Assembly (NCBI RefSeq): GCF_007004645.1
Contig: NZ_ML660022.1
Location: forward strand, 108,775-172,774
DNA length: 64,000 bases
Direction of reading: 5' to 3'
Source: Aliiroseovarius halocynthiae
GTDB lineage: Bacteria > Pseudomonadota > Alphaproteobacteria > Rhodobacterales > Rhodobacteraceae
The translations under genes were made by a program, and so were the position numbers. Below the pieces are notes generated by a model, which made no database searches, was not told where the DNA came from, and was given only the letters and a program-made list of their open reading frames with translations. Shown here piece after piece: positions 1 to 64,000 of this stretch (its first letter is position 1; every line of letters begins with the position of its first letter).

Positions 1-1
1 G

Positions 2-157
2 ATAGCAATCTATTCCGGCGACCGCCTTTACCTGCTTCTCAGACGTGCTGATCAGCCTGATCATGTGGTCTGTTTTGTTTCAAAAGGGCACACGAATGTC
101 GGTCTGGCCTTGGCCAAATCCACATCGAAAATGAATATGATTTCGGCTGCGGTCTAG
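2..157 (+). CDS. 3' end of an unidentified gene (partial)
   Basis: Frame 2 is open from the window edge and stops at TAG 155-157, giving 51 residues that begin IAIYSGDRLY and end MISAAV. The stop lies 14 bases before the next start on the same strand, so the gene is probably the preceding member of the operon that continues to 11.5 kb. The residues have a beta-strand-rich look but no motif I recognise. The product cannot be named from its tail; it could be another component of the kinase/dynamin system. Confidence 0.55.
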   Translation: MAIYSGDRLYLLLRRADQPDHVVCFVSKGHTNVGLALAKSTSKMNMISAAV

Positions 158-171
158 GCGGGAAACAGGTT

Positions 172-1068
172 ATGAACCAAGCAGATATCATCGACCGCCT
201 CGAGCAAATCGCCGAAGGCGCAATCGCAAGGCGCGGGCGTTCTATCGCGCTGAAGCAGGACACGGCGGACGCGCGCAGACACGCCGCGGTTGCCGGCCTG
301 CAGGCAACCATCTTGCCCCGTTTCGTGCGCTTTTCGAACGCGCAAAACGACTCGGCTACGCTGTCGGTCAACAACGGTCGCGTGGCTGAAATCACTGATG
401 TGACAATCAACGGGACCATAGAAAACCTTGCTGATGCGACGGCCCTACAGATAGCCGAGGTGCTGATGAAAGTTTGTACCAGAGAGGGCGTTGAGCTGGA
501 CAGCTCAGCCCCGAATGACGCGGATGATATCGCAACGAAGGGCATCTATGCCTCTGATATCAAAGCGGCTTTCGAAGAGATTTCGGTGGATGCTCCTGCG
601 GAAGAACAGGCGCCTGTCCAAGAAACGGCCACGCCGGAGGAGCCCCCGACTGTAGCGCCCCCCCCTCCGCCAGAACCCGAGGAATCCCCTGCAGAACCTG
701 AGAAAGCAGCTGGCAAATCGGTCTCGGGTCTTGCCGCCGACTTCTTTGCCAGCGTGACGAAAATCGGCGACCAGCGTGTATTGGTCGCGCACGATGACAA
801 ATCGGTGGCTGGTCCAGACGGAATACTGACGCAGAACATTGATGTGGTGCAACAACTGATGGATGACTTGTCCGCATGGGAAGACGATAGCGATCATGGA
901 GGCACCGCGCCTCAATTGGTGATAATGCGCTCCCAAAGCCAAGACATGCCAAGCCTGACAATTTGTCGAGATTCGGACGCGACAGCCATGACAGCACACC
1001 CTACCCGAAAGCTCGGTTCTGTTGTCCAATTGTGGAAAACTTTGACAACGCAACAAAAATCCAGCTGA
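172..1068 (+). CDS. Hypothetical protein with Pro/Glu-rich linker, first complete gene of the dynamin/kinase cluster
   Basis: This 298-residue protein has no signal peptide or membrane segment, so it is probably cytoplasmic. Residues 1 to about 135 look like a folded helix/strand domain. Residues about 140-180 are a Pro/Glu/Ala linker with a run of prolines. The C-terminal 115 residues form a second small domain (LAADFFASVTKIGDQRVLV and onward). I do not recognise either domain. The gene starts 14 bases after the preceding stop and lies 78 bases before the first dynamin-like gene, all on one strand, so co-expression is likely. Acidic proline-rich linkers also occur in the second GTPase, the kinase and the FHA protein of this locus, which suggests a shared assembly style. 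Function unknown. Confidence 0.75.
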   Translation: MNQADIIDRLEQIAEGAIARRGRSIALKQDTADARRHAAVAGLQATILPRFVRFSNAQNDSATLSVNNGRVAEITDVTINGTIENLADATALQIAEVLMKVCTREGVELDSSAPNDADDIATKGIYASDIKAAFEEISVDAPAEEQAPVQETATPEEPPTVAPPPPPEPEESPAEPEKAAGKSVSGLAADFFASVTKIGDQRVLVAHDDKSVAGPDGILTQNIDVVQQLMDDLSAWEDDSDHGGTAPQLVIMRSQSQDMPSLTICRDSDATAMTAHPTRKLGSVVQLWKTLTTQQKSS

Positions 1069-1146
1069 ATACGGCTATAGATTGAAATGTTGTTACGACC
1101 GCCTTGCGAGGTGAGATGCTTTGAAAAGTGATTTGGATGTCAATTG

Positions 1147-3183
1147 ATGGATGAGGCCCGTCGACAGGAATTAATTCGGATCGCCGAACAGATGGCGCAA
1201 ACGGCAAGCGATGACGCGCAGCCGTTCATCGCGCGTATTTTGACCGATTTGAAAGCCCTGAAGCCTAGCATAGCCTTTGTCGGCCAGATCAAGGCCGGCA
1301 AATCACGGTTGATTAACGGCTTTACTGGTCAGGCGAATTTCTTGCCATCAGACGTGAATCCGTGGACCACAGTGGTAACGGACATGCATTTCGGGCACCC
1401 CTCCGGCCGCGCCAAGGGCGGCGTCTTCCACTTCTTCGACAACGACCAGTGGCAGGCATTGCTGTCAGAAGGTGACGAAATTCGCGGTCTGCTACCCGAT
1501 AGTGAAGACGATTATAAACGCCAGATCATCGAAGAGCAGATCGAGGCGATGAAAACGCGCGCTAAGGCTCGGTTAGGTGAGCGCTATGAAGATCTGCTGG
1601 GCACGTCGCACGATCTGGAAGACATGACGCAAAGCGATTTGGCCCGTTATGTTAGCGCCGGAGCCGATCCCGAGGATGAGGGCGAGGAACGCGACGAGCA
1701 CACCGCGCCCTATTTCAGCGACCTGACCCGAAAGGCCGAGGTCTTTTTTGAACAGGGTCTGTTCCCCTTCCCGCTGACCGTCACCGACACTCCGGGTATC
1801 AACGACCCGCTCCTGATCCGGGAAGAGATCTCGCATCAATATTTGCGCAATTCGGATTTCTTCGTGGTTGTTATGTCGGCACACCAGGCGTTGTCGCAGG
1901 CCGACCTTAAACTGTTTCGCTTGATGCAGGCACTTGAGCTTGGCCAGATGGTTGTCTTCGTGAACCGCGTAGACGAGCTGAATCGCGGTGTCGAGGATGC
2001 TGTATCTGTGCATGCCGATGTGCGAGCTGGGCTTGAGCGAGCTCTGGGTAGCAGCCAGATGCCCGTCATCATGGGAAGCGCGCAATGGGCCCATTATGCG
2101 CTGACAGGCGAAAGTAACGGCATTGATCATGATCAGATTTTGGCCTGGCTGAAAGCGCACCCACAAAAGATGCAACGGTTTCTGGAGGAGATTGAGCGCC
2201 TGAAGAAAACACGGCCGGAAGGTGCTGCTGAAAGCGCCCTGCGCCTTGCGGCCATGATCGCGTCGGGCCTGCCGGATTTGCGCAGCCATGTGATCCGTGA
2301 AATCTCAGACGGGCCGCGTGCCGAACGCATTCACATTGCCGCGCAGCATCTGCGCAGTTTCGCCGCCAGCGAGCTGGAGCGCCGCCGTGTGCATCTGAAG
2401 CTGGTGGATGATGATGATGGTGACAACGATTTCGTGCAGATGGAAGACTCTATTCGTTCGCAGCTAAGTCAGATGATCATCGACGCCAAGGATCAACTGA
2501 ATACCCATGCCGAACAAAGCACCGAAGCATTGAGGCAAACACTGAATATTACGGTGCGCGATATGGTGTCGGACGTAGTTCAGGGTCGCGATGGCGTTTC
2601 GCCCTTGTTGGATCCCGGCGGCGCTACCGAACTTGATTTCAGCAACCTGCGCCTGTCGATGCGTAACCAGCTTCTGGAAGTGGCAAAGTCTCAGTGCCAA
2701 AGCATGTTGAACGAGCTATACACCGTTGACATGAAATCTAACGCGGCTCTTGTGGAACGCGGAAGCGAGGACGAAGACACGCCCCTCAGCGTGGATACAA
2801 GTGCACTGCGCTGGTACCGCCCGGACACCAGCGCTTTGACCCGTGGCATCACGGTTGAACTTCGCATCTCGTGGCTGGCGCGCCTGTTGAAACAACAATC
2901 CGTGGTCGCACGCGCTGAGCAAATGATCACCCGTGAGTTCCAGTCCATCGCATCTGATCTGGTGGATCGATTCCATTCCGACCTGGCAGAACGGCTCACG
3001 ACAGTCATCGATCACCACCTTGCAGTTCTGGCTACGCGCTTCGAAGAACTGACTGATGATGAAACCGCATCTAGACCTGATGCACATGCCGCATTAGAAA
3101 ACGCCAAGAGACTTTCAAATGAGCTGGAAGAGCTATTCGACGTGGGCGAAGAGCTTGAACAGCGACTCGAGGCGGCCACGTGA
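1147..3183 (+). CDS. Dynamin-like GTPase 1
   Basis: A large GTPase of the dynamin superfamily (678 residues from ATG 1147; a TTG just before it at 1144 is a less likely start). The P-loop GQIKAGKS is at residues 46-53, a G2 threonine lies in NPWTT, the G3 motif is DTPGIND (214-220) and the G4 motif is NRVD (273-276), a variant of N/TKxD. The G1-to-G3 gap is long, with an acidic helical insert. The C-terminal 350 residues are mainly helical, as expected for a dynamin stalk; no clear transmembrane paddle is visible. Its stop overlaps the start of a second GTPase by four bases. Bacterial dynamin-like proteins are often encoded as adjacent pairs that remodel membranes. A role in membrane remodelling here is inference. 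Confidence 0.85.
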   Translation: MDEARRQELIRIAEQMAQTASDDAQPFIARILTDLKALKPSIAFVGQIKAGKSRLINGFTGQANFLPSDVNPWTTVVTDMHFGHPSGRAKGGVFHFFDNDQWQALLSEGDEIRGLLPDSEDDYKRQIIEEQIEAMKTRAKARLGERYEDLLGTSHDLEDMTQSDLARYVSAGADPEDEGEERDEHTAPYFSDLTRKAEVFFEQGLFPFPLTVTDTPGINDPLLIREEISHQYLRNSDFFVVVMSAHQALSQADLKLFRLMQALELGQMVVFVNRVDELNRGVEDAVSVHADVRAGLERALGSSQMPVIMGSAQWAHYALTGESNGIDHDQILAWLKAHPQKMQRFLEEIERLKKTRPEGAAESALRLAAMIASGLPDLRSHVIREISDGPRAERIHIAAQHLRSFAASELERRRVHLKLVDDDDGDNDFVQMEDSIRSQLSQMIIDAKDQLNTHAEQSTEALRQTLNITVRDMVSDVVQGRDGVSPLLDPGGATELDFSNLRLSMRNQLLEVAKSQCQSMLNELYTVDMKSNAALVERGSEDEDTPLSVDTSALRWYRPDTSALTRGITVELRISWLARLLKQQSVVARAEQMITREFQSIASDLVDRFHSDLAERLTTVIDHHLAVLATRFEELTDDETASRPDAHAALENAKRLSNELEELFDVGEELEQRLEAAT

Positions 3184-4478
3184 TTAACTTTCCAGAAACA
3201 AACGAAGTGCTTGGAAATCTGAACGAGTTTCTTTCCAAGACAGAGGCCGCGCCCAGCTCGGCCCCGTTGGATGCAATGCGGGCACAAGCGCAGGCACATA
3301 TCGACCAGCTAGAAAGCGCCGTCACAATCGGTTTTGCCGGCGAGTTTGGCGCGGGTAAGTCCAGCTTAGCCAACATGCTAGCCGGCACCGACATCCTGCC
3401 CACAGGTCCGCAGCACCTGAAACTGCCCCTAGTCATCGTTAAGTATGCTGCAGAACCAGAAACCTCGGTCGGCTGGTGGGATAGGCCTGCGGATAGTACT
3501 CTTGGAATTGATTTGGAAAAGGCCGCCGAGCATTCACCGGATTTCATCTCGATTGGCCTTCCATCAGAGGCCCTGCAGGAGTTGGTTCTGTTTGATCTGC
3601 CGGGCGCGGGCGCGTTGGATGAAAGCTACAAGCAGACGCTCGAGCTGCTGAAGTTCGTCGATTGCGCGATTTGGTGCACCAACGGCACCAATCCCTGGCG
3701 CGAGACTGAACGCTTCCTATGGTCGCATGTCTCGCCCGACCTGCATGAAAACAGCTTGCTGGCTGTAACCCACACAGACCTACCGACCGTACAAGAAACA
3801 CTGGCACGCCTCGTTCCGCATTTGAAGCGCGACAGCGAAGGGATGTTTCAGGCCGTAGTACCAATCGCCACTCCCGTCGCTGCACAAGCCATGGCAAACG
3901 AACCCGAGCCGGATTTCGAGCTTTGGTCTTCTTGCGGTGGCGCTGATCTGGCGCAATGTGTTCTGGATCTGGCTGCCACGCACAAAGCGCGAGATCTAGA
4001 GAAAGCCAAGGCGGATTGGGAAGCAACACTCGCTCCTGCGCTTGTGGCGTTGGCTCCGACACAGGCCGCGACAGAGCCGGAACCTGAAGAAGCCCCTGCC
4101 CCCGCGCCAGAACCTCCCGCTGGATCCGCAAAGGCATCCCAAGCCGACACCGCCCCCCTTTCCAATGCACTCCTCGACGAATGGAAGAGCGAGATTCGCT
4201 CGCTGACAAACGAACTTCGCGCCTCGCCGGACATCGAACCGACCGAGCTATTGCGCTTGTGTCAGGAGCTGGTTGATGACTTCACCCAGAAGTTGGAACC
4301 TGGCAGCAGCGTCGATTCATCCGCCGATTGGATCGTGGGCGAATTTGAAAACGCTTCGGATCTATTGACGTTAATGCAGTTCGAGGACACGCCAAACGCA
4401 TCTGAAACTGTATTGAGCATCCTGACGCAGCTCACTGACAATCTGTCGTGGTCTGGAACGCGCGCAGATGACGGCTAG
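3180..4478 (+). CDS. Dynamin-like GTPase 2 (partner)
   Basis: Starts with GTG 3180 inside the stop of the preceding GTPase gene (GTGA overlap), so translation is probably coupled. The P-loop GEFGAGKS is at residues 54-61, G3 is DLPGAG (139-144) and a G4-like THTD is at 197-200. The protein is 432 residues, shorter than its neighbour. After the GTPase domain comes an Ala/Pro/Glu linker (about 290-325), then a short helical tail. The most likely role is a heterotypic partner of GTPase 1, as in paired bacterial dynamins. The shortened stalk suggests a regulator rather than a self-sufficient fission machine; that last point is inference. Confidence 0.82.
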   Translation: MINFPETNEVLGNLNEFLSKTEAAPSSAPLDAMRAQAQAHIDQLESAVTIGFAGEFGAGKSSLANMLAGTDILPTGPQHLKLPLVIVKYAAEPETSVGWWDRPADSTLGIDLEKAAEHSPDFISIGLPSEALQELVLFDLPGAGALDESYKQTLELLKFVDCAIWCTNGTNPWRETERFLWSHVSPDLHENSLLAVTHTDLPTVQETLARLVPHLKRDSEGMFQAVVPIATPVAAQAMANEPEPDFELWSSCGGADLAQCVLDLAATHKARDLEKAKADWEATLAPALVALAPTQAATEPEPEEAPAPAPEPPAGSAKASQADTAPLSNALLDEWKSEIRSLTNELRASPDIEPTELLRLCQELVDDFTQKLEPGSSVDSSADWIVGEFENASDLLTLMQFEDTPNASETVLSILTQLTDNLSWSGTRADDG

Positions 4479-4805
4479 TCAAGACTTATCCACAGAATCA
4501 CGTCAACCAAGCTAAGAATCATTCAGCCAACCGGGCACAAATTCTTTTCATCTTGTGTAATTGATCAAGGATTCTGTGCACGCAAACATATGGCGCACGC
4601 CTATATCTTCTCCGTTTGAGCAACAAAGCCACTACGCGGCCAGATTTGTCGCGTTGAGTCATAGCGAAGCCATGCGCCCGCCACAGTTTGGTCTCAATTC
4701 ATAAGTCTAACTTTCAGGCATCAGGGGTTGCATTTACCATCACAATAAAGGCCAAAAGGTCAGATGTATCCCTCGGTAGTAATTGAGACACGCAGGTAAG
4801 ACTAA
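4479..4805. other. 327-base gap before the kinase gene
   Basis: No plausible coding frame is seen. The stretch is more AT-rich than its neighbours and has no strong hairpin with a T-tract. It probably carries a promoter for the kinase-FHA-phosphatase-LysM run, which would make that run a separate transcript from the GTPase genes. No specific operator could be recognised. Confidence 0.4.
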
Positions 4806-6926
4806 ATGAGCCAGAATCAGGCCTCGGGGCACGATGTTGAAAACCCCCAAATTGAAGCCTTGCAGCCCGGTGAGAAATTGCTGCGCGGCCAGTACGAGAT
4901 TCTAAGCTTCCTGAACAATGGTGGTTTTGGCGTCACCTACCTTGCACGCGACAGTTTAGACCGGAATGTTGTCATTAAGGAATGCTTCCCAAGCGCGCTT
5001 TGCCGCCGCGATGGCAGCAAGGTTGAAGCTGTTGACCCAGCCTATGCGGAAGACCTGCGCTCGATCATTGATTTGTTCATTCAGGAAGCCCGCAACCACG
5101 CACGTCTTGTTCACCCGAACATTGTGAACGTGCATCAGGTTTTCGAGGACAATCAGACCGCCTATATCGCGATGGATCTAATCAACGGCGGCGACTTGCT
5201 GGATTATATTCAAGATGACCGCAACGACGCCTCGCCGGACTTTATTGTAAAAGTCACCGAGAAGATGCTGTCCGCTGTATCATTCATCCATGAAAACGGG
5301 ATGCTGCACCGCGACATCTCGCCCGACAACATCCTGATCGATGAGCATGGCGAACCTGTGCTGATCGACTTCGGCGCAGCCCGCGAACAGGCCGCAAACC
5401 GTTCCGCCGCCCTGCTGACTTTGCGTGTCATCAAAGACGGCTACTCGCCGCATGAATTTTATGCCCGTGGTGCCGATCAAGACGAAACCAGCGACCTGTA
5501 TGTGCTGGCAGCGACCCTGTATCACGCCATCAGCGGCGAGCGCCCGATCGACGGAAAATCGCGCTTGGACGCGTTCAACGCAGGCAGGGACGATCCCTAT
5601 GTTCCGCTTGCCGGTCGTTTCGCAGGATATCCCATCGGCTTCTTGGAAGCGCTGGACAAAGCGATGGAAGTTCACGTCGTCGACCGCGTGCAATCTGCGC
5701 TTGAATGGCTGCGCATGTTCCGTGGCCCGGCTGTTGTGTTCGAAGAGTTCGGCTATCGCCCCAGCTCGGTCATCGTGGCACTTGAACGCCCCGAAGATGA
5801 CACGCGGGTCAAAACCGAAAATGCAGAAGCTTTGGTCACCGCTCTGCTGGCCAGCGAAGAAGATGTCGCAACGGCTGCACAGTCCGAAGGCCTGACGTCT
5901 TCTGCTGACCCAGACGCTGAGTCCAGCGACGAACCAGCGGTTACGGTCGTTAAAAGCGGTTCGGGCGGCAGCAGCAAAGCCATCATCGGTATCGTTGCAC
6001 TTCTGGCGCTTGCCGCTGGTGGGTACTTCGCGTTTAGCGGATCGGGCAGCGACGGCGGAGAGACCGTCGAAGTTGCCGAGGTCACCCCGGCACCGGTTGC
6101 TCCGGCAGTTGCCGAAGAAGCCGAACCTGAAGTGGAAGCCGTCGCCGAACCTGAGCCTGTCGTAGAAGAGGCTGCCCCGGTTGCGGAAGAGGTGGTTGAA
6201 GAACCCGCCCTCGTCGAGGAAGAAGCGACCGAAACCGCCGCAGCTGAACCCGAGGCCGTTGCCGAAGAAACAGCTGAAGAGGCAGCTCCAGCACCTGTCA
6301 CCACCGATCCTGCAAACCTGCTGCAAAACCAGATCGCCTTTGGGCACTGGGATGTCGAGATCCCCTTCGCCACCAGCACGCGCCGCCTGTCGATTGGCCA
6401 AGCCGTTGCAATCACAGGAATTGACCCCAATCGTGACATGTCAATCATCGGTGACTGGGTGCGCCGTGGGGCAATCATATTCTCGGTCAACGGCAAGTCT
6501 GTTACTGACAGTGCAAGCTTCGCAACCCGCATTCTTAACGATGTAAAAGTGGACCCTGACGGCTATATCCGCGTCGCGGCGCGGTATCGTCCGGCGGGCA
6601 GCCCGCGCGCCCTGAACGGTCTTTTGGCTCTGCCTGCTATCCGATTCTTCGGGTTGGAAAATGGGCTTACCCTGACCGGGCACAATGCCGACAACGGCGA
6701 CTGGGCCCTACAGGTCACCCGTGTATCCGACGATTTTAAAGATGATCTGCGTGAAGGCGATATCTTGCTGTCCGAAAACGTAACTGGCCAGCAACTCAAC
6801 GCCATCGAAAGCCTTGACCGCGTTCTTGAAACCCTTGCCGCTGACGGTGTGTCTCAGGCACGCCTGACCGTGTTGCGTAACGGCGGCGAGGTTCAGGTTC
6901 CTATGCAACTTGCTGAGGAATCTTGA
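4806..6926 (+). CDS. Transmembrane Ser/Thr protein kinase with periplasmic PDZ-like domains
   Basis: A 706-residue Hanks-type kinase. The glycine loop NGGFGVTY is at 38-45, the ATP lysine at 58 (VIK), the catalytic HRD at 168-170 with Asn 175, and DFG at 188-190. GYSPHE (212-217) takes the place of the usual APE/PPE segment. One membrane helix lies at about 392-411. It is followed by a long Glu/Pro/Ala linker (about 420-500) and a C-terminal part with two PDZ-like segments (about 530-595 and 620-700, the first with VNGKSV and the second with GDILL). With one helix the kinase should face the cytoplasm and the PDZ part the periplasm. FHA and PP2C genes follow directly, so this looks like a phospho-switch that reads a periplasmic signal. 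It resembles PpkA-type kinases of type VI secretion, but no secretion genes are present. Confidence 0.88.
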   Translation: MSQNQASGHDVENPQIEALQPGEKLLRGQYEILSFLNNGGFGVTYLARDSLDRNVVIKECFPSALCRRDGSKVEAVDPAYAEDLRSIIDLFIQEARNHARLVHPNIVNVHQVFEDNQTAYIAMDLINGGDLLDYIQDDRNDASPDFIVKVTEKMLSAVSFIHENGMLHRDISPDNILIDEHGEPVLIDFGAAREQAANRSAALLTLRVIKDGYSPHEFYARGADQDETSDLYVLAATLYHAISGERPIDGKSRLDAFNAGRDDPYVPLAGRFAGYPIGFLEALDKAMEVHVVDRVQSALEWLRMFRGPAVVFEEFGYRPSSVIVALERPEDDTRVKTENAEALVTALLASEEDVATAAQSEGLTSSADPDAESSDEPAVTVVKSGSGGSSKAIIGIVALLALAAGGYFAFSGSGSDGGETVEVAEVTPAPVAPAVAEEAEPEVEAVAEPEPVVEEAAPVAEEVVEEPALVEEEATETAAAEPEAVAEETAEEAAPAPVTTDPANLLQNQIAFGHWDVEIPFATSTRRLSIGQAVAITGIDPNRDMSIIGDWVRRGAIIFSVNGKSVTDSASFATRILNDVKVDPDGYIRVAARYRPAGSPRALNGLLALPAIRFFGLENGLTLTGHNADNGDWALQVTRVSDDFKDDLREGDILLSENVTGQQLNAIESLDRVLETLAADGVSQARLTVLRNGGEVQVPMQLAEES

Positions 6927-7122
6927 TACGTATCATTCACTGACTGCCAGAATGTGTTCTCTGCGGGCCAGTTGGTTCCGGGCGGATGTTGGATCCGCTG
7001 CAGTGCTTAACAAGTATCTGAGTACCTGAAAACTTAACGTCTGGCTGGGTGAGATACCAGGTTGGGATGTCGATCACGTGCTGGGGTTGTACCCCAGTAA
7101 GCGAGTGAAAGGTGAAGTAGCT

Positions 7123-8136
7123 ATGTTCAAATATAAAAGTCCGCTCAGCCGGCTGCTTGAAGGTAACACAAAAACTGAAGATCAAGACGACGCTCTTGAG
7201 GAAGAGCGTAACGAAGCCGAAGAAGAGCCCATTGCGGATCTGAACGCTCTTCGTCAGGTTCTTGCGGGTGGCAATCAAGCTGCTGAAGCCAAAGAAGAAC
7301 CAGCCGAAATCACAGCGCCTGAACGCGCTGCGGTCGCCGAGGTCAAAGCCGAGGACATCACGCCTGTTACCGTTGAGGAAGACATTGCCGAAGTCGAAGC
7401 AACAGCTGCCCAGACCGAGGATGCAGGGGTCGACGTGATTGTAAACACGATCCTGGCAGAAGACGTTCCCAACTCGGCCGGGCCCAGCATCGCGCTGACC
7501 GAACCCACTGGGATCGCTGAAATCGCGCCGATCAAGGTCGAAGCCGCCCCGGCTGACGCCGAAATCGAACCGGAAGAGATTGCGGAGCCTGAGCCAGTTG
7601 CCGTGACCGAGCCCGTCGTCGAACCCGTTCCCGCCGCGACTCCTACGCAGGCACCTGCGGCTGAGGCTGAGGCGAAGATTGATCGCAGCGAACGCGTGAA
7701 GACCACCTTCCTGGGCTTTGAGCGCCCCGACGCACATGTACAGGACAGCATGGAAGCTGCACCTGTATCGAAGCGGGAAGTAGACCAGAACAGCTTCCCC
7801 GTAGGGTGGCTGGTCATCACCGAAGGTCCGGGGCGCGGCACCAGTTTTTCGCTGATTGAAGGCTTGGCTCAGCTTGGCCGCAATGACGACCAAGCCATCC
7901 AGCTTGACTTTGGTGACAATGGCATCTCGCGCGCGGGACACGCTGTTGTAGCCTATAACACTGAAGACCGAACCTGCTATCTGGGCCATGGAGGCAAAGC
8001 CAACTTGGTGCGCCTGAACGGCGGACCAGTCCTGAGCACCGTTCCCCTATCAAATGGTGACATGATCCGCATCAGCGACACGACGCTTCGGTTCGTAACG
8101 TTCTGCGGCGATAACTTTGACTGGCAGGACAAGTAA
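7123..8136 (+). CDS. FHA domain protein with acidic Ala/Glu/Pro linker
   Basis: The ATG at 7123 is chosen because AAAGGTG sits just upstream; a GTG at 7078 would add 15 residues. The protein (337 residues) starts with a basic stretch (MFKYKSPLSRLLEG). About 180 acidic, Ala/Glu/Pro-rich residues follow, and a C-terminal forkhead-associated domain covers roughly the last 110. The FHA core shows LGRNDDQ, the SRAGHA segment, LNGG and a LSNGDMIRI strand. FHA domains bind phosphothreonine, so this is the expected reader of the upstream kinase. It is soluble and cytoplasmic. The phosphatase gene starts three bases after its stop, which implies one transcript. The long flexible arm suggests a scaffold. 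Confidence 0.85.
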   Translation: MFKYKSPLSRLLEGNTKTEDQDDALEEERNEAEEEPIADLNALRQVLAGGNQAAEAKEEPAEITAPERAAVAEVKAEDITPVTVEEDIAEVEATAAQTEDAGVDVIVNTILAEDVPNSAGPSIALTEPTGIAEIAPIKVEAAPADAEIEPEEIAEPEPVAVTEPVVEPVPAATPTQAPAAEAEAKIDRSERVKTTFLGFERPDAHVQDSMEAAPVSKREVDQNSFPVGWLVITEGPGRGTSFSLIEGLAQLGRNDDQAIQLDFGDNGISRAGHAVVAYNTEDRTCYLGHGGKANLVRLNGGPVLSTVPLSNGDMIRISDTTLRFVTFCGDNFDWQDK

Positions 8137-8139
8137 ACT

Positions 8140-8925
8140 ATGCTGGCAAACCCTGCATATGACATTGCCCTTGTGGCAGATCAAGGCAAGCGGGACACGC
8201 AGGAAGACGCGATCGCAGCGCGCTTCTTTGATGACCTTGATGCAGGATATGTCGTTGTCGCGGATGGTATGGGTGGTCATGACGCTGGGGATGTTGCCTC
8301 GGCGCTTGTGAAGACCACCTGGCAATCTGAACTGGACGGTATTCTTGAAGGTGGAGACTGCAAAGACGGTCATGTGGTTGAACAGCTAAACCAGGTGGTT
8401 TTGCGTGCCAACGACGCCGTTGCCAACTATCTTGACGAAAATGGATCCGAACTTCGTATGGGCTCGACCCTTCTTGGTGTGCTTTTGCGTGGCAAGCGGT
8501 TGAACTGGGTCTCGGTTGGGGATTCCCCGCTTTACCTGTGTCGCAACGGGTTCATGATGCGGATAAACGAAGACCACTCGATGGCCCCGATGATCGACGC
8601 GCAGATATCGGACGGCACTCTGTCTGAGGAAGAGGCACGCACCCATCCCGATCGTAACCAGCTGACATCGGTCATTATGGGTGCGCCCGTACCCAAGCTG
8701 GATTGCCCCGAGACGGCCGTCGAACTGGCCAAAGGTGACGTGCTTTTGGCGGCCAGCGATGGGCTTCAGTATCTCGAAGATGATCAGATTCAATCGTTGG
8801 CCATCAGCTATCGTGATCAGCCAGCCCGCGACCTTGCTGTAGCGCTTGTACAAGCCCTGCGTGCGAAGGCGCATCCTGATCAGGACAACACAACGATCGC
8901 AGTCATCAAACCGTTAAATATCTGA
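8140..8925 (+). CDS. PP2C-family Ser/Thr phosphatase
   Basis: At 261 residues it is the normal length for a stand-alone bacterial PP2C. The metal-binding motifs are intact: RDTQEDA near residues 18-24, ADGMGGHDAG at 41-50, SVGDSPLYL, ASDGLQYL and the final DNTTIAVI. No membrane segment or signal peptide is present. It starts three bases after the FHA gene. It should reverse phosphorylation by the kinase encoded at 4806-6926, on the kinase itself, the FHA protein or the GTPases. The kinase/FHA/PP2C trio matches the PpkA/Fha/PppA logic of the type VI threonine phosphorylation pathway, here used in another setting. Confidence 0.9.
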   Translation: MLANPAYDIALVADQGKRDTQEDAIAARFFDDLDAGYVVVADGMGGHDAGDVASALVKTTWQSELDGILEGGDCKDGHVVEQLNQVVLRANDAVANYLDENGSELRMGSTLLGVLLRGKRLNWVSVGDSPLYLCRNGFMMRINEDHSMAPMIDAQISDGTLSEEEARTHPDRNQLTSVIMGAPVPKLDCPETAVELAKGDVLLAASDGLQYLEDDQIQSLAISYRDQPARDLAVALVQALRAKAHPDQDNTTIAVIKPLNI

Positions 8926-8959
8926 ACTAAAGAATCTATTCTGAGGAACCACAAGAACT

Positions 8960-10375
8960 ATGAGAAACCTCTTCTTCGCATCCGGTTTGGCAATTGCCGC
9001 AATGACAGGTTCTGCCGTCGCCCAAGAGGCTTGCTCGGACTATGTGGTCAAGCGAGGCGATAGCCTGCGCGAGATCTCGATGCGTGCATTTGGCACCACC
9101 GATTTCCGCAAAATCTATAACGCCAACAAGCAGGCGATCGGCAAAGACCCGAATATTATCCGTCTTGGGATGACACTGTCGATCCCGTGCGATGACAATT
9201 CTGTCATTCGAATCGTCACTGCAAACAGCGATGCCGAAAAAATGGCGCGTGAAATGTCAGCCGAGCTGATTGCCGCCGCCGAAGCTCGCGCCGCCACTGC
9301 GATCGCCGAGGCTGAAGCCCGCGTTGCAAGCGCCGAAGCTGCCGAAGCCGAAGCTCAGAAAGCCAGCGAAGCTGCCATTGCTGCAGCCAAGGCCGAGGCC
9401 ACAGCTGCCAGTGAGGACGCTGTCGCTGCCGCTAAGGACGAGGCTGAGGCAGCCATTGCTGCTGCCAAGGCGGAACGTGAAGCTGCTATGGCCGCGGCTG
9501 CCGCCGAACGCGAAGCTGCTGTTGCCACCGCCAAAGCAGAAGCCGCCGCCGCCATCGAAGCTGCCCGCGCTGAAGGTGCCGCGCTGATCCGCGAAGCCGC
9601 CGCCCCCGCTGCATCGGCTGTGGACGAACGTCAAATCCTGCTGATCACCGGCGGCAACTATGCGCCCTTCACCGACGAAAATCTGCCCAATCGCGGCCTG
9701 TACACGAAGCTTGTGGAAACCGCATTCCTGCGCGCCGCACCCGAGCAATCATACAAGATTCAGTTTGTGAACGACTGGAGCTCGCATCTGGATCTGCTGA
9801 TGCCGACGCTGGCCTTTGATGGCACATTCCCATGGTCGCGCCCGAACTGTGAAGAGGCCGATGCGCTGTCTGAAAAGGACCGCGCGCGTTGCGAGACCTA
9901 CAACTTCTCAAACCCTTTCTATGAAGTGGTGGATACTTTCTTTGCGCAGGATGGATCTGGATACGAAGCCTCTCTAAGTTATGCAGATTTCGCCGGAGCA
10001 CGGATCTGCCGCCCTGAAGGCTGGTCTTTGACCCATATGAATGCCGTCGGCCTGTATGAACCTGCAATCACGTTGGTCCGCCCGATTTCGCCCGACGACT
10101 GCTTTCATGCCATCGCAAATGGCACCGCTGATATCATCGCAATCGAAGCCCATCTGGCCGTCGAAGCAATCGGTCGGCTGGGTTATGAAGGCGTCATTAT
10201 CGAGAACCCGAACCTTGCAGCAATCAAATCTCTGAACGTGATGACCCATGTGGACCACCCGGATGGGAAAACCGTTCTTGAGATGTTGAACCGCGGGTTG
10301 GACATCATGCAGCAATCTGGCGAGTGGCGAGACATCGTGTCGACTGCCCTGCGCCATCAAATGGACAACAGTTAA
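8960..10375 (+). CDS. Secreted LysM protein with alanine-rich coiled coil and solute-binding-like domain
   Basis: A signal peptide (MRNLFF...GSAVAQ, about 22 residues) leads to the periplasm. A LysM domain follows at about 27-76 (YVVKRGDSLREI with a closing IRLGMTLSIPC), which should bind peptidoglycan. Residues about 90-215 are an Ala/Glu/Lys-rich helical rod, probably a coiled coil. From about 225 to 471 the protein resembles a type 3 extracellular solute-binding protein, with paired cysteines. No ABC permease is encoded nearby, so the binding domain probably senses rather than feeds a transporter. The gene follows the phosphatase by 34 bases and is the first of two related secreted proteins. 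A role as periplasmic input for the kinase is inference. Confidence 0.78.
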   Translation: MRNLFFASGLAIAAMTGSAVAQEACSDYVVKRGDSLREISMRAFGTTDFRKIYNANKQAIGKDPNIIRLGMTLSIPCDDNSVIRIVTANSDAEKMAREMSAELIAAAEARAATAIAEAEARVASAEAAEAEAQKASEAAIAAAKAEATAASEDAVAAAKDEAEAAIAAAKAEREAAMAAAAAEREAAVATAKAEAAAAIEAARAEGAALIREAAAPAASAVDERQILLITGGNYAPFTDENLPNRGLYTKLVETAFLRAAPEQSYKIQFVNDWSSHLDLLMPTLAFDGTFPWSRPNCEEADALSEKDRARCETYNFSNPFYEVVDTFFAQDGSGYEASLSYADFAGARICRPEGWSLTHMNAVGLYEPAITLVRPISPDDCFHAIANGTADIIAIEAHLAVEAIGRLGYEGVIIENPNLAAIKSLNVMTHVDHPDGKTVLEMLNRGLDIMQQSGEWRDIVSTALRHQMDNS

Positions 10376-10408
10376 GGCCTTGCTGGTCAAAAATCTGGAG
10401 GATAGGAA

Positions 10409-11518
10409 ATGCTTAAACAAACAGCAAAACAACTTGCAATCGCGACGACGGCGGCCATCGCATTGTCGGCAGGGGTGGCGAGTGCTCAGCAAGCCTGTAG
10501 CAACTACACCGTAGCTGATGGTGATACATTGGCGACGATCGCAATCGCTGCCTATGGGACATCTAACTACCAGCCAATCTTCAACGCGAACCGTAGCGGC
10601 ATTACAAACCCAAACGCGCTCGAACCGGGACTGGTTCTGGCCCTTCCATGTGAAGACGGTAGCCTTCCTGACGGACGTTCGGCCCAAGAGATCATCGCCG
10701 CAGAAGAAAGCCGCTTTGCTCAGACAAAACGCTCTAGCACATACGAACCTCCGATCAAGCTGGTTACCGGTAATGGTTGGGCGCCATTTGCAGATGAATC
10801 GCTGAACGGCGGTGGCTTCATTACCCGTCTGGGCACCACCGCGCTGCAGCGGGGCGGCAACGCGCGCGACTTCTCGGTCAGCTTTGTTGACGATTGGAAT
10901 TCACATCTCGACGTTTTGCTGCCTTTGGGTGCTTTCGACGTCTCTATGGCATGGGTGCAGCCTGACTGTACAAACCGCACCTATGAATGGTCGAAAGAGA
11001 CTGAAGTACGTTGTACGCAGTTTGATGCCTCGGTTCCCGTCTACGATACTGTGTTTGGTGTCTATTCACTGCCGGATAGCTCCTATGCCGGAGCGACATC
11101 GTATGAACAACTGAAGGGTTCGACCGTTTGTCGCATGACCGGTTGGGGTTTGGCCGACCTGGAAGGCGCTGGTCTGCAAGCACCTGAAACCATCACGCTG
11201 CTTCAGCCTGTCACTGCACGCGAGTGTGTAGATGCCGTGCTGAACGGCACCGCGGATGTGGCCACCTTCGAAGTCCAGTTGATGTCGGATACTCTTTCCG
11301 AGATGGGGCTGACCGCCAATGATGTCGTCGAAAACCCCTTCGTGTCGACCGTTCAGTCGCTGCGCTTTATCGTGCACCGCTCGAACCCGTTTGGTCGCCA
11401 GTATCTGTCGATGCTGAACAAAGGTCTGAACGAGATGCGCGAGTCTGGTGAATGGTACGCTGTTGTGTCGGACACCCTGCGTGAGCACAATGAAAAGCTG
11501 ATGGCTGCATCGAACTGA
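10409..11518 (+). CDS. Secreted LysM and solute-binding-like protein, shorter paralogue
   Basis: Has the same design as the preceding gene without the coiled-coil rod: a signal peptide to about residue 27 (ASAQQACSNY), a LysM domain at about 31-80, then a solute-binding-like domain to residue 369. Both paralogues share phrases such as YxVxxGD, APFxDE, VDDWNSHLD/VNDWSSHLD, a GTADV/GTADI segment, and SGEW before the end. A ribosome site (GGAGGA) precedes ATG 10409. A perfect-stem terminator follows 23 bases after the stop, so this is the last gene of the run. Probably periplasmic and peptidoglycan-bound; its ligand is unknown. Confidence 0.78.
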   Translation: MLKQTAKQLAIATTAAIALSAGVASAQQACSNYTVADGDTLATIAIAAYGTSNYQPIFNANRSGITNPNALEPGLVLALPCEDGSLPDGRSAQEIIAAEESRFAQTKRSSTYEPPIKLVTGNGWAPFADESLNGGGFITRLGTTALQRGGNARDFSVSFVDDWNSHLDVLLPLGAFDVSMAWVQPDCTNRTYEWSKETEVRCTQFDASVPVYDTVFGVYSLPDSSYAGATSYEQLKGSTVCRMTGWGLADLEGAGLQAPETITLLQPVTARECVDAVLNGTADVATFEVQLMSDTLSEMGLTANDVVENPFVSTVQSLRFIVHRSNPFGRQYLSMLNKGLNEMRESGEWYAVVSDTLREHNEKLMAASN

Positions 11519-11541
11519 TCACGCCTGATCTGAAAACAGAA

Positions 11542-11570
11542 ACGGCCGGCATTGCGCCGGCCGTTTTTTG
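11542..11570 (+). terminator. Rho-independent terminator of the kinase/dynamin cluster
   Basis: A perfect 9-base-pair stem (ACGGCCGGC with GCCGGCCGT, 11542-11550 and 11556-11564) has a 5-base loop and is followed by TTTTTT. It sits 23 bases after the last LysM gene. The same palindrome also lies just beyond the end of the convergent CBS gene but has no T-tract in that direction. Confidence 0.92.
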
Positions 11571-11588
11571 TTGGAATGCGCTCAGATG

Positions 11589-11993
11589 CTAGCTGCTTTG
11601 TGGCTCCGCGAAGCTCAACACCATATCGCGCAGAGTAACCAAACCACAGGCGGTCCCGTTTTCGATCACCAATGCCCGGCGATGATCCAAGCGTGACAAC
11701 AGGCGTACGGCGTATTTGACGGCCATGTGGTCAGCAACAGTCAGGGCGGGCTTATCCATCACCTCGTACACATTCGTGCGGTCGAGCGATTTGTTCAGAG
11801 CAATCGCCCGTTCAGCGATCATATCGATCGAGACGATGCCATATTCATCATCCTCGTGACGCCGCTCGATCACCAGCGCGGTGACCCCTTTGGCGTCCAT
11901 CTCGTTTACCGCATCCCGTACCGTTGCCAGACCGCTGATCATATAGATCGTGCCCTGCATCACATCGCGGACTTTCTTTTTGTTCTCGTCCAT
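11589..11993 (-). CDS. CBS domain protein
   Basis: 134 residues from ATG 11993, chosen because AAGGAGG lies seven bases upstream; a GTG directly before it is closer to that site. The protein consists almost entirely of two CBS repeats, an adenosine-nucleotide-sensing module (VRDVMQGTIYMISGLATVRDAV; then NVYEVMDKPALTVADHMAV, and LVTLRDMVLSF at the end). Its start overlaps the stop of the upstream PII-like gene (ATGA-type overlap). Given two membrane proteins and a PII-like protein in the same operon, it probably gates a transporter in response to cell energy state. The effector is not known. Confidence 0.85.
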   Translation of the reverse strand: MDENKKKVRDVMQGTIYMISGLATVRDAVNEMDAKGVTALVIERRHEDDEYGIVSIDMIAERAIALNKSLDRTNVYEVMDKPALTVADHMAVKYAVRLLSRLDHRRALVIENGTACGLVTLRDMVLSFAEPQSS

Positions 11994-12346
11994 CACAAGT
12001 CCTCCTTGCTGATTTCCTCTTGGATCGACGCGATTTGCCCAGACAGGCCGATTGCGTCTTCAATATCCACTTGGAAGGCGACCCCTGTTCCGGGATCGTC
12101 ATCAAAACGACAGGCTGCACCGATGCTTTCAAGGATCAGGCGGCTGTGGTGTTCTTCGACCAGAAACAGGATCACGTCGCGCTGCCCACCCACGGTCAGA
12201 CCAAAGAAGGTCTTTGTCGGGTTCAACCCTTCGCCCCGCGCCGAGGTGATGACGGTACACCCGGTCGCGCCCTTTTCGCGGGCGGCCTCGATGGCGGTGT
12301 CCGTCAGTTCATCCTGTGTCATCACAATGATCAGTTTAAACTTCAT
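11993..12346 (-). CDS. PII-like signalling protein
   Basis: 117 residues starting [16 protein letters not shown] at ATG 12346, which has GGAGAGA upstream. The length and the beta-alpha-beta pattern fit a PII/GlnB-like fold, with a loop around GLNPTKTFFG where PII proteins carry the T-loop. The uridylylated tyrosine region of classical GlnB is not recognisable, so this is not the nitrogen regulator glnB. It overlaps the CBS gene downstream and the DUF1538 gene upstream. PII-like proteins commonly plug or regulate membrane transporters; the DUF1538 pair is the obvious partner here, by inference. Confidence 0.75.
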   Translation of the reverse strand: MKFKLIIVMTQDELTDTAIEAAREKGATGCTVITSARGEGLNPTKTFFGLTVGGQRDVILFLVEEHHSRLILESIGAACRFDDDPGTGVAFQVDIEDAIGLSGQIASIQEEISKEDL

Positions 12347-13133
12347 GGTTCTCTCCTTGGCTGTCCTGATCGGCCTTGCGGCGCGACAACCAGTTGCTGA
12401 TTTGGGCATAGCCCATCACGGTAATCATGGGAAACAGGCTGGCCAAAGCGATCAGGCCAAACCCATCCAGAAGGGGGCTGCGCCCCGGCACGGTGCTGGC
12501 CAATCCAAGGCCCAGCGCCGCCACCAACGGCACAGTCACAGTCGATGTCGTCACCCCGCCGCTGTCATAGGCCAGCGGGATGATCATGCGCGGGGCCATG
12601 AGGGTCTGGATCACGACGATCACATAGCCCACGATCATGTATTGATAGAGCGGCGTGCCCGTCACGATGCGGAACGTCCCAACCGCAAGGCTGATCGCCA
12701 CGCCGAATGCGACGGCGATACGCAGCCCGTTGGCCTTCACCGCGCCACCAGATGCCTCTTGCGCCTTCAGAGCGACGGCGATCAGCGACGGCTCGGCAAT
12801 CGTGGTCGCAAAGCCGATGGCGAAAGCGAAGATATAGACCCAATAGTAATCCAGCCATTCGACCGCTGCGCCGGGTTCAATCCCCAAGAAAGCCGGGTCG
12901 GTCAGCTGCGCAGCCATCTCGCGGCCCAGCGGGAACAGGGCAAGCTCCAGTCCAGACAAGAACAGCGCGAGGCCCAGAAGCACATAGAACATGCCCAGTG
13001 CAACCTTCTTGGTATGCGGGATCGGCTTGCGCAGGATGACAAGCTGGAACAGCAGCAGCACTGCCGCGATGGGCAGCACATCGCGCACAACGCTGAAGAA
13101 AGTCCACAAAAGGTCCGTCAGGATCGTGATCAT
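12336..13133 (-). CDS. DUF1538 membrane protein, copy 1
   Basis: A 265-residue integral membrane protein of the DUF1538 family with about seven hydrophobic helices. It shares its core with the neighbouring gene: a LALFPLG segment near residue 70, a [12 protein letters not shown] segment, an [25 protein letters not shown] block, and a final [16 protein letters not shown]. Acidic and Ser/Thr residues inside the helices ([16 protein letters not shown]) look like an ion or solute path. It overlaps the upstream copy by four bases (ATGA) and the PII-like gene downstream, giving a tight four-gene operon. The transported substrate is unknown to me. Confidence 0.85.
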
Positions 13134-13870
13134 GTCGCCACCACCAATCCGAACAGAAGCACGAAGATGATCGGCATCAGGGACGCAAAGGCGATCAACC
13201 CGAACCCGTCGATCATCGGGTTACGCCCCTTGATGACCGACGCCAGGCCAACGCCCAGAGCCGTTACGAGTGGAACGGTGATGGTCGAGGTCGTGACGCC
13301 CCCGCTGTCATAGGCGATACCGATGATTTCACGCGGAGCGATGGGGGTCAGGGCGACCACCATGATGTATCCTCCGATGATCAACCATTGGATCGGCCAG
13401 CCCATCAGGATGCGGAAGACGCCCAACACCAAGGACGCGCCGACGGATGCAGCCACGGTATAACGCAGGGCGGTCGCCATGAAGTTTAGCTCGGCCTCGC
13501 TTTGCCCGATCACACCAGCCTCGGACATCACGGTTGCGGCCTCGGCCCCGACGGCGATCAGGGCGGGCTCGGCCACCGTGGTGCCGAAGCCAAGGCTGAA
13601 GGCGAAAAGGACCAGCAGCGGAAGCGAGCCACGCAGGGCGAGCGCATTCGCAAGCGCTTCGCCCAGTGGGAAAAGTGCCATATCGAGGCCACGAATGAAA
13701 ATCGTCAGGCCCAAAAGAACAAACAGGAAGCCCAGTGCGAACTGGCCCAGATTGTCGATGGGTTGCTGCAACACAACAAGCTGGAAGAAGCCCACGATCA
13801 AAAGGATCGGGGCAAGGTCACGGGCAGTGCCACCCAAATAGCCGAACAGCTTTCCAAGCGTATCGGTCAT
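13130..13870 (-). CDS. DUF1538 membrane protein, copy 2
   Basis: 246 residues from ATG 13870, which has AGGAAGG just upstream; a start 24 bases earlier has no such site. It is clearly homologous to copy 1: [56 protein letters not shown] and [17 protein letters not shown] segments in the same order. It is the first gene of the operon with copy 1, PII-like and CBS genes. Two half-similar membrane subunits suggest a heterodimeric channel or carrier. Confidence 0.85.
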
Positions 13871-13972
13871 ATGCCCCTTCCTGCGTTGCGCCATTGGTTA
13901 TGCATTCATACCAATGATGTAACAGCCACATAGCAACAGGGCGAGCTATGATTGAAATCAAACCAACTGGAC

Positions 13973-14002
13973 AAAAAAACACCCCCGGCCCGGCCGGGGG
14001 TG
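13973..14002 (-). terminator. Terminator after the aldehyde dehydrogenase gene
   Basis: On the - strand, CACCCCCGGC pairs with GCCGGGGGTG around a 3-base loop and runs into TTTTTTT (seen as A 13973-13979 on the + strand). It begins 24 bases after the dehydrogenase stop. Confidence 0.9.
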
Positions 14003-14026
14003 CGTGTATTCAGTCTGAGGCGTGGG

Positions 14027-15466
14027 TCAGTCGTTCGACCAGCCCGACACGGCTTTGACTTCAAGGAAGTCTTCGATCCCCATAATGCCGCCCTCGCGTC
14101 CGTTGCCAGATTGCTTATAGCCACCAAAGGGCGAGCCTGCGGCGCGCGAGGTGCCATTCATCTCGACCATACCCGAGCGCATTTGGCGGGCCACGCGGTT
14201 GGCGCGGGTGCCGTCTTGCGTCTGGATATAGTTGGTCAGGCCGTAAACCGTGTCATTGGCGATCTCGACGGCTTCTTCTTCCGTCTCGAACTTCATGATT
14301 GACAGAACAGGACCGAAGATTTCTTCGCGACCGATGGTCATGTCATTGGACACGTCGGCAAAGACGGTGGGCTTCACGAAGTAGCCTTTGTTCAAGCCAT
14401 CAGGACGACCGGTGCCACCCGCGACAAGGCGTGCGCCTTCGTCGATGCCTTTCTGGATCAGGTCTTGGATCTTGTTCCACTGAAGCTCGTTCACGACGGG
14501 GCCGATATGGCGACCTTCTTCCGATGCGGGGCCCACCTGAACCTTGTTCGCCATTTCTGCCGCTTCTTCCACCACACGATCATAGATCGAACTTTGGACC
14601 AACATGCGCGAGGGTGCGTTACAGCTTTGGCCGGTGTTTTGCATCATGTGCTGAACCCCACGCTTCACGGCTTTGTCGTCCGCGTCCTCAAACAGGATGT
14701 TCGCCCCTTTACCGCCAAGTTCCAGCGCCACGCGTTTGATCGTGTCAGCAGCGGCTTTCGAAATGGCGATACCTGCGCGGGTCGAGCCGGTGAAGCTGAC
14801 CATATCCACGTCAGGATGCGATGTCAGCTGGCTGCCAACGCCAACGCCGTCGCCGTTGACCATGTTATAAACGCCTGCGGGGGTGCCGGCTTCGTCCATG
14901 ATCTCGGACCAAATGATCGAGGACAGCGGCGCGACCTCGGACGGCTTCAGAACCATGGTGCAACCGGCAGCAGCAGCGGCAACAACTTTCAGCGTCACCT
15001 GGTTCATCGGCCAGTTCCACGGGGTGATCAGCGCGGTCACGCCGACGGGTTCATAGAGCAGACGGTCATTCGGCGCACGATCGCTTAGCATCTTGTCGAA
15101 TTCGAAATCTTTGAAGGCTCGGATGAAGTTCTTGATGTGCCAGCTGCCCGCACCCACTTGCGAGCTACGCGACAGATCAATCGGTGCGCCCATCTCAAGG
15201 CTCATCGCTTGGGCCAGATCTTCGGAACGGCGGTTGTAGATGTCGAAAATGCTTTCGATCAGCTCCAGACGCTCGGCCTTGGACGAAAAGCCCCAGGTCT
15301 TGAAGGCTTGCTTGGCGGCGGCCACGGCGGCATCCGTGTCGGCCTGATCACCAAGCGAAATGACCGCGCAGACCTCTTCGGTCGAGGGGTCAATCACATT
15401 GCAATCGTTTGCGGCAGCCGGAGCGACCCATTTGCCGTTGATATAAAAGTCGCGTTTCTCGATCAT
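14027..15466 (-). CDS. NAD(P)-dependent aldehyde dehydrogenase
   Basis: A full-length (479 residues) aldehyde dehydrogenase superfamily enzyme, oxidising an aldehyde to its acid in the cytoplasm. The key residues are present: Asn 151 in TPWNWP, Lys 174 in KPSE, Glu 249 in LELGGKG and the catalytic Cys 282 in NTGQSCNAPSR. The specific aldehyde cannot be read from sequence. ATG 15466 has AAGGAG upstream. The gene stands alone between a terminator and an 18-base palindrome at 15537-15554, so it is probably a single-gene transcript under a dedicated regulator. Confidence 0.93.
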   Translation of the reverse strand: MIEKRDFYINGKWVAPAAANDCNVIDPSTEEVCAVISLGDQADTDAAVAAAKQAFKTWGFSSKAERLELIESIFDIYNRRSEDLAQAMSLEMGAPIDLSRSSQVGAGSWHIKNFIRAFKDFEFDKMLSDRAPNDRLLYEPVGVTALITPWNWPMNQVTLKVVAAAAAGCTMVLKPSEVAPLSSIIWSEIMDEAGTPAGVYNMVNGDGVGVGSQLTSHPDVDMVSFTGSTRAGIAISKAAADTIKRVALELGGKGANILFEDADDKAVKRGVQHMMQNTGQSCNAPSRMLVQSSIYDRVVEEAAEMANKVQVGPASEEGRHIGPVVNELQWNKIQDLIQKGIDEGARLVAGGTGRPDGLNKGYFVKPTVFADVSNDMTIGREEIFGPVLSIMKFETEEEAVEIANDTVYGLTNYIQTQDGTRANRVARQMRSGMVEMNGTSRAAGSPFGGYKQSGNGREGGIMGIEDFLEVKAVSGWSND

Positions 15467-15536
15467 ATTCCTGACTCCTTGGACGGGTTTGCGGGCACTG
15501 TGGCACCGTGGCGCTGATAGCGCAACCCGTGGAATA

Positions 15537-15554
15537 ATAATTTGATCAAATTAT
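15537..15554. promoter_or_regulatory. 18-base perfect palindrome, probable operator of the aldehyde dehydrogenase gene
   Basis: ATAATTTGATCAAATTAT is a perfect palindrome about 70 bases upstream of the dehydrogenase start, in the 268-base divergent gap (15467-15734) to the next gene. Its size and AT-rich flanks fit a repressor or activator site. The regulator is not encoded next to it. No T-tract follows, so a terminator is unlikely. Confidence 0.6.
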
Positions 15555-15734
15555 AGATAGCGGGTCAATCCTAAAGCGGATCAGCGCCGATGATCCATGA
15601 TGACAATATCGATCAACAAGCGACTTTCAGATGGCCACAAGCATATCTCAAGTACCAATCTGTAAGTATCGACAGCTGCCAGCTTTCCTGCGACAAGAAT
15701 CGCATCGAACGTCAAATTTCTGGTTGAGATTCAC

Positions 15735-16460
15735 ATGGGCTATCGCGGTGATTATATAGCAACGCCACGCACACCTGAAGATGTCGCACTAGCGCTGGAT
15801 TTAATCCTGCTTGGCCCCGCGGACGACCCATCAAATGCATCAGCGTGGATTGGACGTCTCAAGAACGGGTGGACGGTCTTCGTTCCAGATTGCGAGGGCT
15901 ATTGCGATTTAATGCGCAATGCGCTGCGCGGGATGTCCGAAGACGTGGATGTTCTTGCCTGCTCGGTGAACGAGACCGTCATGTTTGCCGAGGCCACTGG
16001 GTATCACAAAGGCCTAAAACACTGGCATGTCTCGTACACGTCAGATGTAGAGCAGAACGAAGAACCGCTTGTCGAAGAGGGATTGTTACCAGCAAGCGCT
16101 GCTGCGCTGAAGTCAGCGCTTCGTGCGGAAACCGCCCCGTCAGAGGGTGACGACTTGTTTGAATACCCGATACGTATCTTCGAAAGCGAAACTGGGTATT
16201 GCTATGACGCGATCTATGATCTGGACGCGTTCGAAACGCTTCAACATGTTCAGCTAGACTCTGATGTTGATGCACATACCGGGCTTCTGAATCGCCTGAT
16301 TGCAAGACACCCGCTGCTCGTACTGCTGCTGGGGTTCTTACTGGTGGTCGTATTTGGCGTATTTCTGAGTATCGCCGCCGAGAACGTACTGGATCCATTG
16401 ATCTCGTTCGTCCTCGGCGATTGGGCTGACGTCTGCCTGTCTAACTGCGCGGATGACTGA
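15735..16460 (+). CDS. Hypothetical protein with C-terminal membrane anchor
   Basis: 241 residues. The first 190 or so form a soluble acidic domain with several Cys and Trp residues. A single hydrophobic helix lies at about 192-214, with about 27 residues after it. There is no signal peptide, so the main domain probably faces the cytoplasm as a tail-anchored protein. I do not recognise the family. It starts 268 bases from the divergent aldehyde dehydrogenase and converges on the DUF2783 gene. Codon use looks like the neighbours, so recent transfer is not obvious. Confidence 0.7.
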   Translation: MGYRGDYIATPRTPEDVALALDLILLGPADDPSNASAWIGRLKNGWTVFVPDCEGYCDLMRNALRGMSEDVDVLACSVNETVMFAEATGYHKGLKHWHVSYTSDVEQNEEPLVEEGLLPASAAALKSALRAETAPSEGDDLFEYPIRIFESETGYCYDAIYDLDAFETLQHVQLDSDVDAHTGLLNRLIARHPLLVLLLGFLLVVVFGVFLSIAAENVLDPLISFVLGDWADVCLSNCADD

Positions 16461-16475
16461 CTGCGCAGGCGGGGT

Positions 16476-16670
16476 TCAGTCAGAAAGCTGAGCAGCCTTC
16501 AGGGCTTTGGACAGAACCGCGCGGTCTCCGATATGGTTGGCCAAAACCAGCACAAGGCGCGCATTCAGCGCGTCGCTGTCTTCTTTCGACAGACCTTCAT
16601 GCGCAGCCAGAAGCTCGGCATAGAAATCATCCACGCCGTCGATGTTCGGGGTCAGGATCAGATCAGTCAT
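16476..16670 (-). CDS. DUF2783 small protein
   Basis: A 64-residue acidic helical protein (DDFYAELLAAHEGLS, then LNARLVLVLANHIGD) matching the DUF2783 family as I remember it. These genes typically sit next to FAD-dependent aromatic monooxygenases, as here: it starts five bases after the stop of the monooxygenase gene. It may be a small subunit or stabiliser of that enzyme; there is no direct evidence. Confidence 0.8.
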   Translation of the reverse strand: MTDLILTPNIDGVDDFYAELLAAHEGLSKEDSDALNARLVLVLANHIGDRAVLSKALKAAQLSD

Positions 16671-16675
16671 GGGGC

Positions 16676-18298
16676 TTACTCCTTACCGATAGCGCGACGG
16701 ATCGCGGCACGGATCTGGTTTTCATCAAAGCTGGGGCGACGGGCAGCGACGTGCTGATCCGGGCGGATCAGATAGACGGCTTTGTCGTTGTCGCCCAAGT
16801 AGCGTTCACGCAAGGCACCGGACTTGTCGTCGGTAGTCGACAGGGCCAGACGGGTGACCTGGATGCCGGCTTCCTCGATCACATCGGGGGCGTCGGCGTC
16901 GATGGTCAGCAGGATGAACTTGTCGCCCAGCTTGTTCAGCAGGAAGTCATCCCCCAGCGGTGCATCGGGGCAGACCGAACCGGGACGCGAACGGGCGGGG
17001 CCGTCCAGCGCATCGGACGAATTCAGCGGCGAGCCATCATAGGTGCAGGGCACCGACAGACGACCCGAGTTCACCATGGGGCGGGCAAATTCGTGCTTCT
17101 CCGACAGGTCCAACACGGCGTCGCGTAGAAGGCGGCTCATCTCGGACTTGGGCGTGATGAAATCAGTCGACCGGGTCGAGTTCAGGATGTTCTCATCCGC
17201 GCCGTGGATCCGTTCGTCATTATAGCTGTCCAGCAGGCTCTCAGGCGCTTCACCGCGTATGACCATGCCCAGTTTCCAACCCAGATTGTCCACGTCCTGC
17301 ATGCCCGAGTTCGCCCCGCGTGCACCGAAGGGCGACACTTGGTGTGCGGCGTCCCCGGCAAAGAACACGCGACCATGACGGAAGCTGTCCATGCGTTTGC
17401 ATTGGAACGTATAGATCGAGGACCAGACCATGTCGTATTGCACGCCTTCACCAAGAAAGGCGTCCAGACGACGACGGATGTTTTCCTCTTTCATCTCTTC
17501 CTTGCGGTCGACATCCCAGCCGATCTGGAAGTCAACGCGCCAGACATCGTCGGGCTGCTTGTGCAGAAGGGTCGAGGCACCGCCGCCGTGGGAGGGTTCA
17601 AACCAGAACCAACGCTCGGTCGGGAAATTGTCGTTCTTCATCTTGATGTCGGCAATCAAGAAGCTGTCCTGAAAAACCTTCCCGGTAAAGTCCAGATCCA
17701 GCATCGTGCGCAGGGGCGAGGCGGCACCGTCGCAGCCGACCAGCCATTCAGCTTCCAGCGTATAGGGGCCGTCCGGCGTCATGATATGCAGCGTGACATA
17801 GTCGTCATGCACTTCGACCGAGTCCACGCGGTTTTTGCCGCGGATTTCGATCGGCGCGCCGTCCTTCTGCAGCTCTTCAAAGCGGTCCAGCTGGAAGCTT
17901 TCATAATAGGGCTGCTGCATGTTGATGAAGGCAGGGTATTCGTGGCCTTCTTCGGGCAGAAGATTGAATTCAAAGACCTGATCGTCCTTGTTGAACACCT
18001 TACCGATGTTCCACACGACGCCTTTGTCCACCATCGGCTTGCCGCAACCATAGCGGCCTGCGACTTCAAGGCAGCGCTTGGCAAAGCAAATCGCACGCGA
18101 GCCCATGCCGACACCTTCGTGGTCGTCCAGCACCAGCGTCGGAATGCCTTGGCGACCAAGGTCCAGCGCTGTGGCCACGCCAACCGGTCCTCCTCCCATC
18201 ACCACGACGGGATGACGCACAGGCGTTGCCGCATCCTGATCGGCAGATTTCTTGTAGGGATAGCGCTTATAGGCAAGCGTGTATCTATCATCGAACAT
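16676..18298 (-). CDS. FAD-dependent aromatic-ring monooxygenase
   Basis: A 540-residue flavoprotein hydroxylase of the PheA/MhpA type. A dinucleotide-binding GGGPVGVATALDLG segment lies near residue 35, and the FAD-ribityl GDAAHQVSPFGARG segment near 320, followed by GMQDVDNLGWKL. A C-terminal thioredoxin-like domain ends the protein. It should hydroxylate a phenolic substrate using NAD(P)H and oxygen. The position beside homogentisate genes suggests it forms a dihydroxylated acid that enters that pathway, but the substrate is unknown. The upstream metallo-beta-lactamase-fold gene and downstream DUF2783 gene are probably in the same transcript. Confidence 0.88.
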   Translation of the reverse strand: MFDDRYTLAYKRYPYKKSADQDAATPVRHPVVVMGGGPVGVATALDLGRQGIPTLVLDDHEGVGMGSRAICFAKRCLEVAGRYGCGKPMVDKGVVWNIGKVFNKDDQVFEFNLLPEEGHEYPAFINMQQPYYESFQLDRFEELQKDGAPIEIRGKNRVDSVEVHDDYVTLHIMTPDGPYTLEAEWLVGCDGAASPLRTMLDLDFTGKVFQDSFLIADIKMKNDNFPTERWFWFEPSHGGGASTLLHKQPDDVWRVDFQIGWDVDRKEEMKEENIRRRLDAFLGEGVQYDMVWSSIYTFQCKRMDSFRHGRVFFAGDAAHQVSPFGARGANSGMQDVDNLGWKLGMVIRGEAPESLLDSYNDERIHGADENILNSTRSTDFITPKSEMSRLLRDAVLDLSEKHEFARPMVNSGRLSVPCTYDGSPLNSSDALDGPARSRPGSVCPDAPLGDDFLLNKLGDKFILLTIDADAPDVIEEAGIQVTRLALSTTDDKSGALRERYLGDNDKAVYLIRPDQHVAARRPSFDENQIRAAIRRAIGKE

Positions 18299-18330
18299 CG
18301 GGTTCTCCTCCGGCTGCGCGCGTTTCGGGC

Positions 18331-18357
18331 GGGGTCCGGTCCTCGTGACCGAACCCC
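18331..18357 (-). other. Intercistronic hairpin between two catabolic genes
   Basis: An 11-base-pair stem (18331-18341 with 18347-18357, one G-T wobble) and a 5-base loop lie between the metallo-beta-lactamase-fold gene and the monooxygenase gene. No T-tract follows on the - strand, so it is more likely an mRNA-stability or processing element than a terminator. Confidence 0.5.
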
Positions 18358-18364
18358 GAAGGTC

Positions 18365-19315
18365 TTAGCCCTGAAGGGCGGCCCACATGTCCAGATCGCG
18401 CTGTGCGGTCCAGATACGGGGGGTGTCGATGCCGCGGGCTTCGTCATAAGCGCGGGCAACGTTGAAAGGCAGGCAGTGTTCATAGATCGCGTAGTCTGCG
18501 AACTTTGGGTCACATTCGGCACGGACCGCGTCCCATGCTTCTTTCAGCGACCCACCACGTGCGGCCACTTTGGCGGCCGGGGCGTAGGTGCTGTAAACGA
18601 AGTCGCGGGTGCTTTCGATGGCGCGTTCAACGGCTTCTTTGCCGATCAGGGCTCCGCCACGACCGGGCGCGATGGCGTCGACGTCGAAGGACGCGATGTT
18701 GTCCAGCGTGTCACCCCAATCCGAGAAGTGACCATCGCCACAATAGCAGGCCGAGTGGTCTTCCACGATGTCGCCGGTGAACATGACGTTCTGGTCCGGC
18801 ACGTGGATCACGATGTCGCCCGAGGTGTGAGCGCGACCCAGATGCATCAGATCGATGCGGCGGTTGCCCAGATAGACGGTCATATCGTCCGAGAAGGTGG
18901 TGGTCGGATAGGTCAGGCCGGGGATCGACTCGTGGCCTTCGAACAGGCGCGGGAAGCGCTGGAATTCGCTGTCCCAGTCTTCCTGACCGCGTTCGACAAC
19001 CATCGCGCGGGCTTGGTCGCCCATGATGATCTGATCGGCACCATAGGCCGACGCACCCAGCACGCGCACGGCGTGATAGTGGGTTAGAACCACGTGGCTG
19101 ATCGGCCTGTCGGTCACCGAACGCACGCACTCGATCACCTTGTTGGCCAGACGTGGGGTCGCCTGAGCTTCTACGATCATGACGCTGTCGTCGCCAATGA
19201 TCACGCCCGAGTTCGGATCGCCCTCGGCGGTGAAGGCATAAAGCCCTTCACCGATCTGGTCGAAGGTGATTTTCTTTTCGGTCATGTCGCCTTGCGACGC
19301 GAATGCCTTTGCCAT
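18365..19315 (-). CDS. Metallo-beta-lactamase-fold protein with altered metal site
   Basis: 316 residues with the overall alpha/beta-beta/alpha metallo-hydrolase pattern. However, the usual HxHxDH motif reads HYHAVR (THYHAVRVLG), and the PGHG-type histidine reads PGRG. The later LGRAHTSGD and FTGDIVEDH segments are kept. The loss of several metal ligands suggests a changed metal site or a non-hydrolytic role. It lies 66 bases upstream of the aromatic monooxygenase gene and follows a RibD-type reductase gene. An ATG at 19285 is a possible alternative start. Confidence 0.8.
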   Translation of the reverse strand: MAKAFASQGDMTEKKITFDQIGEGLYAFTAEGDPNSGVIIGDDSVMIVEAQATPRLANKVIECVRSVTDRPISHVVLTHYHAVRVLGASAYGADQIIMGDQARAMVVERGQEDWDSEFQRFPRLFEGHESIPGLTYPTTTFSDDMTVYLGNRRIDLMHLGRAHTSGDIVIHVPDQNVMFTGDIVEDHSACYCGDGHFSDWGDTLDNIASFDVDAIAPGRGGALIGKEAVERAIESTRDFVYSTYAPAAKVAARGGSLKEAWDAVRAECDPKFADYAIYEHCLPFNVARAYDEARGIDTPRIWTAQRDLDMWAALQG

Positions 19316-19319
19316 GGGG

Positions 19320-19847
19320 TTAGTCCTTTATGCGATAGTCGATTTGAAGCATGCCGCCGCCATGAGATTGGCTGGAGACAAATGTGAGGTTGTGTTGTGG
19401 TCCGTCCGTGAACAGCTTCCGCCCGCCGCCAAGAATGGTCGGCATCACGAAGACGCGCAGGGTGTCAAACATGCCCGCATCCAGCGCGGCGCGTTGGGTT
19501 GCGCCGCCACCCATAACCCAGACCTTCTTGTGCCCGGCCTTTTCGATGGCTTTGCGAAGGGTCTGGATGTCTCCAGCAGCGGTGACGTGATCGGCGGTAT
19601 AATCCGCCTGATGGGTCAGGACATAGCTGGCGCGATCCTCATAGGGCCAGCCCCAACCAAGCACCTGTTCATGGGTTTCTCGTCCGGTGATCAACGCATC
19701 CACATCCGCGATGAAATCACCATAGCCACCGTCGCCACCATCGGCCGCAACGGCTTCGTTGAACGGATCAAGCCATGCCACGCCACCGTCGGGGGTGGCG
19801 ATGTAGCCGTCAAGGCTTGTGGCGATGTATCCAACGTACTGGGTCAT
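19320..19847 (-). CDS. Dihydrofolate reductase-like (RibD C-terminal family) protein
   Basis: 175 residues from ATG 19847, chosen because AAGGTG precedes it; an ATG 18 bases upstream has no ribosome site. It starts MTQYVGYIATSLDGYIATPDGG, the classic opening of this family. KVWVMGGGATQRAAL follows in the middle, the nucleotide-binding segment. The family uses NADPH to reduce small heterocycles, but many members have unknown substrates. It is not a true folate enzyme by context. It lies four bases upstream of the metallo-beta-lactamase-fold gene. Confidence 0.82.
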   Translation of the reverse strand: MTQYVGYIATSLDGYIATPDGGVAWLDPFNEAVAADGGDGGYGDFIADVDALITGRETHEQVLGWGWPYEDRASYVLTHQADYTADHVTAAGDIQTLRKAIEKAGHKKVWVMGGGATQRAALDAGMFDTLRVFVMPTILGGGRKLFTDGPQHNLTFVSSQSHGGGMLQIDYRIKD

Positions 19848-19893
19848 GTTCACCTTACTAGACATGGGCGCAGGATAGTGGTTCCTTGCCCCT

Positions 19894-20460
19894 ATGTTTG
19901 ATCGTCGTTTTCTGCCCTACTGGGGCGTTGCCTTTGTCACCCTCGCCACGCTGGTTACCCTGCTGGCGATGGGTCGTAATTTCTCATGCCCCTGCGGCTA
20001 TACCCTGCTGTGGTATGCCGGGGACGATAGTGGCCAGGGGTCGCAGCATCTGCTGGACTGGTATTCCCCCAGCCATCTGATCCACGGGTTCCTGTTTTAC
20101 GGCGCGACCTTCCTTCTGATGCGCCGCTTCGCGCTTGGCTGGCGGCTGTTGGTGTCCACCATTGTCGAAGGCGCGTGGGAGGTGGCCGAAAACACCGAGG
20201 CCGTGATCCAGCGTTATCGCGAATTCACCGTGTCGGGCGAATACTGGGGCGACAGCGTGGTGAACTCGGCCGCGGATTTGGCGGCCATGTTCCTTGGCTT
20301 CTGGCTGGCGCTTCGCCTGCCGATCTGGGTCAGCCTTCTGATCGTTGTCGGCTTCGAAGTGCTGACCACTTTCCTGATCCGCGATGGGCTGACGCTGAAC
20401 ATCATCATGCTGCTGGCACCATCCGAGGCGATCCTCGAATGGCAAAGCGCAGGGGGATGA
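19894..20460 (+). CDS. DUF2585 integral membrane protein
   Basis: 188 residues with four to five hydrophobic helices and the conserved pattern CPCGYTLLWYAGDDSGQGSQ, then DWYSPSHLIHGFLFY and EGAWEVAENT. This fits the DUF2585/UPF0314 family found in Alphaproteobacteria, role unknown. It is the only + strand gene in this catabolic block and lies back to back with the reductase gene and tail to tail with fumarylacetoacetase. It is probably a bystander. Confidence 0.85.
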   Translation: MFDRRFLPYWGVAFVTLATLVTLLAMGRNFSCPCGYTLLWYAGDDSGQGSQHLLDWYSPSHLIHGFLFYGATFLLMRRFALGWRLLVSTIVEGAWEVAENTEAVIQRYREFTVSGEYWGDSVVNSAADLAAMFLGFWLALRLPIWVSLLIVVGFEVLTTFLIRDGLTLNIIMLLAPSEAILEWQSAGG

Positions 20461-20475
20461 TGCCCAGCCACCCAT

Positions 20476-21735
20476 TTACTTGGGCCAGTTGACAGCAGGC
20501 AGAATCTGCCCGACGCAATCGCCAAAGCCGATCTGGAAACCGTCGCCCTTGGCAGCACCGCGCAGGGTCAGGGTATCGCCGTCCTCGATGAAGGTACGGG
20601 TTTCGCCGGTGTCGAGCGTGAACGGCTCGCGGCCCGCCCAACTCATCTCCATCAGTGACCCGTACTCGGTCTTCGTCGGACCCGAGATTGTGCCGGACCC
20701 AAGCAAGTCGCCAACATTCATCGCGCAACCGCCGATGGCGTGGTGGCACAGCTGCTCGGCGGCGGAATAATACATGCGGGTGTAGTTGGTTTCGCCAACG
20801 ACGCTTGCCTTGTCAGCACCTTCAGGCTGCATCAGCACCTGAAGCTCGATGTCATAAAGGCCGTCCTTGGAGCCATCCAGATAGGGCAGCAGCTCTTTCT
20901 CACGCTCGGGCGTCGGGGCGCGGAACTCCTCCAGTGCGGCCGCGGTGACGATCCACGGGGAAATCGAGGTGCCAAACGCCTTGCCTTGGAACGGGCCCAG
21001 CGGCTGGTATTCCCAACCTTGGATGTCGCGCGCGGACCAGTCGTTCAGCAGTACATAGCCGAAGATCATGTCGTCGGCTTCGTCGACGGTGATCGGCTGG
21101 CCGAACTCAGAAGGCTTACCAACGATGGCCCCCATTTCAAGCTCGATATCCAAACGCATCGAGGGGCCAAAGCTGGGCATCTCGGCATCCGGCGCTTTGC
21201 GCTGACCATTGGGGCGGTGGATTGGGGTGCCCGAGATCACGACGGACGACGCGCGGCCATTATAGCCGATGGGGATGTGCAACCAGTTGGCGGGCAGATC
21301 GGGCGAGCCACGCAGGATCGCACCCATGTTCGCAGCGTGCTGACGACCGGCGTAGAAGTCGGTGTATTCCGACACAAGGAACGGCATGTGCAGCTCTGCG
21401 TCGGCTTGGGCCACCAGCAGAGGCTCAACCGCGTCACGCTCGGGCGAGCCTTCGGACAGCAACTGCCCCAAACGGGCGCGCAGGGCGGACCATGCGTCCG
21501 ATCCCAGCTCCATCAGCTCGTTCCAGAAGGGAACGTCGAAGACGGGCTCGTCACCAATCTCGATCAGGCCAGCCTCTTCGGCGGCCTGCATATCAAGGAT
21601 CATATCCCCGATGGCCACACCACAACGTGGCTCGCTGTCAGCGGTCGAGAACACGCCGTAGGGCAGGTTGTTCAGGGGAAAGGGGGTCTCGGCAGAGTTC
21701 GCACTGTCCACCCATGACTTTTTCAGTTGGCTCAT
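20476..21735 (-). CDS. fahA: Fumarylacetoacetase
   Basis: Catalyses the last step of tyrosine/homogentisate breakdown: fumarylacetoacetate plus water to fumarate and acetoacetate. 419 residues from ATG 21735, which has GAGGA upstream; the frame extends further without a site. The N-terminal FAH domain is seen at the start (LPYGVFSTADSEPRCGVAIGD), and the catalytic FAH domain includes the metal-binding segment DIELEMGAIVGKPSE and the later LLNDWSARDIQGWEY and GDLLGSGTISGPT. Downstream in the same operon direction as hmgA and maiA, with seven bases between maiA and this gene. Confidence 0.95.
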   Translation of the reverse strand: MSQLKKSWVDSANSAETPFPLNNLPYGVFSTADSEPRCGVAIGDMILDMQAAEEAGLIEIGDEPVFDVPFWNELMELGSDAWSALRARLGQLLSEGSPERDAVEPLLVAQADAELHMPFLVSEYTDFYAGRQHAANMGAILRGSPDLPANWLHIPIGYNGRASSVVISGTPIHRPNGQRKAPDAEMPSFGPSMRLDIELEMGAIVGKPSEFGQPITVDEADDMIFGYVLLNDWSARDIQGWEYQPLGPFQGKAFGTSISPWIVTAAALEEFRAPTPEREKELLPYLDGSKDGLYDIELQVLMQPEGADKASVVGETNYTRMYYSAAEQLCHHAIGGCAMNVGDLLGSGTISGPTKTEYGSLMEMSWAGREPFTLDTGETRTFIEDGDTLTLRGAAKGDGFQIGFGDCVGQILPAVNWPK

Positions 21736-21742
21736 GATGTCC

Positions 21743-22372
21743 TCATTCGGCATCCGGCTGTGCCTCGGGTCGCGCATCGGCGAAGGCGGGCAAAGCCAGA
21801 CAGGTTTCTTCAATTTCGGTCAGACGGGCAAAAGGCGTCATATCCACGCCCCAGCGATGCCCGTTATAAAGCTGCGAAACAAGGCAGATATCGGCAAGCG
21901 TTGGCGTGTCACCAAAGGCAAAGCGCGTGCCCCGTGGCAACATGGCCTGAAACGCGGTCAGACCTTCATTCATCCAATGAACCATCCAACCCACACTGTC
22001 AGCTTTGCTATGCCCCATTCCGTCCAGATGCTGCACAACGCGCAGGTTATTCACCGGATGGATATCCAGCGCGATCACATGCGCCGCGGCCATCACCTTG
22101 GCCCGCGCAATTGGATCCGCCGGCAGAAGCGCCGGGTCGGGATAGGTACGGTCAAGATAATCAAGGATTGCCAGTGATTGGGACAGCGTGGTGCCATCCT
22201 CAAGCTCTAACACAGGAACACCCTTACCGGGGTTCATCGCCTGATACTCGGCGCTGCGTTGCTCGCCTTTCACCAGATTGACCGGATGACTTTCAAACGG
22301 CACACCCTTCAGGTTCAGCGCGATGCGCACCCGATAGGATGTAGTCGACCGCCAATAAGTATAGAGTTTCAC
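21743..22372 (-). CDS. maiA: Maleylacetoacetate isomerase (zeta-class glutathione transferase)
   Basis: 209 residues. Starts with GTG 22372, with AGGAGG upstream. It converts 4-maleylacetoacetate to fumarylacetoacetate using glutathione, linking hmgA and fahA. The N-terminal thioredoxin-like domain begins MKLYTYWRSTTSYRVRIALN. The serine motif is STTS where typical members have SSCS. The glutathione-site segments PVLELEDGTTLSQSLAILDYL are present. The C-terminal helical domain has CLVSQLYNGHRWGVDM. Functional assignment is strong from family and neighbours. Confidence 0.93.
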   Translation of the reverse strand: MKLYTYWRSTTSYRVRIALNLKGVPFESHPVNLVKGEQRSAEYQAMNPGKGVPVLELEDGTTLSQSLAILDYLDRTYPDPALLPADPIARAKVMAAAHVIALDIHPVNNLRVVQHLDGMGHSKADSVGWMVHWMNEGLTAFQAMLPRGTRFAFGDTPTLADICLVSQLYNGHRWGVDMTPFARLTEIEETCLALPAFADARPEAQPDAE

Positions 22373-22381
22373 CTTGTCCTC

Positions 22382-23233
22382 CTAAAGGCTAATAACCATG
22401 CCATCGCGCCCGATCCGAACCGTCCCGCGAAAGGTGCCTTCCAGCTCGGCAAGCCAATGTTCCTTGGTAAACTCGGGGTCGTCCGAAGGCACTAGATGAT
22501 TCAACGCTAATACTTTCACGTTCGCCGCGTTCGCAATACGTCCAGCCTCAGCGGCCGGGGTGTGCGAACGCAGCAAGTGCTTTTTCAGACGATCATCACC
22601 GTTCCCCACGCGGGCACATAGCGCATCAACGCCTGCTGTCAGCATCGCCTCGTGCACCAAAATATCTGCGTCACGCGCGAAATCGACCATGGACGGTATC
22701 GCCGCCGTATCGCCCGAAAACACGACAGAATGCACCGCCCCCTCAACCCGCAACGCATAGCTTTCATCGATCGGCGGGTGTTCGTTGCGCATGGCAGAAA
22801 TGTTAAGTGATGTGCCTGTATCCACATCACCTTCGGCCAGCAACCGTAGATCAATCAGATCTCTCAGATCTGGACGGCCTTCATCCTCGATCCGCAGGTC
22901 GATATCTTCAGCCATTGAGGCAAAGAAGCCTTCGAAGTAACGCGCCAGCCCTGCGGGACCGACGACCATCACAGGGCGTTTCAACCCAGCGGTCCATGCA
23001 GTGTGCAGTAGCGGACCAAGCTCAAGATAATGATCCGAGTGCAGGTGTGTGATCACGATCAACTCGATCATGTCCAGTGCCACCCCCTGCCCGATCACAC
23101 CCTGCGACACGCCCAGTCCGCAATCAATGACTACCACGTGGCCATCCATCTGCAATAGATGCGAAGTCGGCATAGGCGACCCCGGTCGAATTGCTGGGCC
23201 ACCTTTGACCCCAAGGAGAGCAATCTCTGTCAT
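22382..23233 (-). CDS. Metallo-beta-lactamase-fold hydrolase of the homogentisate cluster
   Basis: 283 residues from ATG 23233, the position best spaced from AAGGAGA. Unlike the other family member in this block, it keeps the full metal motif HLHSDH (THLHSDHYLELGPL), plus SGDTAAIPSM, HEAMLTAG and a late ALNHLVPS histidine. This pattern resembles RNase Z/arylsulfatase-like hydrolases. It lies two bases after hmgA and ten before maiA, so it is in the operon. It may hydrolyse an ester or lactone feeding the pathway; the substrate is unknown. Confidence 0.85.
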   Translation of the reverse strand: MTEIALLGVKGGPAIRPGSPMPTSHLLQMDGHVVVIDCGLGVSQGVIGQGVALDMIELIVITHLHSDHYLELGPLLHTAWTAGLKRPVMVVGPAGLARYFEGFFASMAEDIDLRIEDEGRPDLRDLIDLRLLAEGDVDTGTSLNISAMRNEHPPIDESYALRVEGAVHSVVFSGDTAAIPSMVDFARDADILVHEAMLTAGVDALCARVGNGDDRLKKHLLRSHTPAAEAGRIANAANVKVLALNHLVPSDDPEFTKEHWLAELEGTFRGTVRIGRDGMVISL

Positions 23234-23235
23234 CG

Positions 23236-24591
23236 TTACCAATCTCCTTCGGGAGTGCCGTTGAATTTCTTCTCAAGACTATCCCAGCAGTCGATATAGT
23301 CGTCCTGCAACGGGGCTTCGTTTGCGGCGAAGGCAGTCAGATGCTGCGGGAAGCGGGTCTCGAACATGAAGGACATGGTGTTGTCCAGCTTTTCCGGGCC
23401 AAGGTTCGAATTCGAGGCACCCTCGAACGCATCCCGGTCCGGCCCGTGCGGCAGCATCATGTTATGCAAGGACACACCACCGGGGACGAAGCCCTGCGGC
23501 TTGGCGTCATACTGGCCGTAGATGTTGCCCATCAGCTCGGACATGATGTTCTTGTGATACCACGGCGGACGGAAAGTGTTCTCGGCCACCATCCAGCGTT
23601 CGCGGAATAGAACGAAGTCGATATTCGCGGTGCCGGGCTGGCCCGAAGGCGCCGTCAGCACGGTGAAGATCGAGGGGTCCGGATGATCAAACAGGATCGC
23701 GCCAACCGGGCAGTATGTGGTCAGGTCGTACTTGTAGGGCGCGTAATTGCCGTGCCATGCGACCACATCCAGCGGCGACTGACCAATTTCCGTTTTGTGG
23801 AACTGGCCGCACCATTTGATGGTGATGGTCGACGGCACTTCGCGGTCCTCATAAGCTGCAACAGGGGCTTTGAAGTCACGCGGGTTCGCCATGCAGTTGG
23901 CACCAATGGGGCCACGGCCCGGAAGCTCGAATGTCTGACCGTAGTTTTCGCAGACGAAACCGCGTGCGGGACCTTCCAACAGTTCCACACGATAGACAAG
24001 ACCACGCGGGATGATGCCGATTTCTTGAGGGGCAAGGTCGATGATGCCAAGTTCCGTATAGAAGCGCAGCTTGCCCTCCTGCGGCACGACCAGAAGCTCG
24101 CTATCGGCCGAGAAGAAATAGTCGTCCACCATGGATTCAGTGACCAGATAGACGTGGCTGGCCATGCCGACCTGCGTGTTCACATCGCCGGCGGTGGTCA
24201 TCGTGCGCATGCCCGTGATCCAGTTCAGACCCTCGGTCGTCGGCACAGGATCCCAGCGATACTGGCCCAGCGAAATCACGTCCGGATCCACGCAGGGCGC
24301 AGACTTCCAGTACGGCATGTCGATTTTGGTGTAACGGGCCGAGTGCTTCACCGACGGACGGATGCGGTAACACCATGTCCGCTCAGGCGGGTTCGCGGTG
24401 AAAGCGGTGCCGGACAGCTGCTCGCCATACAGGCCATATTCGCATTTCTGCGGGCTGTTCATACCTTGAGGCAACGCGCCGGGCAGAGCCTCGGTTTCGA
24501 AATCATTTGCCCAACCGGGCATATAATGTGTTTCGGTGCCAACGGCGGACACCGCGCGGTTCATCTCGCGCGAGGGGCTGTGCTTATTCAT
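23236..24591 (-). CDS. hmgA: Homogentisate 1,2-dioxygenase
   Basis: 451 residues from ATG 24591 ([11 protein letters not shown]), the normal length for the family. It cleaves the ring of homogentisate to maleylacetoacetate using Fe(II) and oxygen. Characteristic segments are seen in order: [49 protein letters not shown], the ligand-bearing [15 protein letters not shown], and [18 protein letters not shown] with [15 protein letters not shown]. It is the first gene of the hmgA-hydrolase-maiA-fahA operon. A 9-base inverted repeat upstream (24650-24690) is a candidate control site. Confidence 0.96.
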
Positions 24592-24649
24592 ATGTCGATC
24601 CGTTTCAATGCCCAGATGGGCCGTCCTGTTGCCCTGTGATTTTATCGTT

Positions 24650-24690
24650 GCATGTGAAATGAAGTCAAGGAAAAGGGAAGCTTCACATGC
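24650..24690. promoter_or_regulatory. Inverted repeat upstream of hmgA, probable operator
   Basis: GCATGTGAA (24650-24658) is repeated in inverse as TTCACATGC (24682-24690), about 60-100 bases upstream of the hmgA start and between it and divergent motB. Spacing between the arms is 23 bases. It could bind a dimeric regulator or two dimers; no regulator gene is adjacent. Confidence 0.45.
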
Positions 24691-24781
24691 GAAGTATTGG
24701 AATGGCAACAATTTGAACAGTTAAGCCGATGGAAACTTGCGTCTGCTATCCATGACCCCGGGTGAAAAATGAGGTGGTGGG

Positions 24782-25615
24782 ATGCGTTCGAATGAGCGAG
24801 CTCCGGTAATTATCAAGAAAGTGAAGAAGGTCAGCGGTGATGGCCATCACGGCGGCGCATGGAAAGTTGCCTATGCGGACTTCGTGACGGCGATGATGGC
24901 GTTTTTTCTTCTGATGTGGCTTTTGAACGCCACGACCGAAAAACAACGCAAGGGCATCGCAGATTACTTTAGCCCAACGATCCCAATCACCCGTGTTTCA
25001 GGTGGTGGAAGTGGCTCGTTCGGTGGCGACAGCGTGCTCAGCGAAGAAAGCCTGTCGCAGACCGGCACGGGTGGGCAACCTCGTGATCCTGCCAATACCG
25101 AAGGCGGTAAGCAGGCAGATGGTGCTGGGGCGGAAGGCGAAAAGGAAACTGCCAAGCTGAAAGAGGTCGAAGTGATGCTGCAAAGCCGGTCCGGCGAAAG
25201 CATGGCCACCGACCAGATGCAGCGGCATATTGTAACCAAAGTGACGGACGAAGGTCTGTTGGTCGAAGTGTTCGCCCTTGACCACGCTCCGCTATTTCAT
25301 GCAGGCACCGCCACGCCAACGCGTCTTATGGAAGACATTCTGGCAACGATTGCCGAGGTCTTTCAGCTGGCCAAGAACGGCGTCGCCATCGAAGGGCACG
25401 TCGCTGCACAGCCAGTCGTCATTGCCGAAAACACCGCGTGGCAGCTGTCGTCCAATCGCGCAGACCGGGTTCGAAGCATTTTCGAATCGCTTGTCGATTC
25501 GCCCAAGAAAGTGCAGCGCGTGACCGGTCATGCGGACCGAGAGCCCGCTGCGACCAATGTAATGGCGGTGCGCAATAACCGGGTCGAACTGATCTTGCTT
25601 CGTTCGAAAAGGTAA
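24782..25615 (+). CDS. motB: Flagellar motor stator protein MotB
   Basis: 277 residues. A short basic cytoplasmic tail (VIIKKVKKV) leads to one membrane helix at about 30-50, with the essential proton-binding Asp 33 in AYADFVTAMMAFFLLMW. A plug-like flexible stretch follows. The C-terminal OmpA-type peptidoglycan-binding domain covers about residues 170-277. It forms the stator with MotA, which is not in the window. ATG 24782 has GAGGTGG upstream. It heads a co-directional flagellar run. Confidence 0.92.
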   Translation: MRSNERAPVIIKKVKKVSGDGHHGGAWKVAYADFVTAMMAFFLLMWLLNATTEKQRKGIADYFSPTIPITRVSGGGSGSFGGDSVLSEESLSQTGTGGQPRDPANTEGGKQADGAGAEGEKETAKLKEVEVMLQSRSGESMATDQMQRHIVTKVTDEGLLVEVFALDHAPLFHAGTATPTRLMEDILATIAEVFQLAKNGVAIEGHVAAQPVVIAENTAWQLSSNRADRVRSIFESLVDSPKKVQRVTGHADREPAATNVMAVRNNRVELILLRSKR

Positions 25616-25689
25616 TGAAATCATAACCTAAGGGGAAATCTCTGCAAATCCTGTCCCTATTAGGCGGCTGTTAAGGACACATGGTCCAG

Positions 25690-25705
25690 TCTGGTCCCGA
25701 CCAGA
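25690..25705. promoter_or_regulatory. Short dyad upstream of flgE
   Basis: TCTGGTC and GACCAGA are 7-base arms around CC, 26 bases before the flgE start. Too short and T-poor for a terminator. It may be an operator or a leader hairpin; no known flagellar activator site was recognised. Confidence 0.35.
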
Positions 25706-25730
25706 GGTAGATGCAGCAGAAAGGCGCACC

Positions 25731-27038
25731 ATGACGATTTCCTCCTCTCTCAGTGCCGGCGTGTCCGGACTGAACGCACATGCGACGAAACTTGCAACGA
25801 TTTCGGACAATATCGCCAACTCGTCGACTTTCGGATACAAACGGGCCACAGCAGATTTCCAAAGCCTTGTCATTGGCGGGCATGCTGGGGCTGGCACCTA
25901 TTCCGCGGGTGGCGTGCGCACCACAACTCAGCGCTTGATCGACGAACACGGGCCGCTGATTCCCACGTCAAATCCCATGGACATCGCAATTGGCGGGCGC
26001 GGCATGCTGCCCGTTACGCACGAAGTTCATGCTGCTTCAAATCCGGGTGAACGTCCGATGATGATGACCACAACGGGGTCTTTTCGAACAGATTCCGAAG
26101 GGGTTCTGAAAACTGAAACGGGGCTTGTTCTGCTGGGCTGGCCCGCAGACGCAGATGGCAATGTGGGAACATTTCCACGTGACACAGGTGTCGGGTTGGA
26201 ACCGGTTGTCATCAACGCCAACCAAACGGCAGGTGATCCAACCACCAATATGAAACTGGGTGTGAATTTGCCAGCCGTCGAAACCGGAGCAGGATCCCCG
26301 GGCACCCCGCTTCCTCTGTCGGTCGAATATTTCGGCAACCTTGGCACCTCGGAAACGCTGGATTTCACCTTCACACCAACAGTACCTGGCACCGGATCGT
26401 CCAACACCTGGACCATGCAGATCTCGGACAGCGCGTCGAACGGGGCTGTGATTGGCGAATACACCCTGGTCTTTGATGACAGTCGCGCGGATGGGGGCAC
26501 ATTGGCCTCGGTCACAGTAGTGTCTGGCGGAGCCTATAACGCGACTGAAGGCACTTTGGATCTGACCGTCGCGGGCGGCCCGTTATCCTTAACGATCGGC
26601 GGCATTGGCGACCCCAATGGCTTGACCCAGCTGTCCGACAGTTTCGCACCTGTCGCTATTACGAAAAACGGCTCTCCGGTTGGGAACCTTACCGCGGTCC
26701 AGATCGACGAACACGGATATATCAAGGCCACTTACGATACTGGGTTTATCCGCACGATCTATCAGGTGCCTTTGGTGGACGTGTCGAACCCAAACGGGCT
26801 GATGTCCATCTCGAGCCAAGCTTATCAGGTGTCACCAGACAGCGGGTCTTTCTTCATGTGGGATGCCGGTGACGGCCCAACGGGAGAGGTCGTTGGCTTC
26901 GCCCGTGAAGGGTCAACCACAGACGTGGCTGGTGAACTAACCAACCTGATCCAGACGCAACGCGCCTATAGCTCGAACGCGAAGGTCATCCAGACCGTCG
27001 ACGAGATGCTACAGGAAACAACCAACATCAAACGCTGA
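25731..27038 (+). CDS. flgE: Flagellar hook protein FlgE
   Basis: 435 residues. The N-terminal rod/hook motif is MTISSSLSAGVSGLNAHATKLATISDNIANSSTFGYKRA (seen at 1-39), and the matching C-terminal helix has LTNLIQTQRAYSSNAKVIQTVDEMLQ. The middle is a variable domain. These terminal heptads form the polymer core, so it is an axial hook subunit exported by the flagellar type III apparatus. It precedes flgK by 24 bases. Confidence 0.93.
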   Translation: MTISSSLSAGVSGLNAHATKLATISDNIANSSTFGYKRATADFQSLVIGGHAGAGTYSAGGVRTTTQRLIDEHGPLIPTSNPMDIAIGGRGMLPVTHEVHAASNPGERPMMMTTTGSFRTDSEGVLKTETGLVLLGWPADADGNVGTFPRDTGVGLEPVVINANQTAGDPTTNMKLGVNLPAVETGAGSPGTPLPLSVEYFGNLGTSETLDFTFTPTVPGTGSSNTWTMQISDSASNGAVIGEYTLVFDDSRADGGTLASVTVVSGGAYNATEGTLDLTVAGGPLSLTIGGIGDPNGLTQLSDSFAPVAITKNGSPVGNLTAVQIDEHGYIKATYDTGFIRTIYQVPLVDVSNPNGLMSISSQAYQVSPDSGSFFMWDAGDGPTGEVVGFAREGSTTDVAGELTNLIQTQRAYSSNAKVIQTVDEMLQETTNIKR

Positions 27039-27062
27039 TCTAGGGATGGAAAGTAGCTTCCA

Positions 27063-28520
27063 ATGACCATCTCGGGCGCCCTTCACAATGCATTGACTGG
27101 ACTGAACGCCAATGCGCGCGCAGCACAGCTGGTGTCTTCGAACGTCGCCAATGCGATGACCGAGGGGTATGGCGCCCGATCACTAGAGCTTTCGTCGCGC
27201 ACATTGGGCGGCGCGCCGTCCGGGGTTGTCATCGAAGGTGTGTACCGCCACGAGGATGCGCAGCTGCTGGGGGATCGGCGCATGTCCGATGCGGCAATGG
27301 GTCATGGCAATACCCGCTCCAACTTCCTGGCCGGGCTCGGAAAAGCATTGGGAAGCCCGGATCAACCAGGGTCTTTATCCGGGCGCATGGCCCAGTTCGA
27401 GGCCGCGCTAACCGAAGCCGCCGCCCGCCCCGACAGCGAAGCAACTCTGAATGCCAGTCTGAACGCTGCGCGCAATGTCGTGACGCATCTGAAAGCGACT
27501 TCAGACCACATTCAGGCGGCGCGCCTATCCGCAGATGGCGCCATCGCGCAAGAGGTTACGCAGCTCAATCAGGGCCTGAAAGACGTGCAAGGCCTGAACA
27601 CCAAGATTCGGGTGGCGCAGTCACGCGGCGCTGATCCTTCAGGCTTGATGGATCAGCGCCAACAAGCGATCGATGCTCTGTCATCAATCATCCCGATCAA
27701 ACAGGTGCCCCGCGATGGCAATCAGGTTGCATTAATCTCAAGCGGCGGGGCCATTCTGCTGGACGGCGTGCCGGCAGAGCTTGCGTTCTCGACCGTCAAC
27801 ATGATCGTGCCCGAGATGACGCAGGCCAGCGGTGCCTTGTCCGGCCTGACAATCAACGGTCAAGCGATCGATACGGGCGCCGACCGCAATGCCATCGCAG
27901 GCGGTTCCTTAGCTGCGCATTTCCAAGTTCGCGATGATCTGGCCATCACCGCTCAGGAACAGGTTGATGCCTTCGCCCGTGATCTGGTCGAACGGTTTCA
28001 GGATCCCGCACTGGACGCTACGCGCGCACCGGGCGCTGCTGGCCTGTTCACAGATGCAGGCGCATTGTTTGATCCGGCTGACGAAGTGGCGCTCAGCACG
28101 CGGCTGACATTGAACCCGGCAGTCGACCCCACCCAAGGCGGCGCTCTGTGGCGCTTGCGTGACGGGTTGGGGGCTGCCACCCCCGGCAATGTGGGCAATG
28201 CCACGCTTCTGGGTGACATGATAGATGCACTTGATGCGCCCAAAGTGGCCGCTTCAGGTGGATTTTCTGGCATCGCACGATCTGCGTCTGGTCTGGCGGC
28301 TGATCTTCTGAACAAGATCACCGGTACCCGCGAGCAAACCGAAACGCGGCTAAGTTTTGACACGGCACAAAATGACAGCCTGCGCCAGATGGAACTGGCG
28401 CAGGGCGTTGATACGGATGCAGAAATGCAAAAACTGCTGGTGATCGAACAAGCCTTCGCGGCAAACGCGCAAGTGGTCACGGCGGCGGATGAAATGATGC
28501 AGCTTTTGTTGGGAATGTAA
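27063..28520 (+). CDS. flgK: Flagellar hook-associated protein 1 FlgK
   Basis: 485 residues. The N-terminal flagellar-rod motif has ALTGLNANARAAQLVSSNVANAMTEGYGAR. The C-terminal coil has LVIEQAFAANAQVVTAADEMMQLLLGM. Position after flgE and before flgL is the usual order. It forms the hook-filament junction with FlgL. Middle region GLNTKIRVAQSRGADPSGLMDQRQ is the conserved FlgK segment. Confidence 0.93.
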   Translation: MTISGALHNALTGLNANARAAQLVSSNVANAMTEGYGARSLELSSRTLGGAPSGVVIEGVYRHEDAQLLGDRRMSDAAMGHGNTRSNFLAGLGKALGSPDQPGSLSGRMAQFEAALTEAAARPDSEATLNASLNAARNVVTHLKATSDHIQAARLSADGAIAQEVTQLNQGLKDVQGLNTKIRVAQSRGADPSGLMDQRQQAIDALSSIIPIKQVPRDGNQVALISSGGAILLDGVPAELAFSTVNMIVPEMTQASGALSGLTINGQAIDTGADRNAIAGGSLAAHFQVRDDLAITAQEQVDAFARDLVERFQDPALDATRAPGAAGLFTDAGALFDPADEVALSTRLTLNPAVDPTQGGALWRLRDGLGAATPGNVGNATLLGDMIDALDAPKVAASGGFSGIARSASGLAADLLNKITGTREQTETRLSFDTAQNDSLRQMELAQGVDTDAEMQKLLVIEQAFAANAQVVTAADEMMQLLLGM

Positions 28521-28530
28521 GGGGCATGAC

Positions 28531-29541
28531 ATGAGCATTCCAACATTTGGCGACATGGCCAGCACCTTCTTGTCCCGTCGGCACAACACGCAAATGCGGC
28601 AAGAGCTGACTCGGCTCAGCACCGAGATGTCGACAGGCCGAAAAACCGATCTGGGGTCGAGCACCACCGGGGGTATCGGCGCCGTGGCCGGGATTGAGCA
28701 CAGCCTTAAACTTATGGCTGCTCACAAACAGGCTACGACCGAAGCGCGGCTGATGGCGGATACAACGCAGGTGGCGTTAACCACGATCCATACGCAGGCG
28801 CTGGATTTGTCCAACGGGCTGATTGCCGCACGCAGTGCGAACAATGCCACCCTGTTGCAAACGACAGCTGTAGACGCTGAGCAGAAGTTCGCCTCGATCA
28901 TTTCGAAGCTGAACACAGACGCTGGTGGCAGGTCGCTGTTCGCGGGATCCGCCACCGACCAGCCCGCTCTGGCTGACGCTGATACGATTATCGGGGAACT
29001 GATGACCGCCATCGCCGGCGAAGTAACGGCCACCGGAATCGCCGCGCAAATCGATGACTGGTTCAACACTCCCGGCGGCGGCTTTGAAACTCTGGGCTAT
29101 CTGGGCGCTGATGAAAGCTATGGCCCTATTCGGTTGGGAAATGGCGAGACGGCCACCTTGCCTGTCCGCGCAAATGATGACGAGATTCGCGGCCTTCTGT
29201 CCGCGGTTGCAAAGACCGTGGTTCTGGCCCAAGGCGCGCTGAACGGGGATTTGGATCAGCAGCAAACACTTGCCGAGATGTCATCAAATGCCCTGCTGGG
29301 TGCGATTGACCGGACCACGCTGCTGCAGGCACGGGTGGGGGCGGTCGAAGCACGGATAGAAAACGCTGTTGCCCACAACACGGCCGAACAGCAAGCGCTC
29401 GAGCTGTCTTACAACAACCTGACTGCGGCGGACCCCTATGAAACGGCCACACGCCTGGAACAGCTCTATGGCCAGATGGAGGCGATGTATATGACAACTG
29501 CCCGCCTGTCGAAACTCAGCTTCACGGATTACATGCGATGA
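28531..29541 (+). CDS. flgL: Flagellar hook-associated protein FlgL (flagellin-like)
   Basis: 336 residues with the flagellin-type N-terminal coil (RRHNTQMRQELTRLSTEMSTG) and a C-terminal coil ending LYGQMEAMYMTTARLSKLSF. Ten bases after flgK; its TGA overlaps the flgI start by four bases, so translation is probably coupled. It is the second junction protein between hook and filament. Length and the coil at both ends distinguish it from the longer filament flagellin. Confidence 0.88.
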   Translation: MSIPTFGDMASTFLSRRHNTQMRQELTRLSTEMSTGRKTDLGSSTTGGIGAVAGIEHSLKLMAAHKQATTEARLMADTTQVALTTIHTQALDLSNGLIAARSANNATLLQTTAVDAEQKFASIISKLNTDAGGRSLFAGSATDQPALADADTIIGELMTAIAGEVTATGIAAQIDDWFNTPGGGFETLGYLGADESYGPIRLGNGETATLPVRANDDEIRGLLSAVAKTVVLAQGALNGDLDQQQTLAEMSSNALLGAIDRTTLLQARVGAVEARIENAVAHNTAEQQALELSYNNLTAADPYETATRLEQLYGQMEAMYMTTARLSKLSFTDYMR

Positions 29542-30641
29542 GACATCTGTTCACCGTCCTGACGGTTCTATTTGCCCTGACCACAGCGGCGCAGGCGAAT
29601 TCGATTCGAATTAAAGATCTGGTCGAGTTCGACGGTGTGCGCGGCAACGATTTGGTCGGGTATGGCCTTGTGGTCGGGCTAAACGGAACTGGGGACGGCA
29701 TCCGCAACGCGCCGTTCACAGAAGACATAATGTCGAACATTCTGGAACGTTTGGGCGTTAACATCACAGGCGAACAATTCCGACCGAAAAACGTAGCTGC
29801 GGTGTTCGTCACCGCGTCCCTTCCGCCTTTTGCACGAACCGGATCACGGATTGATGTGACCGTATCAGCCATCGGAGACGCGAAAAGCCTATTGGGCGGC
29901 ACTCTGATCATGACACCTTTGAATGCCGCGGATGGCGAAATCTATGCCGTTGGGCAGGGCACTGTGATCGCCGGCGGGGCCAGTGCTGAAGGCGACGGCG
30001 CCCAAGTGATCAAAGGCGTCCCGACCAGCGGCGTAATCCCAAGCGGTGCGCGGGTGGAACGCGAGATCGACTTTGATTTTACCAAGTTGAAATCTATCCG
30101 TCTGGCCCTTCGCACCCCCGACTTCACCACCGCAGAGCGCATTGAACGCGCCATCAACGGCAAGTATGGCCGCGTCGTGTCGCGGATGTTGGATAGCGGC
30201 ACAGTGGTGGTCGATATCTCTGCAACACGTGCGATTTCTCCGGCGCATGCGTTGGGCACGATTGAAAACATTGGGGTTGAACCGGAACGGCGCGCGCGGG
30301 TCGTCGTCGACCAGCGTTCCGGTACAATCGTAATGGGCGAAGACGTCCGCATTAGCCGGGTGGCAGTCTCGCAGGGGAACTTGACCTTGCGCATTCAAGA
30401 ACAGCCCATTGTGGTACAACCCAACCCGTTCTCGGACGGCGAGGCAATCGTGGTGCCCCGCACCAATGCCGCGATCGAAGAAGAACCGGGCATCGGACTG
30501 GCGGAAGTTAGCGGCGGCGCGTCGTTGTCCGAATTGGTTGCTGGGCTGAACGCCTTAGGCGTTGCCCCGCGCGACATGATCGACATCCTTAAAAGCATCA
30601 AAGCGGCAGGTGCGCTTCATGCAGAATTCATCGTGCGCTAG
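29538..30641 (+). CDS. flgI: Flagellar P-ring protein FlgI
   Basis: 367 residues with a signal peptide (MRHLFTVLTVLFALTTAAQA) that sends it to the periplasm. The family pattern RIKDLVEFDGVRGNDLVGYGLVVGLNGTGD is at the start, with VSAIGDAKSLLGGTLIMTPL in the middle and a conserved end (LNALGVAPRDMIDILKSIKAAGALHAE). It builds the bushing ring around the rod in the peptidoglycan layer. It ends eight bases before a convergent KAS III gene. Confidence 0.95.
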   Translation: MRHLFTVLTVLFALTTAAQANSIRIKDLVEFDGVRGNDLVGYGLVVGLNGTGDGIRNAPFTEDIMSNILERLGVNITGEQFRPKNVAAVFVTASLPPFARTGSRIDVTVSAIGDAKSLLGGTLIMTPLNAADGEIYAVGQGTVIAGGASAEGDGAQVIKGVPTSGVIPSGARVEREIDFDFTKLKSIRLALRTPDFTTAERIERAINGKYGRVVSRMLDSGTVVVDISATRAISPAHALGTIENIGVEPERRARVVVDQRSGTIVMGEDVRISRVAVSQGNLTLRIQEQPIVVQPNPFSDGEAIVVPRTNAAIEEEPGIGLAEVSGGASLSELVAGLNALGVAPRDMIDILKSIKAAGALHAEFIVR

Positions 30642-30648
30642 CACCCAT

Positions 30649-31776
30649 TCAAGCGCGGCGCACCACGACAGAACCAACGGAATAGCCCGCACCGAAGGAA
30701 CAGATCACACCCGTATCTCCCGGGGATAAATCGCCCGAGTATTTTGAGAATGCGATGATCGACCCCGCAGACGATGTGTTGGCATAGTCCTGAAGAATGT
30801 TGGGTTGCTCGCCGTCTTCTGGTGTCCGCCCCAAAACCTTCTTCCCGATGAAGTCATTCATGGTCTTGTTGGCTTGATGCAGCCATAGACGTTTAAGATC
30901 GTCTTGCCCCACACCAATATCGCCGATGTGCTCCAGGATGTGCTTGGACACAATCGGCAGCACCTCTTTGAACACTTTCCGTCCGTTCTGCATGAACTGC
31001 ATGTCACGGCGGTCGGGCAGATCGGCAGTATCTGCACGCGTGCGACGCAGGAAGCCATTGTTGTTGCGAATGTTGTTCGAGAACTGCGTCAGGCAACGTG
31101 TCGACAGGATCTCGAAATGATCGCCTTGGGCGTCTTCCTTGCGTTCAATCAGCGTCGCAGTGGCCACATCGCCAAAGATGAAATGGCAATCACGGTCGCG
31201 CCATTCCAAATGGGCCGAGCAGATCTCGGGGTTCACAACCAATGCCCGTTTGACCGAGCCCGATCGGATCATATCCGCGGCCGCCTGAATGCCAAATGTC
31301 GCCGAAGAGCACGCCACGTTCATATCAAAGGCAAAGCCGCGCGCGCCCAGCGCCTGCTGAATCTCGATCGCGATGGCCGGATAGGCGCGTTCGTGGTTCG
31401 ACGCCGCACAGACCACCAAATCCACGTCCGCCGCGTCGCAACCTGCCTGCGCCAAGGCCTTTCGACAGGCATCAACACCCATCTCGGTCATGATACCGGG
31501 TTCGTCGTCCGCACGTTCACGCAGGGTCGGGTGCATCACCGCGGGGTCCAACACTCCGGTTTTATCCATAACAAAACGCTGATGAATGCCCGAGGCCGAA
31601 ACGATGAAGTCTTCGGACGAATGGCCAATTTCAGCCATGTCACCCGCCGCAATAGCATCGGCATTCTTTGCATTGAACGCATTCGCATAGGCGTTAAACG
31701 CTTCGACAAGTTCAGCATTCGAGATGATTTCAGACGGGGTGAAGACCCCAGTTCCGGAAATGACGGGTTGGTGCAT
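30649..31776 (-). CDS. Beta-ketoacyl-ACP synthase III family enzyme
   Basis: 375 residues from ATG 31776, which has GAGGA upstream. The catalytic triad is Cys 156 (VACSSATFG), His 300 (LHQANKTM) and Asn 333 (ANTSSAGS), typical of condensing enzymes that use acyl-CoA as primer. It is longer than FabH, with an N-terminal insert (residues 28-52, AFNAYANAFN...). It may be a secondary FabH or make a specialised acyl product. No other fatty-acid gene is adjacent, so the substrate is unknown. Confidence 0.9.
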   Translation of the reverse strand: MHQPVISGTGVFTPSEIISNAELVEAFNAYANAFNAKNADAIAAGDMAEIGHSSEDFIVSASGIHQRFVMDKTGVLDPAVMHPTLRERADDEPGIMTEMGVDACRKALAQAGCDAADVDLVVCAASNHERAYPAIAIEIQQALGARGFAFDMNVACSSATFGIQAAADMIRSGSVKRALVVNPEICSAHLEWRDRDCHFIFGDVATATLIERKEDAQGDHFEILSTRCLTQFSNNIRNNNGFLRRTRADTADLPDRRDMQFMQNGRKVFKEVLPIVSKHILEHIGDIGVGQDDLKRLWLHQANKTMNDFIGKKVLGRTPEDGEQPNILQDYANTSSAGSIIAFSKYSGDLSPGDTGVICSFGAGYSVGSVVVRRA

Positions 31777-31855
31777 GATTGGCTCCTCGCAGGTTCTGCT
31801 AAAAAAGCAGGAAGCACGGCCCACGACAAGGGGAGATGCCCCTAGGTCACCCGTG

Positions 31856-32503
31856 TTAAAACGGGCATTTCGCCTTAATCGTCACGCCTTTTCCGCCATC
31901 GGGGTGCCGTAACCGCAGGCTTTCGGCGTGCAACATCAAGCGCGGCGCGTTCAAGGCTTCGCCCGTTGCATAAAATGGATCGCCCAAAATGGGATGACCC
32001 AGTTCCAGCATATGCACGCGCAGCTGGTGGCTGCGGCCCGTCTGCGGAAACAGCCGCATTCGCGTCGCGTTTTCCTCGTACCGAAGGACTTTCCAGTCGG
32101 TCACGGCGGGCTTTCCATTTTCGAAATCGACATGCTGTTTCGGACGATTTGGCCAATCGACGATCAAGGGCAGATCAACGGTGCCTTCCCGTTCCTCGAC
32201 CCGTCCAAAGACGCGCGCCAGATAGGTTTTCTTGGTCTGCCGTTTTTCGAACTGAAGCCCCAGATGGCGCTGTGCGTGAGCGCTGAGCGCAAAGACCATC
32301 ACGCCCGAGGTATCGCGGTCCAAACGGTGGACCAGAAGCGCTTCTGGAAACACGGCCTGCACGCGGGCGATCAAGCAGTCGGCCAGATGCGCGCCCTTGC
32401 CCGGCACGGACAACAGGCCCGACGGCTTGTCAACGAACAAAAGTTCGTGGTCTTGATGCAGGATCACAAGGGGATCTTGGGGCGGGTTATATTCAGACGA
32501 CAT
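31856..32503 (-). CDS. RluA-family RNA pseudouridine synthase
   Basis: 215 residues. The catalytic motif HRLDRDTSG is at 59-67 (Asp 62), preceded by FVDKPSGLLSVPGKG. A C-terminal segment GRSHQLRVHMLELGHPILGDPFYA is characteristic of the RluA group. It converts uridine to pseudouridine in rRNA or tRNA; the short length suggests RluA-like (23S/tRNA) rather than RluC/D with an S4 domain. Confidence 0.92.
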   Translation of the reverse strand: MSSEYNPPQDPLVILHQDHELLFVDKPSGLLSVPGKGAHLADCLIARVQAVFPEALLVHRLDRDTSGVMVFALSAHAQRHLGLQFEKRQTKKTYLARVFGRVEEREGTVDLPLIVDWPNRPKQHVDFENGKPAVTDWKVLRYEENATRMRLFPQTGRSHQLRVHMLELGHPILGDPFYATGEALNAPRLMLHAESLRLRHPDGGKGVTIKAKCPF

Positions 32504-32539
32504 GCGCGCGGGATAGCCGCTGAGGCCAAGTGCCGCAAG

Positions 32540-33442
32540 TCACCGCTTGCGCCGCATTTGCCGAAACATCGACGTCGTATACACAATCAAAGCCAGCCAA
32601 ATCAGCGGGAAGGCAATCAGTTTGGCGCCGCCGAATGGCTCGCGGAAGATAAACACCGCAACCAGAAAGATCATTGTCGGCGCGATGTATTGCAAGATAC
32701 CGATGGTCGACAGGCGCAGCAGTTTCGCGCCATTTGCATAGACCATCAGGGGCACCGCCGTAACGATCCCGCAGCCCATCAGAAGCAGTGTATTCCCGGT
32801 CGATGTGAACAAATGCCCCTGCCCGGTCGCGCCAAGCCAGACAACATAGGCCAATGCAGGAGGCGTCAAGATCAAGACCTCAAGCAGGAACCCCTGATTG
32901 GGACCGATGGGAAGCGATTTCTTGAAATAGGCATAGAAGCCCCAAGTAAGCATCAGACCCAGCGCGACCATTGGCAACCTGCCAGCGTCGACCGTCAGCA
33001 CGATCACAGCCAATGCCGCCAGAAGTACTGACACCCATTGCGCGCGGGACAACCGTTCACCCAGCAGCATTGCCCCCATCACGATCGAGAAGAGCGGATT
33101 GATGTAATATCCCAGTGCGGCCTCGACGGTTTGCCCGGCGCCAATCGCCCAGATGTAAATCCCCCAGTTCACCGAGATCAGCGTGGCCGTGACCAGAGCC
33201 AGCATCAGGCTGCGACGGTCAGTCAGAACCGCCTTCAAATCGCGTGTACGCCCCATAGCGATCAGCACGGCGCCCGCAACGGGCACGGACCAGATGACGC
33301 GATGCGCCAGCACCTCGGTCGCAGGCATATGGGTCAGAAGCTTCAGGTAAAGCGGCAGAAATCCCCACAGAACGTAAGCCGTGATCGCAAAGGCAAGCCC
33401 TTGCGGCGTATCGATATTCTCGGGTTTGGTGGGTGTTGTCAT
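32540..33442 (-). CDS. rarD: RarD/EamA-type transporter
   Basis: 300 residues from ATG 33442, which has GGAG upstream. It has ten predicted helices and the family-specific opening GLAFAITAYVLWGFLPLYLKLL with HRVIWSVPVA; later LGYYINPLFSIVMGAMLLGERLSRAQWVSVLLAALAV is the EamA repeat. Members of this family export amino-acid-like or drug-like molecules; the substrate is unknown. It is a single gene between the pseudouridine synthase and a broken acetyltransferase. Confidence 0.85.
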   Translation of the reverse strand: MTTPTKPENIDTPQGLAFAITAYVLWGFLPLYLKLLTHMPATEVLAHRVIWSVPVAGAVLIAMGRTRDLKAVLTDRRSLMLALVTATLISVNWGIYIWAIGAGQTVEAALGYYINPLFSIVMGAMLLGERLSRAQWVSVLLAALAVIVLTVDAGRLPMVALGLMLTWGFYAYFKKSLPIGPNQGFLLEVLILTPPALAYVVWLGATGQGHLFTSTGNTLLLMGCGIVTAVPLMVYANGAKLLRLSTIGILQYIAPTMIFLVAVFIFREPFGGAKLIAFPLIWLALIVYTTSMFRQMRRKR

Positions 33443-33516
33443 CGCGCGCTCCAATCTCTGCCTTTATGGCAGGCGCGTGCAGTCATTGGATAGGGTGATT
33501 TCTTTGAAAGATCACA

Positions 33517-34084
33517 TCACGACTTGTGATGCATCGCACCCAACCGAGCTGCCTTGGTTTTCTGCCACCCAGCACGATCCAGACGATAGCATTTCCAAGC
33601 AAGCACACTGCCAGACAAATCAAGATCTTCGTCGCTGGTGAACACGGCGCCGATCTTCATTGTCGCCTTTTGCGACCGGATATTGTCAGGTGCGACGTGA
33701 AACCAAACGCGATCAAACTGCAAGAACGCGTGATCAAGCATCAGCTGCTTCATGCGAAAATTCACCTCTCCGCCCCAATAGCGGTGGTTGAGGAACGTAA
33801 ACCCAATGGCGATATCATCCGGCGCATCGGGACCAACATAATAGCGCGAGCTATCCGATGACCTGATCCGTCGCCCTGTCAATGACAATCAACGTACCAC
33901 CGGAGGCCAGAAGCATATCGAAATAGGGATCAAACACATCGCGCTGATAGCGATCTTTCGCGGGATGACCTGCCCAAGTCTGGGGATCACTGGCGGCATT
34001 GAAAAGGGCCTCGCGATCCTCTTCCCGCAGCCCGTGCAGGCGCAGCGTTTCGCCGTCAAGACTTGGCTGATTATCGAAGGTCAC
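33517..34084 (-). pseudogene. GNAT acetyltransferase, frameshifted
   Basis: The first 77 residues (MTFDNQPSLDGETLRLHGLREEDREALF...) stop in frame at TAG near 33851. The rest of a RimJ-like acetyltransferase continues in another frame from about 33852 down to 33517: SSRYYVGPDAPDDIAIGFTFLNHRYWGG, then HVAPDNIRSQKATMKIGA. Joining QVIG to SSRYYV across the site needs removal of one base, giving a protein of normal length (about 187). The start overlaps the GcvT-type gene at 34081 by four bases. Either a recent inactivation or a sequencing error; the good preservation of both halves favours one of these over old decay. Confidence 0.8.
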
Positions 34085-36528
34085 ACTTTCACCCTTTCCG
34101 ACTTCGGATCATACATGGGCCTCAGCGATGCCTCGGCCTTTACGCGGGTGCCTGCAACGTCGATCTCGTAGGACGACGCCAAAACATCCGCAGCGGTTTC
34201 GCCTTTGCAGGGTACATAACCCAAGCCCATGGCCGCACCCAGATGGTGACCATATGACCCCGAACTCAGGTAGCCCACGATCTCGCCATCACGAATGACG
34301 GGTTCATTGTGGTAAAGCAGCGGCTCGGGATCGGTTAGCTTGAACTGGACTAGACGGTTTTCCAGCCCGCTTTCTTTCTTGGACTGAACCGCATCGCGAC
34401 CGATGAAGTCCGGCTTGTCGGTTTTGACGGCAAAACCAAGCCCGGCTTCCAACACGTGATCCTCGCAGGTGATGTCATGGCCGAAGTGGCGAAAACCCTT
34501 TTCAATCCGGCAGCTGTCCATCATGTGCATGCCGCAGAGCTTCAGGCCCATCTCCTGCCCTGCCTCATGCAGCGTTTCGAACACATGTCCCGCCATATCG
34601 GCCGAGGCATAGATCTCCCACCCCAGCTCGCCGACATAGGTCACGCGATGGGCGCGGGCCAAACCCATGCCGACCTCAATTTCCTGCGCCGTGCCAAAAG
34701 GGTTGGTGGCGTTGGTGAAATCATTCGGGCTGACCTTTTCCAAGAGCTTTCGCGCATTCGGACCCATCACGGCCAAGACGCCTTCGCCTGCGGTAACGTC
34801 TGTGATCACAACACGGAAATCGCCCACGTGGCGCTGCATCCATGTCTGGTCGGCCAAACGGGTGGCCGCGGGGGTGACAACCAAATACGAGGTCTCGGTC
34901 AGGCGGGTGACGGTCACGTCGGCCTCGATCCCGCCGCGCCGGTTCAGGAATTGAGTATAGACGATCTTGCCGTTGGGCACCGAATAATCTCCGCCGCCCA
35001 CATAGTTCATGAAGGCTTCGGCGTCCGGTCCTTCGACCCTAATCTTGCCGAAAGAGGACATATCGTACATGCCCACATTCTCGCGCACAGCTTTATGTTC
35101 GGCGGCGGCATTGTTGAACCAGTTCGGACGGCCCCATGTGTACTCGTACTCGGCTTTCTGACCTTCATTGGCAAACCAGTTCGCGCGTTCCCAGCCGGCG
35201 AGTTCACCGAACACAGCGCCTTGTTCCTTCAGCTGGTGATGAAATGGGGTCCGGCGCACACCGCGTGCAGTAGCCTTCTGGCGGAACGGGAAGTGGTCGG
35301 CATAGAGAAGACCCAACGTTTCTTTCGAACGTTCATACAAGTAGTGCTTGTTGCCCTGGAACGGCTGCATCCGGCTGATGTCCACATCGCCAAGATCGAA
35401 AGGCTTGTCGCCGTCCTCCATCCATTGGGCGAGCGCCATGCCCGCACCGCCCGCCGACTGAATGCCGATCGAATTGAAGCCCGCAGCGACCCAGACATTG
35501 TCCATCTCGGGCGCAAGACCAAGGTGATAGGCGTCGTCCGGCGTGAAGCTCTCCGGGCCATTAAAGAAAGTGTGGATGCCCGCCTCGGCCAGCATGGGCA
35601 TACGGTTACAGGCGGCTTCAAGGATGGGTTCGAAATGGTCGAAATCTTCGGGCAGTTGATCGAATTCGAACGTGTCGGCGATGCCGTTCATGCCCCACGG
35701 TTTCGCGTTCGGTTCAAAGGCGCCCAGCAGCATCTTACCCGCGTCTTCCTTATAATACGCGCATTCATCTGGTACGCGCAGCACGGGAAGCTGTTGCAGG
35801 CCAGCGATGCCCTCAGTCACGATATAGAAATGCTCGCAAGCGTGCAGCGGCACGTTGACGCCAACCATGCGGCCAACCTCGTGCCCCCACATGCCCGCAC
35901 AATTCACAATCATATCGCAAGCGATATGGCCCTGTTCCTTGCCGTCGTCCGAGGCCCAATCAACGCCCGTCACCTTGCGCCCGTCGCGCTGGATGCCGGT
36001 AACTTTGGTGCGCTCTTTGACGATCGCACCTTTCTGCCGTGCACCTTTGGCCAGTGCCAAAGCGATGTTGGCCGGATCGCCCTGCCCGTCTTTCGGCAGC
36101 CAGACGCCGCCGACCACACCGTCGATGTTCAGATGTTCATAGCGCGACAGGGCTTCTTCGGCGGTGATCTCTTCCACGTCCACACCAAAGGCGCGGGCCA
36201 TGGCGGCTTGGCGGGCAAGCTCTTCCATCCGCTCGGCGGTCAGCGCGACACTGATCGATCCCACGCGCTTGAAGCCCGTCGCAATGCCGGTTTCAGTCTC
36301 TAACTCGCCGTAAAGCTCTTGTGAATACTTCGCCAGCTTCGTCATATTCGCCGTCGCGCGCAGCTGCGCGATCAGTCCGGCGGCATGCCACGTGGTGCCC
36401 GATGTCAGCTGCTTGCGTTCGAGCAGCACCACATCTTTCCAGCCAAGCTTGGTCAGGTGATAGGCGACAGAGCATCCGATAACGCCGCCACCGATGATGA
36501 CAACGCGGGCTTGTGTGGGCAGGGACAT
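34081..36528 (-). CDS. GcvT-family FAD-dependent dehydrogenase 1 (dimethylglycine/sarcosine dehydrogenase-like)
   Basis: 815 residues from ATG 36528, which has AGGAG upstream. N-terminal FAD oxidoreductase of the DAO family (RVVIIGGGVIGCSVAYHL), a middle FAO-type domain, and a C-terminal GcvT aminomethyltransferase domain (GELGWEIYAS, GMHMMDSCRIEKGFRHFGHD, GYLSSGSYGHHLG). Such enzymes oxidise N-methyl groups of dimethylglycine or sarcosine and pass the C1 unit to tetrahydrofolate. A dyad at 36591-36612 may control it. The broken acetyltransferase overlaps it downstream. Substrate choice between dimethylglycine and sarcosine cannot be told. Confidence 0.85.
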   Translation of the reverse strand: MSLPTQARVVIIGGGVIGCSVAYHLTKLGWKDVVLLERKQLTSGTTWHAAGLIAQLRATANMTKLAKYSQELYGELETETGIATGFKRVGSISVALTAERMEELARQAAMARAFGVDVEEITAEEALSRYEHLNIDGVVGGVWLPKDGQGDPANIALALAKGARQKGAIVKERTKVTGIQRDGRKVTGVDWASDDGKEQGHIACDMIVNCAGMWGHEVGRMVGVNVPLHACEHFYIVTEGIAGLQQLPVLRVPDECAYYKEDAGKMLLGAFEPNAKPWGMNGIADTFEFDQLPEDFDHFEPILEAACNRMPMLAEAGIHTFFNGPESFTPDDAYHLGLAPEMDNVWVAAGFNSIGIQSAGGAGMALAQWMEDGDKPFDLGDVDISRMQPFQGNKHYLYERSKETLGLLYADHFPFRQKATARGVRRTPFHHQLKEQGAVFGELAGWERANWFANEGQKAEYEYTWGRPNWFNNAAAEHKAVRENVGMYDMSSFGKIRVEGPDAEAFMNYVGGGDYSVPNGKIVYTQFLNRRGGIEADVTVTRLTETSYLVVTPAATRLADQTWMQRHVGDFRVVITDVTAGEGVLAVMGPNARKLLEKVSPNDFTNATNPFGTAQEIEVGMGLARAHRVTYVGELGWEIYASADMAGHVFETLHEAGQEMGLKLCGMHMMDSCRIEKGFRHFGHDITCEDHVLEAGLGFAVKTDKPDFIGRDAVQSKKESGLENRLVQFKLTDPEPLLYHNEPVIRDGEIVGYLSSGSYGHHLGAAMGLGYVPCKGETAADVLASSYEIDVAGTRVKAEASLRPMYDPKSERVKV

Positions 36529-36590
36529 GGCATCACTCCTTGATGGATTCGACTTGAACGTGGCACGGGGCGGCTTCAGAAAACATCTTG

Positions 36591-36612
36591 TTTCCGCCAA
36601 AATTGACGGAAA
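36591..36612. promoter_or_regulatory. 22-base dyad upstream of GcvT-family gene 1, candidate operator
   Basis: Arms TTTCCG and CGGAAA enclose a central CAA/TTG pair, with only four mismatched positions across 22 bases. It lies 63-84 bases upstream of the start of the GcvT-family gene 1 and immediately after the end of the GlxA-type regulator gene. A site for that regulator is plausible but unproven. Confidence 0.5.
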
Positions 36613-37581
36613 TCAATTATTGTAGATCGGCAAGTTTCCACTCCGACGTAGTGACATCGGGGTCACGCCGAAATGGCGCCGGAACAGGGACGAAAACCCG
36701 TTTGGAAAGCCGCAGGCCAGCCCAACGTCGCGCACGCTCATCGCGGTTTTCAGAAGCAGGGTGTTCGCGTGATTTAAGCGCAGTTCACGATAATAAGCGT
36801 TGGGCGTGGTGTGGAAATGCGCGCGGAAATGACGTTCCAGAGACCTTTCCGAGATGCCCAGAAGCGCGACCAATTCCGAGATGCGAAGCGGTTCTTCCAG
36901 ATTGGCCTGCATCAACTCAACACATTGATCCAGCGCGCGGTTGCCGGTCAGGGAAAGTTCTTTCCCACCAAAGGGTTGCAGCGTCGAGAACGTGCGGATT
37001 TTCTCGTGCAGCATAATGTCGGCAACCGTCGCGACGGACGCCGCAGACAGGTGGCTGCCCAAAAGCGCAAGCACAAGGTCGTGCGTCGATCCCATCCCGG
37101 CAGACGTGATGATCCGCCCATCATCCGCCACCAACGCGTAAGACCCGACACCGGGCGTCCCGCGTTCGTTCAAGACCGCGCGGTTTTCCCAATGAGTAGT
37201 GTGGCTCATCGTCTGTTCCCCGGTTTCGGCAATGTGACGACTTGCGGCTTCGGACAGCAGGATCACGCGGGCACCAGCCCATTGATACGCCTTGATTTCC
37301 TTTTGCAGCGACAGCTCTTTCGCGTCGGGATCCGAATTGCCCAGCACGAAGACATACTGTGCTAGCGGTTTCGGACGGAAAGGTTGGGTTGCGACGTCGA
37401 TCCCGGCGCGGCAACTGACTGTCCCACCGTGGCGCGACAGGTTTTTCCAGCGAAAGACCTGACGGGCGGTGACCCGGTTGGCGATACGCAGAAGTTCAAG
37501 AATGGCAGAGAGTTCGGTCAGGACAAACCCATCCGACATCAGGATATCGACCTGAATTGGCTGTGACATCATGTCTGTCAT
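36613..37581 (-). CDS. GlxA-type AraC-family transcriptional regulator
   Basis: 322 residues. An N-terminal DJ-1/PfpI-like domain (about 8-190) leads to a C-terminal AraC DNA-binding domain with two helix-turn-helices (ISELVALLGISERSLERHFRAHF and VRDVGLACGFPNGFSSLFRRHFGVTPM). Members such as GbdR activate glycine-betaine and dimethylglycine catabolism. It is encoded between two GcvT-type dehydrogenases, so it is the likely activator of both. An ATG at 37572 is an alternative start; the G-rich stretch before 37581 is very close to the first ATG. Confidence 0.9.
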   Translation of the reverse strand: MTDMMSQPIQVDILMSDGFVLTELSAILELLRIANRVTARQVFRWKNLSRHGGTVSCRAGIDVATQPFRPKPLAQYVFVLGNSDPDAKELSLQKEIKAYQWAGARVILLSEAASRHIAETGEQTMSHTTHWENRAVLNERGTPGVGSYALVADDGRIITSAGMGSTHDLVLALLGSHLSAASVATVADIMLHEKIRTFSTLQPFGGKELSLTGNRALDQCVELMQANLEEPLRISELVALLGISERSLERHFRAHFHTTPNAYYRELRLNHANTLLLKTAMSVRDVGLACGFPNGFSSLFRRHFGVTPMSLRRSGNLPIYNN

Positions 37582-37593
37582 CCCCCCATGAAT

Positions 37594-37620
37594 ACCCCGC
37601 GCAGCGATGCCGCACGGGGT
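37594..37620 (-). other. Hairpin after GcvT-family gene 2
   Basis: On the - strand ACCCCGTGC pairs with GCGCGGGGT (9 base pairs, one G-T), lying just after the stop of the second GcvT-family gene and before the GlxA-type gene. No T-tract follows, so it is a weak terminator or an mRNA-end stabiliser. Confidence 0.45.
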
Positions 37621-37629
37621 GATGATGTG

Positions 37630-40077
37630 TTAGGCGCGCAGCCGTTCGTTCGACGGGTCCCAAAGCGGCTGGTCTTCCTGCACCACGGCTTTGAACTTTT
37701 CGCCGTAGATTTCGACTTCAAGCTCGGTGCCGGGGGTCGCCAGTTCGGCGCGGACCATACCCAGCGCGATCGACTTGTTCACGCGATGACCCCACCCGCC
37801 CGAGGTGGTTTCACCCACGATCTGATCCCCCGACCAGATGCAGGACATATAGGGCGCGTCGGCGTCGCCAGCATCGACCGTCAGGGTGACGAACGACTTC
37901 TTAATGCCCTGCTGCATCTCATTCTGGATTGCGGCCTTGCCCGGGAAGTCCTGCGGCTTGTCCAGTTTGACGAAACGGCCAAGCCCACCTTCCAGCAGCG
38001 AGTAATCCGTCGACAGATCACCCTTCCACGCGCGATACCCTTTTTCCAAACGCAGAGAGTTCAGCGCGTACATACCGAACGGCTTGGCGCCGCCCGCGAC
38101 GATGGCGTCGTAGATTGCGGGCATATCTTCATTCAGCGCGTGGACCTCCCAGCCCAGCTCGCCTGCGAAGGACACACGCACCAGATGCGCGGGCTTGCCT
38201 GCCACGGTTGCCGCCTGATGGGTCAACCAGCCTAGGCTCAGGTCTGCGTCCGACAGACCTGCCAGCAGATCACGCGACTTCGGCCCGGTAACGATCAGCG
38301 TGTCACGGGTGGTGGTGACATCCTCGACCGAGACACCTGCAGGCATCGCCTGAACCAGAATATCGCGATCATGCCACTGCGCGGTGGCAGCGGTGATCAT
38401 GACAAAATCATCTTCGCCCAGACGCATGCACGACATCTCGGTCAGGATACGACCGCGGTTGTCGGCGATGTAAACCAGATTGATGCGCCCGATCTTCGGC
38501 AGGCCACCGGTGACCAGACCGCGCAGCGCTTCGGCCGCACCGTCGCCTTTGACGACAAAACGCGAGAAGCCCGGCAGGTCCAGAACGCCGACGCCGTCAC
38601 GTACCGCTTCGCATTCTTCCTTGATGCGTTGCTCCCACGGACCTTGGCGGCCCCAAGTGTGTGTCGCCTCAAGCGAGGTATCGTCGCCGTCTTGCGCAAA
38701 CCAGTTGGCACGTTCCCAACCGTTATAGGCCCCCATGACGCCACCAGCGGCGATCACGCGGTCATGCACAGGCGACAGCTTCTTGTCGCGCGCAGCAGGC
38801 CATTCATGATGGGGGAAGTGCATGGCATATTCGTTGCCATAAACCTCCATCCCCTTCTGATCACAATAATCCTGATCGGTGTAGTCGGTATAGCGGCGCG
38901 GATCGACCGCCCACATGTCCCACTCGGTCCCGCCATCGACGATCCATTCGGCCATAACCTTGCCAGCGCCACCACCTTGGGCAATGCCGAAGGTGAACAC
39001 GCAAGCTTCGAACGCATTCTCAACACCCGGCATCGGACCCATCAGGGGCAGACCGTCCGGGGCATAGGGGATCGGGCCGTTGATCACGCTGGACACGCCC
39101 GAGGTTTCCATAAGCGGCACGCGGGCCATGGCGTCGACGACGATATCCTCGATCCGGTCCAGATCTTCCTGCCACAGCTGGAAGCTGAAATCGTCCGGCA
39201 TGTTGTCTTCGTCACCAATCCAGTGCGCCTTACAGTTCGGCTCGTACGGGCCAAGGTTATAGCCGTGCTTTTCCTGACGCAGATAATACGACACGTCCAC
39301 GTCACGGATCAGAGGCAGCTTGCCACCATGTTCCTTGGACCATGCCTCGATCTCGGGGATCTGTTCGGTCAGCAGATATTGGTGCTCCATCACCATCATC
39401 GGCACGGTGCGTCCACCATAAGGCTTGAACATCTCGCCCACACGTTGGGCATAGTAACCCGCTGCATTGACCACATAGTCACATTCGATATCGCCCTTTT
39501 CAGTATGCACGATCCACGTCTTGTCTTCCTTCTGGGTGACGCCCGTGGCTGGCGTGAAGCGCAGGATTTTCTGACCCATGTCGCGCGCGCCTTTGGCCAG
39601 CGCCTGAGTGACCTGAGCCGGGTCGATATCGCCATCCGACGGATCCCACAGCACGCCCATCAGGTCATGGGTTTCAAGGAAGGGATAACGCTCTTTCGCC
39701 TGCTCGGGCGTCCACATCTCCATCTCGATGCCCTGATAGCGACCCATGGAACAGGCGCGTTCGAACTCCTGCATCCGTGCCTTTGTGTGCGCCAGCCGGA
39801 TCGACCCGGTCTGGTGATAGTTCATCGGATAGTCGACTTCCTCGCCCAGACGCGAATACAGCTCGGTCGAATAGCGCTGCATGTTCATGATCGCCCAGCT
39901 GGTCGAGAATGTCGGCACGTTGCCTGCCGCGTGCCAGGTGGACCCCGCCGTCAGCTCGTTCTTTTCAAGCAGCACACAATCGGTCCAGCCTTTCAGGCCA
40001 AGGTGGTACAGCGTCGAAGCGCCGACAACGCCGCCGCCGATGATGACGACGCGTACTTTGGTTGGGAAGTCGGACAT
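37630..40077 (-). CDS. GcvT-family FAD-dependent dehydrogenase 2
   Basis: Also 815 residues from ATG 40077 (AGGAGAC upstream), the same length as its neighbour and clearly homologous: RVVIIGGGVVGASTLYHLGLKGWTD, GELGWEVHALNEDM, GMYALNSLRLEKGYRAWKGD, ETTSGGWGHRVNKSIALGM. The FAD domain is followed by the FAO-type middle domain and GcvT domain. It probably demethylates another N-methylated substrate (dimethylglycine, sarcosine or a betaine). The upstream LysE-family exporter gene is 17 bases away and probably in the same transcript. Confidence 0.86.
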   Translation of the reverse strand: MSDFPTKVRVVIIGGGVVGASTLYHLGLKGWTDCVLLEKNELTAGSTWHAAGNVPTFSTSWAIMNMQRYSTELYSRLGEEVDYPMNYHQTGSIRLAHTKARMQEFERACSMGRYQGIEMEMWTPEQAKERYPFLETHDLMGVLWDPSDGDIDPAQVTQALAKGARDMGQKILRFTPATGVTQKEDKTWIVHTEKGDIECDYVVNAAGYYAQRVGEMFKPYGGRTVPMMVMEHQYLLTEQIPEIEAWSKEHGGKLPLIRDVDVSYYLRQEKHGYNLGPYEPNCKAHWIGDEDNMPDDFSFQLWQEDLDRIEDIVVDAMARVPLMETSGVSSVINGPIPYAPDGLPLMGPMPGVENAFEACVFTFGIAQGGGAGKVMAEWIVDGGTEWDMWAVDPRRYTDYTDQDYCDQKGMEVYGNEYAMHFPHHEWPAARDKKLSPVHDRVIAAGGVMGAYNGWERANWFAQDGDDTSLEATHTWGRQGPWEQRIKEECEAVRDGVGVLDLPGFSRFVVKGDGAAEALRGLVTGGLPKIGRINLVYIADNRGRILTEMSCMRLGEDDFVMITAATAQWHDRDILVQAMPAGVSVEDVTTTRDTLIVTGPKSRDLLAGLSDADLSLGWLTHQAATVAGKPAHLVRVSFAGELGWEVHALNEDMPAIYDAIVAGGAKPFGMYALNSLRLEKGYRAWKGDLSTDYSLLEGGLGRFVKLDKPQDFPGKAAIQNEMQQGIKKSFVTLTVDAGDADAPYMSCIWSGDQIVGETTSGGWGHRVNKSIALGMVRAELATPGTELEVEIYGEKFKAVVQEDQPLWDPSNERLRA

Positions 40078-40094
40078 TGAAGGTCTCCTGTTGG

Positions 40095-40718
40095 TCAATT
40101 CCAAGCCAGCCGTGCGGCAAGAGTTCCGAAGATCACGGCGGACAGCTTGTTCATGGTGCGTGTGGATTTGCGGACTTTGTCAGCGGCCAAACCGGCGAAG
40201 ATGCCGATCAGCCCGTCAGAGATAAAGCCGCCGATTGCGAAGATGATTCCAAGGATCAGGATCTGCTGCCATTCCGGGCCAATCGCGGGGTCCACGAATT
40301 GCGGCAGGAAAGCGAGGATAAACAGGATTACCTTGGGGTTCAGAAGGTTGGTCAACAGACCGCGGCGAAAGGCACGCCACAAATCTGCGCGCCCCTTGCG
40401 GGTATCTGGCGCACCGCTGGACCGCCAGCTATGCCATGCAAGCCACGCCAAATAGACTGCGCCCGCATAGCGGATAACATCCAGCGCGATGGGGGATGCT
40501 GCAATCAACAGTGCAAGACCTGCAGCCGCAAGGATGACCTGACAGGCCACACCAAGGATCACACCCGCCGTGGCCGCCAACCCTGATTTCGGACCGCCCG
40601 CAATGCCACTGGCAATCACAAACATCATGTCCGCACCGGGGGTGAGATACAGCAGGATCGAGGCCCCGATAAAGGTGGTGATGACCCAAGGGTCCATGGC
40701 CAAAAGCGTCTCTAACAT
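40095..40718 (-). CDS. LysE/RhtB-family exporter
   Basis: 207 residues with about six hydrophobic helices and the family hallmark near the start: ASILLYLTPGADMMFVIASGIAGGPKSG. The second conserved segment FRRGLLTNLLNPKVILFILAFLPQFV is present. Members export amino acids such as lysine, arginine, threonine or homoserine lactones. Located directly between a GFA protein gene and the methylamine dehydrogenase gene. Confidence 0.88.
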   Translation of the reverse strand: MLETLLAMDPWVITTFIGASILLYLTPGADMMFVIASGIAGGPKSGLAATAGVILGVACQVILAAAGLALLIAASPIALDVIRYAGAVYLAWLAWHSWRSSGAPDTRKGRADLWRAFRRGLLTNLLNPKVILFILAFLPQFVDPAIGPEWQQILILGIIFAIGGFISDGLIGIFAGLAADKVRKSTRTMNKLSAVIFGTLAARLAWN

Positions 40719-40721
40719 GGC

Positions 40722-41093
40722 TTAATCCTGTTGCGGAAGACCGTCAGAGATCTGGTAATAGTCACCCTTGTCCGCTGTAAAAATGTGCTTCTCCAGCGTC
40801 AGTCCGGTGGGTCCATCAACCGCCCCCAGCGCGAAGCTGATCAAGTCTTCGTCGTGGGCTTTCCAAAACAGAAAAGAGCCGCACGTGCCACAAAACCCGC
40901 GTTTGGCCACGCCGCTGGCATCAAACCAAGTTACGTCGCCAGAGATCGTCAGCTTGTCCTCAGGCACATGAGCGGACGCCCAGATCCCGCCTGACTGCTT
41001 CTGACATTGGCTGCAGTGGCACATCGAGACCGCCTTCGGCGTTGCGTTTGTGGAAAACGTGATGGCCCCGCACAGGCAGCTTCCGTTCACCAT
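40722..41093 (-). CDS. GFA-family protein (glutathione-dependent formaldehyde-activating-like)
   Basis: 123 residues from ATG 41093; the upstream TTG lacks support. Cys 6 and 8 (SCLCGA), Cys 25/27/30 (MCHCSQCQ) and Cys 68/71 (GFCGTCGS) match the zinc-binding pattern of the GFA/CENP-V fold. Formaldehyde is released by N-demethylation in the neighbouring dehydrogenases, so a link to C1 handling is attractive but unproven; many members have no such activity. Confidence 0.8.
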   Translation of the reverse strand: MVNGSCLCGAITFSTNATPKAVSMCHCSQCQKQSGGIWASAHVPEDKLTISGDVTWFDASGVAKRGFCGTCGSFLFWKAHDEDLISFALGAVDGPTGLTLEKHIFTADKGDYYQISDGLPQQD

Positions 41094-41104
41094 AGTCCTC
41101 TCCT

Positions 41105-41683
41105 TCAATAGACCGGCGGCGCGATCACCCAGATCGCAACGGCAGGTTCGTCATAGGGGTTCGCCCAGTCATAGGTCTCGTGTTTGATGCGGAAACTGTC
41201 GCCCGCCTGCACGGTGAAACTGCGCCCTCCGATGGTCAGGTCCAGCTTGCCCGACACCAAATAGCCGACCTCTTGCGTAGGGCGGCTGGCGGGGGTTTGC
41301 ATCTTGGAATGCGGCTCGAAGGTGGAATGTACCATCTCGAAATCATCGGTCAGGTCGGGGGACAGCAGCTCTTCCTGCAACCCTTCGTGGCTTGCGCCCA
41401 TCGGACGGCGGTTGCCCGCCCGCACGATCCGCCCCTGCTCACCGGCTGGCGAGGATTTGTGCGCGAACAAAAGCGACATGGGCACGCCCAATGCCTGAGC
41501 AATTGCGCGCAGGTCGGAGATTGAGGGGTCGGATTTGTCGCGCTCAACCTGACTGACCCAACCGATGGATCGGCCCAAAGCGTCCGCCAGATCCGAGATC
41601 GTCATGCCGCGCGATTTTCGCAAAGCCCGCAGGTCAGCCCCCAGACTGGTCCGGTGCAAGTGCTGTGGATCGCTGTGTAGCAT
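41105..41683 (-). CDS. XRE-cupin transcriptional regulator
   Basis: 192 residues from ATG 41683, which has GGAGGT upstream. An N-terminal helix-turn-helix (LRALRKSRGMTISDLADALGRSIGWVSQVERDKSDPSISDLRAI) is followed by a cupin sensor (LVSGKLDLTIGGRSFTVQAGDSFRIKHETYDWANPYDEPA). This architecture is typical of amine or amino acid catabolism regulators. It heads the co-directional run toward the GFA, LysE and GcvT genes. A perfect 15-base palindrome upstream is the likely operator. Confidence 0.9.
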   Translation of the reverse strand: MLHSDPQHLHRTSLGADLRALRKSRGMTISDLADALGRSIGWVSQVERDKSDPSISDLRAIAQALGVPMSLLFAHKSSPAGEQGRIVRAGNRRPMGASHEGLQEELLSPDLTDDFEMVHSTFEPHSKMQTPASRPTQEVGYLVSGKLDLTIGGRSFTVQAGDSFRIKHETYDWANPYDEPAVAIWVIAPPVY

Positions 41684-41705
41684 GTGACCTCCGCATGAAT
41701 GTTGT

Positions 41706-41720
41706 CGTGAAATTTTCACG
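41706..41720. promoter_or_regulatory. 15-base palindrome upstream of the XRE-cupin regulator gene
   Basis: CGTGAAA-T-TTTCACG, perfect arms of seven bases, 23 bases upstream of the regulator start. Position and symmetry fit an autoregulatory operator. A run of T follows on the + strand, but no gene lies upstream on that strand to be terminated. Confidence 0.6.
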
Positions 41721-41836
41721 CCTTTTTTCATGCTGGGGCAAAAGGGTGATTCGTCGCAAGCCTGATTACGACGGGGAAATGTCGCGTTCAGGCTTTGAAA
41801 CGGATCGAATTCGCGGGGATCCGGCGATAATTCGGC

Positions 41837-42289
41837 TTAACGCGCAAATGTATCCGACAGGATTTTCGCAAGCGCATCAGCGTCTTCCTGTGTGAAAGCA
41901 GAGGGCTGATCGCTGTCGATATCCAACACTGCGATCAATGCGCCATTGGCATTCCAGACAGGCAAGACGACCTCGGATCGGGTTGAAGATGCACATGCGA
42001 TATGGCCCGGAAACGCGTCAACGTCCCTGACCAACTGCACCTCACCGGTACGGGCCGCTGCGCCACAAACTCCGCGCGAGAACGGGATCTGTAAACAGCC
42101 ATGTCCACCTTGATAGGGTCCGATTTTCAACATCTCGGGCTCGGTCACGCGATAGAAACCTGTCCAGTCGAACCGATCATCGGCGTGGTGCAGCTCGCAG
42201 GTGACGGTGGCCATCAGGGCGACCTCATCCGATTCCCCTTCCGTCAGGGATGCGATAATCTGGGCAGTTTCGGCGTAGTTGATCTTCAT
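41837..42289 (-). CDS. msrC: Free methionine-(R)-sulfoxide reductase
   Basis: 150 residues from ATG 42289 (GGAAGAC upstream). GAF-domain protein with cysteines at 65, 75 and 99 (HGCLQIPF, GVCGAAAR, HIACASS). Spacings of 10 and 24 match the 84/94/118 set of the E. coli enzyme exactly, and the HIACxxxxxSEVVLPV context is conserved. Reduces free methionine-R-sulfoxide using thioredoxin. Transcribed alone, with a terminator for the upstream thiolase gene just before it. Confidence 0.88.
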   Translation of the reverse strand: MKINYAETAQIIASLTEGESDEVALMATVTCELHHADDRFDWTGFYRVTEPEMLKIGPYQGGHGCLQIPFSRGVCGAAARTGEVQLVRDVDAFPGHIACASSTRSEVVLPVWNANGALIAVLDIDSDQPSAFTQEDADALAKILSDTFAR

Positions 42290-42302
42290 AGCGTCTTCCA
42301 AA

Positions 42303-42326
42303 TGAAAAGGGCGCGGAAACCCGCGC
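42303..42326 (-). terminator. Short terminator between thiolase and methionine sulfoxide reductase genes
   Basis: On the - strand GCGCGG pairs with CCGCGC around GTTT, followed by CC and TTTT. It lies about 130 bases after the thiolase stop and just before the msrC start, so it may also act as a leader element of msrC. Confidence 0.5.
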
Positions 42327-42454
42327 TCCAAAAGCATCCGACCTTCAACCTGAAACTTAGTGCGGTGCGAATGTCCCGAGAATGCGAAGCATGGCAGGGT
42401 ATTCGCGCGTCACCTGTAAGGTCGAATGCTTTAATCTAGCAGGTCTGTGTGACC

Positions 42455-43633
42455 TTACACGCGTTCGATCGCGATGGCAGTGCCTTCGCCACCGCCGATG
42501 CAGATCGCGGCCACACCGCGTTTCAGACCACGCTTTTCCAGCGCGTTCAAGAGCGTGACCATGATGCGCGTACCCGAAGCTCCGATCGGGTGACCCAGCG
42601 CACAGGCACCGCCGTTTACGTTCACGATGTCGCGCGACAGACCCATTTCGTGCATGAAGGCCATAGGGACGACGGCGAAGGCCTCGTTCACTTCCCATAG
42701 ATCCACGTCGTCTTTGGTCCAACCCAAACGGTCCAGCAGTTTTTGCGCGGCAGGCACGGGGGCCGTGGTGAACAAGTTGGGTTCCTGCGCGTGGCTGGCA
42801 TGGCCCATGATGCGGGCACGGATTTTCAGACCAGCCGCGTTAGCCGCGTCTTCCGAGGCGACGACCAGAGCCGCAGCGCCGTCCGAAATCGACGAGCTGT
42901 TGGCGGGCGTCACTGTGCCGTCCTTGCGGAAGGCGGGCTTCAGGGTCGGGATCTTGTCGGGGCGTGCATTGCCGGGCTGTTCGTCCTCACCCACCACAAT
43001 GTCGCCCTTGCGGGTCTTGATGGTCACGGCAGCGATCTCGCCCTCAAACGCGCCAGTCTTCTGGGCCTCAAGCGAATTCGCCAGTGACTTCAACGCGTAT
43101 TCGTCCTGCGCTTCGCGGGTGAACTGGAAGCTCTCGGCGCAATCCTCGGCAAAGGTGCCCATCAAACGGCCCTTGTCATAGGCGTCTTCCAGTCCGTCCA
43201 GGAACATGTGGTCTACGACCGCGCCATGTCCAATCCGCGCACCGCTGCGCATTTTCGGCAGGATATAGGGGGCTTCGGTCATGCTCTCCATACCGCCCGC
43301 GACCATGATGTCGGTGCCACCCAATGCCACCTGATCATAGGCGATCATCGCAGTTTTCATACCCGATCCACACATCTTGTTCAGCGTGGTGGCGGGCACC
43401 TCTTTGCCCAAACCGGCCGCGAAACCCGCCTGGCGGGCCGGGGCCTGTCCCTGACCAGCTGGCAGAACGCAGCCCATCAGCAGCTCTTCGATTTGGTTGG
43501 CATCGGCGCCTGCATCTTCCAGCGCGGCCTTGATCGCGGCTCCGCCCAGCTCGGATGCGGGAACCCCTGAAAATGCGCCCTGGAATCCGCCCATTGGGGT
43601 CCGCGCCGCCCCTGCGATAACCACGTTTTTCAT
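42455..43633 (-). CDS. Acetyl-CoA C-acetyltransferase (thiolase)
   Basis: 392 residues from ATG 43633, which has GGAGGAT upstream. All thiolase motifs are present: Cys 88 in NKMCGSGMK, NEAFAVVPM, the GGACALGHPIGASG histidine block and the final CIGGGEGTA cysteine. It makes or cleaves acetoacetyl-CoA in the cytoplasm. Two roles are possible: synthesis of polyhydroxybutyrate precursor or degradation of ketoacyl-CoA (acetoacetate from homogentisate ends here). No phaB is adjacent. Confidence 0.94.
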   Translation of the reverse strand: MKNVVIAGAARTPMGGFQGAFSGVPASELGGAAIKAALEDAGADANQIEELLMGCVLPAGQGQAPARQAGFAAGLGKEVPATTLNKMCGSGMKTAMIAYDQVALGGTDIMVAGGMESMTEAPYILPKMRSGARIGHGAVVDHMFLDGLEDAYDKGRLMGTFAEDCAESFQFTREAQDEYALKSLANSLEAQKTGAFEGEIAAVTIKTRKGDIVVGEDEQPGNARPDKIPTLKPAFRKDGTVTPANSSSISDGAAALVVASEDAANAAGLKIRARIMGHASHAQEPNLFTTAPVPAAQKLLDRLGWTKDDVDLWEVNEAFAVVPMAFMHEMGLSRDIVNVNGGACALGHPIGASGTRIMVTLLNALEKRGLKRGVAAICIGGGEGTAIAIERV

Positions 43634-43732
43634 CTTATCCTCCAACCAATGCTTTTCTGATACTCGCTTACCGAATGGTAAGGAACGGCGTCTAGACTGT
43701 AGTTCTACTAACTCAGTGGAAGGAGCGACGCT

Positions 43733-44080
43733 GTGCAACTCAATTACCAAGACGGGCCTGCGGCCCGCGTCATCACCATAGACAACAGTCGAATCGACGC
43801 CGCAATTGCGATCAAATTTAAGGATCAGATGCGTGACATAACATCCGATGGCCCACAGCGCGTAGTCGTGGACATGACCGCGGTCGACTTTATCGATTCA
43901 AGTGGTCTGGGCGCAATCGTTGCCGCAATGAAGCAGGTGCCCGATGGGCGCAGCTTCGAGCTGGCTGGGTTGTCTAAAACAGTCAGCAAAGTGTTTTCAC
44001 TGACCCGTATGGACACCGTGTTCACCATTCACGACAGCGTGGATTCAGCCCTTGATGGTGGTCTGGCCACTGCCAGCTGA
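43733..44080 (+). CDS. STAS-domain anti-sigma factor antagonist
   Basis: 115 residues, starting at GTG 43733 with GGAAGGAG upstream. The STAS fold is clear: VVVDMTAVDFIDSSGLGAIVAAM, where Ser 56 or 57 is the phosphorylation site of SpoIIAA/RsbV-type antagonists. An anti-sigma kinase gene follows after 30 bases, so they form a partner switch. No sigma factor or SpoIIE-like phosphatase is in the window. Confidence 0.9.
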   Translation: MQLNYQDGPAARVITIDNSRIDAAIAIKFKDQMRDITSDGPQRVVVDMTAVDFIDSSGLGAIVAAMKQVPDGRSFELAGLSKTVSKVFSLTRMDTVFTIHDSVDSALDGGLATAS

Positions 44081-44110
44081 CGCGACCAGCCTTACAGGAG
44101 CGCACTGAAC

Positions 44111-44563
44111 GTGCAGAACGCAGCGAAGCCACAATCAGATCAAAAGCTTCATCTGAAGTTTCCAAGCGACAACTTGTCGGTACGGCAGGCATTGCAGCAG
44201 GTGTTGGGCCTGCGCCTGTCGTTAGACGAAAAGTCGGTGGTCGAGATTGTTCTGGCCGAAGTTCTGAACAACATTGTCGAACACGCATATCAAGAACGTC
44301 CCACTGGCCGGATTGATTTGACCATCGAACGCCACACCGCTGGACTGGATTTTTTGGTAAAGGACGAAGGCCTGCCTTTGCCCAAGGACCTGCCCCACAC
44401 TCAGGTGATGCATGATCTGAACTGCGCAAAAGACGACTTGCCCGAAGGGGGATTCGGGTGGCTTTTGGTGCGTGAGCTGACGGAAAACTTGCACTATGAG
44501 TGGCGCGAAGGTCAGAATATTCTAACCTTTCGCATTGCGGCGGATACCGTTGCTCAGAACTAG
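44111..44563 (+). CDS. RsbW-like anti-sigma factor kinase (HATPase)
   Basis: 150 residues, starting at GTG 44111 with CAGGAG upstream. It carries the GHKL ATPase motifs: N-box EVLNNIVEHAYQ, the G1 loop VKDEGLPLP and the G2 loop GGFGWLLVREL. It probably phosphorylates the STAS protein encoded just upstream. The regulated sigma factor or other target is unknown. Confidence 0.88.
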   Translation: MQNAAKPQSDQKLHLKFPSDNLSVRQALQQVLGLRLSLDEKSVVEIVLAEVLNNIVEHAYQERPTGRIDLTIERHTAGLDFLVKDEGLPLPKDLPHTQVMHDLNCAKDDLPEGGFGWLLVRELTENLHYEWREGQNILTFRIAADTVAQN

Positions 44564-44646
44564 TCCGACCTGATGAACCGAATTTCCCCACATCGTCAGA
44601 CGTAAACATCAAAATGGGGTATTTACCGCGAAGGCGACCAGATAGG

Positions 44647-44973
44647 TCAGTTCAATTGAACTTGAAGTGGATACTGTCCATCTTCGAAATCACCAAAAAG
44701 ATCAGGCAGATCTGGGTGTTCGACGGGTTCGCCAGACCAATCCTCGATCAGGTTCTGCTCGGACACATAGGCCACGTAATAGCTTTGGTCATTCTCGGCC
44801 AGAAGGTGGTAAAACGGCTGATCCTTTGATGGTCGGCTGTCTTCGGGAATGGCGTCATACCATTCCTCGGTATTGGAAAAGATCGCGTCCACATCAAAAA
44901 CAACCCCTCGGAAGGGATGCTTCCGGTGGCGGACAACCTGACCCAGATGATATTTTGCGTGTGTCTTCAACAT
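44647..44973 (-). CDS. hspQ: Heat shock protein HspQ
   Basis: 108 residues from ATG 44973. It matches the YccV/HspQ family: AKYHLGQVVRHRKHPFRGVVFDVDAIFSNTEEWYDAIPED, then QPFYHLLAENDQSYYVAYVSEQNL. HspQ binds hemimethylated DNA in vitro and acts as a Lon adaptor in enterobacteria. Monocistronic, - strand. Confidence 0.9.
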   Translation of the reverse strand: MLKTHAKYHLGQVVRHRKHPFRGVVFDVDAIFSNTEEWYDAIPEDSRPSKDQPFYHLLAENDQSYYVAYVSEQNLIEDWSGEPVEHPDLPDLFGDFEDGQYPLQVQLN

Positions 44974-45192
44974 GGCTCCAAACCTTACCCCATGACTAAC
45001 GCCGAACGCATCGGATTGTCCATGCAGCCCGGCCGGAAAAGTTGGAAACAGTTTGGCGACACTTCCCTGAAAACGTCCGTACAACAGGTGACCAGCAAAG
45101 ATGCGCTGCAGGTGTAAAAAAGGTGGATCTTATGATTCCCACATGCCTTAAATTCCGCTAGAATAAAGAAAAACCAAATGAGCAGTAGGCAG

Positions 45193-45768
45193 ATGAAGAA
45201 ACTTGTACTCGCGACCATGGTCGTTGCGTTTGTGGCATCATGCGGAGGTGGGTCCAAACCCCCTCGCAATCTGGACAACGCATGCAGCATTGTGCGCCAA
45301 GATCCGAGCATGCTGCGTGCCATGGAGCGCACAGAACGCAAATGGAATGTTCCTGTTTATGTACAGATGGCGATCATCCATCAGGAGTCAAAATTCGTCC
45401 ACGATGCACGCACACCGGTGAAGTATGTGTTAGGTGTGTTGCCCATGGGTCGTCAAAGTTCGGCCTATGGCTATGCTCAGGCGCTGGATGCGACGTGGAA
45501 AGAATATCAGAATGCCGAAGGCGGCCGTAGCGCAAGGCGCACCAAAATTCAGGACGCAACGGATTTCATGGGCTGGTACATGAACAAAACACGCGAGGTC
45601 ACCGGCATCCCATTGCATGACGCGCGCAACCAGTATCTAGCCTATCACGAAGGTCGCACCGGGTATCTGCGGGGGACATACAGGTCCAAAACCTGGCTGC
45701 TGCGCGTAGCCGACAAAGTCGCAGATCGCACGATCATGTATCAGATCCAGCTAACAAACTGCCGCTAA
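45193..45768 (+). CDS. Lipoprotein, lytic transglycosylase-like
   Basis: 191 residues from ATG 45193 (MKKLVLAT); an ATG 15 bases earlier would add MSSRQ and is less typical of a lipoprotein leader. A lipobox FVAS-Cys 17 anchors it to a membrane. The mature part has a lysozyme-like fold with the HQESKFVHDA helix (likely catalytic Glu) and GYAQALDATWKEYQ, as in SLT transglycosylases, though it is short. Probably trims peptidoglycan in the periplasm. Confidence 0.75.
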   Translation: MKKLVLATMVVAFVASCGGGSKPPRNLDNACSIVRQDPSMLRAMERTERKWNVPVYVQMAIIHQESKFVHDARTPVKYVLGVLPMGRQSSAYGYAQALDATWKEYQNAEGGRSARRTKIQDATDFMGWYMNKTREVTGIPLHDARNQYLAYHEGRTGYLRGTYRSKTWLLRVADKVADRTIMYQIQLTNCR

Positions 45769-45776
45769 AGTTCACA

Positions 45777-45801
45777 CCTGACCCGGCTTCCCCGGGTCAG
45801 G
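45777..45801. terminator. Convergent hairpin after the transglycosylase and lolA genes
   Basis: CCTGACCCGG and CCGGGTCAGG make a perfect 10-base-pair stem with a 5-base loop, placed between the two converging stops. No T-tract on either side, so it is a probable but weak bidirectional terminator. Confidence 0.55.
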
Positions 45802-45834
45802 CTTACTTGCGGCTCAAGCTCATCTATAAACGCT

Positions 45835-46440
45835 TTAGCGACGCTCGCGTTGCGAGATTGCAGACGTGATCGAAAACAGCGAGGATCTGAGCGCGCCGCC
45901 CTTCTCAAGCTCACCCAACAACACAGTGGTCTTTGATCCGGCATTGTCAGTAATCACCCACTGGCGCAGCTCGGTCGGGTTGGCCGTGAATTTCAGCTCG
46001 ATCGTGCCGACCTCGGGGTTATCCGGATCTTGCGCAACAACCGTCGTTGCGGTCCCATCATAGTTGTGGCCCACGACCATCTTGGCCCGACTAAGGTCCA
46101 CGTTGCGCGCCAGAATCAGATTCAGCGGTGTGCGTTTCAGCGGGTACTGCTGCGGGCCGGCATTGGATTTTCCGTCAAAGATCGCAACTTGCGATCCGCC
46201 AGCGACAACCAACGCATCCAGCGGCGGGTTGTATTCAAACCGTGCGCGGCCCGGTCGTTTCAAATAGATCGTGCCGGTCGAAATCGTTCCGTCATCATTG
46301 ATCTGCGTGAACTGCGATTTCGCAGTGGTCAACTTGTTCAGATAATTCGAAATCGCATTCAGGCTGATTTTTTCGGCCTGAGCCGGAAGTGCCGTGGCCA
46401 TCAAGGCCAATGCGGCGAAAGTCATACGCAAGGGGGTCAT
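45835..46440 (-). CDS. lolA: Outer-membrane lipoprotein carrier protein LolA
   Basis: 201 residues with a signal peptide (MTPLRMTFAALALMATALPAQA). Periplasmic; carries lipoproteins from the LolCDE complex to the outer membrane. Characteristic segments are SQFTQINDDGTISTGTIYLKRPGRARFEYNPP, VAIFDGKSN and TPLNLIL. AGGTAGGAT sits just upstream of the start inside a region that can fold. Located near ftsK with a RidA gene between. Confidence 0.9.
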   Translation of the reverse strand: MTPLRMTFAALALMATALPAQAEKISLNAISNYLNKLTTAKSQFTQINDDGTISTGTIYLKRPGRARFEYNPPLDALVVAGGSQVAIFDGKSNAGPQQYPLKRTPLNLILARNVDLSRAKMVVGHNYDGTATTVVAQDPDNPEVGTIELKFTANPTELRQWVITDNAGSKTTVLLGELEKGGALRSSLFSITSAISQRERR

Positions 46441-46454
46441 CTATCCTACCTTTA

Positions 46455-46506
46455 CTGCTCGGGCGTACTCTATCCCGTTTGATGGGAGAAGTTTAAGCCC
46501 GAACAG
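46455..46506 (-). promoter_or_regulatory. Foldable leader upstream of lolA
   Basis: On the - strand CTGTTCGGGC (46506-46497) pairs with GCCCGAGCAG (46464-46455), with one wobble; an inner CCC...GGG hairpin sits in the loop. The right arm ends a few bases before the lolA ribosome site AGGTAGGAT. It could be a terminator of the upstream RidA gene or a translation-control hairpin. Confidence 0.4.
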
Positions 46507-46544
46507 TAGGTGATAGGCGATAACGCGCTTTTCAAGCGCCGATG

Positions 46545-46892
46545 TTACTCGATAACCGCTGCGGTCACGATCACTTCCACCTTGTGATCCGGCGTTGCCA
46601 GATCCGCGGAACCGGTCGCGCGAGCGGGCGCGTGGCCTTTGGGCACCCAAGCGTCCCAGACCTTATTCATTTCGGCGAAATCTTTCATGTCAGCCATCCA
46701 GATAATCGCTTGCAACATGTGCTTTGTGGACGAACCTGCTTCGTCCAGAAGCTTTTCGACCTGCTCCAGACATTCGCGGGTCTGTTCAGCCACGCTGTTG
46801 CCGGGGGTGCCAACCTGTCCAGCCAGATAGACGACACTTTTATGCGTGACGCTTTGGCTCATTCGGTCGGTCGTGTGACGACGTTGAATCAT
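46545..46892 (-). CDS. RidA/YjgF-family protein
   Basis: 115 residues with the RidA fold pattern (VVYLAGQVGTPGNSVAEQTRECLEQVEKLLDEAGSSTKHMLQAIIWMADMKDF). RidA proteins hydrolyse reactive enamine/imine intermediates such as 2-aminoacrylate. The usual late arginine context is altered (APARATGSADLATPDHKVEV), so the subgroup is unclear. It starts 86 bases after ftsK on the same strand. Confidence 0.88.
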   Translation of the reverse strand: MIQRRHTTDRMSQSVTHKSVVYLAGQVGTPGNSVAEQTRECLEQVEKLLDEAGSSTKHMLQAIIWMADMKDFAEMNKVWDAWVPKGHAPARATGSADLATPDHKVEVIVTAAVIE

Positions 46893-46978
46893 TAGTTTGC
46901 CTCAGTTTTTTATTGTCGTTGAAGGTTGACGGCGCCCCGCATGGGACGCCGCAGACCGGATCGTTGTCCGGAATTTGT

Positions 46979-49900
46979 TTACTGCTGTTCGGGGATCAGG
47001 ATTTCACGTTTTCCGACATGGTTTGACGCGGAAACAAGACCTTCATCCTCCATCTGTTCTACAAGACGTGCGGCCTTGTTATACCCGATGCCCAGTTTGC
47101 GCTGGATATAGGATGTCGAGCATTTGCGGTCCTTGACCACAATCGCAACGGCCTGATCATAAAGCGCATCTTCGCCATTGGTGTTGCCACCGGTATTCAA
47201 CCCCAGAACCGCATCGATATTGTCGGCTTTGTCTTCCGCCGGACCATCGGACACGCCGCCCACATATTCTGGCGGGCCGAAGCTTTTCAGATAGCTGACG
47301 ATTTCTTCGACTTCCTCGTCCGACACGAACGGGCCGTGCACACGAGTGATTTTCGAGCCGCCCGCCATGTAGAGCATGTCGCCCATGCCCAGAAGCTGCT
47401 CAGCCCCCTGTTCACCCAGAATGGTGCGGCTGTCGACTTTCGAGGTCACTTGGAACGAAATCCGGGTCGGGAAGTTCGCCTTGATCGTACCGGTGATCAC
47501 GTCAACCGACGGACGCTGCGTGGCCATGATGATGTGAATGCCCGAGGCACGCGCCATCTGGGCCAGACGCTGGATGCAGGCCTCAATCTCTTTGCCGGCA
47601 ACCATCATCAGGTCGGCCATTTCGTCGACCACGACGACGATGAAGGGCAGCTTTTCTGGGGCGAATTCCTCGGTCTCAAAGATTGGTTCGCCGGTATCGT
47701 CGTCAAAACCCGTCTGCACGGTGCGTTCGAACATCTCGCCTTTGGCCAGCGTATCCGCCACGCGGCTGTTATAACCTTCGATGTTTCGCACGCCCATCTT
47801 GGACATCTTGCGATAACGCTCCTCCATTTCGCCCACGACCCATTTCAGGGCAACAACAGCCTTCTTCGGGTCGGTCACAACGGGCGACAATAGGTGCGGA
47901 ATGCCGTCATAGACGGACAGTTCCAGCATCTTAGGGTCGATCATGATCATCCGACAATCTTCTGGCGTCAGCTTGTAAAGCAGCGACATGATCATGGTGT
48001 TGATGGCCACGGATTTACCCGATCCGGTCGTCCCTGCGATCAACAGGTGAGGCATCTTGGCAAGGTTCGCAACGACAGGTTCACCGCCAATGTCTTTGCC
48101 CAGCGCCAACGGCAGGCGCTGATTGCCATCGCCGAAATCACGGGTCGACAGGATTTCGCGGAAGGACACCATTTCGCGCTTTTCGTTGGGCAGTTCGATC
48201 CCAATGACCGAGCGGCCGGGTACAGTCGACACGCGGGCCGACAGGGCCGACATCGAGCGTGCGATGTCATCCGCCAGACCGATCACACGGCTGGCTTTCA
48301 AGCCCGGCGCGGGCTCAAGTTCATACATGGTGACGACGGGACCCGGGCGAACCGAGACGATCTCGCCCTTCACGCCATAATCATCCAGCACGACTTCCAA
48401 CATCCGCGCATTTTCTTCCAGCGCTTCGTCCGACAGAACGTGACGCTCGATGGATGCGGGGTTGGCCAGCAGGTTCAGCGGCGGCAATTCATACCCCGGA
48501 TGTGCATCCTCGAACTTCAGCGCGGGTTGCGCCTCGGCCTTCGCGCGGGTCGACGGCTGAACGGGTTTCTTCGGAGGATGCTGCACAACCTTTTTAGCTG
48601 GCTGGGTAAAGCCAGAATGCTGAGGTGTGTACACGCGTGCTTCGGGTTCCACTGCTGGGGCCATCAGGTCTTCAACGATCAGATCGTTGTCTTCAGGCTG
48701 GGCGGCCAAAGGGGTCTCGTCCATCATATGCGCAGCCATCGGGGCGTCCATCATAGGTGCCTCGACCATGGGGGCTTCTGCCAAAGGCGCCGCATAGGGA
48801 TCGGCATAGATGTCCATCGCGGGATCTTCCATCGGCACAGTCATATCCGGCTCGGCCGGTGTCGAGGTATCCAAAATCATCGGATCCGGGCTGCGACGGT
48901 GACGCGACACAGCACGTTCCAGCGGTGGCTCGGCGCGCATCGGGTTGGCGATCGGCGCTTGACGCGACCGGTTCTTCAAGGCCGAAGCGATTTTGGCACG
49001 AATACGATCTTCACCGCCCAGCTCTTCCGGGATCTCTCCTTCAAAGAAGGCAGGTTCGACCAGCTCGGGCTCGGGTTCGACATTGCGGCGCATCAGTGAT
49101 GCCAGCAGGCCCTGTTTTTGCGGGGCCGGAGCGGCCGCAAGCTCTTCCTGTGCGAAGATCTCTGGTTCGGCATGCATTGGCGGTTCAGGGCGCAACACGC
49201 GTGCGGTGCGAAGCGGCGGCGGGGCCGAGAACTCTTCCTCGAACAGCTCTTCCGCATCGTCCTGCGCAAGCTGCTGTTCCTTGCGGGCCGCATGACGTGC
49301 CTGCATATGGCGGGCAGTGGCGGCTGCACCAATGGCAGCCCCTTTCGCGCTTTTTCCCAGCAGCGACACAATCCCTGCATAGGTCATCACAACGCCAACC
49401 ACGAGGAACTGACCGATGCGTTTCACCTCGGGCTTATCCAGGCCAAGGACGAACAAAGTTGCAGTCAAGGCAGCAAGGGCAGCGAGGGCTGACATGACTT
49501 TCAGCCCAGCGCCTGCGCTGACCGGAAGTGCCGCCAAAAGCGCACCCAATACGGTATCGCCAAACAGTCCACCCAGACCAAAAGAATGCGTCCAGCCCGC
49601 GCCAGGCACCAAAGTCGATGCATAGACCGAACACAGCGCCACAGCGATCGGGGCGAAGATCAGGCGTCCAACGGCGCGCTCTTCCCCGAAATGGAAGGTC
49701 ATGCGCAGACCCCAGACCACCAAAACCAAAGGCAGCGCCCATGATCCAAGACCGGCGATCACTGACAGGGGTGATGCTATAAACGCTCCGAACCGGCCCA
49801 AAGCATTCTGCGCGGGCGTATCGGTGGCCGACATCCAACCCGGATCTTCGGGCGAATAACTGCCAAGGATCAGCGCAATGATGATGCCAAGGGCGATTAG

Positions 49901-49993
49901 GCCAATGCCCAAAAGCTCTTTCCCGCGCCGTTCCAGCACCGCTTGCGTGGTGCTGTCAAAGATCGGATCCCGTTGTTTCGCCTGATACGCCAT
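46979..49993 (-). CDS. ftsK: DNA translocase FtsK
   Basis: 1004 residues. An N-terminal membrane domain with four to five helices (about 25-190) is followed by a long Glu/Pro/Ala-rich linker (about 230-490). A RecA-like motor follows with Walker A GTTGSGKS and the Walker [13 protein letters not shown] segment. A C-terminal winged-helix gamma domain ([27 protein letters not shown]) recognises polar sequences. It pumps chromosome DNA at the septum and activates XerCD. Linker length is typical of Rhodobacteraceae. Confidence 0.96.
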
Positions 49994-50005
49994 GCCACCT
50001 CGTCC

Positions 50006-51187
50006 TTACTTATACAGACAGTCGCGGATCTGGATCAGCCCGCGCGTCATGTCTTCTTTTGGGGCCACCAAGGCGACCCTGATGAACCCCTTGCCGGGGT
50101 TTTCTTCATTCACATCCCGCGACAGATACGCGCCGGGCAATACCCGCACGCCCGTATCAAGCCACAGTTTCATTGCAGCCTCTTCGCCGTCTTCGACGGG
50201 AAGCCACAGGAAAAAGCCGGCTTCCGGCGCTCTATAGCCCGGAATGCCCGCAAAAATCTGATCCGCGATCTGGTACTTCTCTTGGTACAACGCGCGGTTT
50301 TCGGCCACATGTGCCTCGTCGGTCCATGCGCGCTCGGCCACGCGCTGCAAGGGCAAGGGCAGCGGCGCCCCAGCATAGGCACGCAGCTGGCGCACCCGTT
50401 TGATGCTTTCCGGACCACCCGCCACAAAGCCAGAGCGCAGGCCGGGCAGGTTCGAACGCTTGGAAAGCGAATGGAAGATCGTCACACGTTCGGGGTCTGC
50501 ACCGCCTTCACGGGCGACCTCAAGCGCACCGGGCGGTGGCGTGTCGCGATAGATCTCGGAATAACATTCATCCGCGAAGATCTTGAAATCATACTTCTCG
50601 GCCAGCGCGATCAGGTTGGCCCAGTAATCGCGATCCGCCACGGCACCCTGCGGGTTGGTGGGCGAACAGATGAAAGCGACCTCTGTGCGGTTCAGGATCT
50701 CGGGCGACAGCTGCGAATAGTCGGGCAGAAAGTGATTTTCCGCCGTTGCAGGCAGGAATACGGGTTCTGCGCCAACCGTTACGGCGGCAACCGCATAAAC
50801 CTGATAGAACGGGTTCGGGATCAGCACGACGGGCTTCTCACCACGTGCCGTCTGTTCCGGGCAAAGCGCAATCAACGCGTTGAACAACCCTTCGCGGGTT
50901 CCGTTCAGCGCCATGATCTGATTCTGCGGAACATCCACACCATAGCGTCGATCCAGCCAACCGGAAATCGCGTCCAGCAGCTCGGGCGCGCCGTCATTGG
51001 GCGGATATTTCGCAAATCCATCAACGGCTTGGGCCAGCACTTCAGGCACCCAGTTCGGAAACGGGTGCTTGGGTTCGCCAATCGTCATATGCATGACTTC
51101 TCCGCCCGGCGCATGAGCGTCGAGAAGGGTCCGCAAACGCGGGAATGCATACTCGGGCAAGCCGGAATACCGCTCGGGAAACGTCAT
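50006..51187 (-). CDS. Class I/II pyridoxal phosphate aminotransferase (DapC/aspartate type)
   Basis: 393 residues. The PLP lysine is Lys 243 in FHSLSKRSNLPGLR, with NGTREGLFNA and the SPTNPQGAV segment for cofactor binding. The sequence is of the fold-type I group that includes N-succinyldiaminopimelate transaminase (DapC) and aspartate transaminases. Located 12 bases upstream of ftsK on the same strand; the substrate cannot be fixed by sequence alone. Confidence 0.88.
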   Translation of the reverse strand: MTFPERYSGLPEYAFPRLRTLLDAHAPGGEVMHMTIGEPKHPFPNWVPEVLAQAVDGFAKYPPNDGAPELLDAISGWLDRRYGVDVPQNQIMALNGTREGLFNALIALCPEQTARGEKPVVLIPNPFYQVYAVAAVTVGAEPVFLPATAENHFLPDYSQLSPEILNRTEVAFICSPTNPQGAVADRDYWANLIALAEKYDFKIFADECYSEIYRDTPPPGALEVAREGGADPERVTIFHSLSKRSNLPGLRSGFVAGGPESIKRVRQLRAYAGAPLPLPLQRVAERAWTDEAHVAENRALYQEKYQIADQIFAGIPGYRAPEAGFFLWLPVEDGEEAAMKLWLDTGVRVLPGAYLSRDVNEENPGKGFIRVALVAPKEDMTRGLIQIRDCLYK

Positions 51188-51317
51188 TGGAACGTCTTTA
51201 TACTGCCTCAGTTTTCGGGGTCATGTCGCCCCGTTACGGTCGAGGATAGCTTGCAAAACTCGGCTGGTCCAGAAATTCGCCGTAAAAATCGACGCTTGGG
51301 CGATCCGCCTGTGGCTT

Positions 51318-52646
51318 TTAGGACAACACGGCTTCGCAAGCGGCCCCAAGACGCAGCAAACGTTCTTCGTCCATCGGTGCGCCCAACAGCATAAACCCAG
51401 TCGACCCAAGCCCCGTTGGCAGGCTTAGCCCGCACAGGCCAAGCAAGTTACCAATCCGCGTGTTGCGTAGCGCCCACAGATTTTCTTCGACATAATAATC
51501 GTGGTCCGACAGCAAGCGGTCGACATTCGGTGGCATAATTGCCGAGGTTGGCAAAACAACCGCGTCATATCCGGCAGTTTCCCGCAGGTATTCCGCGCGG
51601 ATTTGGTCCAGACGCTGCCACGCCGCCACATAATCCGCACCCGAGAATGATGCGCCGGCCATAAAGCGTTCGCGGATTTCAGTGAACATCAGGTCGGGCT
51701 GCGCGTTAATCGCATCACGCCACGTGGCATAGGCTTCGGTGGTGAACAACACGCCGGACATGGCAAGGGCTTCATCAACGATGGGCAAGTGCAGACGGTC
51801 GACCGTCGCGCCGCCATCCATCACCCGGCCCAACGCGCTGTCAAACCCGGCCAAAGGTTCGTCCCGGCAGCCTTCGAACCCGTTTTCAAGCACCAAAAGC
51901 CGCGTGCCTTTCAGGGACGCACCGCGCAAATCGGCGGGCGTACCGCCCTCTAGCGCAGCCAGCATCAGGGCGGCATCTTCGACCGTGCGGCACAGGGGGC
52001 CAACCGTGTCGAAATGCGCCGCCAACGGCACGGTTCCATTCAAAGATACACGACCCGAGGTCGTTTTCAGCCCGACAAGATCATTCCATGCTGATGGAAT
52101 CCGCACTGACCCGCCGGTGTCAGACCCGATCCCGCACGGGGCAAGGTTGAACGCGACGGAGGTTGCCGCCCCGGATGAACTGCCCCCCGACACGGCGTCG
52201 TGGTCATTCACACAAGGGCTTGTCGCAGTAACCGGGTTTAAACCCAAACCAGAAAAAGCCAGCTCGCTCATATGCGTCTTGCCCAGACAGATCAGCCCGG
52301 CGGCGGTGGCATTGCGCAGCACCTCGGCATCCTGATCCGGCACACGGTCTTTCAACAGGGCAGACCCGGATTCGGTTGCGATACCCGCCGTATCAAACAG
52401 GTCTTTCCAACTGATCGGCACGCCGTCCAGCGGCCCAAGGCGGTGGCCGGACTTGGCACGTTCCGATGCTGCACGGGCCTCGGACATGGCGCGGGTTTCC
52501 GTCAAACGGGCATAGATGCGATCGCCGAATGGATGCGCTTTGATCGCGTCCAAATAGGTGCGCGTCAGGTCCACCGGGTCGATGTCGCCCTTTGCAATGC
52601 CCCGGCCCAGATCGGCCATGCTCATGGTCAGCCACGCGTTGCTCAT
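51318..52646 (-). CDS. Amidase (amidase signature family)
   Basis: 442 residues. The catalytic Ser-cisSer-Lys triad is visible: Lys 81 (ISWKDLFDTAG), the central serine of GGSSSGA (about 157) and Ser 180 in GSDTGGSVRIP. It hydrolyses an amide; the substrate is unknown. It is not the GatA subunit, as no GatB/C gene is adjacent. Divergent from the UbiH-like gene with a 25-85 base gap. Confidence 0.9.
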   Translation of the reverse strand: MSNAWLTMSMADLGRGIAKGDIDPVDLTRTYLDAIKAHPFGDRIYARLTETRAMSEARAASERAKSGHRLGPLDGVPISWKDLFDTAGIATESGSALLKDRVPDQDAEVLRNATAAGLICLGKTHMSELAFSGLGLNPVTATSPCVNDHDAVSGGSSSGAATSVAFNLAPCGIGSDTGGSVRIPSAWNDLVGLKTTSGRVSLNGTVPLAAHFDTVGPLCRTVEDAALMLAALEGGTPADLRGASLKGTRLLVLENGFEGCRDEPLAGFDSALGRVMDGGATVDRLHLPIVDEALAMSGVLFTTEAYATWRDAINAQPDLMFTEIRERFMAGASFSGADYVAAWQRLDQIRAEYLRETAGYDAVVLPTSAIMPPNVDRLLSDHDYYVEENLWALRNTRIGNLLGLCGLSLPTGLGSTGFMLLGAPMDEERLLRLGAACEAVLS

Positions 52647-52730
52647 CCCAGCCCCCTTTTCCGTGTTTGAATGACGGTAACGACAGGACGACGCATGGAC
52701 AATCCCAAACAGCGGGGGCAGAAAGAGGGT

Positions 52731-53957
52731 ATGACATATGATGCCGATATCCTGATCGTGGGCGGAGGTCTGAACGGACCCGCCCTTGCACTGGCCCTTG
52801 GGGACACTGGGTTCAAAGTCACCGTGGTCGATGCACTGCCAAAAGGGGCGCGCGGGGGCGACGATTTCGATGGGCGCGGCTATGCGCTGGCGCTGGCATC
52901 GCAGCGCCTACTGGCAGCGCTTGGTGTCTGGCCGAAAGTGGCCGAACACGCGCAGCCGCTTCTGGATATCCGTATCTCTGACGGTCGCCCCGGCGAAGGC
53001 CCCGGCCCGTTCGTGTTGGAATTCGACCACGCCGAGATCGATGAAGGCCCGATGGGATACATGGTCGAGGATCGCTTCCTGTCCCGCGCCTTTCTAGATG
53101 CCGTCGAAGCGCACCCGAATGTCACACTGATTGATCAGGATACAGTGCTGGATCAGGTGATCGAACCTGCCTCGGTCACATTGGAACTGGCCTCGGGCAA
53201 GCGCCTGACGGGGCGCATGGTCGTGGGCTGCGATGGGCGCAAATCCGGCACCGGCGAACGCGCTGGCATCAATCGGCATGGGCATAATTACGGACAAACC
53301 TCGTTGGTCTGCGCCATTGATCACAAGTTGCCCCATAACGGTGCCGCACATCAATTTTTCATGCCCTCCGGTCCCTTGGCGATCCTGCCACTTCCGGGCA
53401 ACCAATGCTCGATCGTCTGGACCGAAACCCATGACGAAGCCGCGCGCATTCACGCGCTTGACGACAACGGCTATCTGGAAGAGCTGCGCCCGCGTTTCGG
53501 CTCGTTCCTGGGTGACATCAGCCTAGCCGGAAAGCGTTTCACCTACCCACTGAACCTGACGGTCGCGAACAGCTTTGTTGCGGATCGTCTGGCGCTGGTG
53601 GGGGATGCCGCCCACGGGATGCACCCGATCGCGGGGCAAGGGTTGAACGCAGGTCTGAAAGACGTGGCCGCACTGGCCGAGGTTCTGACGCTTGCCCGCC
53701 GTCGTGGTGAGGACATTGGCCGTCTGGACGTTCTGGAACGCTATCAACAGTGGCGTCGCTGGGACGTGTCACAGATGGTGATGATGACGGAAGCCACCAA
53801 CCGCTTGTTCTCGAACGACAATCCGATCCTTCGCGTGGCGCGCGATATCGGGTTAGGCGCGGTCAACGCCATGCCCGGCCTGCGCCGCAACTTCATCCGC
53901 GAAGCTGCGGGCCTGACCGGGGATCTGCCACGCTTGCTGCAAGGCCGCCAAATCTGA
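52731..53957 (+). CDS. UbiH/UbiF/VisC-family FAD hydroxylase
   Basis: 408 residues from ATG 52731 (GAGG a few bases upstream); an ATG at 52695 with AGGA upstream would add 12. FAD-binding GGGLNGPALALALG is at the start, and GDAAHGMHPIAGQGLNAGLKD closes the FAD site. The family hydroxylates the quinone ring in ubiquinone synthesis, or other aromatic rings. With no other ubi genes near, the exact position hydroxylated is unclear. Confidence 0.88.
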   Translation: MTYDADILIVGGGLNGPALALALGDTGFKVTVVDALPKGARGGDDFDGRGYALALASQRLLAALGVWPKVAEHAQPLLDIRISDGRPGEGPGPFVLEFDHAEIDEGPMGYMVEDRFLSRAFLDAVEAHPNVTLIDQDTVLDQVIEPASVTLELASGKRLTGRMVVGCDGRKSGTGERAGINRHGHNYGQTSLVCAIDHKLPHNGAAHQFFMPSGPLAILPLPGNQCSIVWTETHDEAARIHALDDNGYLEELRPRFGSFLGDISLAGKRFTYPLNLTVANSFVADRLALVGDAAHGMHPIAGQGLNAGLKDVAALAEVLTLARRRGEDIGRLDVLERYQQWRRWDVSQMVMMTEATNRLFSNDNPILRVARDIGLGAVNAMPGLRRNFIREAAGLTGDLPRLLQGRQI

Positions 53958-54027
53958 TCGCCTGCTGCTTGTCGCTGAGTTGACTGCGGAAAGGCGCATT
54001 TGGCACCCGCCAATCAATCAGAATGGC

Positions 54028-54615
54028 TTAATGTTGTCGTTTGGTAACGAACAAGACAGCAATCGTCCCGCCGATCAAAGTACCTGCAATTGTTGCCGAC
54101 ACCGTATGCTTGTCGAGCATGTACCGACCATACATAGTCAAAAAGGTTACAACTAACCCAAGCATACCCAACCAGATGCTATAGCGCCGAAGCATAATCA
54201 TGGCGCCAGATGCTGCCAGCGCCGAATGGCCCGATGGAGTATTGTGCTGACTGTCGGGGCTAATGGGCCTTTGGCCAAGCCGTGTTCCCTGAATGGTGAC
54301 ATCATTTAGCATTCGTTTGGGACCATGGGTGGCCACAATACCTGCAACAGTCACCACAAGAATCTGCTTCAACCCGACCACATCCCGGCTGACCAAAGCA
54401 ATTGCCAGCGGCACAATACTGTTCAGGTGGCGGCCATAATCCTCGATCGCGACGACATGCGTGATTTCATGTCCGTTTTTTAACGGCTGATAATCACGCT
54501 CCAGATTGGTTGGATAGAACATCGACGCCAAAATCAGCATCATGACCAGTGCGAATCTTATGGGATAGGCGTGCAGCACCGCGCCCGCTGACTGGAAAAT
54601 TTCGCGAAATGTCAT
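54028..54615 (-). CDS. PAP2-family membrane phosphatase
   Basis: 195 residues with about five hydrophobic helices. The PAP2 core shows RP (116-117), PSGH (127-130), and an Arg 164...His 170 pair (YGRYMLDKH). The Asp usually four residues after that His is Ala here, and the first Lys motif is not visible, so the active site may be modified. It overlaps the eptA gene by four bases, which suggests joint action on lipid A: dephosphorylation or phosphate transfer at the outer face. Confidence 0.75.
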   Translation of the reverse strand: MTFREIFQSAGAVLHAYPIRFALVMMLILASMFYPTNLERDYQPLKNGHEITHVVAIEDYGRHLNSIVPLAIALVSRDVVGLKQILVVTVAGIVATHGPKRMLNDVTIQGTRLGQRPISPDSQHNTPSGHSALAASGAMIMLRRYSIWLGMLGLVVTFLTMYGRYMLDKHTVSATIAGTLIGGTIAVLFVTKRQH

Positions 54616-56264
54616 GATGCGTCCTTTGGTAGATTGAACAGATCCCGTTCAGGAAGATAGGCATCCATCGTCAAGCCAAACGCCCCAAGGATCGAATGAA
54701 AGACCAGATCATGGGGATTGATCTTGTCACGCATGATCATGTCATTATCCAGCCCACGACTGGCTTTAAACCCTTCCGACATCCAGACATAGAATGGGAT
54801 CAGACGCTGCTCGGGCGGGGCAACCGATATGGGTGCTCCATGCAGATACAGCCCATTTTCGCCTAATGACTGGCCGTGATCCCCAACAAAGATCATGGCT
54901 GTGCGGGTGTCAGGAATATCCGCTAGCTCTTTCACTAATTCAGCGAGAAGATAATCGTTGTATACCAGCGTGTTATCATATGCGTTATGCAGCTCTTCCT
55001 CTGAGCATTTCGCGATCTGTACGGTGTCACACACCGGTTGGAACACACCGAATTCAGGCGAATATTTCGAATAGTAAGCAGGGCCGTGACTGCCGGTCTG
55101 GTGAAGCGTGATAAACAGACGATCTGCCTTGGTCGATTGAATAAGCTCTGGCAGTTCCCAGAGCAACGACTCGTCCAACTTCGGGTCCGGGCAATCCGCA
55201 CCGGTACAGTCGGCCACGAGATCATACGCTTTGATATAATTGTCGACCTCAATAGGCGGCTCGCCAAAATTGTTCGACCGGAACTCGGTATGCACACCAT
55301 GGCGCGTCAGATAGCTTTGGATCGGCTCGTGAACTGTACGGGCCGACGCGGCATTTCCTTCATGAGTCAACATACAGGCCAGTGCCGCAATTGTGTACGT
55401 CGCACAGCTTTCCCCCATAGGAAGAACGGCGATATCCGTGTCTTTCGTATACGGGTTGGTGTCTTTTCCATACCCGTAGTGCGCGAAGTGATCCGCGCGT
55501 GCGGCTTCGCCGATCACCAAGATCACGACGTCCTTCTGACCGGCTGGGACCACAGCGTCAAATTCTCCGTCGGGCAAAAGGACTTGCTCGCGGTTGCGCA
55601 AGGCTTGCTGATTGGCATAGCGGGCCGCATTCACGACGTAAGACCACGGCAGCACACGCGACCCCATGCTCTCACCGTGAAGATCGTACCAAAACCATGT
55701 GGTCGCCGTGGAAAACGCCCAAGTGACCAACAAAGCGAAGCTGGCGACAAAACCCATTATGCGCGCCACAACACCAGGTTTCCGCACTGGTATGAACCAT
55801 AATAGAAGGATTGCAGCGACGATCGCGGGAATCAAATACAATAGAAGTCCCGGATGCCAAAGCTGGGATGCCTCACCTTGATCGGTGTTTAGGATATTCC
55901 CAATCATTGTACGATCCAACACGATCGCATAGGAATTCATGTAGTACAGCGCGGCAGCATTCACCACAAGGTTGAGGGACATAAACCCTTTCATCAAGCG
56001 AACCGAAAAGATCGATAGCAAGAATAGAACGATGCACATCACAAGGAATTGCAGGATCTGCGTTGAAGTCAGCAGCAATTTCCCGTCATATGTACCCAGT
56101 TCTATGGCAGTCAAAATGACGCTTAGAACCGGACCTTGGAACAAGGCCATGTTAATGAGTGAATAGAGCGCGATGGCCGTAAATAGTCCGAGTTTCCAAG
56201 AGGTTTGGCGCTTCATGTTCCTAGTCAACGGCACGTCTTTCTGCTCGCAATCTGTTTGCTCCAC
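54612..56264 (-). CDS. eptA: Lipid A phosphoethanolamine transferase EptA
   Basis: 550 residues from GTG 56264 (AGGTG upstream); ATG 56216 is a possible second start. Five N-terminal membrane helices (to about residue 185) anchor a periplasmic sulfatase-fold domain. Catalytic Thr 289 lies in ESCATYTIAALAC, with Glu 253 (IGEAARADH) and FVGDHGQSLGENG as metal ligands. It moves phosphoethanolamine from phosphatidylethanolamine to lipid A, lowering negative charge, and leaves diacylglycerol. Overlaps the PAP2 gene. Confidence 0.92.
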   Translation of the reverse strand: MEQTDCEQKDVPLTRNMKRQTSWKLGLFTAIALYSLINMALFQGPVLSVILTAIELGTYDGKLLLTSTQILQFLVMCIVLFLLSIFSVRLMKGFMSLNLVVNAAALYYMNSYAIVLDRTMIGNILNTDQGEASQLWHPGLLLYLIPAIVAAILLLWFIPVRKPGVVARIMGFVASFALLVTWAFSTATTWFWYDLHGESMGSRVLPWSYVVNAARYANQQALRNREQVLLPDGEFDAVVPAGQKDVVILVIGEAARADHFAHYGYGKDTNPYTKDTDIAVLPMGESCATYTIAALACMLTHEGNAASARTVHEPIQSYLTRHGVHTEFRSNNFGEPPIEVDNYIKAYDLVADCTGADCPDPKLDESLLWELPELIQSTKADRLFITLHQTGSHGPAYYSKYSPEFGVFQPVCDTVQIAKCSEEELHNAYDNTLVYNDYLLAELVKELADIPDTRTAMIFVGDHGQSLGENGLYLHGAPISVAPPEQRLIPFYVWMSEGFKASRGLDNDMIMRDKINPHDLVFHSILGAFGLTMDAYLPERDLFNLPKDAS

Positions 56265-56392
56265 GGCCGAGACACCTCAAAGTGCTTGAAGCTCGCGTAA
56301 AATCCGGTGATTTATGTGACGTCTCTACAACCCCGTTGCGCTGATGTCACTAAGCTTGTCAGCCATGCTCGCCCAAATTTGGAGTTTCAGGT

Positions 56393-57085
56393 ATGAATGT
56401 TCTCGACGCTGTCATAATCCCTATGCATCGCGAAGGTCGGAAGTTTGTTGCTATCTTTGCAGTGATCACAGCGATATTGACTTGGGTATGGGCGCCGCTG
56501 TTTTGGCTAGGTCTGGCTCTGACTATCTGGTGCTACTATTTCTTCCGCGATCCTAAGCGAGTCGTGCCACAGAATCCTAACTATGTGATTTCACCCGCAG
56601 ACGGGGTCGTTTCCCTGATCCAAGATGTGGTGCCACCAAAAGAAATGGGGCTAGGCGATGGGGCGCTGACACGGGTGTCAGTGTTCATGGACGTATTCAA
56701 TTGCCATGTAAACCGCGCATGCATTGATGGTGTCGTGCAAAACATCACCTATCATCATGGAAAGTTTCTTAACGCATCCTTGGATAAAGCCAGTGAGCAT
56801 AACGAGCGGAACTCGATCACGATCGAGCGCTCGGACGGCGTGAAAGTCGGTATCACACAGATTGCTGGGTTGGTTGCACGCCGCATTGTTTGTTTCGCTC
56901 ACGCCGGAATGCCTGTTAGCGCGGGTGATCGGTTTGGCTTAATCCGGTTTGGAAGCCGACTTGACGTCTATCTCCCCAAAGGTGCCACGCTTCAAGTATC
57001 CTTGGGGCAGACAACAATTGCTGGCGAAACTGTTTTAGCTGACCTTCGCCCCGACGCGGTCGCACATCTAGGGGTTTCGAAATGA
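56393..57085 (+). CDS. psd: Phosphatidylserine decarboxylase
   Basis: 230 residues with a hydrophobic N-terminal helical region, the short alphaproteobacterial type. The proenzyme cleavage site is Gly 187-Ser 188 in [11 protein letters not shown]; Ser 188 becomes the pyruvoyl group. Conserved [14 protein letters not shown] is present. It turns phosphatidylserine into phosphatidylethanolamine at the inner membrane. Its stop overlaps the pssA start (ATGA), so the two consecutive pathway enzymes are coupled. Confidence 0.94.
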
Positions 57086-57843
57086 ACGAGAGGGAACGCC
57101 CCCAGATCCAGCTGAATTATTGGTCATTGCTGCCAAATCTCGTGACGCTTCTTTCAATTTGTACAGGCATGTCGTCAATCCGGTTGGCATTGAGCGATCG
57201 GCATGAGTTGGCCGTGATCGCTTTGGTGGTCGCCATGGTTCTGGACGGCTTGGATGGACGTCTGGCGCGTGCACTACAAAGCCAGTCAGAGATCGGCGCA
57301 CAGCTAGATTCTTTGGCTGATTTTTTCAACTTCGGAGTCGCCCCAGGTCTCATCATCTATTTGTCAGTGTTTTTGGGTTCGGAATACGCAAATCTCAGCT
57401 GGGTGGCTGTGATGTTTATTGGCGTCTGCTGCGCCTATCGGCTGGCTCGGTTCAATTCGTCTCAGCAGTCTTCAGACACTGACTACTTCGAAGGTGTCCC
57501 CGCGCCGCTCCTTGCTATGCTGTGCCTAACACCCGTCTATCTGCAGCTGCTAGGTTGGGAATTTGGAAAAAACCACCCCATCCTAACGACATTATTTCTT
57601 TTCTTCTGCGGATACCTTGCAGTTTCCCGCATACCCACAGTGTCGCTGAAATCTCTGAGCATTCCTCACAAGCGACAATCCCATTTTATGGTCGCGATCT
57701 CGGGAGTATTTGCGTTGATGCTGGTCTTCCCCTGGGAGACATTGACGATCTTTTCCGCCATCTATCTGGTTTCTCTGCCAATATTCGCGCGGCGGATTAA
57801 AGACAGATGTGCGAAAGATGCTACAGACGTTCAGGAAAAATAG
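57082..57843 (+). CDS. pssA: CDP-diacylglycerol-serine O-phosphatidyltransferase
   Basis: 253 residues with six to seven hydrophobic helices. The CDP-alcohol phosphotransferase motif D-G-x2-A-R-x8-G-x3-D-x3-D is intact (Asp 55 to Asp 80). Type II PssA, makes phosphatidylserine from CDP-diacylglycerol and serine. Coupled to psd by a four-base overlap. Converges on dgkA. Confidence 0.95.
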
Positions 57844-57859
57844 CCCGAGCTTCTGTACC

Positions 57860-58249
57860 TCAGAACAAGCCCAGCGTTGTCGCAAGCGCAAAGGCAACAT
57901 AGAATCCGTTTGAACAGAGCAAGCATAGCACAGCGAATGAGCCTAGATCCTTCGCGTTCTTGGCTCTTTGCGACCACTCGGGTGAAACGAGGTCTACAAT
58001 CTCTTCCAACGAAGTATTCAGTGCTTCCACTGCTGATGTAACCAAGAACAATATGATGGTAACAACATAGTGGACGGGCGAAACACCGACGAACCAGAAC
58101 AATCCTAGGATTACTAGCTGAGCCAGAATCTCTTGCCGAAATGCTGCCTCTCCAAAGAGCACCTTTGACCCGTCAAAAGAGTAGCGTGCTGCTGCACGAA
58201 AATGCGCAAATCCGGTAACTTTTTTAGGAATTTTTGGCATTTGGCTCAT
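57860..58249 (-). CDS. dgkA: Diacylglycerol kinase
   Basis: 129 residues from ATG 58249, which has AGGTG nine bases upstream; a GTG inside that AGGTG is a poor start. Three membrane helices, with the family signatures EAAFRQE and EALNTSLEEIVDLVSPEWSQRAKNAKD. It phosphorylates diacylglycerol to phosphatidic acid, which is useful next to EptA because that enzyme releases diacylglycerol from phosphatidylethanolamine. Confidence 0.92.
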   Translation of the reverse strand: MSQMPKIPKKVTGFAHFRAAARYSFDGSKVLFGEAAFRQEILAQLVILGLFWFVGVSPVHYVVTIILFLVTSAVEALNTSLEEIVDLVSPEWSQRAKNAKDLGSFAVLCLLCSNGFYVAFALATTLGLF

Positions 58250-58653
58250 TGGGACTGGCACCTAAAGTTTCGCAAGTAATTTCGTCTCACCTTGTTAAGA
58301 GAGTTGGCTAGTAATGTCGACACAAGTGAAGCCGTCTGTACGTGGATCATGCGAGATGTGTTAACCACCCGGCTGGGGGGATCACGCAACGCCCGACGCG
58401 TTCTACCCGGCCGTTCAGCCCCCTACCGCATCTATACTCCGTGGTACGCATCGTGTGCGCATCCAAACCGTCCCCAAACTATCTCTTGTCGCTATGCTGC
58501 GACGCCAGAACGTCTTCGCAACTCCGACGCTGTACTGCATAATCCAAAGCCTTCCGCATCGCCAATCATTCTGCAGTTTCCGGAAGTAGTTCCCCTTTCC
58601 TTCCACTCCAAAATCCCCCATTCTCTCGGCAATAAAATTTTGGGAAGAGTGTG
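58250..58653. other. 404-base gap between dgkA and a small lipoprotein gene
   Basis: No convincing gene is seen; open frames in it lack ribosome sites. The sequence has runs of C and T and a few short repeats. It holds the dgkA promoter (- strand) and a promoter or long leader of the lipoprotein gene (+ strand). No tRNA-like fold was noticed. Confidence 0.35.
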
Positions 58654-58938
58654 ATGAAGAACCAAATTATTCTCGCAGGCGCTGCCGCGTTTGGTCTGTC
58701 GGGTTGTGTAACGCCCTCTGGCACGGCGATGAATGTGTCCGACCCGAACCTGCAGTCTCGCGCAACGTTGCCGGCTGAGGTGTTGGATACGGTAGCGCCG
58801 GGGCAAGATGTCAGTGATATTCGGGTAGATGCCCGCGATGGCTGTTTGATGTACCGCCACAAAGGCCCGGTTGAAACCACCTATATCCCTCTGCGCAACA
58901 AAAAGGGCCGCGCGATTTGCGTCAAACGCGAAGCCTAA
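58654..58938 (+). CDS. Small lipoprotein
   Basis: 94 residues from ATG 58654 (GTG directly before is less likely). A lipobox LSGC (Cys 18) anchors it to a membrane, probably the outer one via Lol. The mature part is small with two further cysteines (DGCLMY, AICVKREA). Family not recognised. It has its own terminator at 58959-58986. Confidence 0.75.
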   Translation: MKNQIILAGAAAFGLSGCVTPSGTAMNVSDPNLQSRATLPAEVLDTVAPGQDVSDIRVDARDGCLMYRHKGPVETTYIPLRNKKGRAICVKREA

Positions 58939-58958
58939 CAACCGTTCGGAAATAAGTT

Positions 58959-58986
58959 CGGGCGGCCCGATCGGACCGCCCGTTTT
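58959..58986 (+). terminator. Terminator of the small lipoprotein gene
   Basis: CGGGCGG (58959-58965) and CCGCCCG (58976-58982) form a 7-base-pair stem around an inner CCGA/TCGG palindrome, followed by TTTT. Confidence 0.8.
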
Positions 58987-59013
58987 CGTGTTTAGCACCC
59001 AGTTTACCTAAGG

Positions 59014-59727
59014 TTATGCAGGATAGAGATGTGCGGTCACGCCCATTTCGACCTGATCATACAGCCCGATGATGTGCGCCATCACCATACGCACACAGCC
59101 CGAGCTGGCGCGCGATCCGATCGAGCGCGGTTGCGGCGAACCATGGATTCGCAGATAGGTGTCACGGCGCCCTTCAAACAGATAGATCGCACGGGCACCC
59201 AGCGGGTTCGATGGGCCTCCGTCCATACCATCTTCGTATTTCTCGTATTTATGTGGCTCGCGCTTGATCATGTCTGGTGTCGGAGTCCATGTCGGCCACT
59301 TAGCCTTTCGGCCCACGGTATAAACACCGGGCTCGTACAATCCACTACGACCGATCGCAACACCATAGCGCATCGCCGTGCCATCGTCGCGGACGTGATA
59401 AAGGTAGCGCGCCACCGCATCCACGTGAATATCACCGGGCTTCAGACCGTCATTAGCCTGCACAATGCGCGGTAACAGACGTTCTTTAAGCCCCCATGGG
59501 TTCGATGTCGTAGGGTCATAATTCGCCGGGGTTACCCGAGCGTCATACTTGTTCCACATCGCGCGGTTTGAAACCGGACGGCGCTTGACTTTGACTGGGG
59601 CGGCTACCTGAGTCTGCTCTACCGCAGGAAGGTCCGGTGCCTCTTCATCCTGCGCCCAAAGTGGCGAGCTGATTGGGCCAGAAAACAACGTAGCAGTTGT
59701 GATTACAAAATGGCGGCGGGTCAACAT
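59014..59727 (-). CDS. L,D-transpeptidase (YkuD) with Tat-like signal
   Basis: 237 residues. A twin-arginine-like leader (MLTRRHFVIT) ends near ALWAQ/DEE. The YkuD catalytic set is His 195 (RIHGSPQP), Cys 211 and Arg 213 (SSGCVRM). It makes 3-3 cross-links or attaches proteins to peptidoglycan in the periplasm. The Pro/Glu/Lys segment after the signal peptide could span the envelope. Confidence 0.9.
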   Translation of the reverse strand: MLTRRHFVITTATLFSGPISSPLWAQDEEAPDLPAVEQTQVAAPVKVKRRPVSNRAMWNKYDARVTPANYDPTTSNPWGLKERLLPRIVQANDGLKPGDIHVDAVARYLYHVRDDGTAMRYGVAIGRSGLYEPGVYTVGRKAKWPTWTPTPDMIKREPHKYEKYEDGMDGGPSNPLGARAIYLFEGRRDTYLRIHGSPQPRSIGSRASSGCVRMVMAHIIGLYDQVEMGVTAHLYPA

Positions 59728-59851
59728 GGCAGTGCTTCCTAGTTACAGACTGAGTCGGTTCTAAAACCATTATGTTACGGCAATTCTGAGCAATGACGAG
59801 TCAAAATCCTTACTCCACTGTTCGGGATCTCTCTCAACGGCACCGCCCACA

Positions 59852-60187
59852 TCATACTTTTCGAACAAACTTTGATTTCAATCCCATCTTGCCAATTCCG
59901 GGAATTTTACAATCGATATCATGATCACCGACAACCAAACGAATTTCCCGAACCTTGGTACCAACCTTAACTTTTGATGAAGACCCTTTAACCTTAAGGT
60001 CTTTGATCACCGTCACGGTGTCTCCATCCATCAAGACGTTTCCAACGCTGTCGCGCACCACTTGATCTAAGACTTCAAATTCCTCTCGCGACCATTCGTG
60101 AGCGCATTCAGCGCAAACCAATAGCGCACCCAGTTCATAGGTCAATTCCGACGCACAGGCGGGGCATGCTGGCAACATTTCAGTCAT
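59852..60187 (-). CDS. PhnA/YjdM-family zinc-ribbon protein
   Basis: 111 residues from ATG 60187 (AGGAAGGGG upstream). An N-terminal zinc ribbon ([21 protein letters not shown]) is followed by the C-terminal PhnA domain ([28 protein letters not shown]). Despite the old name, its role in phosphonate use is doubtful. It lies just after the ribosomal operon terminator and is transcribed the same way. Confidence 0.9.
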
Positions 60188-60232
60188 CCCCTTCCTATAG
60201 GCACCAGAATGCCGGTGCGCCAGCCCCAAACG

Positions 60233-60261
60233 AAAAAGGCCCCCGCGTTTGCGGAGGCCTT
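60233..60261 (-). terminator. Terminator after rplW
   Basis: On the - strand AAGGCCTCCGC pairs with GCGGGGGCCTT (one wobble) around AAAC, then TTTTT. It lies 22 bases after the rplW stop and ends the rpsJ-rplC-rplD-rplW run. Confidence 0.9.
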
Positions 60262-60283
60262 GTTCAAGTCGTGAAAGCGTCGA

Positions 60284-60580
60284 TCACAGTCCAGTGGACA
60301 CGTCGATCGTGTTGCCCTCTTCCAGGGTAACATAGGCTTTTTTGACGTCTTTACGCTTGCCCAGCTGACCGCGGAAGCGTTTGACTTTACCCTTGGTGAT
60401 GGTCGTGTTGACGGCTTTCACCTTCACACCAAACAGGGCTTCAACAGCTTCTTTGATCTGCGGCTTGTTCGAGTCGATAGCGACTTCGAAAACCACGGCG
60501 CCGTTCTCCGAAGCCATGGTGGCTTTCTCGGTGATGATCGGCTTGCGGATCACGTCATAGAGTGCAGCTTTATCGGTCAT
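60284..60580 (-). CDS. rplW: 50S ribosomal protein L23
   Basis: 98 residues, normal length. Matches L23: [52 protein letters not shown]. Near the polypeptide exit tunnel; docks trigger factor and SRP. Overlaps rplD by four bases. A terminator follows, where rplB would normally come next. Confidence 0.97.
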
Positions 60581-61194
60581 TTCAGGCGAGCCTCCAGAGC
60601 TTCGACACCTGCTTTGGTGAGCACAAGAGTGTCACGCTTCAGGATGTCATAGACGTTGGCACCCATCGACGGCAGGATATCCAAACCTTCGATGTTACGA
60701 GCCGCCATAGCGAACTTTTCGTTCACTTCGGCGCCGTCGATAACCAGGGCGCGTTTCCAGCCCAGGTCCTTAACCGCTTTGGCGAGAACAGCAGTTTTGC
60801 CGTCAGCATCAGCAGTATCGATCACAACCAGTTCACCAGCTTGCGCTTTGGCGGACAGGGCGTGCTTCAGACCCAGTTTGCGGAATTTCTTGGTCAGGTC
60901 GTGGCCGTGCGAACGCACAACCGGGCCTTTGTAAACACCACCACCACGGAAGATCGGAGCCGAACGAGCACCGTGACGAGCGCCACCAGTACCTTTTTGG
61001 CGATAGATCTTCTTGGTCGAGTATTTGACCTCGGAACGTGTCTTTACCTTGTGAGTACCAGCCTGCGCATTGTTGCGCTGCCAGCGAACCACACGGTGCA
61101 GAATGTCGGCGCGCGGCTCAAGACCGAACAGGGCCTCGTCCAGGTCAACCGAACCGGCTTTTTTGCCGTCAAGTTTGATTACATCAAGTTTCAT
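60577..61194 (-). CDS. rplD: 50S ribosomal protein L4
   Basis: 205 residues. The conserved loop [35 protein letters not shown] lines the exit tunnel. In enterobacteria L4 represses its own S10 operon; no such leader was recognised here. Overlaps rplC upstream and rplW downstream by four bases each. Confidence 0.97.
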
Positions 61195-61916
61195 GCTTCA
61201 CCACCTTCCGCAGGGGCTTCTTCAGCCGGTGCTTCGGTTGCAGCCGATTTCAGGGCAGCCGGGAACGGAACGTTCTCGGGCAGCTTCTTTTTCACGGCGT
61301 CTTTAACGGTGACCCAGCCACCTTTCGAGCCGGGGACAGCGCCCTTAATGAACACCAGGCCACGATCGGCATCGGTCTTCACGACTTCCAGGTTTTGAGT
61401 GGTCACACGAACCGAACCCATGTGGCCGGCCATTTTCTTGCCTTTGAAAACCTTACCGGGATCCTGACACTGACCAGTCGAGCCGTGCGAACGGTGGCTG
61501 ATCGAAACACCGTGTGTCGCGCGCAGACCGCCGAAGTTGTGACGCTTCATGGCACCGGCAAAGCCTTTACCAATAGACGTACCAGCAACGTCGACCTTCT
61601 GACCTTCAACATAGTGCTCGGCCGAGATCTCTTCGCCAACGGCGATCAGGTTTTCAGCAGGAACGCGGAATTCCACCATCTTGCGCTTGGGGGCAACGCC
61701 AGCTTTGGCGAAATAGCCGCGCATCGGCTTCGAGGTGCGTTTTGCCTTTGCTTCACCAGCACCCAGCTGAACGGCGGTGTAACCGTCGGTCTCTTCGGTA
61801 CGGTTGGCAACAACCTGCAGGTTTTCCAGTTGAAGAACGGTCACAGGGATCTGCTTGCCGTCTTCCATGAACAAGCGGGTCATGCCCACTTTTTTCGCGA
61901 TAATACCAGAGCGCAT
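61191..61916 (-). CDS. rplC: 50S ribosomal protein L3
   Basis: 241 residues, about 30 longer than many bacterial L3 because of an Ala/Glu/Pro tail ([14 protein letters not shown]). The conserved core has [33 protein letters not shown], with the Gln that is methylated by PrmB. Overlaps rplD by four bases. Confidence 0.96.
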
Positions 61917-61930
61917 CTGTGATACCCTCC

Positions 61931-62239
61931 TTAGACCGAGATCTGAACGTCAACGCCAGCAGCCAGGTCGAGCTTCATCAGCGCGTCCACGGTCTGTGGG
62001 GTCGGGTCGACGATGTCGAGCAGACGCTTGTGCGTGCGGATCTCGAACTGGTCGCGGGATTTCTTGTCGATGTGAGGACCACGGAGAACCGTGAACTTCT
62101 CGATCTTGTTCGGCAGCGGGATGGGGCCGCGAACGTTTGCACCGGTCCGTTTGGCAGTGTTGACGATCTCTTGTGTGGAAGCATCCAGCACGCGATAGTC
62201 AAACGCCTTCAGACGGATACGAATGTTTTGACTGGTCAT
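61931..62239 (-). CDS. rpsJ: 30S ribosomal protein S10
   Basis: 102 residues, normal length: [63 protein letters not shown]. First gene of the S10 run; also a transcription antitermination factor (NusE). A gap of 241 bases separates it from the cold-shock gene; tuf lies further upstream. Confidence 0.97.
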
Positions 62240-62424
62240 AGCATTCGCCCTTTCAGGCAGGAAGTTGATAGGACGACAGGAAGCTCATTCCCCCTGCCCT
62301 CGTCGAACCCCGGACAAATTCAAAAAGCGGGACCGAATCCCGCTGATAAATTCGCCGAGCGAACTCGCGCGTAGTACAGGGCGATCATCCATGTGGCAAG
62401 GGGGAAAACCCACAATCACCCTGA

Positions 62425-62460
62425 AATGCGAAACGCGGCCCTTGGGTAAGGGCCGCGTTC
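62425..62460 (-). terminator. Terminator of the cold-shock gene
   Basis: AACGCGGCCCTT and AAGGGCCGCGTT (62432-62443, 62448-62459) form a perfect 12-base-pair stem with a 4-base loop, about 20 bases after the cold-shock stop. Short T-rich sequence follows on the - strand. Confidence 0.85.
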
Positions 62461-62480
62461 AAAACTGTCTTCGAAAGGGC

Positions 62481-62687
62481 TTATGCCAGTTCGATATTGA
62501 TCGCCGACTCGCGGCCGTCACGGCCTGCTTCAACGTCGAATGTTACTTTTTGGTCGTCAGCCAGACCGGTCAGGCCCGAACGCTCAACAGCCGAGATGTG
62601 TACAAACACGTCTTTGCCGCCAGTTTCAGGTGCGATGAAGCCGAAGCCTTTAGTTGAGTTGAACCATTTTACGGTGCCATTGGCCAT
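62481..62687 (-). CDS. Cold-shock protein (CspA family)
   Basis: 68 residues with RNP1 (KGFGFI) and RNP2 (VFVHI) motifs: a small single-stranded nucleic acid chaperone. The mRNA leader has a perfect 9-base complement to its ribosome-binding region (62695-62703 with 62773-62781), so translation may respond to RNA folding. It interrupts the usual tuf-rpsJ adjacency. Confidence 0.95.
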   Translation of the reverse strand: MANGTVKWFNSTKGFGFIAPETGGKDVFVHISAVERSGLTGLADDQKVTFDVEAGRDGRESAINIELA

Positions 62688-63018
62688 ATCCGTAGTCTCC
62701 TATTTGGTGTGCCGCTCGCGGATGTGCAGCGGCCTGGCGTGGTCGGTCTGGATCGAAAGACTGAGCGCCAAGATAGGAGACAGTTGGTCGAAAAAGAAAA
62801 ACGTTAGCAAGGCTCACATGGGGGGCTAGAGGACAAATTGCAATAGGTTTCTTTGGGAAGAGTGAACTTAGGCGTTTGATTGCGGCAACGCGCAGCAAGC
62901 TAATAGCCACTTGTCAGCTTCGTCGAGTGCAGTAAGGTAGAACAAACGACCCCATATCACGCATAGAGGCACACCGACGCATGTTGACCTGTGTATACCA
63001 TCCTATCTAACTGCAATC
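62688..63018. other. 331-base gap with the cold-shock leader and divergent promoters
   Basis: The first 100 bases hold the foldable leader of the cold-shock gene (see next entry). The rest is AT-richer and should carry the cold-shock promoter (- strand) and the promoter of the DUF3885-like gene (+ strand). No other gene is seen. Confidence 0.45.
62695..62781 (-). promoter_or_regulatory. Cold-shock mRNA leader fold covering the ribosome site
   Basis: On the - strand GTCTCCTAT (62781-62773) is perfectly complementary to ATAGGAGAC (62703-62695), which contains the AGGAG ribosome site eight bases before the ATG. The 69-base loop holds a second stem, GCCGCT/AGCGGC (62711-62716 with 62728-62733). 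This looks like a structure-based control element, as known for cspA leaders. Confidence 0.6.
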
Positions 63019-63636
63019 ATGGCATATTCTAAGCACAAATTCAGATCCAAATTTGGAGTCGACTACCCACTTTTCGGGCCGTTTGGAAAGTTCGAATTTG
63101 ACCTGCGATTTGAACTCAGTCCGCCAAGATCGCTCAATTGCATTCACATGTTCTCGCGCGCCTATGACAGGGCTCGAGCTGTGAGCCGCGTCCTCTTTCC
63201 TGATCTAAGCAAAATTCAAGTCCTGACTTCGCTTTATTCTGAAGAACCCAGCCCCCCATATATGCGTTTACGGGTCTTTTTTGAAAACCGGCTTTCACGC
63301 GACCGATTTCAATATCAGGGAAGTGAATTCAAGAAGGGCGATGAATGGTTCGTCCCCCACTATCTTCATTGGGTCGCTTATACGCCTAACAACCATGACG
63401 AAATCGATACACTGCTGTGGCTGACATTGTCACAAGAGTCAGCCATTAAGCCGACGACCAATGCAGATCTATATTTCGTCGATACCAATCAGGGCTTCTA
63501 TCTTCATCCATATGATGATCGCGGAATGGATCTGGTTTCCGTCAATCGCGCACTCTCCCAATCAATCTTCAACCAGTTCAATGATTGGCTGCTTGACTAT
63601 GACCGAGAGAAAATGAACGCAGTCTTTGCGAATTAG
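63019..63636 (+). CDS. DUF3885-like hypothetical protein
   Basis: 205 residues. The end resembles DUF3885 proteins as I remember them: FVDTNQGFYLHPYDDRGMDLVSVNRALSQSIFNQFNDWLLDYDREKMNAVF. Aromatic-rich and more AT-rich than neighbours, with no clear ribosome site before ATG 63019. Placed alone between ribosomal-protein and tuf genes on the opposite strand. Function unknown. Confidence 0.7.
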   Translation: MAYSKHKFRSKFGVDYPLFGPFGKFEFDLRFELSPPRSLNCIHMFSRAYDRARAVSRVLFPDLSKIQVLTSLYSEEPSPPYMRLRVFFENRLSRDRFQYQGSEFKKGDEWFVPHYLHWVAYTPNNHDEIDTLLWLTLSQESAIKPTTNADLYFVDTNQGFYLHPYDDRGMDLVSVNRALSQSIFNQFNDWLLDYDREKMNAVFAN

Positions 63637-63657
63637 TCTCCTGCCCCTTTCCCCCCA

Positions 63658-63688
63658 AAGCAAAAAGGGCACCCCATGGGCGCCCTTT
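63658..63688 (-). terminator. Terminator of tuf
   Basis: On the - strand AAAGGGCGCCC pairs with GGGTGCCCTTT (one G-T wobble) around ATG and runs into TTTTTGCTTT. It lies about 76 bases after the EF-Tu stop. The + strand version has a mismatch, so it mainly serves tuf. Confidence 0.85.
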
Positions 63689-63763
63689 CTTTGTCTGTAT
63701 CATTTGGCTTTCGGCGATTTGGCTATGCCCATTCACCTGCCGCCCTAAGAACGCGGTGCGTTC

Positions 63764-64000
63764 TTAAGAGATGATTTTCGAAACAACGCCCGAACCAACG
63801 GTGCGGCCGCCTTCGCGGATCGCGAAGCGCAGTTTCTCTTCCATCGCGATCGGAGCGATCAGTTCAACGTTGAACTTCAGGTTGTCGCCCGGCATCACCA
63901 TCTCGGTGCCAGCAGGCAGTTCAACCGTGCCGGTCACGTCAGTCGTACGGAAGTAGAACTGCGGACGGTAGTTCGCGAAGAACGGCGTGTGACGGCCACC
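63764..64000 (-). CDS. tuf: Elongation factor Tu, 3' end (partial)
   Basis: The last 78 residues of EF-Tu are read from the window edge to TAA 63764-63766: [37 protein letters not shown], ending [11 protein letters not shown]. Delivers aminoacyl-tRNA to the ribosome. The gene has its own terminator, so rpsJ is transcribed separately. Confidence 0.97.

Follow-up and report, generated by a model that had tools for sequence, protein, structure and literature searches.

Dynamin-like GTPases are widespread in bacteria and, to our knowledge, little is known about the switch that activates them. The PpkA/Fha/PppA threonine-phosphorylation pathway of type VI secretion (T6SS) is encoded as a transmembrane kinase, an FHA protein and a PP2C phosphatase in one cluster. 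Actinobacterial conservons combine a histidine-kinase-like protein, a Roadblock protein, DUF742 and a Ras-like GTPase in one operon, and the PASTA kinases PknB/Stk1 are single-span Ser/Thr kinases with a possible role in wall sensing. Paired dynamin-like proteins (DLPs) are represented by the side-by-side genes of Campylobacter Cj-DLP1/2 (PMC6104087) and by the side-by-side dynamin-like genes of E. coli LeoA/B/C (PMC4159319).

The window analysed here is a stretch of 64,000 nucleotides from Aliiroseovarius halocynthiae. A sequence-only reading had described a run of nine co-directional genes at positions 2-11518, with its first gene truncated where the window begins and a terminator at the end of the run, and both features were found as described. 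The cluster itself starts 4.7 kb upstream of the window, and this upstream part contains g1, the DLP pair g2/g3 and most of g4, so that the whole cluster comprises 12 genes. The earlier inventory was confirmed with corrections; absent from it were the Roadblock-fold gene and the upstream half of the cluster with its further DLP pair. Four of the cluster proteins score above the Pfam Dynamin_N cut-off. The features in the window are as follows.

1..157, + strand: last third of g4, predicted Roadblock/LC7-fold protein, 144 aa (whole gene L008:4497-4931)
172..1068, + strand: g5, conserved protein, 298 aa (AF2 model poor, fold search without a confident match)
1144..3183, + strand: g6, dynamin-like GTPase and second of the cluster's DLPs, 679 aa (Dynamin_N 53.1 bits; G1, G3 and G4 intact)
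3180..4478, + strand: g7, partner protein made up of a G domain and a Pro/Ala-rich tail, 432 aa (Dynamin_N 40.1 bits)
4656..4735, + strand: conserved block in the 327-bp gap 5' of the kinase gene (alignment of 6 gaps)
4806..6926, + strand: g8, Ser/Thr kinase, predicted to span the membrane once, with PDZ-like ectodomain, 706 aa
7078..8136, + strand: g9, FHA protein (FHA 27.0 bits) with a long N-terminal part, Ala/Glu-rich by composition
8140..8925, + strand: g10, PP2C phosphatase, 261 aa (Pfam)
8960..10375, + strand: g11, LysM/solute-binding-like protein, 471 aa (linker rich in Ala/Glu; start resembling a signal peptide)
10409..11518, + strand: g12, LysM/solute-binding-like protein, 369 aa (start resembling a signal peptide)
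11540..11569, + strand: terminator-like hairpin with T run, end of the cluster (z -3.5)

The block in the gap before the kinase gene is kept between Aliiroseovarius and Ruegeria and is perhaps a second promoter or leader; a single transcript for the cluster is therefore not assured.

As in PpkA/Fha/PppA, a predicted transmembrane kinase, an FHA protein and a PP2C phosphatase are found together, whereas there are no adjoining T6SS genes and dynamin-like GTPases are present instead. A sensor kinase, a Roadblock protein and a GTPase are combined as in the conservons, although a histidine-kinase-like protein and DUF742 were unmatched in the Pfam scans of the cluster. The kinase resembles PknB/Stk1 in its single predicted span, its Ser/Thr specificity and a possible part in wall sensing, but its ectodomain is PDZ-like, with no PASTA match, and sensing would rest on the separate LysM proteins. 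The Roadblock-fold regulator adjoins GTPases, as the available part of PMC9481161 indicates for Myxococcus MglA/MglB; unlike that system, the GTPases are dynamin-like and their regulation by g4 is a candidate role. Neighbouring dynamin-like genes are shared with Cj-DLP1/2 and LeoA/B/C, and the cluster DLP is related to Cj-DLP1 by sequence. The cluster differs from both in its partner protein, which consists of a G domain followed by a low-complexity tail. It also differs in its kinase, FHA, PP2C and Roadblock-fold proteins, none of which is named for those systems in the accessible text (PMC6104087, PMC4159319). Across the literature searched, which excluded preprints and most subscription papers, no title or abstract connected bacterial dynamins to genes for Roadblock, FHA or PP2C proteins, and no precedent was found for Roadblock control of a dynamin; PMC7016017 and PMC10329633 deal with other subjects.

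Both g6 and g7 exceed the Dynamin_N cut-off, and the PDB relatives of the DLPs are Cj-DLP1 and Nostoc BDLP. G1, G3 and G4 are intact in the first DLP (g2) and in the second (g6) at 17 of 17 loci of the 12-gene form. The two dynamin-like GTPases previously assigned to the window were recovered at the level of Dynamin_N, while g7, like g3, proved to be a G domain with a Pro/Ala-rich tail and not a full dynamin. A gene for a G-domain partner accompanies the DLP at all 111 DLP loci. None of the four proteins g2, g3, g6 and g7 has a clear membrane span; in the preferred reading below, the DLPs would remodel the inner membrane.

Sequence searches against Pfam (no match in 14 relatives of g4 at E up to 1) and the PDB did not settle the identity of g4, and the protein was assigned by fold search. 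The only PDB sequence match, lemA, had an E value of 0.55 and was discarded as meaningless. AF2 models, two of the five being poor (pLDDT 53 and 50), gave a Roadblock/LC7 fold with MglB as the closest structure, and two of 15 homologues (P0124, P0134) carry the name Roadblock/LAMTOR2 in UniRef. A Roadblock-like gene is present in 103 of the 111 DLP loci, and g4 is probably a Roadblock-type GTPase regulator, as predicted from these models. The same likeness to MglB, a GAP in Myxococcus according to the accessible part of PMC9481161, would also fit a polarity or localisation module, in which Roadblock protein and GTPases would set position in the manner of MglA/MglB, with no membrane remodelling by the DLPs. 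The lack of a clear DLP membrane span agrees with this alternative, but the GTPases of the cluster are dynamin-like and not Ras-like, and we consider it quite improbable.

All three phosphorylation-related proteins score above their Pfam cut-offs (g8 kinase 106.5 bits, g9 FHA 27.0 bits, g10 PP2C 43.5 bits), in agreement with the FHA protein and phosphatase proposed from the sequence alone. The kinase has a single hydrophobic stretch (residues 392-410), as proposed, while the PDZ-like repeats attributed to it are weaker: PDZ_2 was matched in six of 10 relatives with a best E value of 3.4e-4, and the DegP PDZ tandem at E 0.08. No PASTA family was among the Pfam matches of the whole g8 kinase or of 10 ectodomains, and g8 scored 144 bits against NCBIfam PknB_PASTA_kin (cut-off 450).

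LysM was matched in both g11 (21.4 bits) and g12 (22.6 bits; cut-off 20.9), and both N-termini are signal-peptide-like. SBP_bac_3 reached 18.8 bits in g11, below its cut-off of 26.4, with no match in g12, yet a joint profile of the two proteins and their relatives had PDB matches to LysM proteins (Kbp) and to glutamine/amino-acid-binding domains, the best glutamine-binding domain being 6h30 (E 1.3e-6). For this reason g11 and g12 are called solute-binding-like. The description of two secreted LysM proteins with solute-binding-like domains thus stands for the LysM domains and the signal-peptide-like starts, and less firmly for the solute-binding part, where the individual family match is limited to g11 and below cut-off.

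Co-occurrence in related genomes had been put forward as a test of the cluster, and the genes do co-occur. A g6-type DLP was found in 97 of 292 genomes of the order, and kinase, FHA and PP2C genes lie within the same DLP stretch of at most 20 kb in 82 of these 97 genomes and in 32 of 40 genera. A Roadblock-like gene is present in 91 and a g5-like gene in 84 of the 97 DLP genomes. None of 13 comparison loci contains a kinase, FHA, PP2C, Roadblock-like or g5-like gene (L109 and L110-L115, which hold module genes, were excluded). The trio is missing at the DLP in 15 of the 97 genomes, seven of which have DLP-only forms, and g6 is absent from three same-genus genomes of the sample. The parts of the cluster belong together. 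L094 was replaced by the longer L175 in locus counts, trees and the flank comparison; the DLP and kinase trees leave out 12 further g21 loci (L042, L043, L065-L074), and the DLP tree was built by a quick method that gave a long-branch warning.

Kinase/FHA/PP2C trios are known to control T6SS, and tssB is present in 33 of the 97 DLP genomes, as might be expected of a relict or detached T6SS regulator. T6SS genes just upstream of the run had been named as a finding that would count against a new system; Pfam matched none there. Furthermore, tssB is missing in 64 of the 97 DLP genomes, including that of A. halocynthiae, and where it shares a contig with the module the nearest copy is about 56 kb away (genome G015). 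The T6SS link was rejected, and such an origin is extremely improbable.

LysM genes adjoin the kinase gene in four arrangements: the 12-gene form, genome G106, a Leisingera plasmid and kinase-LysM-LysM cassettes. In three genomes (G155, G171, G175) the DLP locus contains FHA and PP2C genes without a kinase, and a kinase-LysM-LysM cassette lies elsewhere; G151 retains the whole module, its kinase being soluble, in addition to a cassette. The 13 LysM-neighboured kinases form one side of a branch with SH-aLRT 100 in a thinned kinase tree, so that LysM genes are repeatedly linked to one kinase clade. LysM proteins (E <=1e-30) were found in 54 of 97 DLP genomes and 18 of 195 others (Fisher test, which ignores kinship and draws on a list including a few partial or interrupted genes). 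For an association of the ectodomain with LysM presence, the kinase tree provides a single independent pair. The four arrangements are consistent with the proposed route, in which the kinase would relay the input of the LysM sensors to the GTPases. Wall sensing, as proposed in the same reading, is not general: LysM proteins also stand alone, with no other module gene at 13 of 20 LysM loci examined (a count that omits a weak opposite-strand match of 34 bits in L048), and a large ectodomain is absent from 48 of 88 module kinases. Given the latter count, wall input would at most be confined to certain forms of the module.

These kinases also fit a general membrane-stress machine, in which the core (kinase, FHA, PP2C, DLP, partner, Roadblock and g5) would respond to a signal from the cytoplasm or the membrane, LysM sensors having been added late in one kinase clade. 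The restriction of LysM-neighboured kinases to that clade agrees with this explanation, as does the commonest form of the module, exactly kinase-FHA-PP2C-G'-DLP-G-Roadblock-g5 (57 of 111 loci), which has no LysM gene. However, the LysM genes are kept in all 17 sampled loci of the 12-gene form and in all five named Aliiroseovarius loci, and we regard the explanation as rather unlikely.

The reading preferred here, with confidence a little short of even, is that the LysM/solute-binding-like proteins, kinase, FHA protein, PP2C phosphatase and predicted Roadblock regulator of the 12-gene cluster control DLPs that remodel the inner membrane. LysM would anchor g11 and g12 on peptidoglycan, and their solute-binding-like lobes would report a wall fragment or solute to the PDZ-like ectodomain of the kinase, which would receive the sensor state. 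Judging from the protein families, the kinase would phosphorylate the FHA protein, as well as g3 and g7 in their Pro/Ala-rich tails, which the FHA protein would then bind, and PP2C would reverse the phosphorylation. Docking may then alter the gating of g2/g6 GTP turnover by g4 with g5. These two DLPs may in turn assemble at the inner membrane, on its cytoplasmic side, where they would tether, fuse or cut the membrane. As to the output, envelope repair and vesicle release are guesses. A wider proposal is doubtful: that Rhodobacteraceae possess a self-contained, phosphorylation-switched dynamin machine gated MglB-style by a Roadblock protein, a mode of dynamin control not found described in the literature searched, and that the Aliiroseovarius/Ruegeria form is wired to peptidoglycan-anchored solute receptors through which wall state commands inner-membrane fusion or fission.

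With a kinase, a phosphatase, a phospho-reader and a probable GTPase regulator encoded beside dynamins, the core together in 32 genera and candidate sensors added in one clade, the gene set opens bacterial dynamin control to direct tests in marine bacteria that can be cultured. Should g4 act on the DLPs, Roadblock and dynamin GTPase control, so far studied apart, would be joined.

Phage defence, suggested earlier as a possible output, found no positive support in PADLOC matches, neighbouring genes or phage records. A system of LeoBC-like dynamins with a defence kinase would accord with weak PADLOC matches (LeoBC at best 40.6 bits over part of the profile, in a library that gives no cut-off; many to PD-T4-6 kinase models, at best 152 bits and to the kinase domain), with a DLP in only a third of the genomes (97/292) and with plasmid-borne modules in Leisingera and Ruegeria. 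On the other hand, there was no defence match among 10 neighbours, no phage record carrying the DLP and no nuclease or toxin domain matched by Pfam in the cluster. A phage-defence island gained no support from these searches, and a defence system is very unlikely. Four named Aliiroseovarius, moreover, share both flanks of the A. halocynthiae locus, and a fifth shares the upstream one; across the flanks of 86 module loci, no flanking-gene cluster occurs in more than 11 of 32 genera. In class and phylum searches, which scored three candidates per genome and may miss distant versions, the DLP subfamily was found at E <=1e-30 in two of 385 genomes of the class, both of the same family as A. halocynthiae, and at E 1e-8 in 11 of 349 genomes of the phylum, eight from that family and three with short G-domain matches elsewhere.

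The nine co-directional open reading frames at 2-11518 of the window agree with the families that the sequence-only reading had named, as judged by Pfam matches; four cluster proteins exceeded the Dynamin_N cut-off. Reading of the upstream sequence placed the start of the run 4.7 kb before the window, and the cluster totals 12 genes (g1-g12), of which the first four are:

g1: upstream of the window; 144 aa; first gene of the run
g2: upstream of the window; 671 aa; dynamin-like protein (DLP)
g3: upstream of the window; 665 aa; G-domain partner
g4: last third inside the window; 144 aa; Roadblock-like by predicted fold

The complete order, henceforth referred to as the 12-gene form, is g1, DLP, partner, Roadblock-like gene, g5, second DLP (g6), partner (g7), kinase (g8), FHA (g9), PP2C (g10) and two LysM genes (g11, g12). 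Only g1 and g5 could be assigned to no named family or fold. The cluster ends in a hairpin with a T run. Its upstream neighbours are a tRNA and genes of the DUF2167, isocitrate/isopropylmalate dehydrogenase and endonuclease/phosphatase families, while CBS, P-II-like and two DUF1538 genes lie downstream on the opposite strand. These antisense genes (window 11589-13894) form a tidy group, perhaps encoding a P-II-controlled transporter. The DUF2167 gene directly upstream (L007:12835-13785, in the locus fetched from the own genome) was present in 1 of 21 own-genus genomes, the own genome itself. The own genome (L007:5788-7182) and two Leisingera plasmids (L191:2303-3712, L192:2399-3745) each carry a gene for a mechanosensitive channel 5-9 kb upstream of the module, which may be chance. 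In the gap before the kinase, a block at window 4656-4735 shows far stronger conservation than the remaining gap when Aliiroseovarius and Ruegeria are compared. No Rfam match was among those listed for the window.

Relatives of g6 (E 0.001 or better) were detected in 97 of 292 genomes of the order and 40 of 112 genera, and were not found in three own-genus genomes of the sample. The closest named relatives are Aliiroseovarius proteins (80% identity). One 73% identical protein, P0016, is filed under a Bacteroidota name, Gelidibacter sp. F2691, and this record is likely mislabelled or contaminated. The analysis covered all 97 genomes with 111 loci, none longer than 20 kb, and scored their reading frames with profiles derived from the cluster itself and a subset of those loci; kinase, FHA and PP2C genes, the trio, lay within the DLP locus in 86 loci (82/97 genomes, 32/40 genera), which upheld the proposed co-occurrence. 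A partner gene was present in 111/111 loci, a Roadblock-like gene in 103 (91/97 genomes) and a g5-like gene in 89 (84/97 genomes). None of 13 same-size loci fetched for LysM genes distant from DLPs contained any other module gene. Fifteen of the 97 genomes had no trio at the DLP: G155, G171 and G175 retained FHA and PP2C without a kinase, G124 retained kinase and PP2C, the DLP loci of G080 and G242 end at contig ends, and the remainder contained DLPs and partner with or without Roadblock and g5. The core parts very probably constitute one system, and what is new is the combination of parts.

The 12-gene form was observed in the own genome, in 16/16 g6-bearing genomes of genus g21 (Ruegeria by named g6 relatives) and in 5/5 named Aliiroseovarius loci, some with the last gene cut. 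Four of these five share both flanks of the window cluster; the fifth has the upstream flank, and its contig stops inside the last gene. A Ruegeria megaplasmid with this form is publicly annotated, with g1, g4 and g5 listed as "hypothetical". The common form (kinase, FHA, PP2C, partner, DLP, partner, Roadblock, g5) was exact in 57/111 loci, and a third kind consists of tandem DLP quartets without a kinase. Such DLP-partner-DLP-partner quartets (L054-L058, L138, L142, L156, L190) mostly have a Roadblock-like gene in front; in L190, a Rhodobacter sp. CZR27 plasmid, the quartet is followed by a gene for a sensor histidine kinase. L044 and L047 show a small form made up of a Roadblock-like gene, a g5-like gene, a DLP and a partner; a conserved ORF of ~180 aa stands in front of these genes, and in L047 an ABC-type ATPase-like ORF lies among them. 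All 18 plasmid records with the DLP are from Ruegeria, Leisingera or Rhodobacter. In a tree of 115 DLPs, built by a quick method that warned of long branches, the first and the second DLPs of the 12-gene form each fill one side of a branch.

Among PDB structures, g6 matched DLPs of Campylobacter and Nostoc. Motifs G1, G3 and G4 were intact in 17/17 first and 17/17 second DLPs of the 12-gene form, and G1 and G3 in 112/113 other DLP rows. The partner after the DLP kept G1 in 145/145 rows and G3 in 137/145. Since the common-form partner before the DLP kept G1 in 57/73 and a G3-like pattern in 7/73, it may be a pseudo-GTPase. No clear membrane span was found in any DLP. The Pro/Ala-rich tails of g3 and g7 and a long Ala/Glu-rich part of g9 are plausible candidate phosphorylation sites.

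Consistent with the earlier remark that no secretion gene is present, no link to type VI secretion, judged from tssB alone, was observed: tssB was absent from the own genome and from four named Aliiroseovarius genomes, and was present in 5/22 and 28/74 of the other DLP genomes (33/97 overall). Where tssB and the module shared a contig, the nearest copy was about 56 kb away (G015). The suggested role in phage defence was not supported, as PADLOC matches to the cluster were weak or generic, none fell among 10 neighbours, and no phage record carried the DLP.

In the favoured mechanism, LysM sensors would signal to the receptor kinase, which would act on an FHA/PP2C switch that in turn would control the DLPs, which would act on the inner membrane under gating by the Roadblock protein; as a whole this is possible, if somewhat short of probable. 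Known DLP pairs are described in membrane tethering (PMC6104087) and vesicle release (PMC4159319), and MglB as a GAP for MglA (PMC9481161). By analogy with those DLP pairs, our guess is that the output would be repair or vesiculation.

The earlier proposal of wall sensing by LysM proteins through the kinase held in part. A single profile built from g11, g12 and their relatives matched PDB entries for LysM and for amino-acid-binding lobes. Four arrangements tie LysM proteins to the module: the 12-gene form, including the variants in G072 and G211; three LysM copies between kinase and FHA (G106); two copies in that position on a Leisingera plasmid, with the DLP half divergent; and stand-alone kinase-LysM-LysM cassettes (G151, G155, G171, G175, G242). 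The absence of a kinase from the DLP locus in G155, G171 and G175 suggests that the cassette supplies it there; in G151 the DLP locus retains a second kinase, a soluble one. Such sensing is not general, however, as 48/88 module kinases have no large ectodomain. A LysM protein was present in the genomes of 35/40 large-ectodomain kinases versus 15/48 of the others. In a thinned tree of 81 kinases, the 13 with LysM neighbours formed one side of a branch (SH-aLRT 100), and the ectodomain/LysM association is a single ancient split rather than many independent changes. LysM proteins occurred without any module gene in 13/20 fetched LysM loci. L105-L108 and L122-L124 contain LysM/solute-binding-like gene pairs with no module gene near, and some of their neighbours may be polyhydroxyalkanoate (phasin/PhaC) genes.
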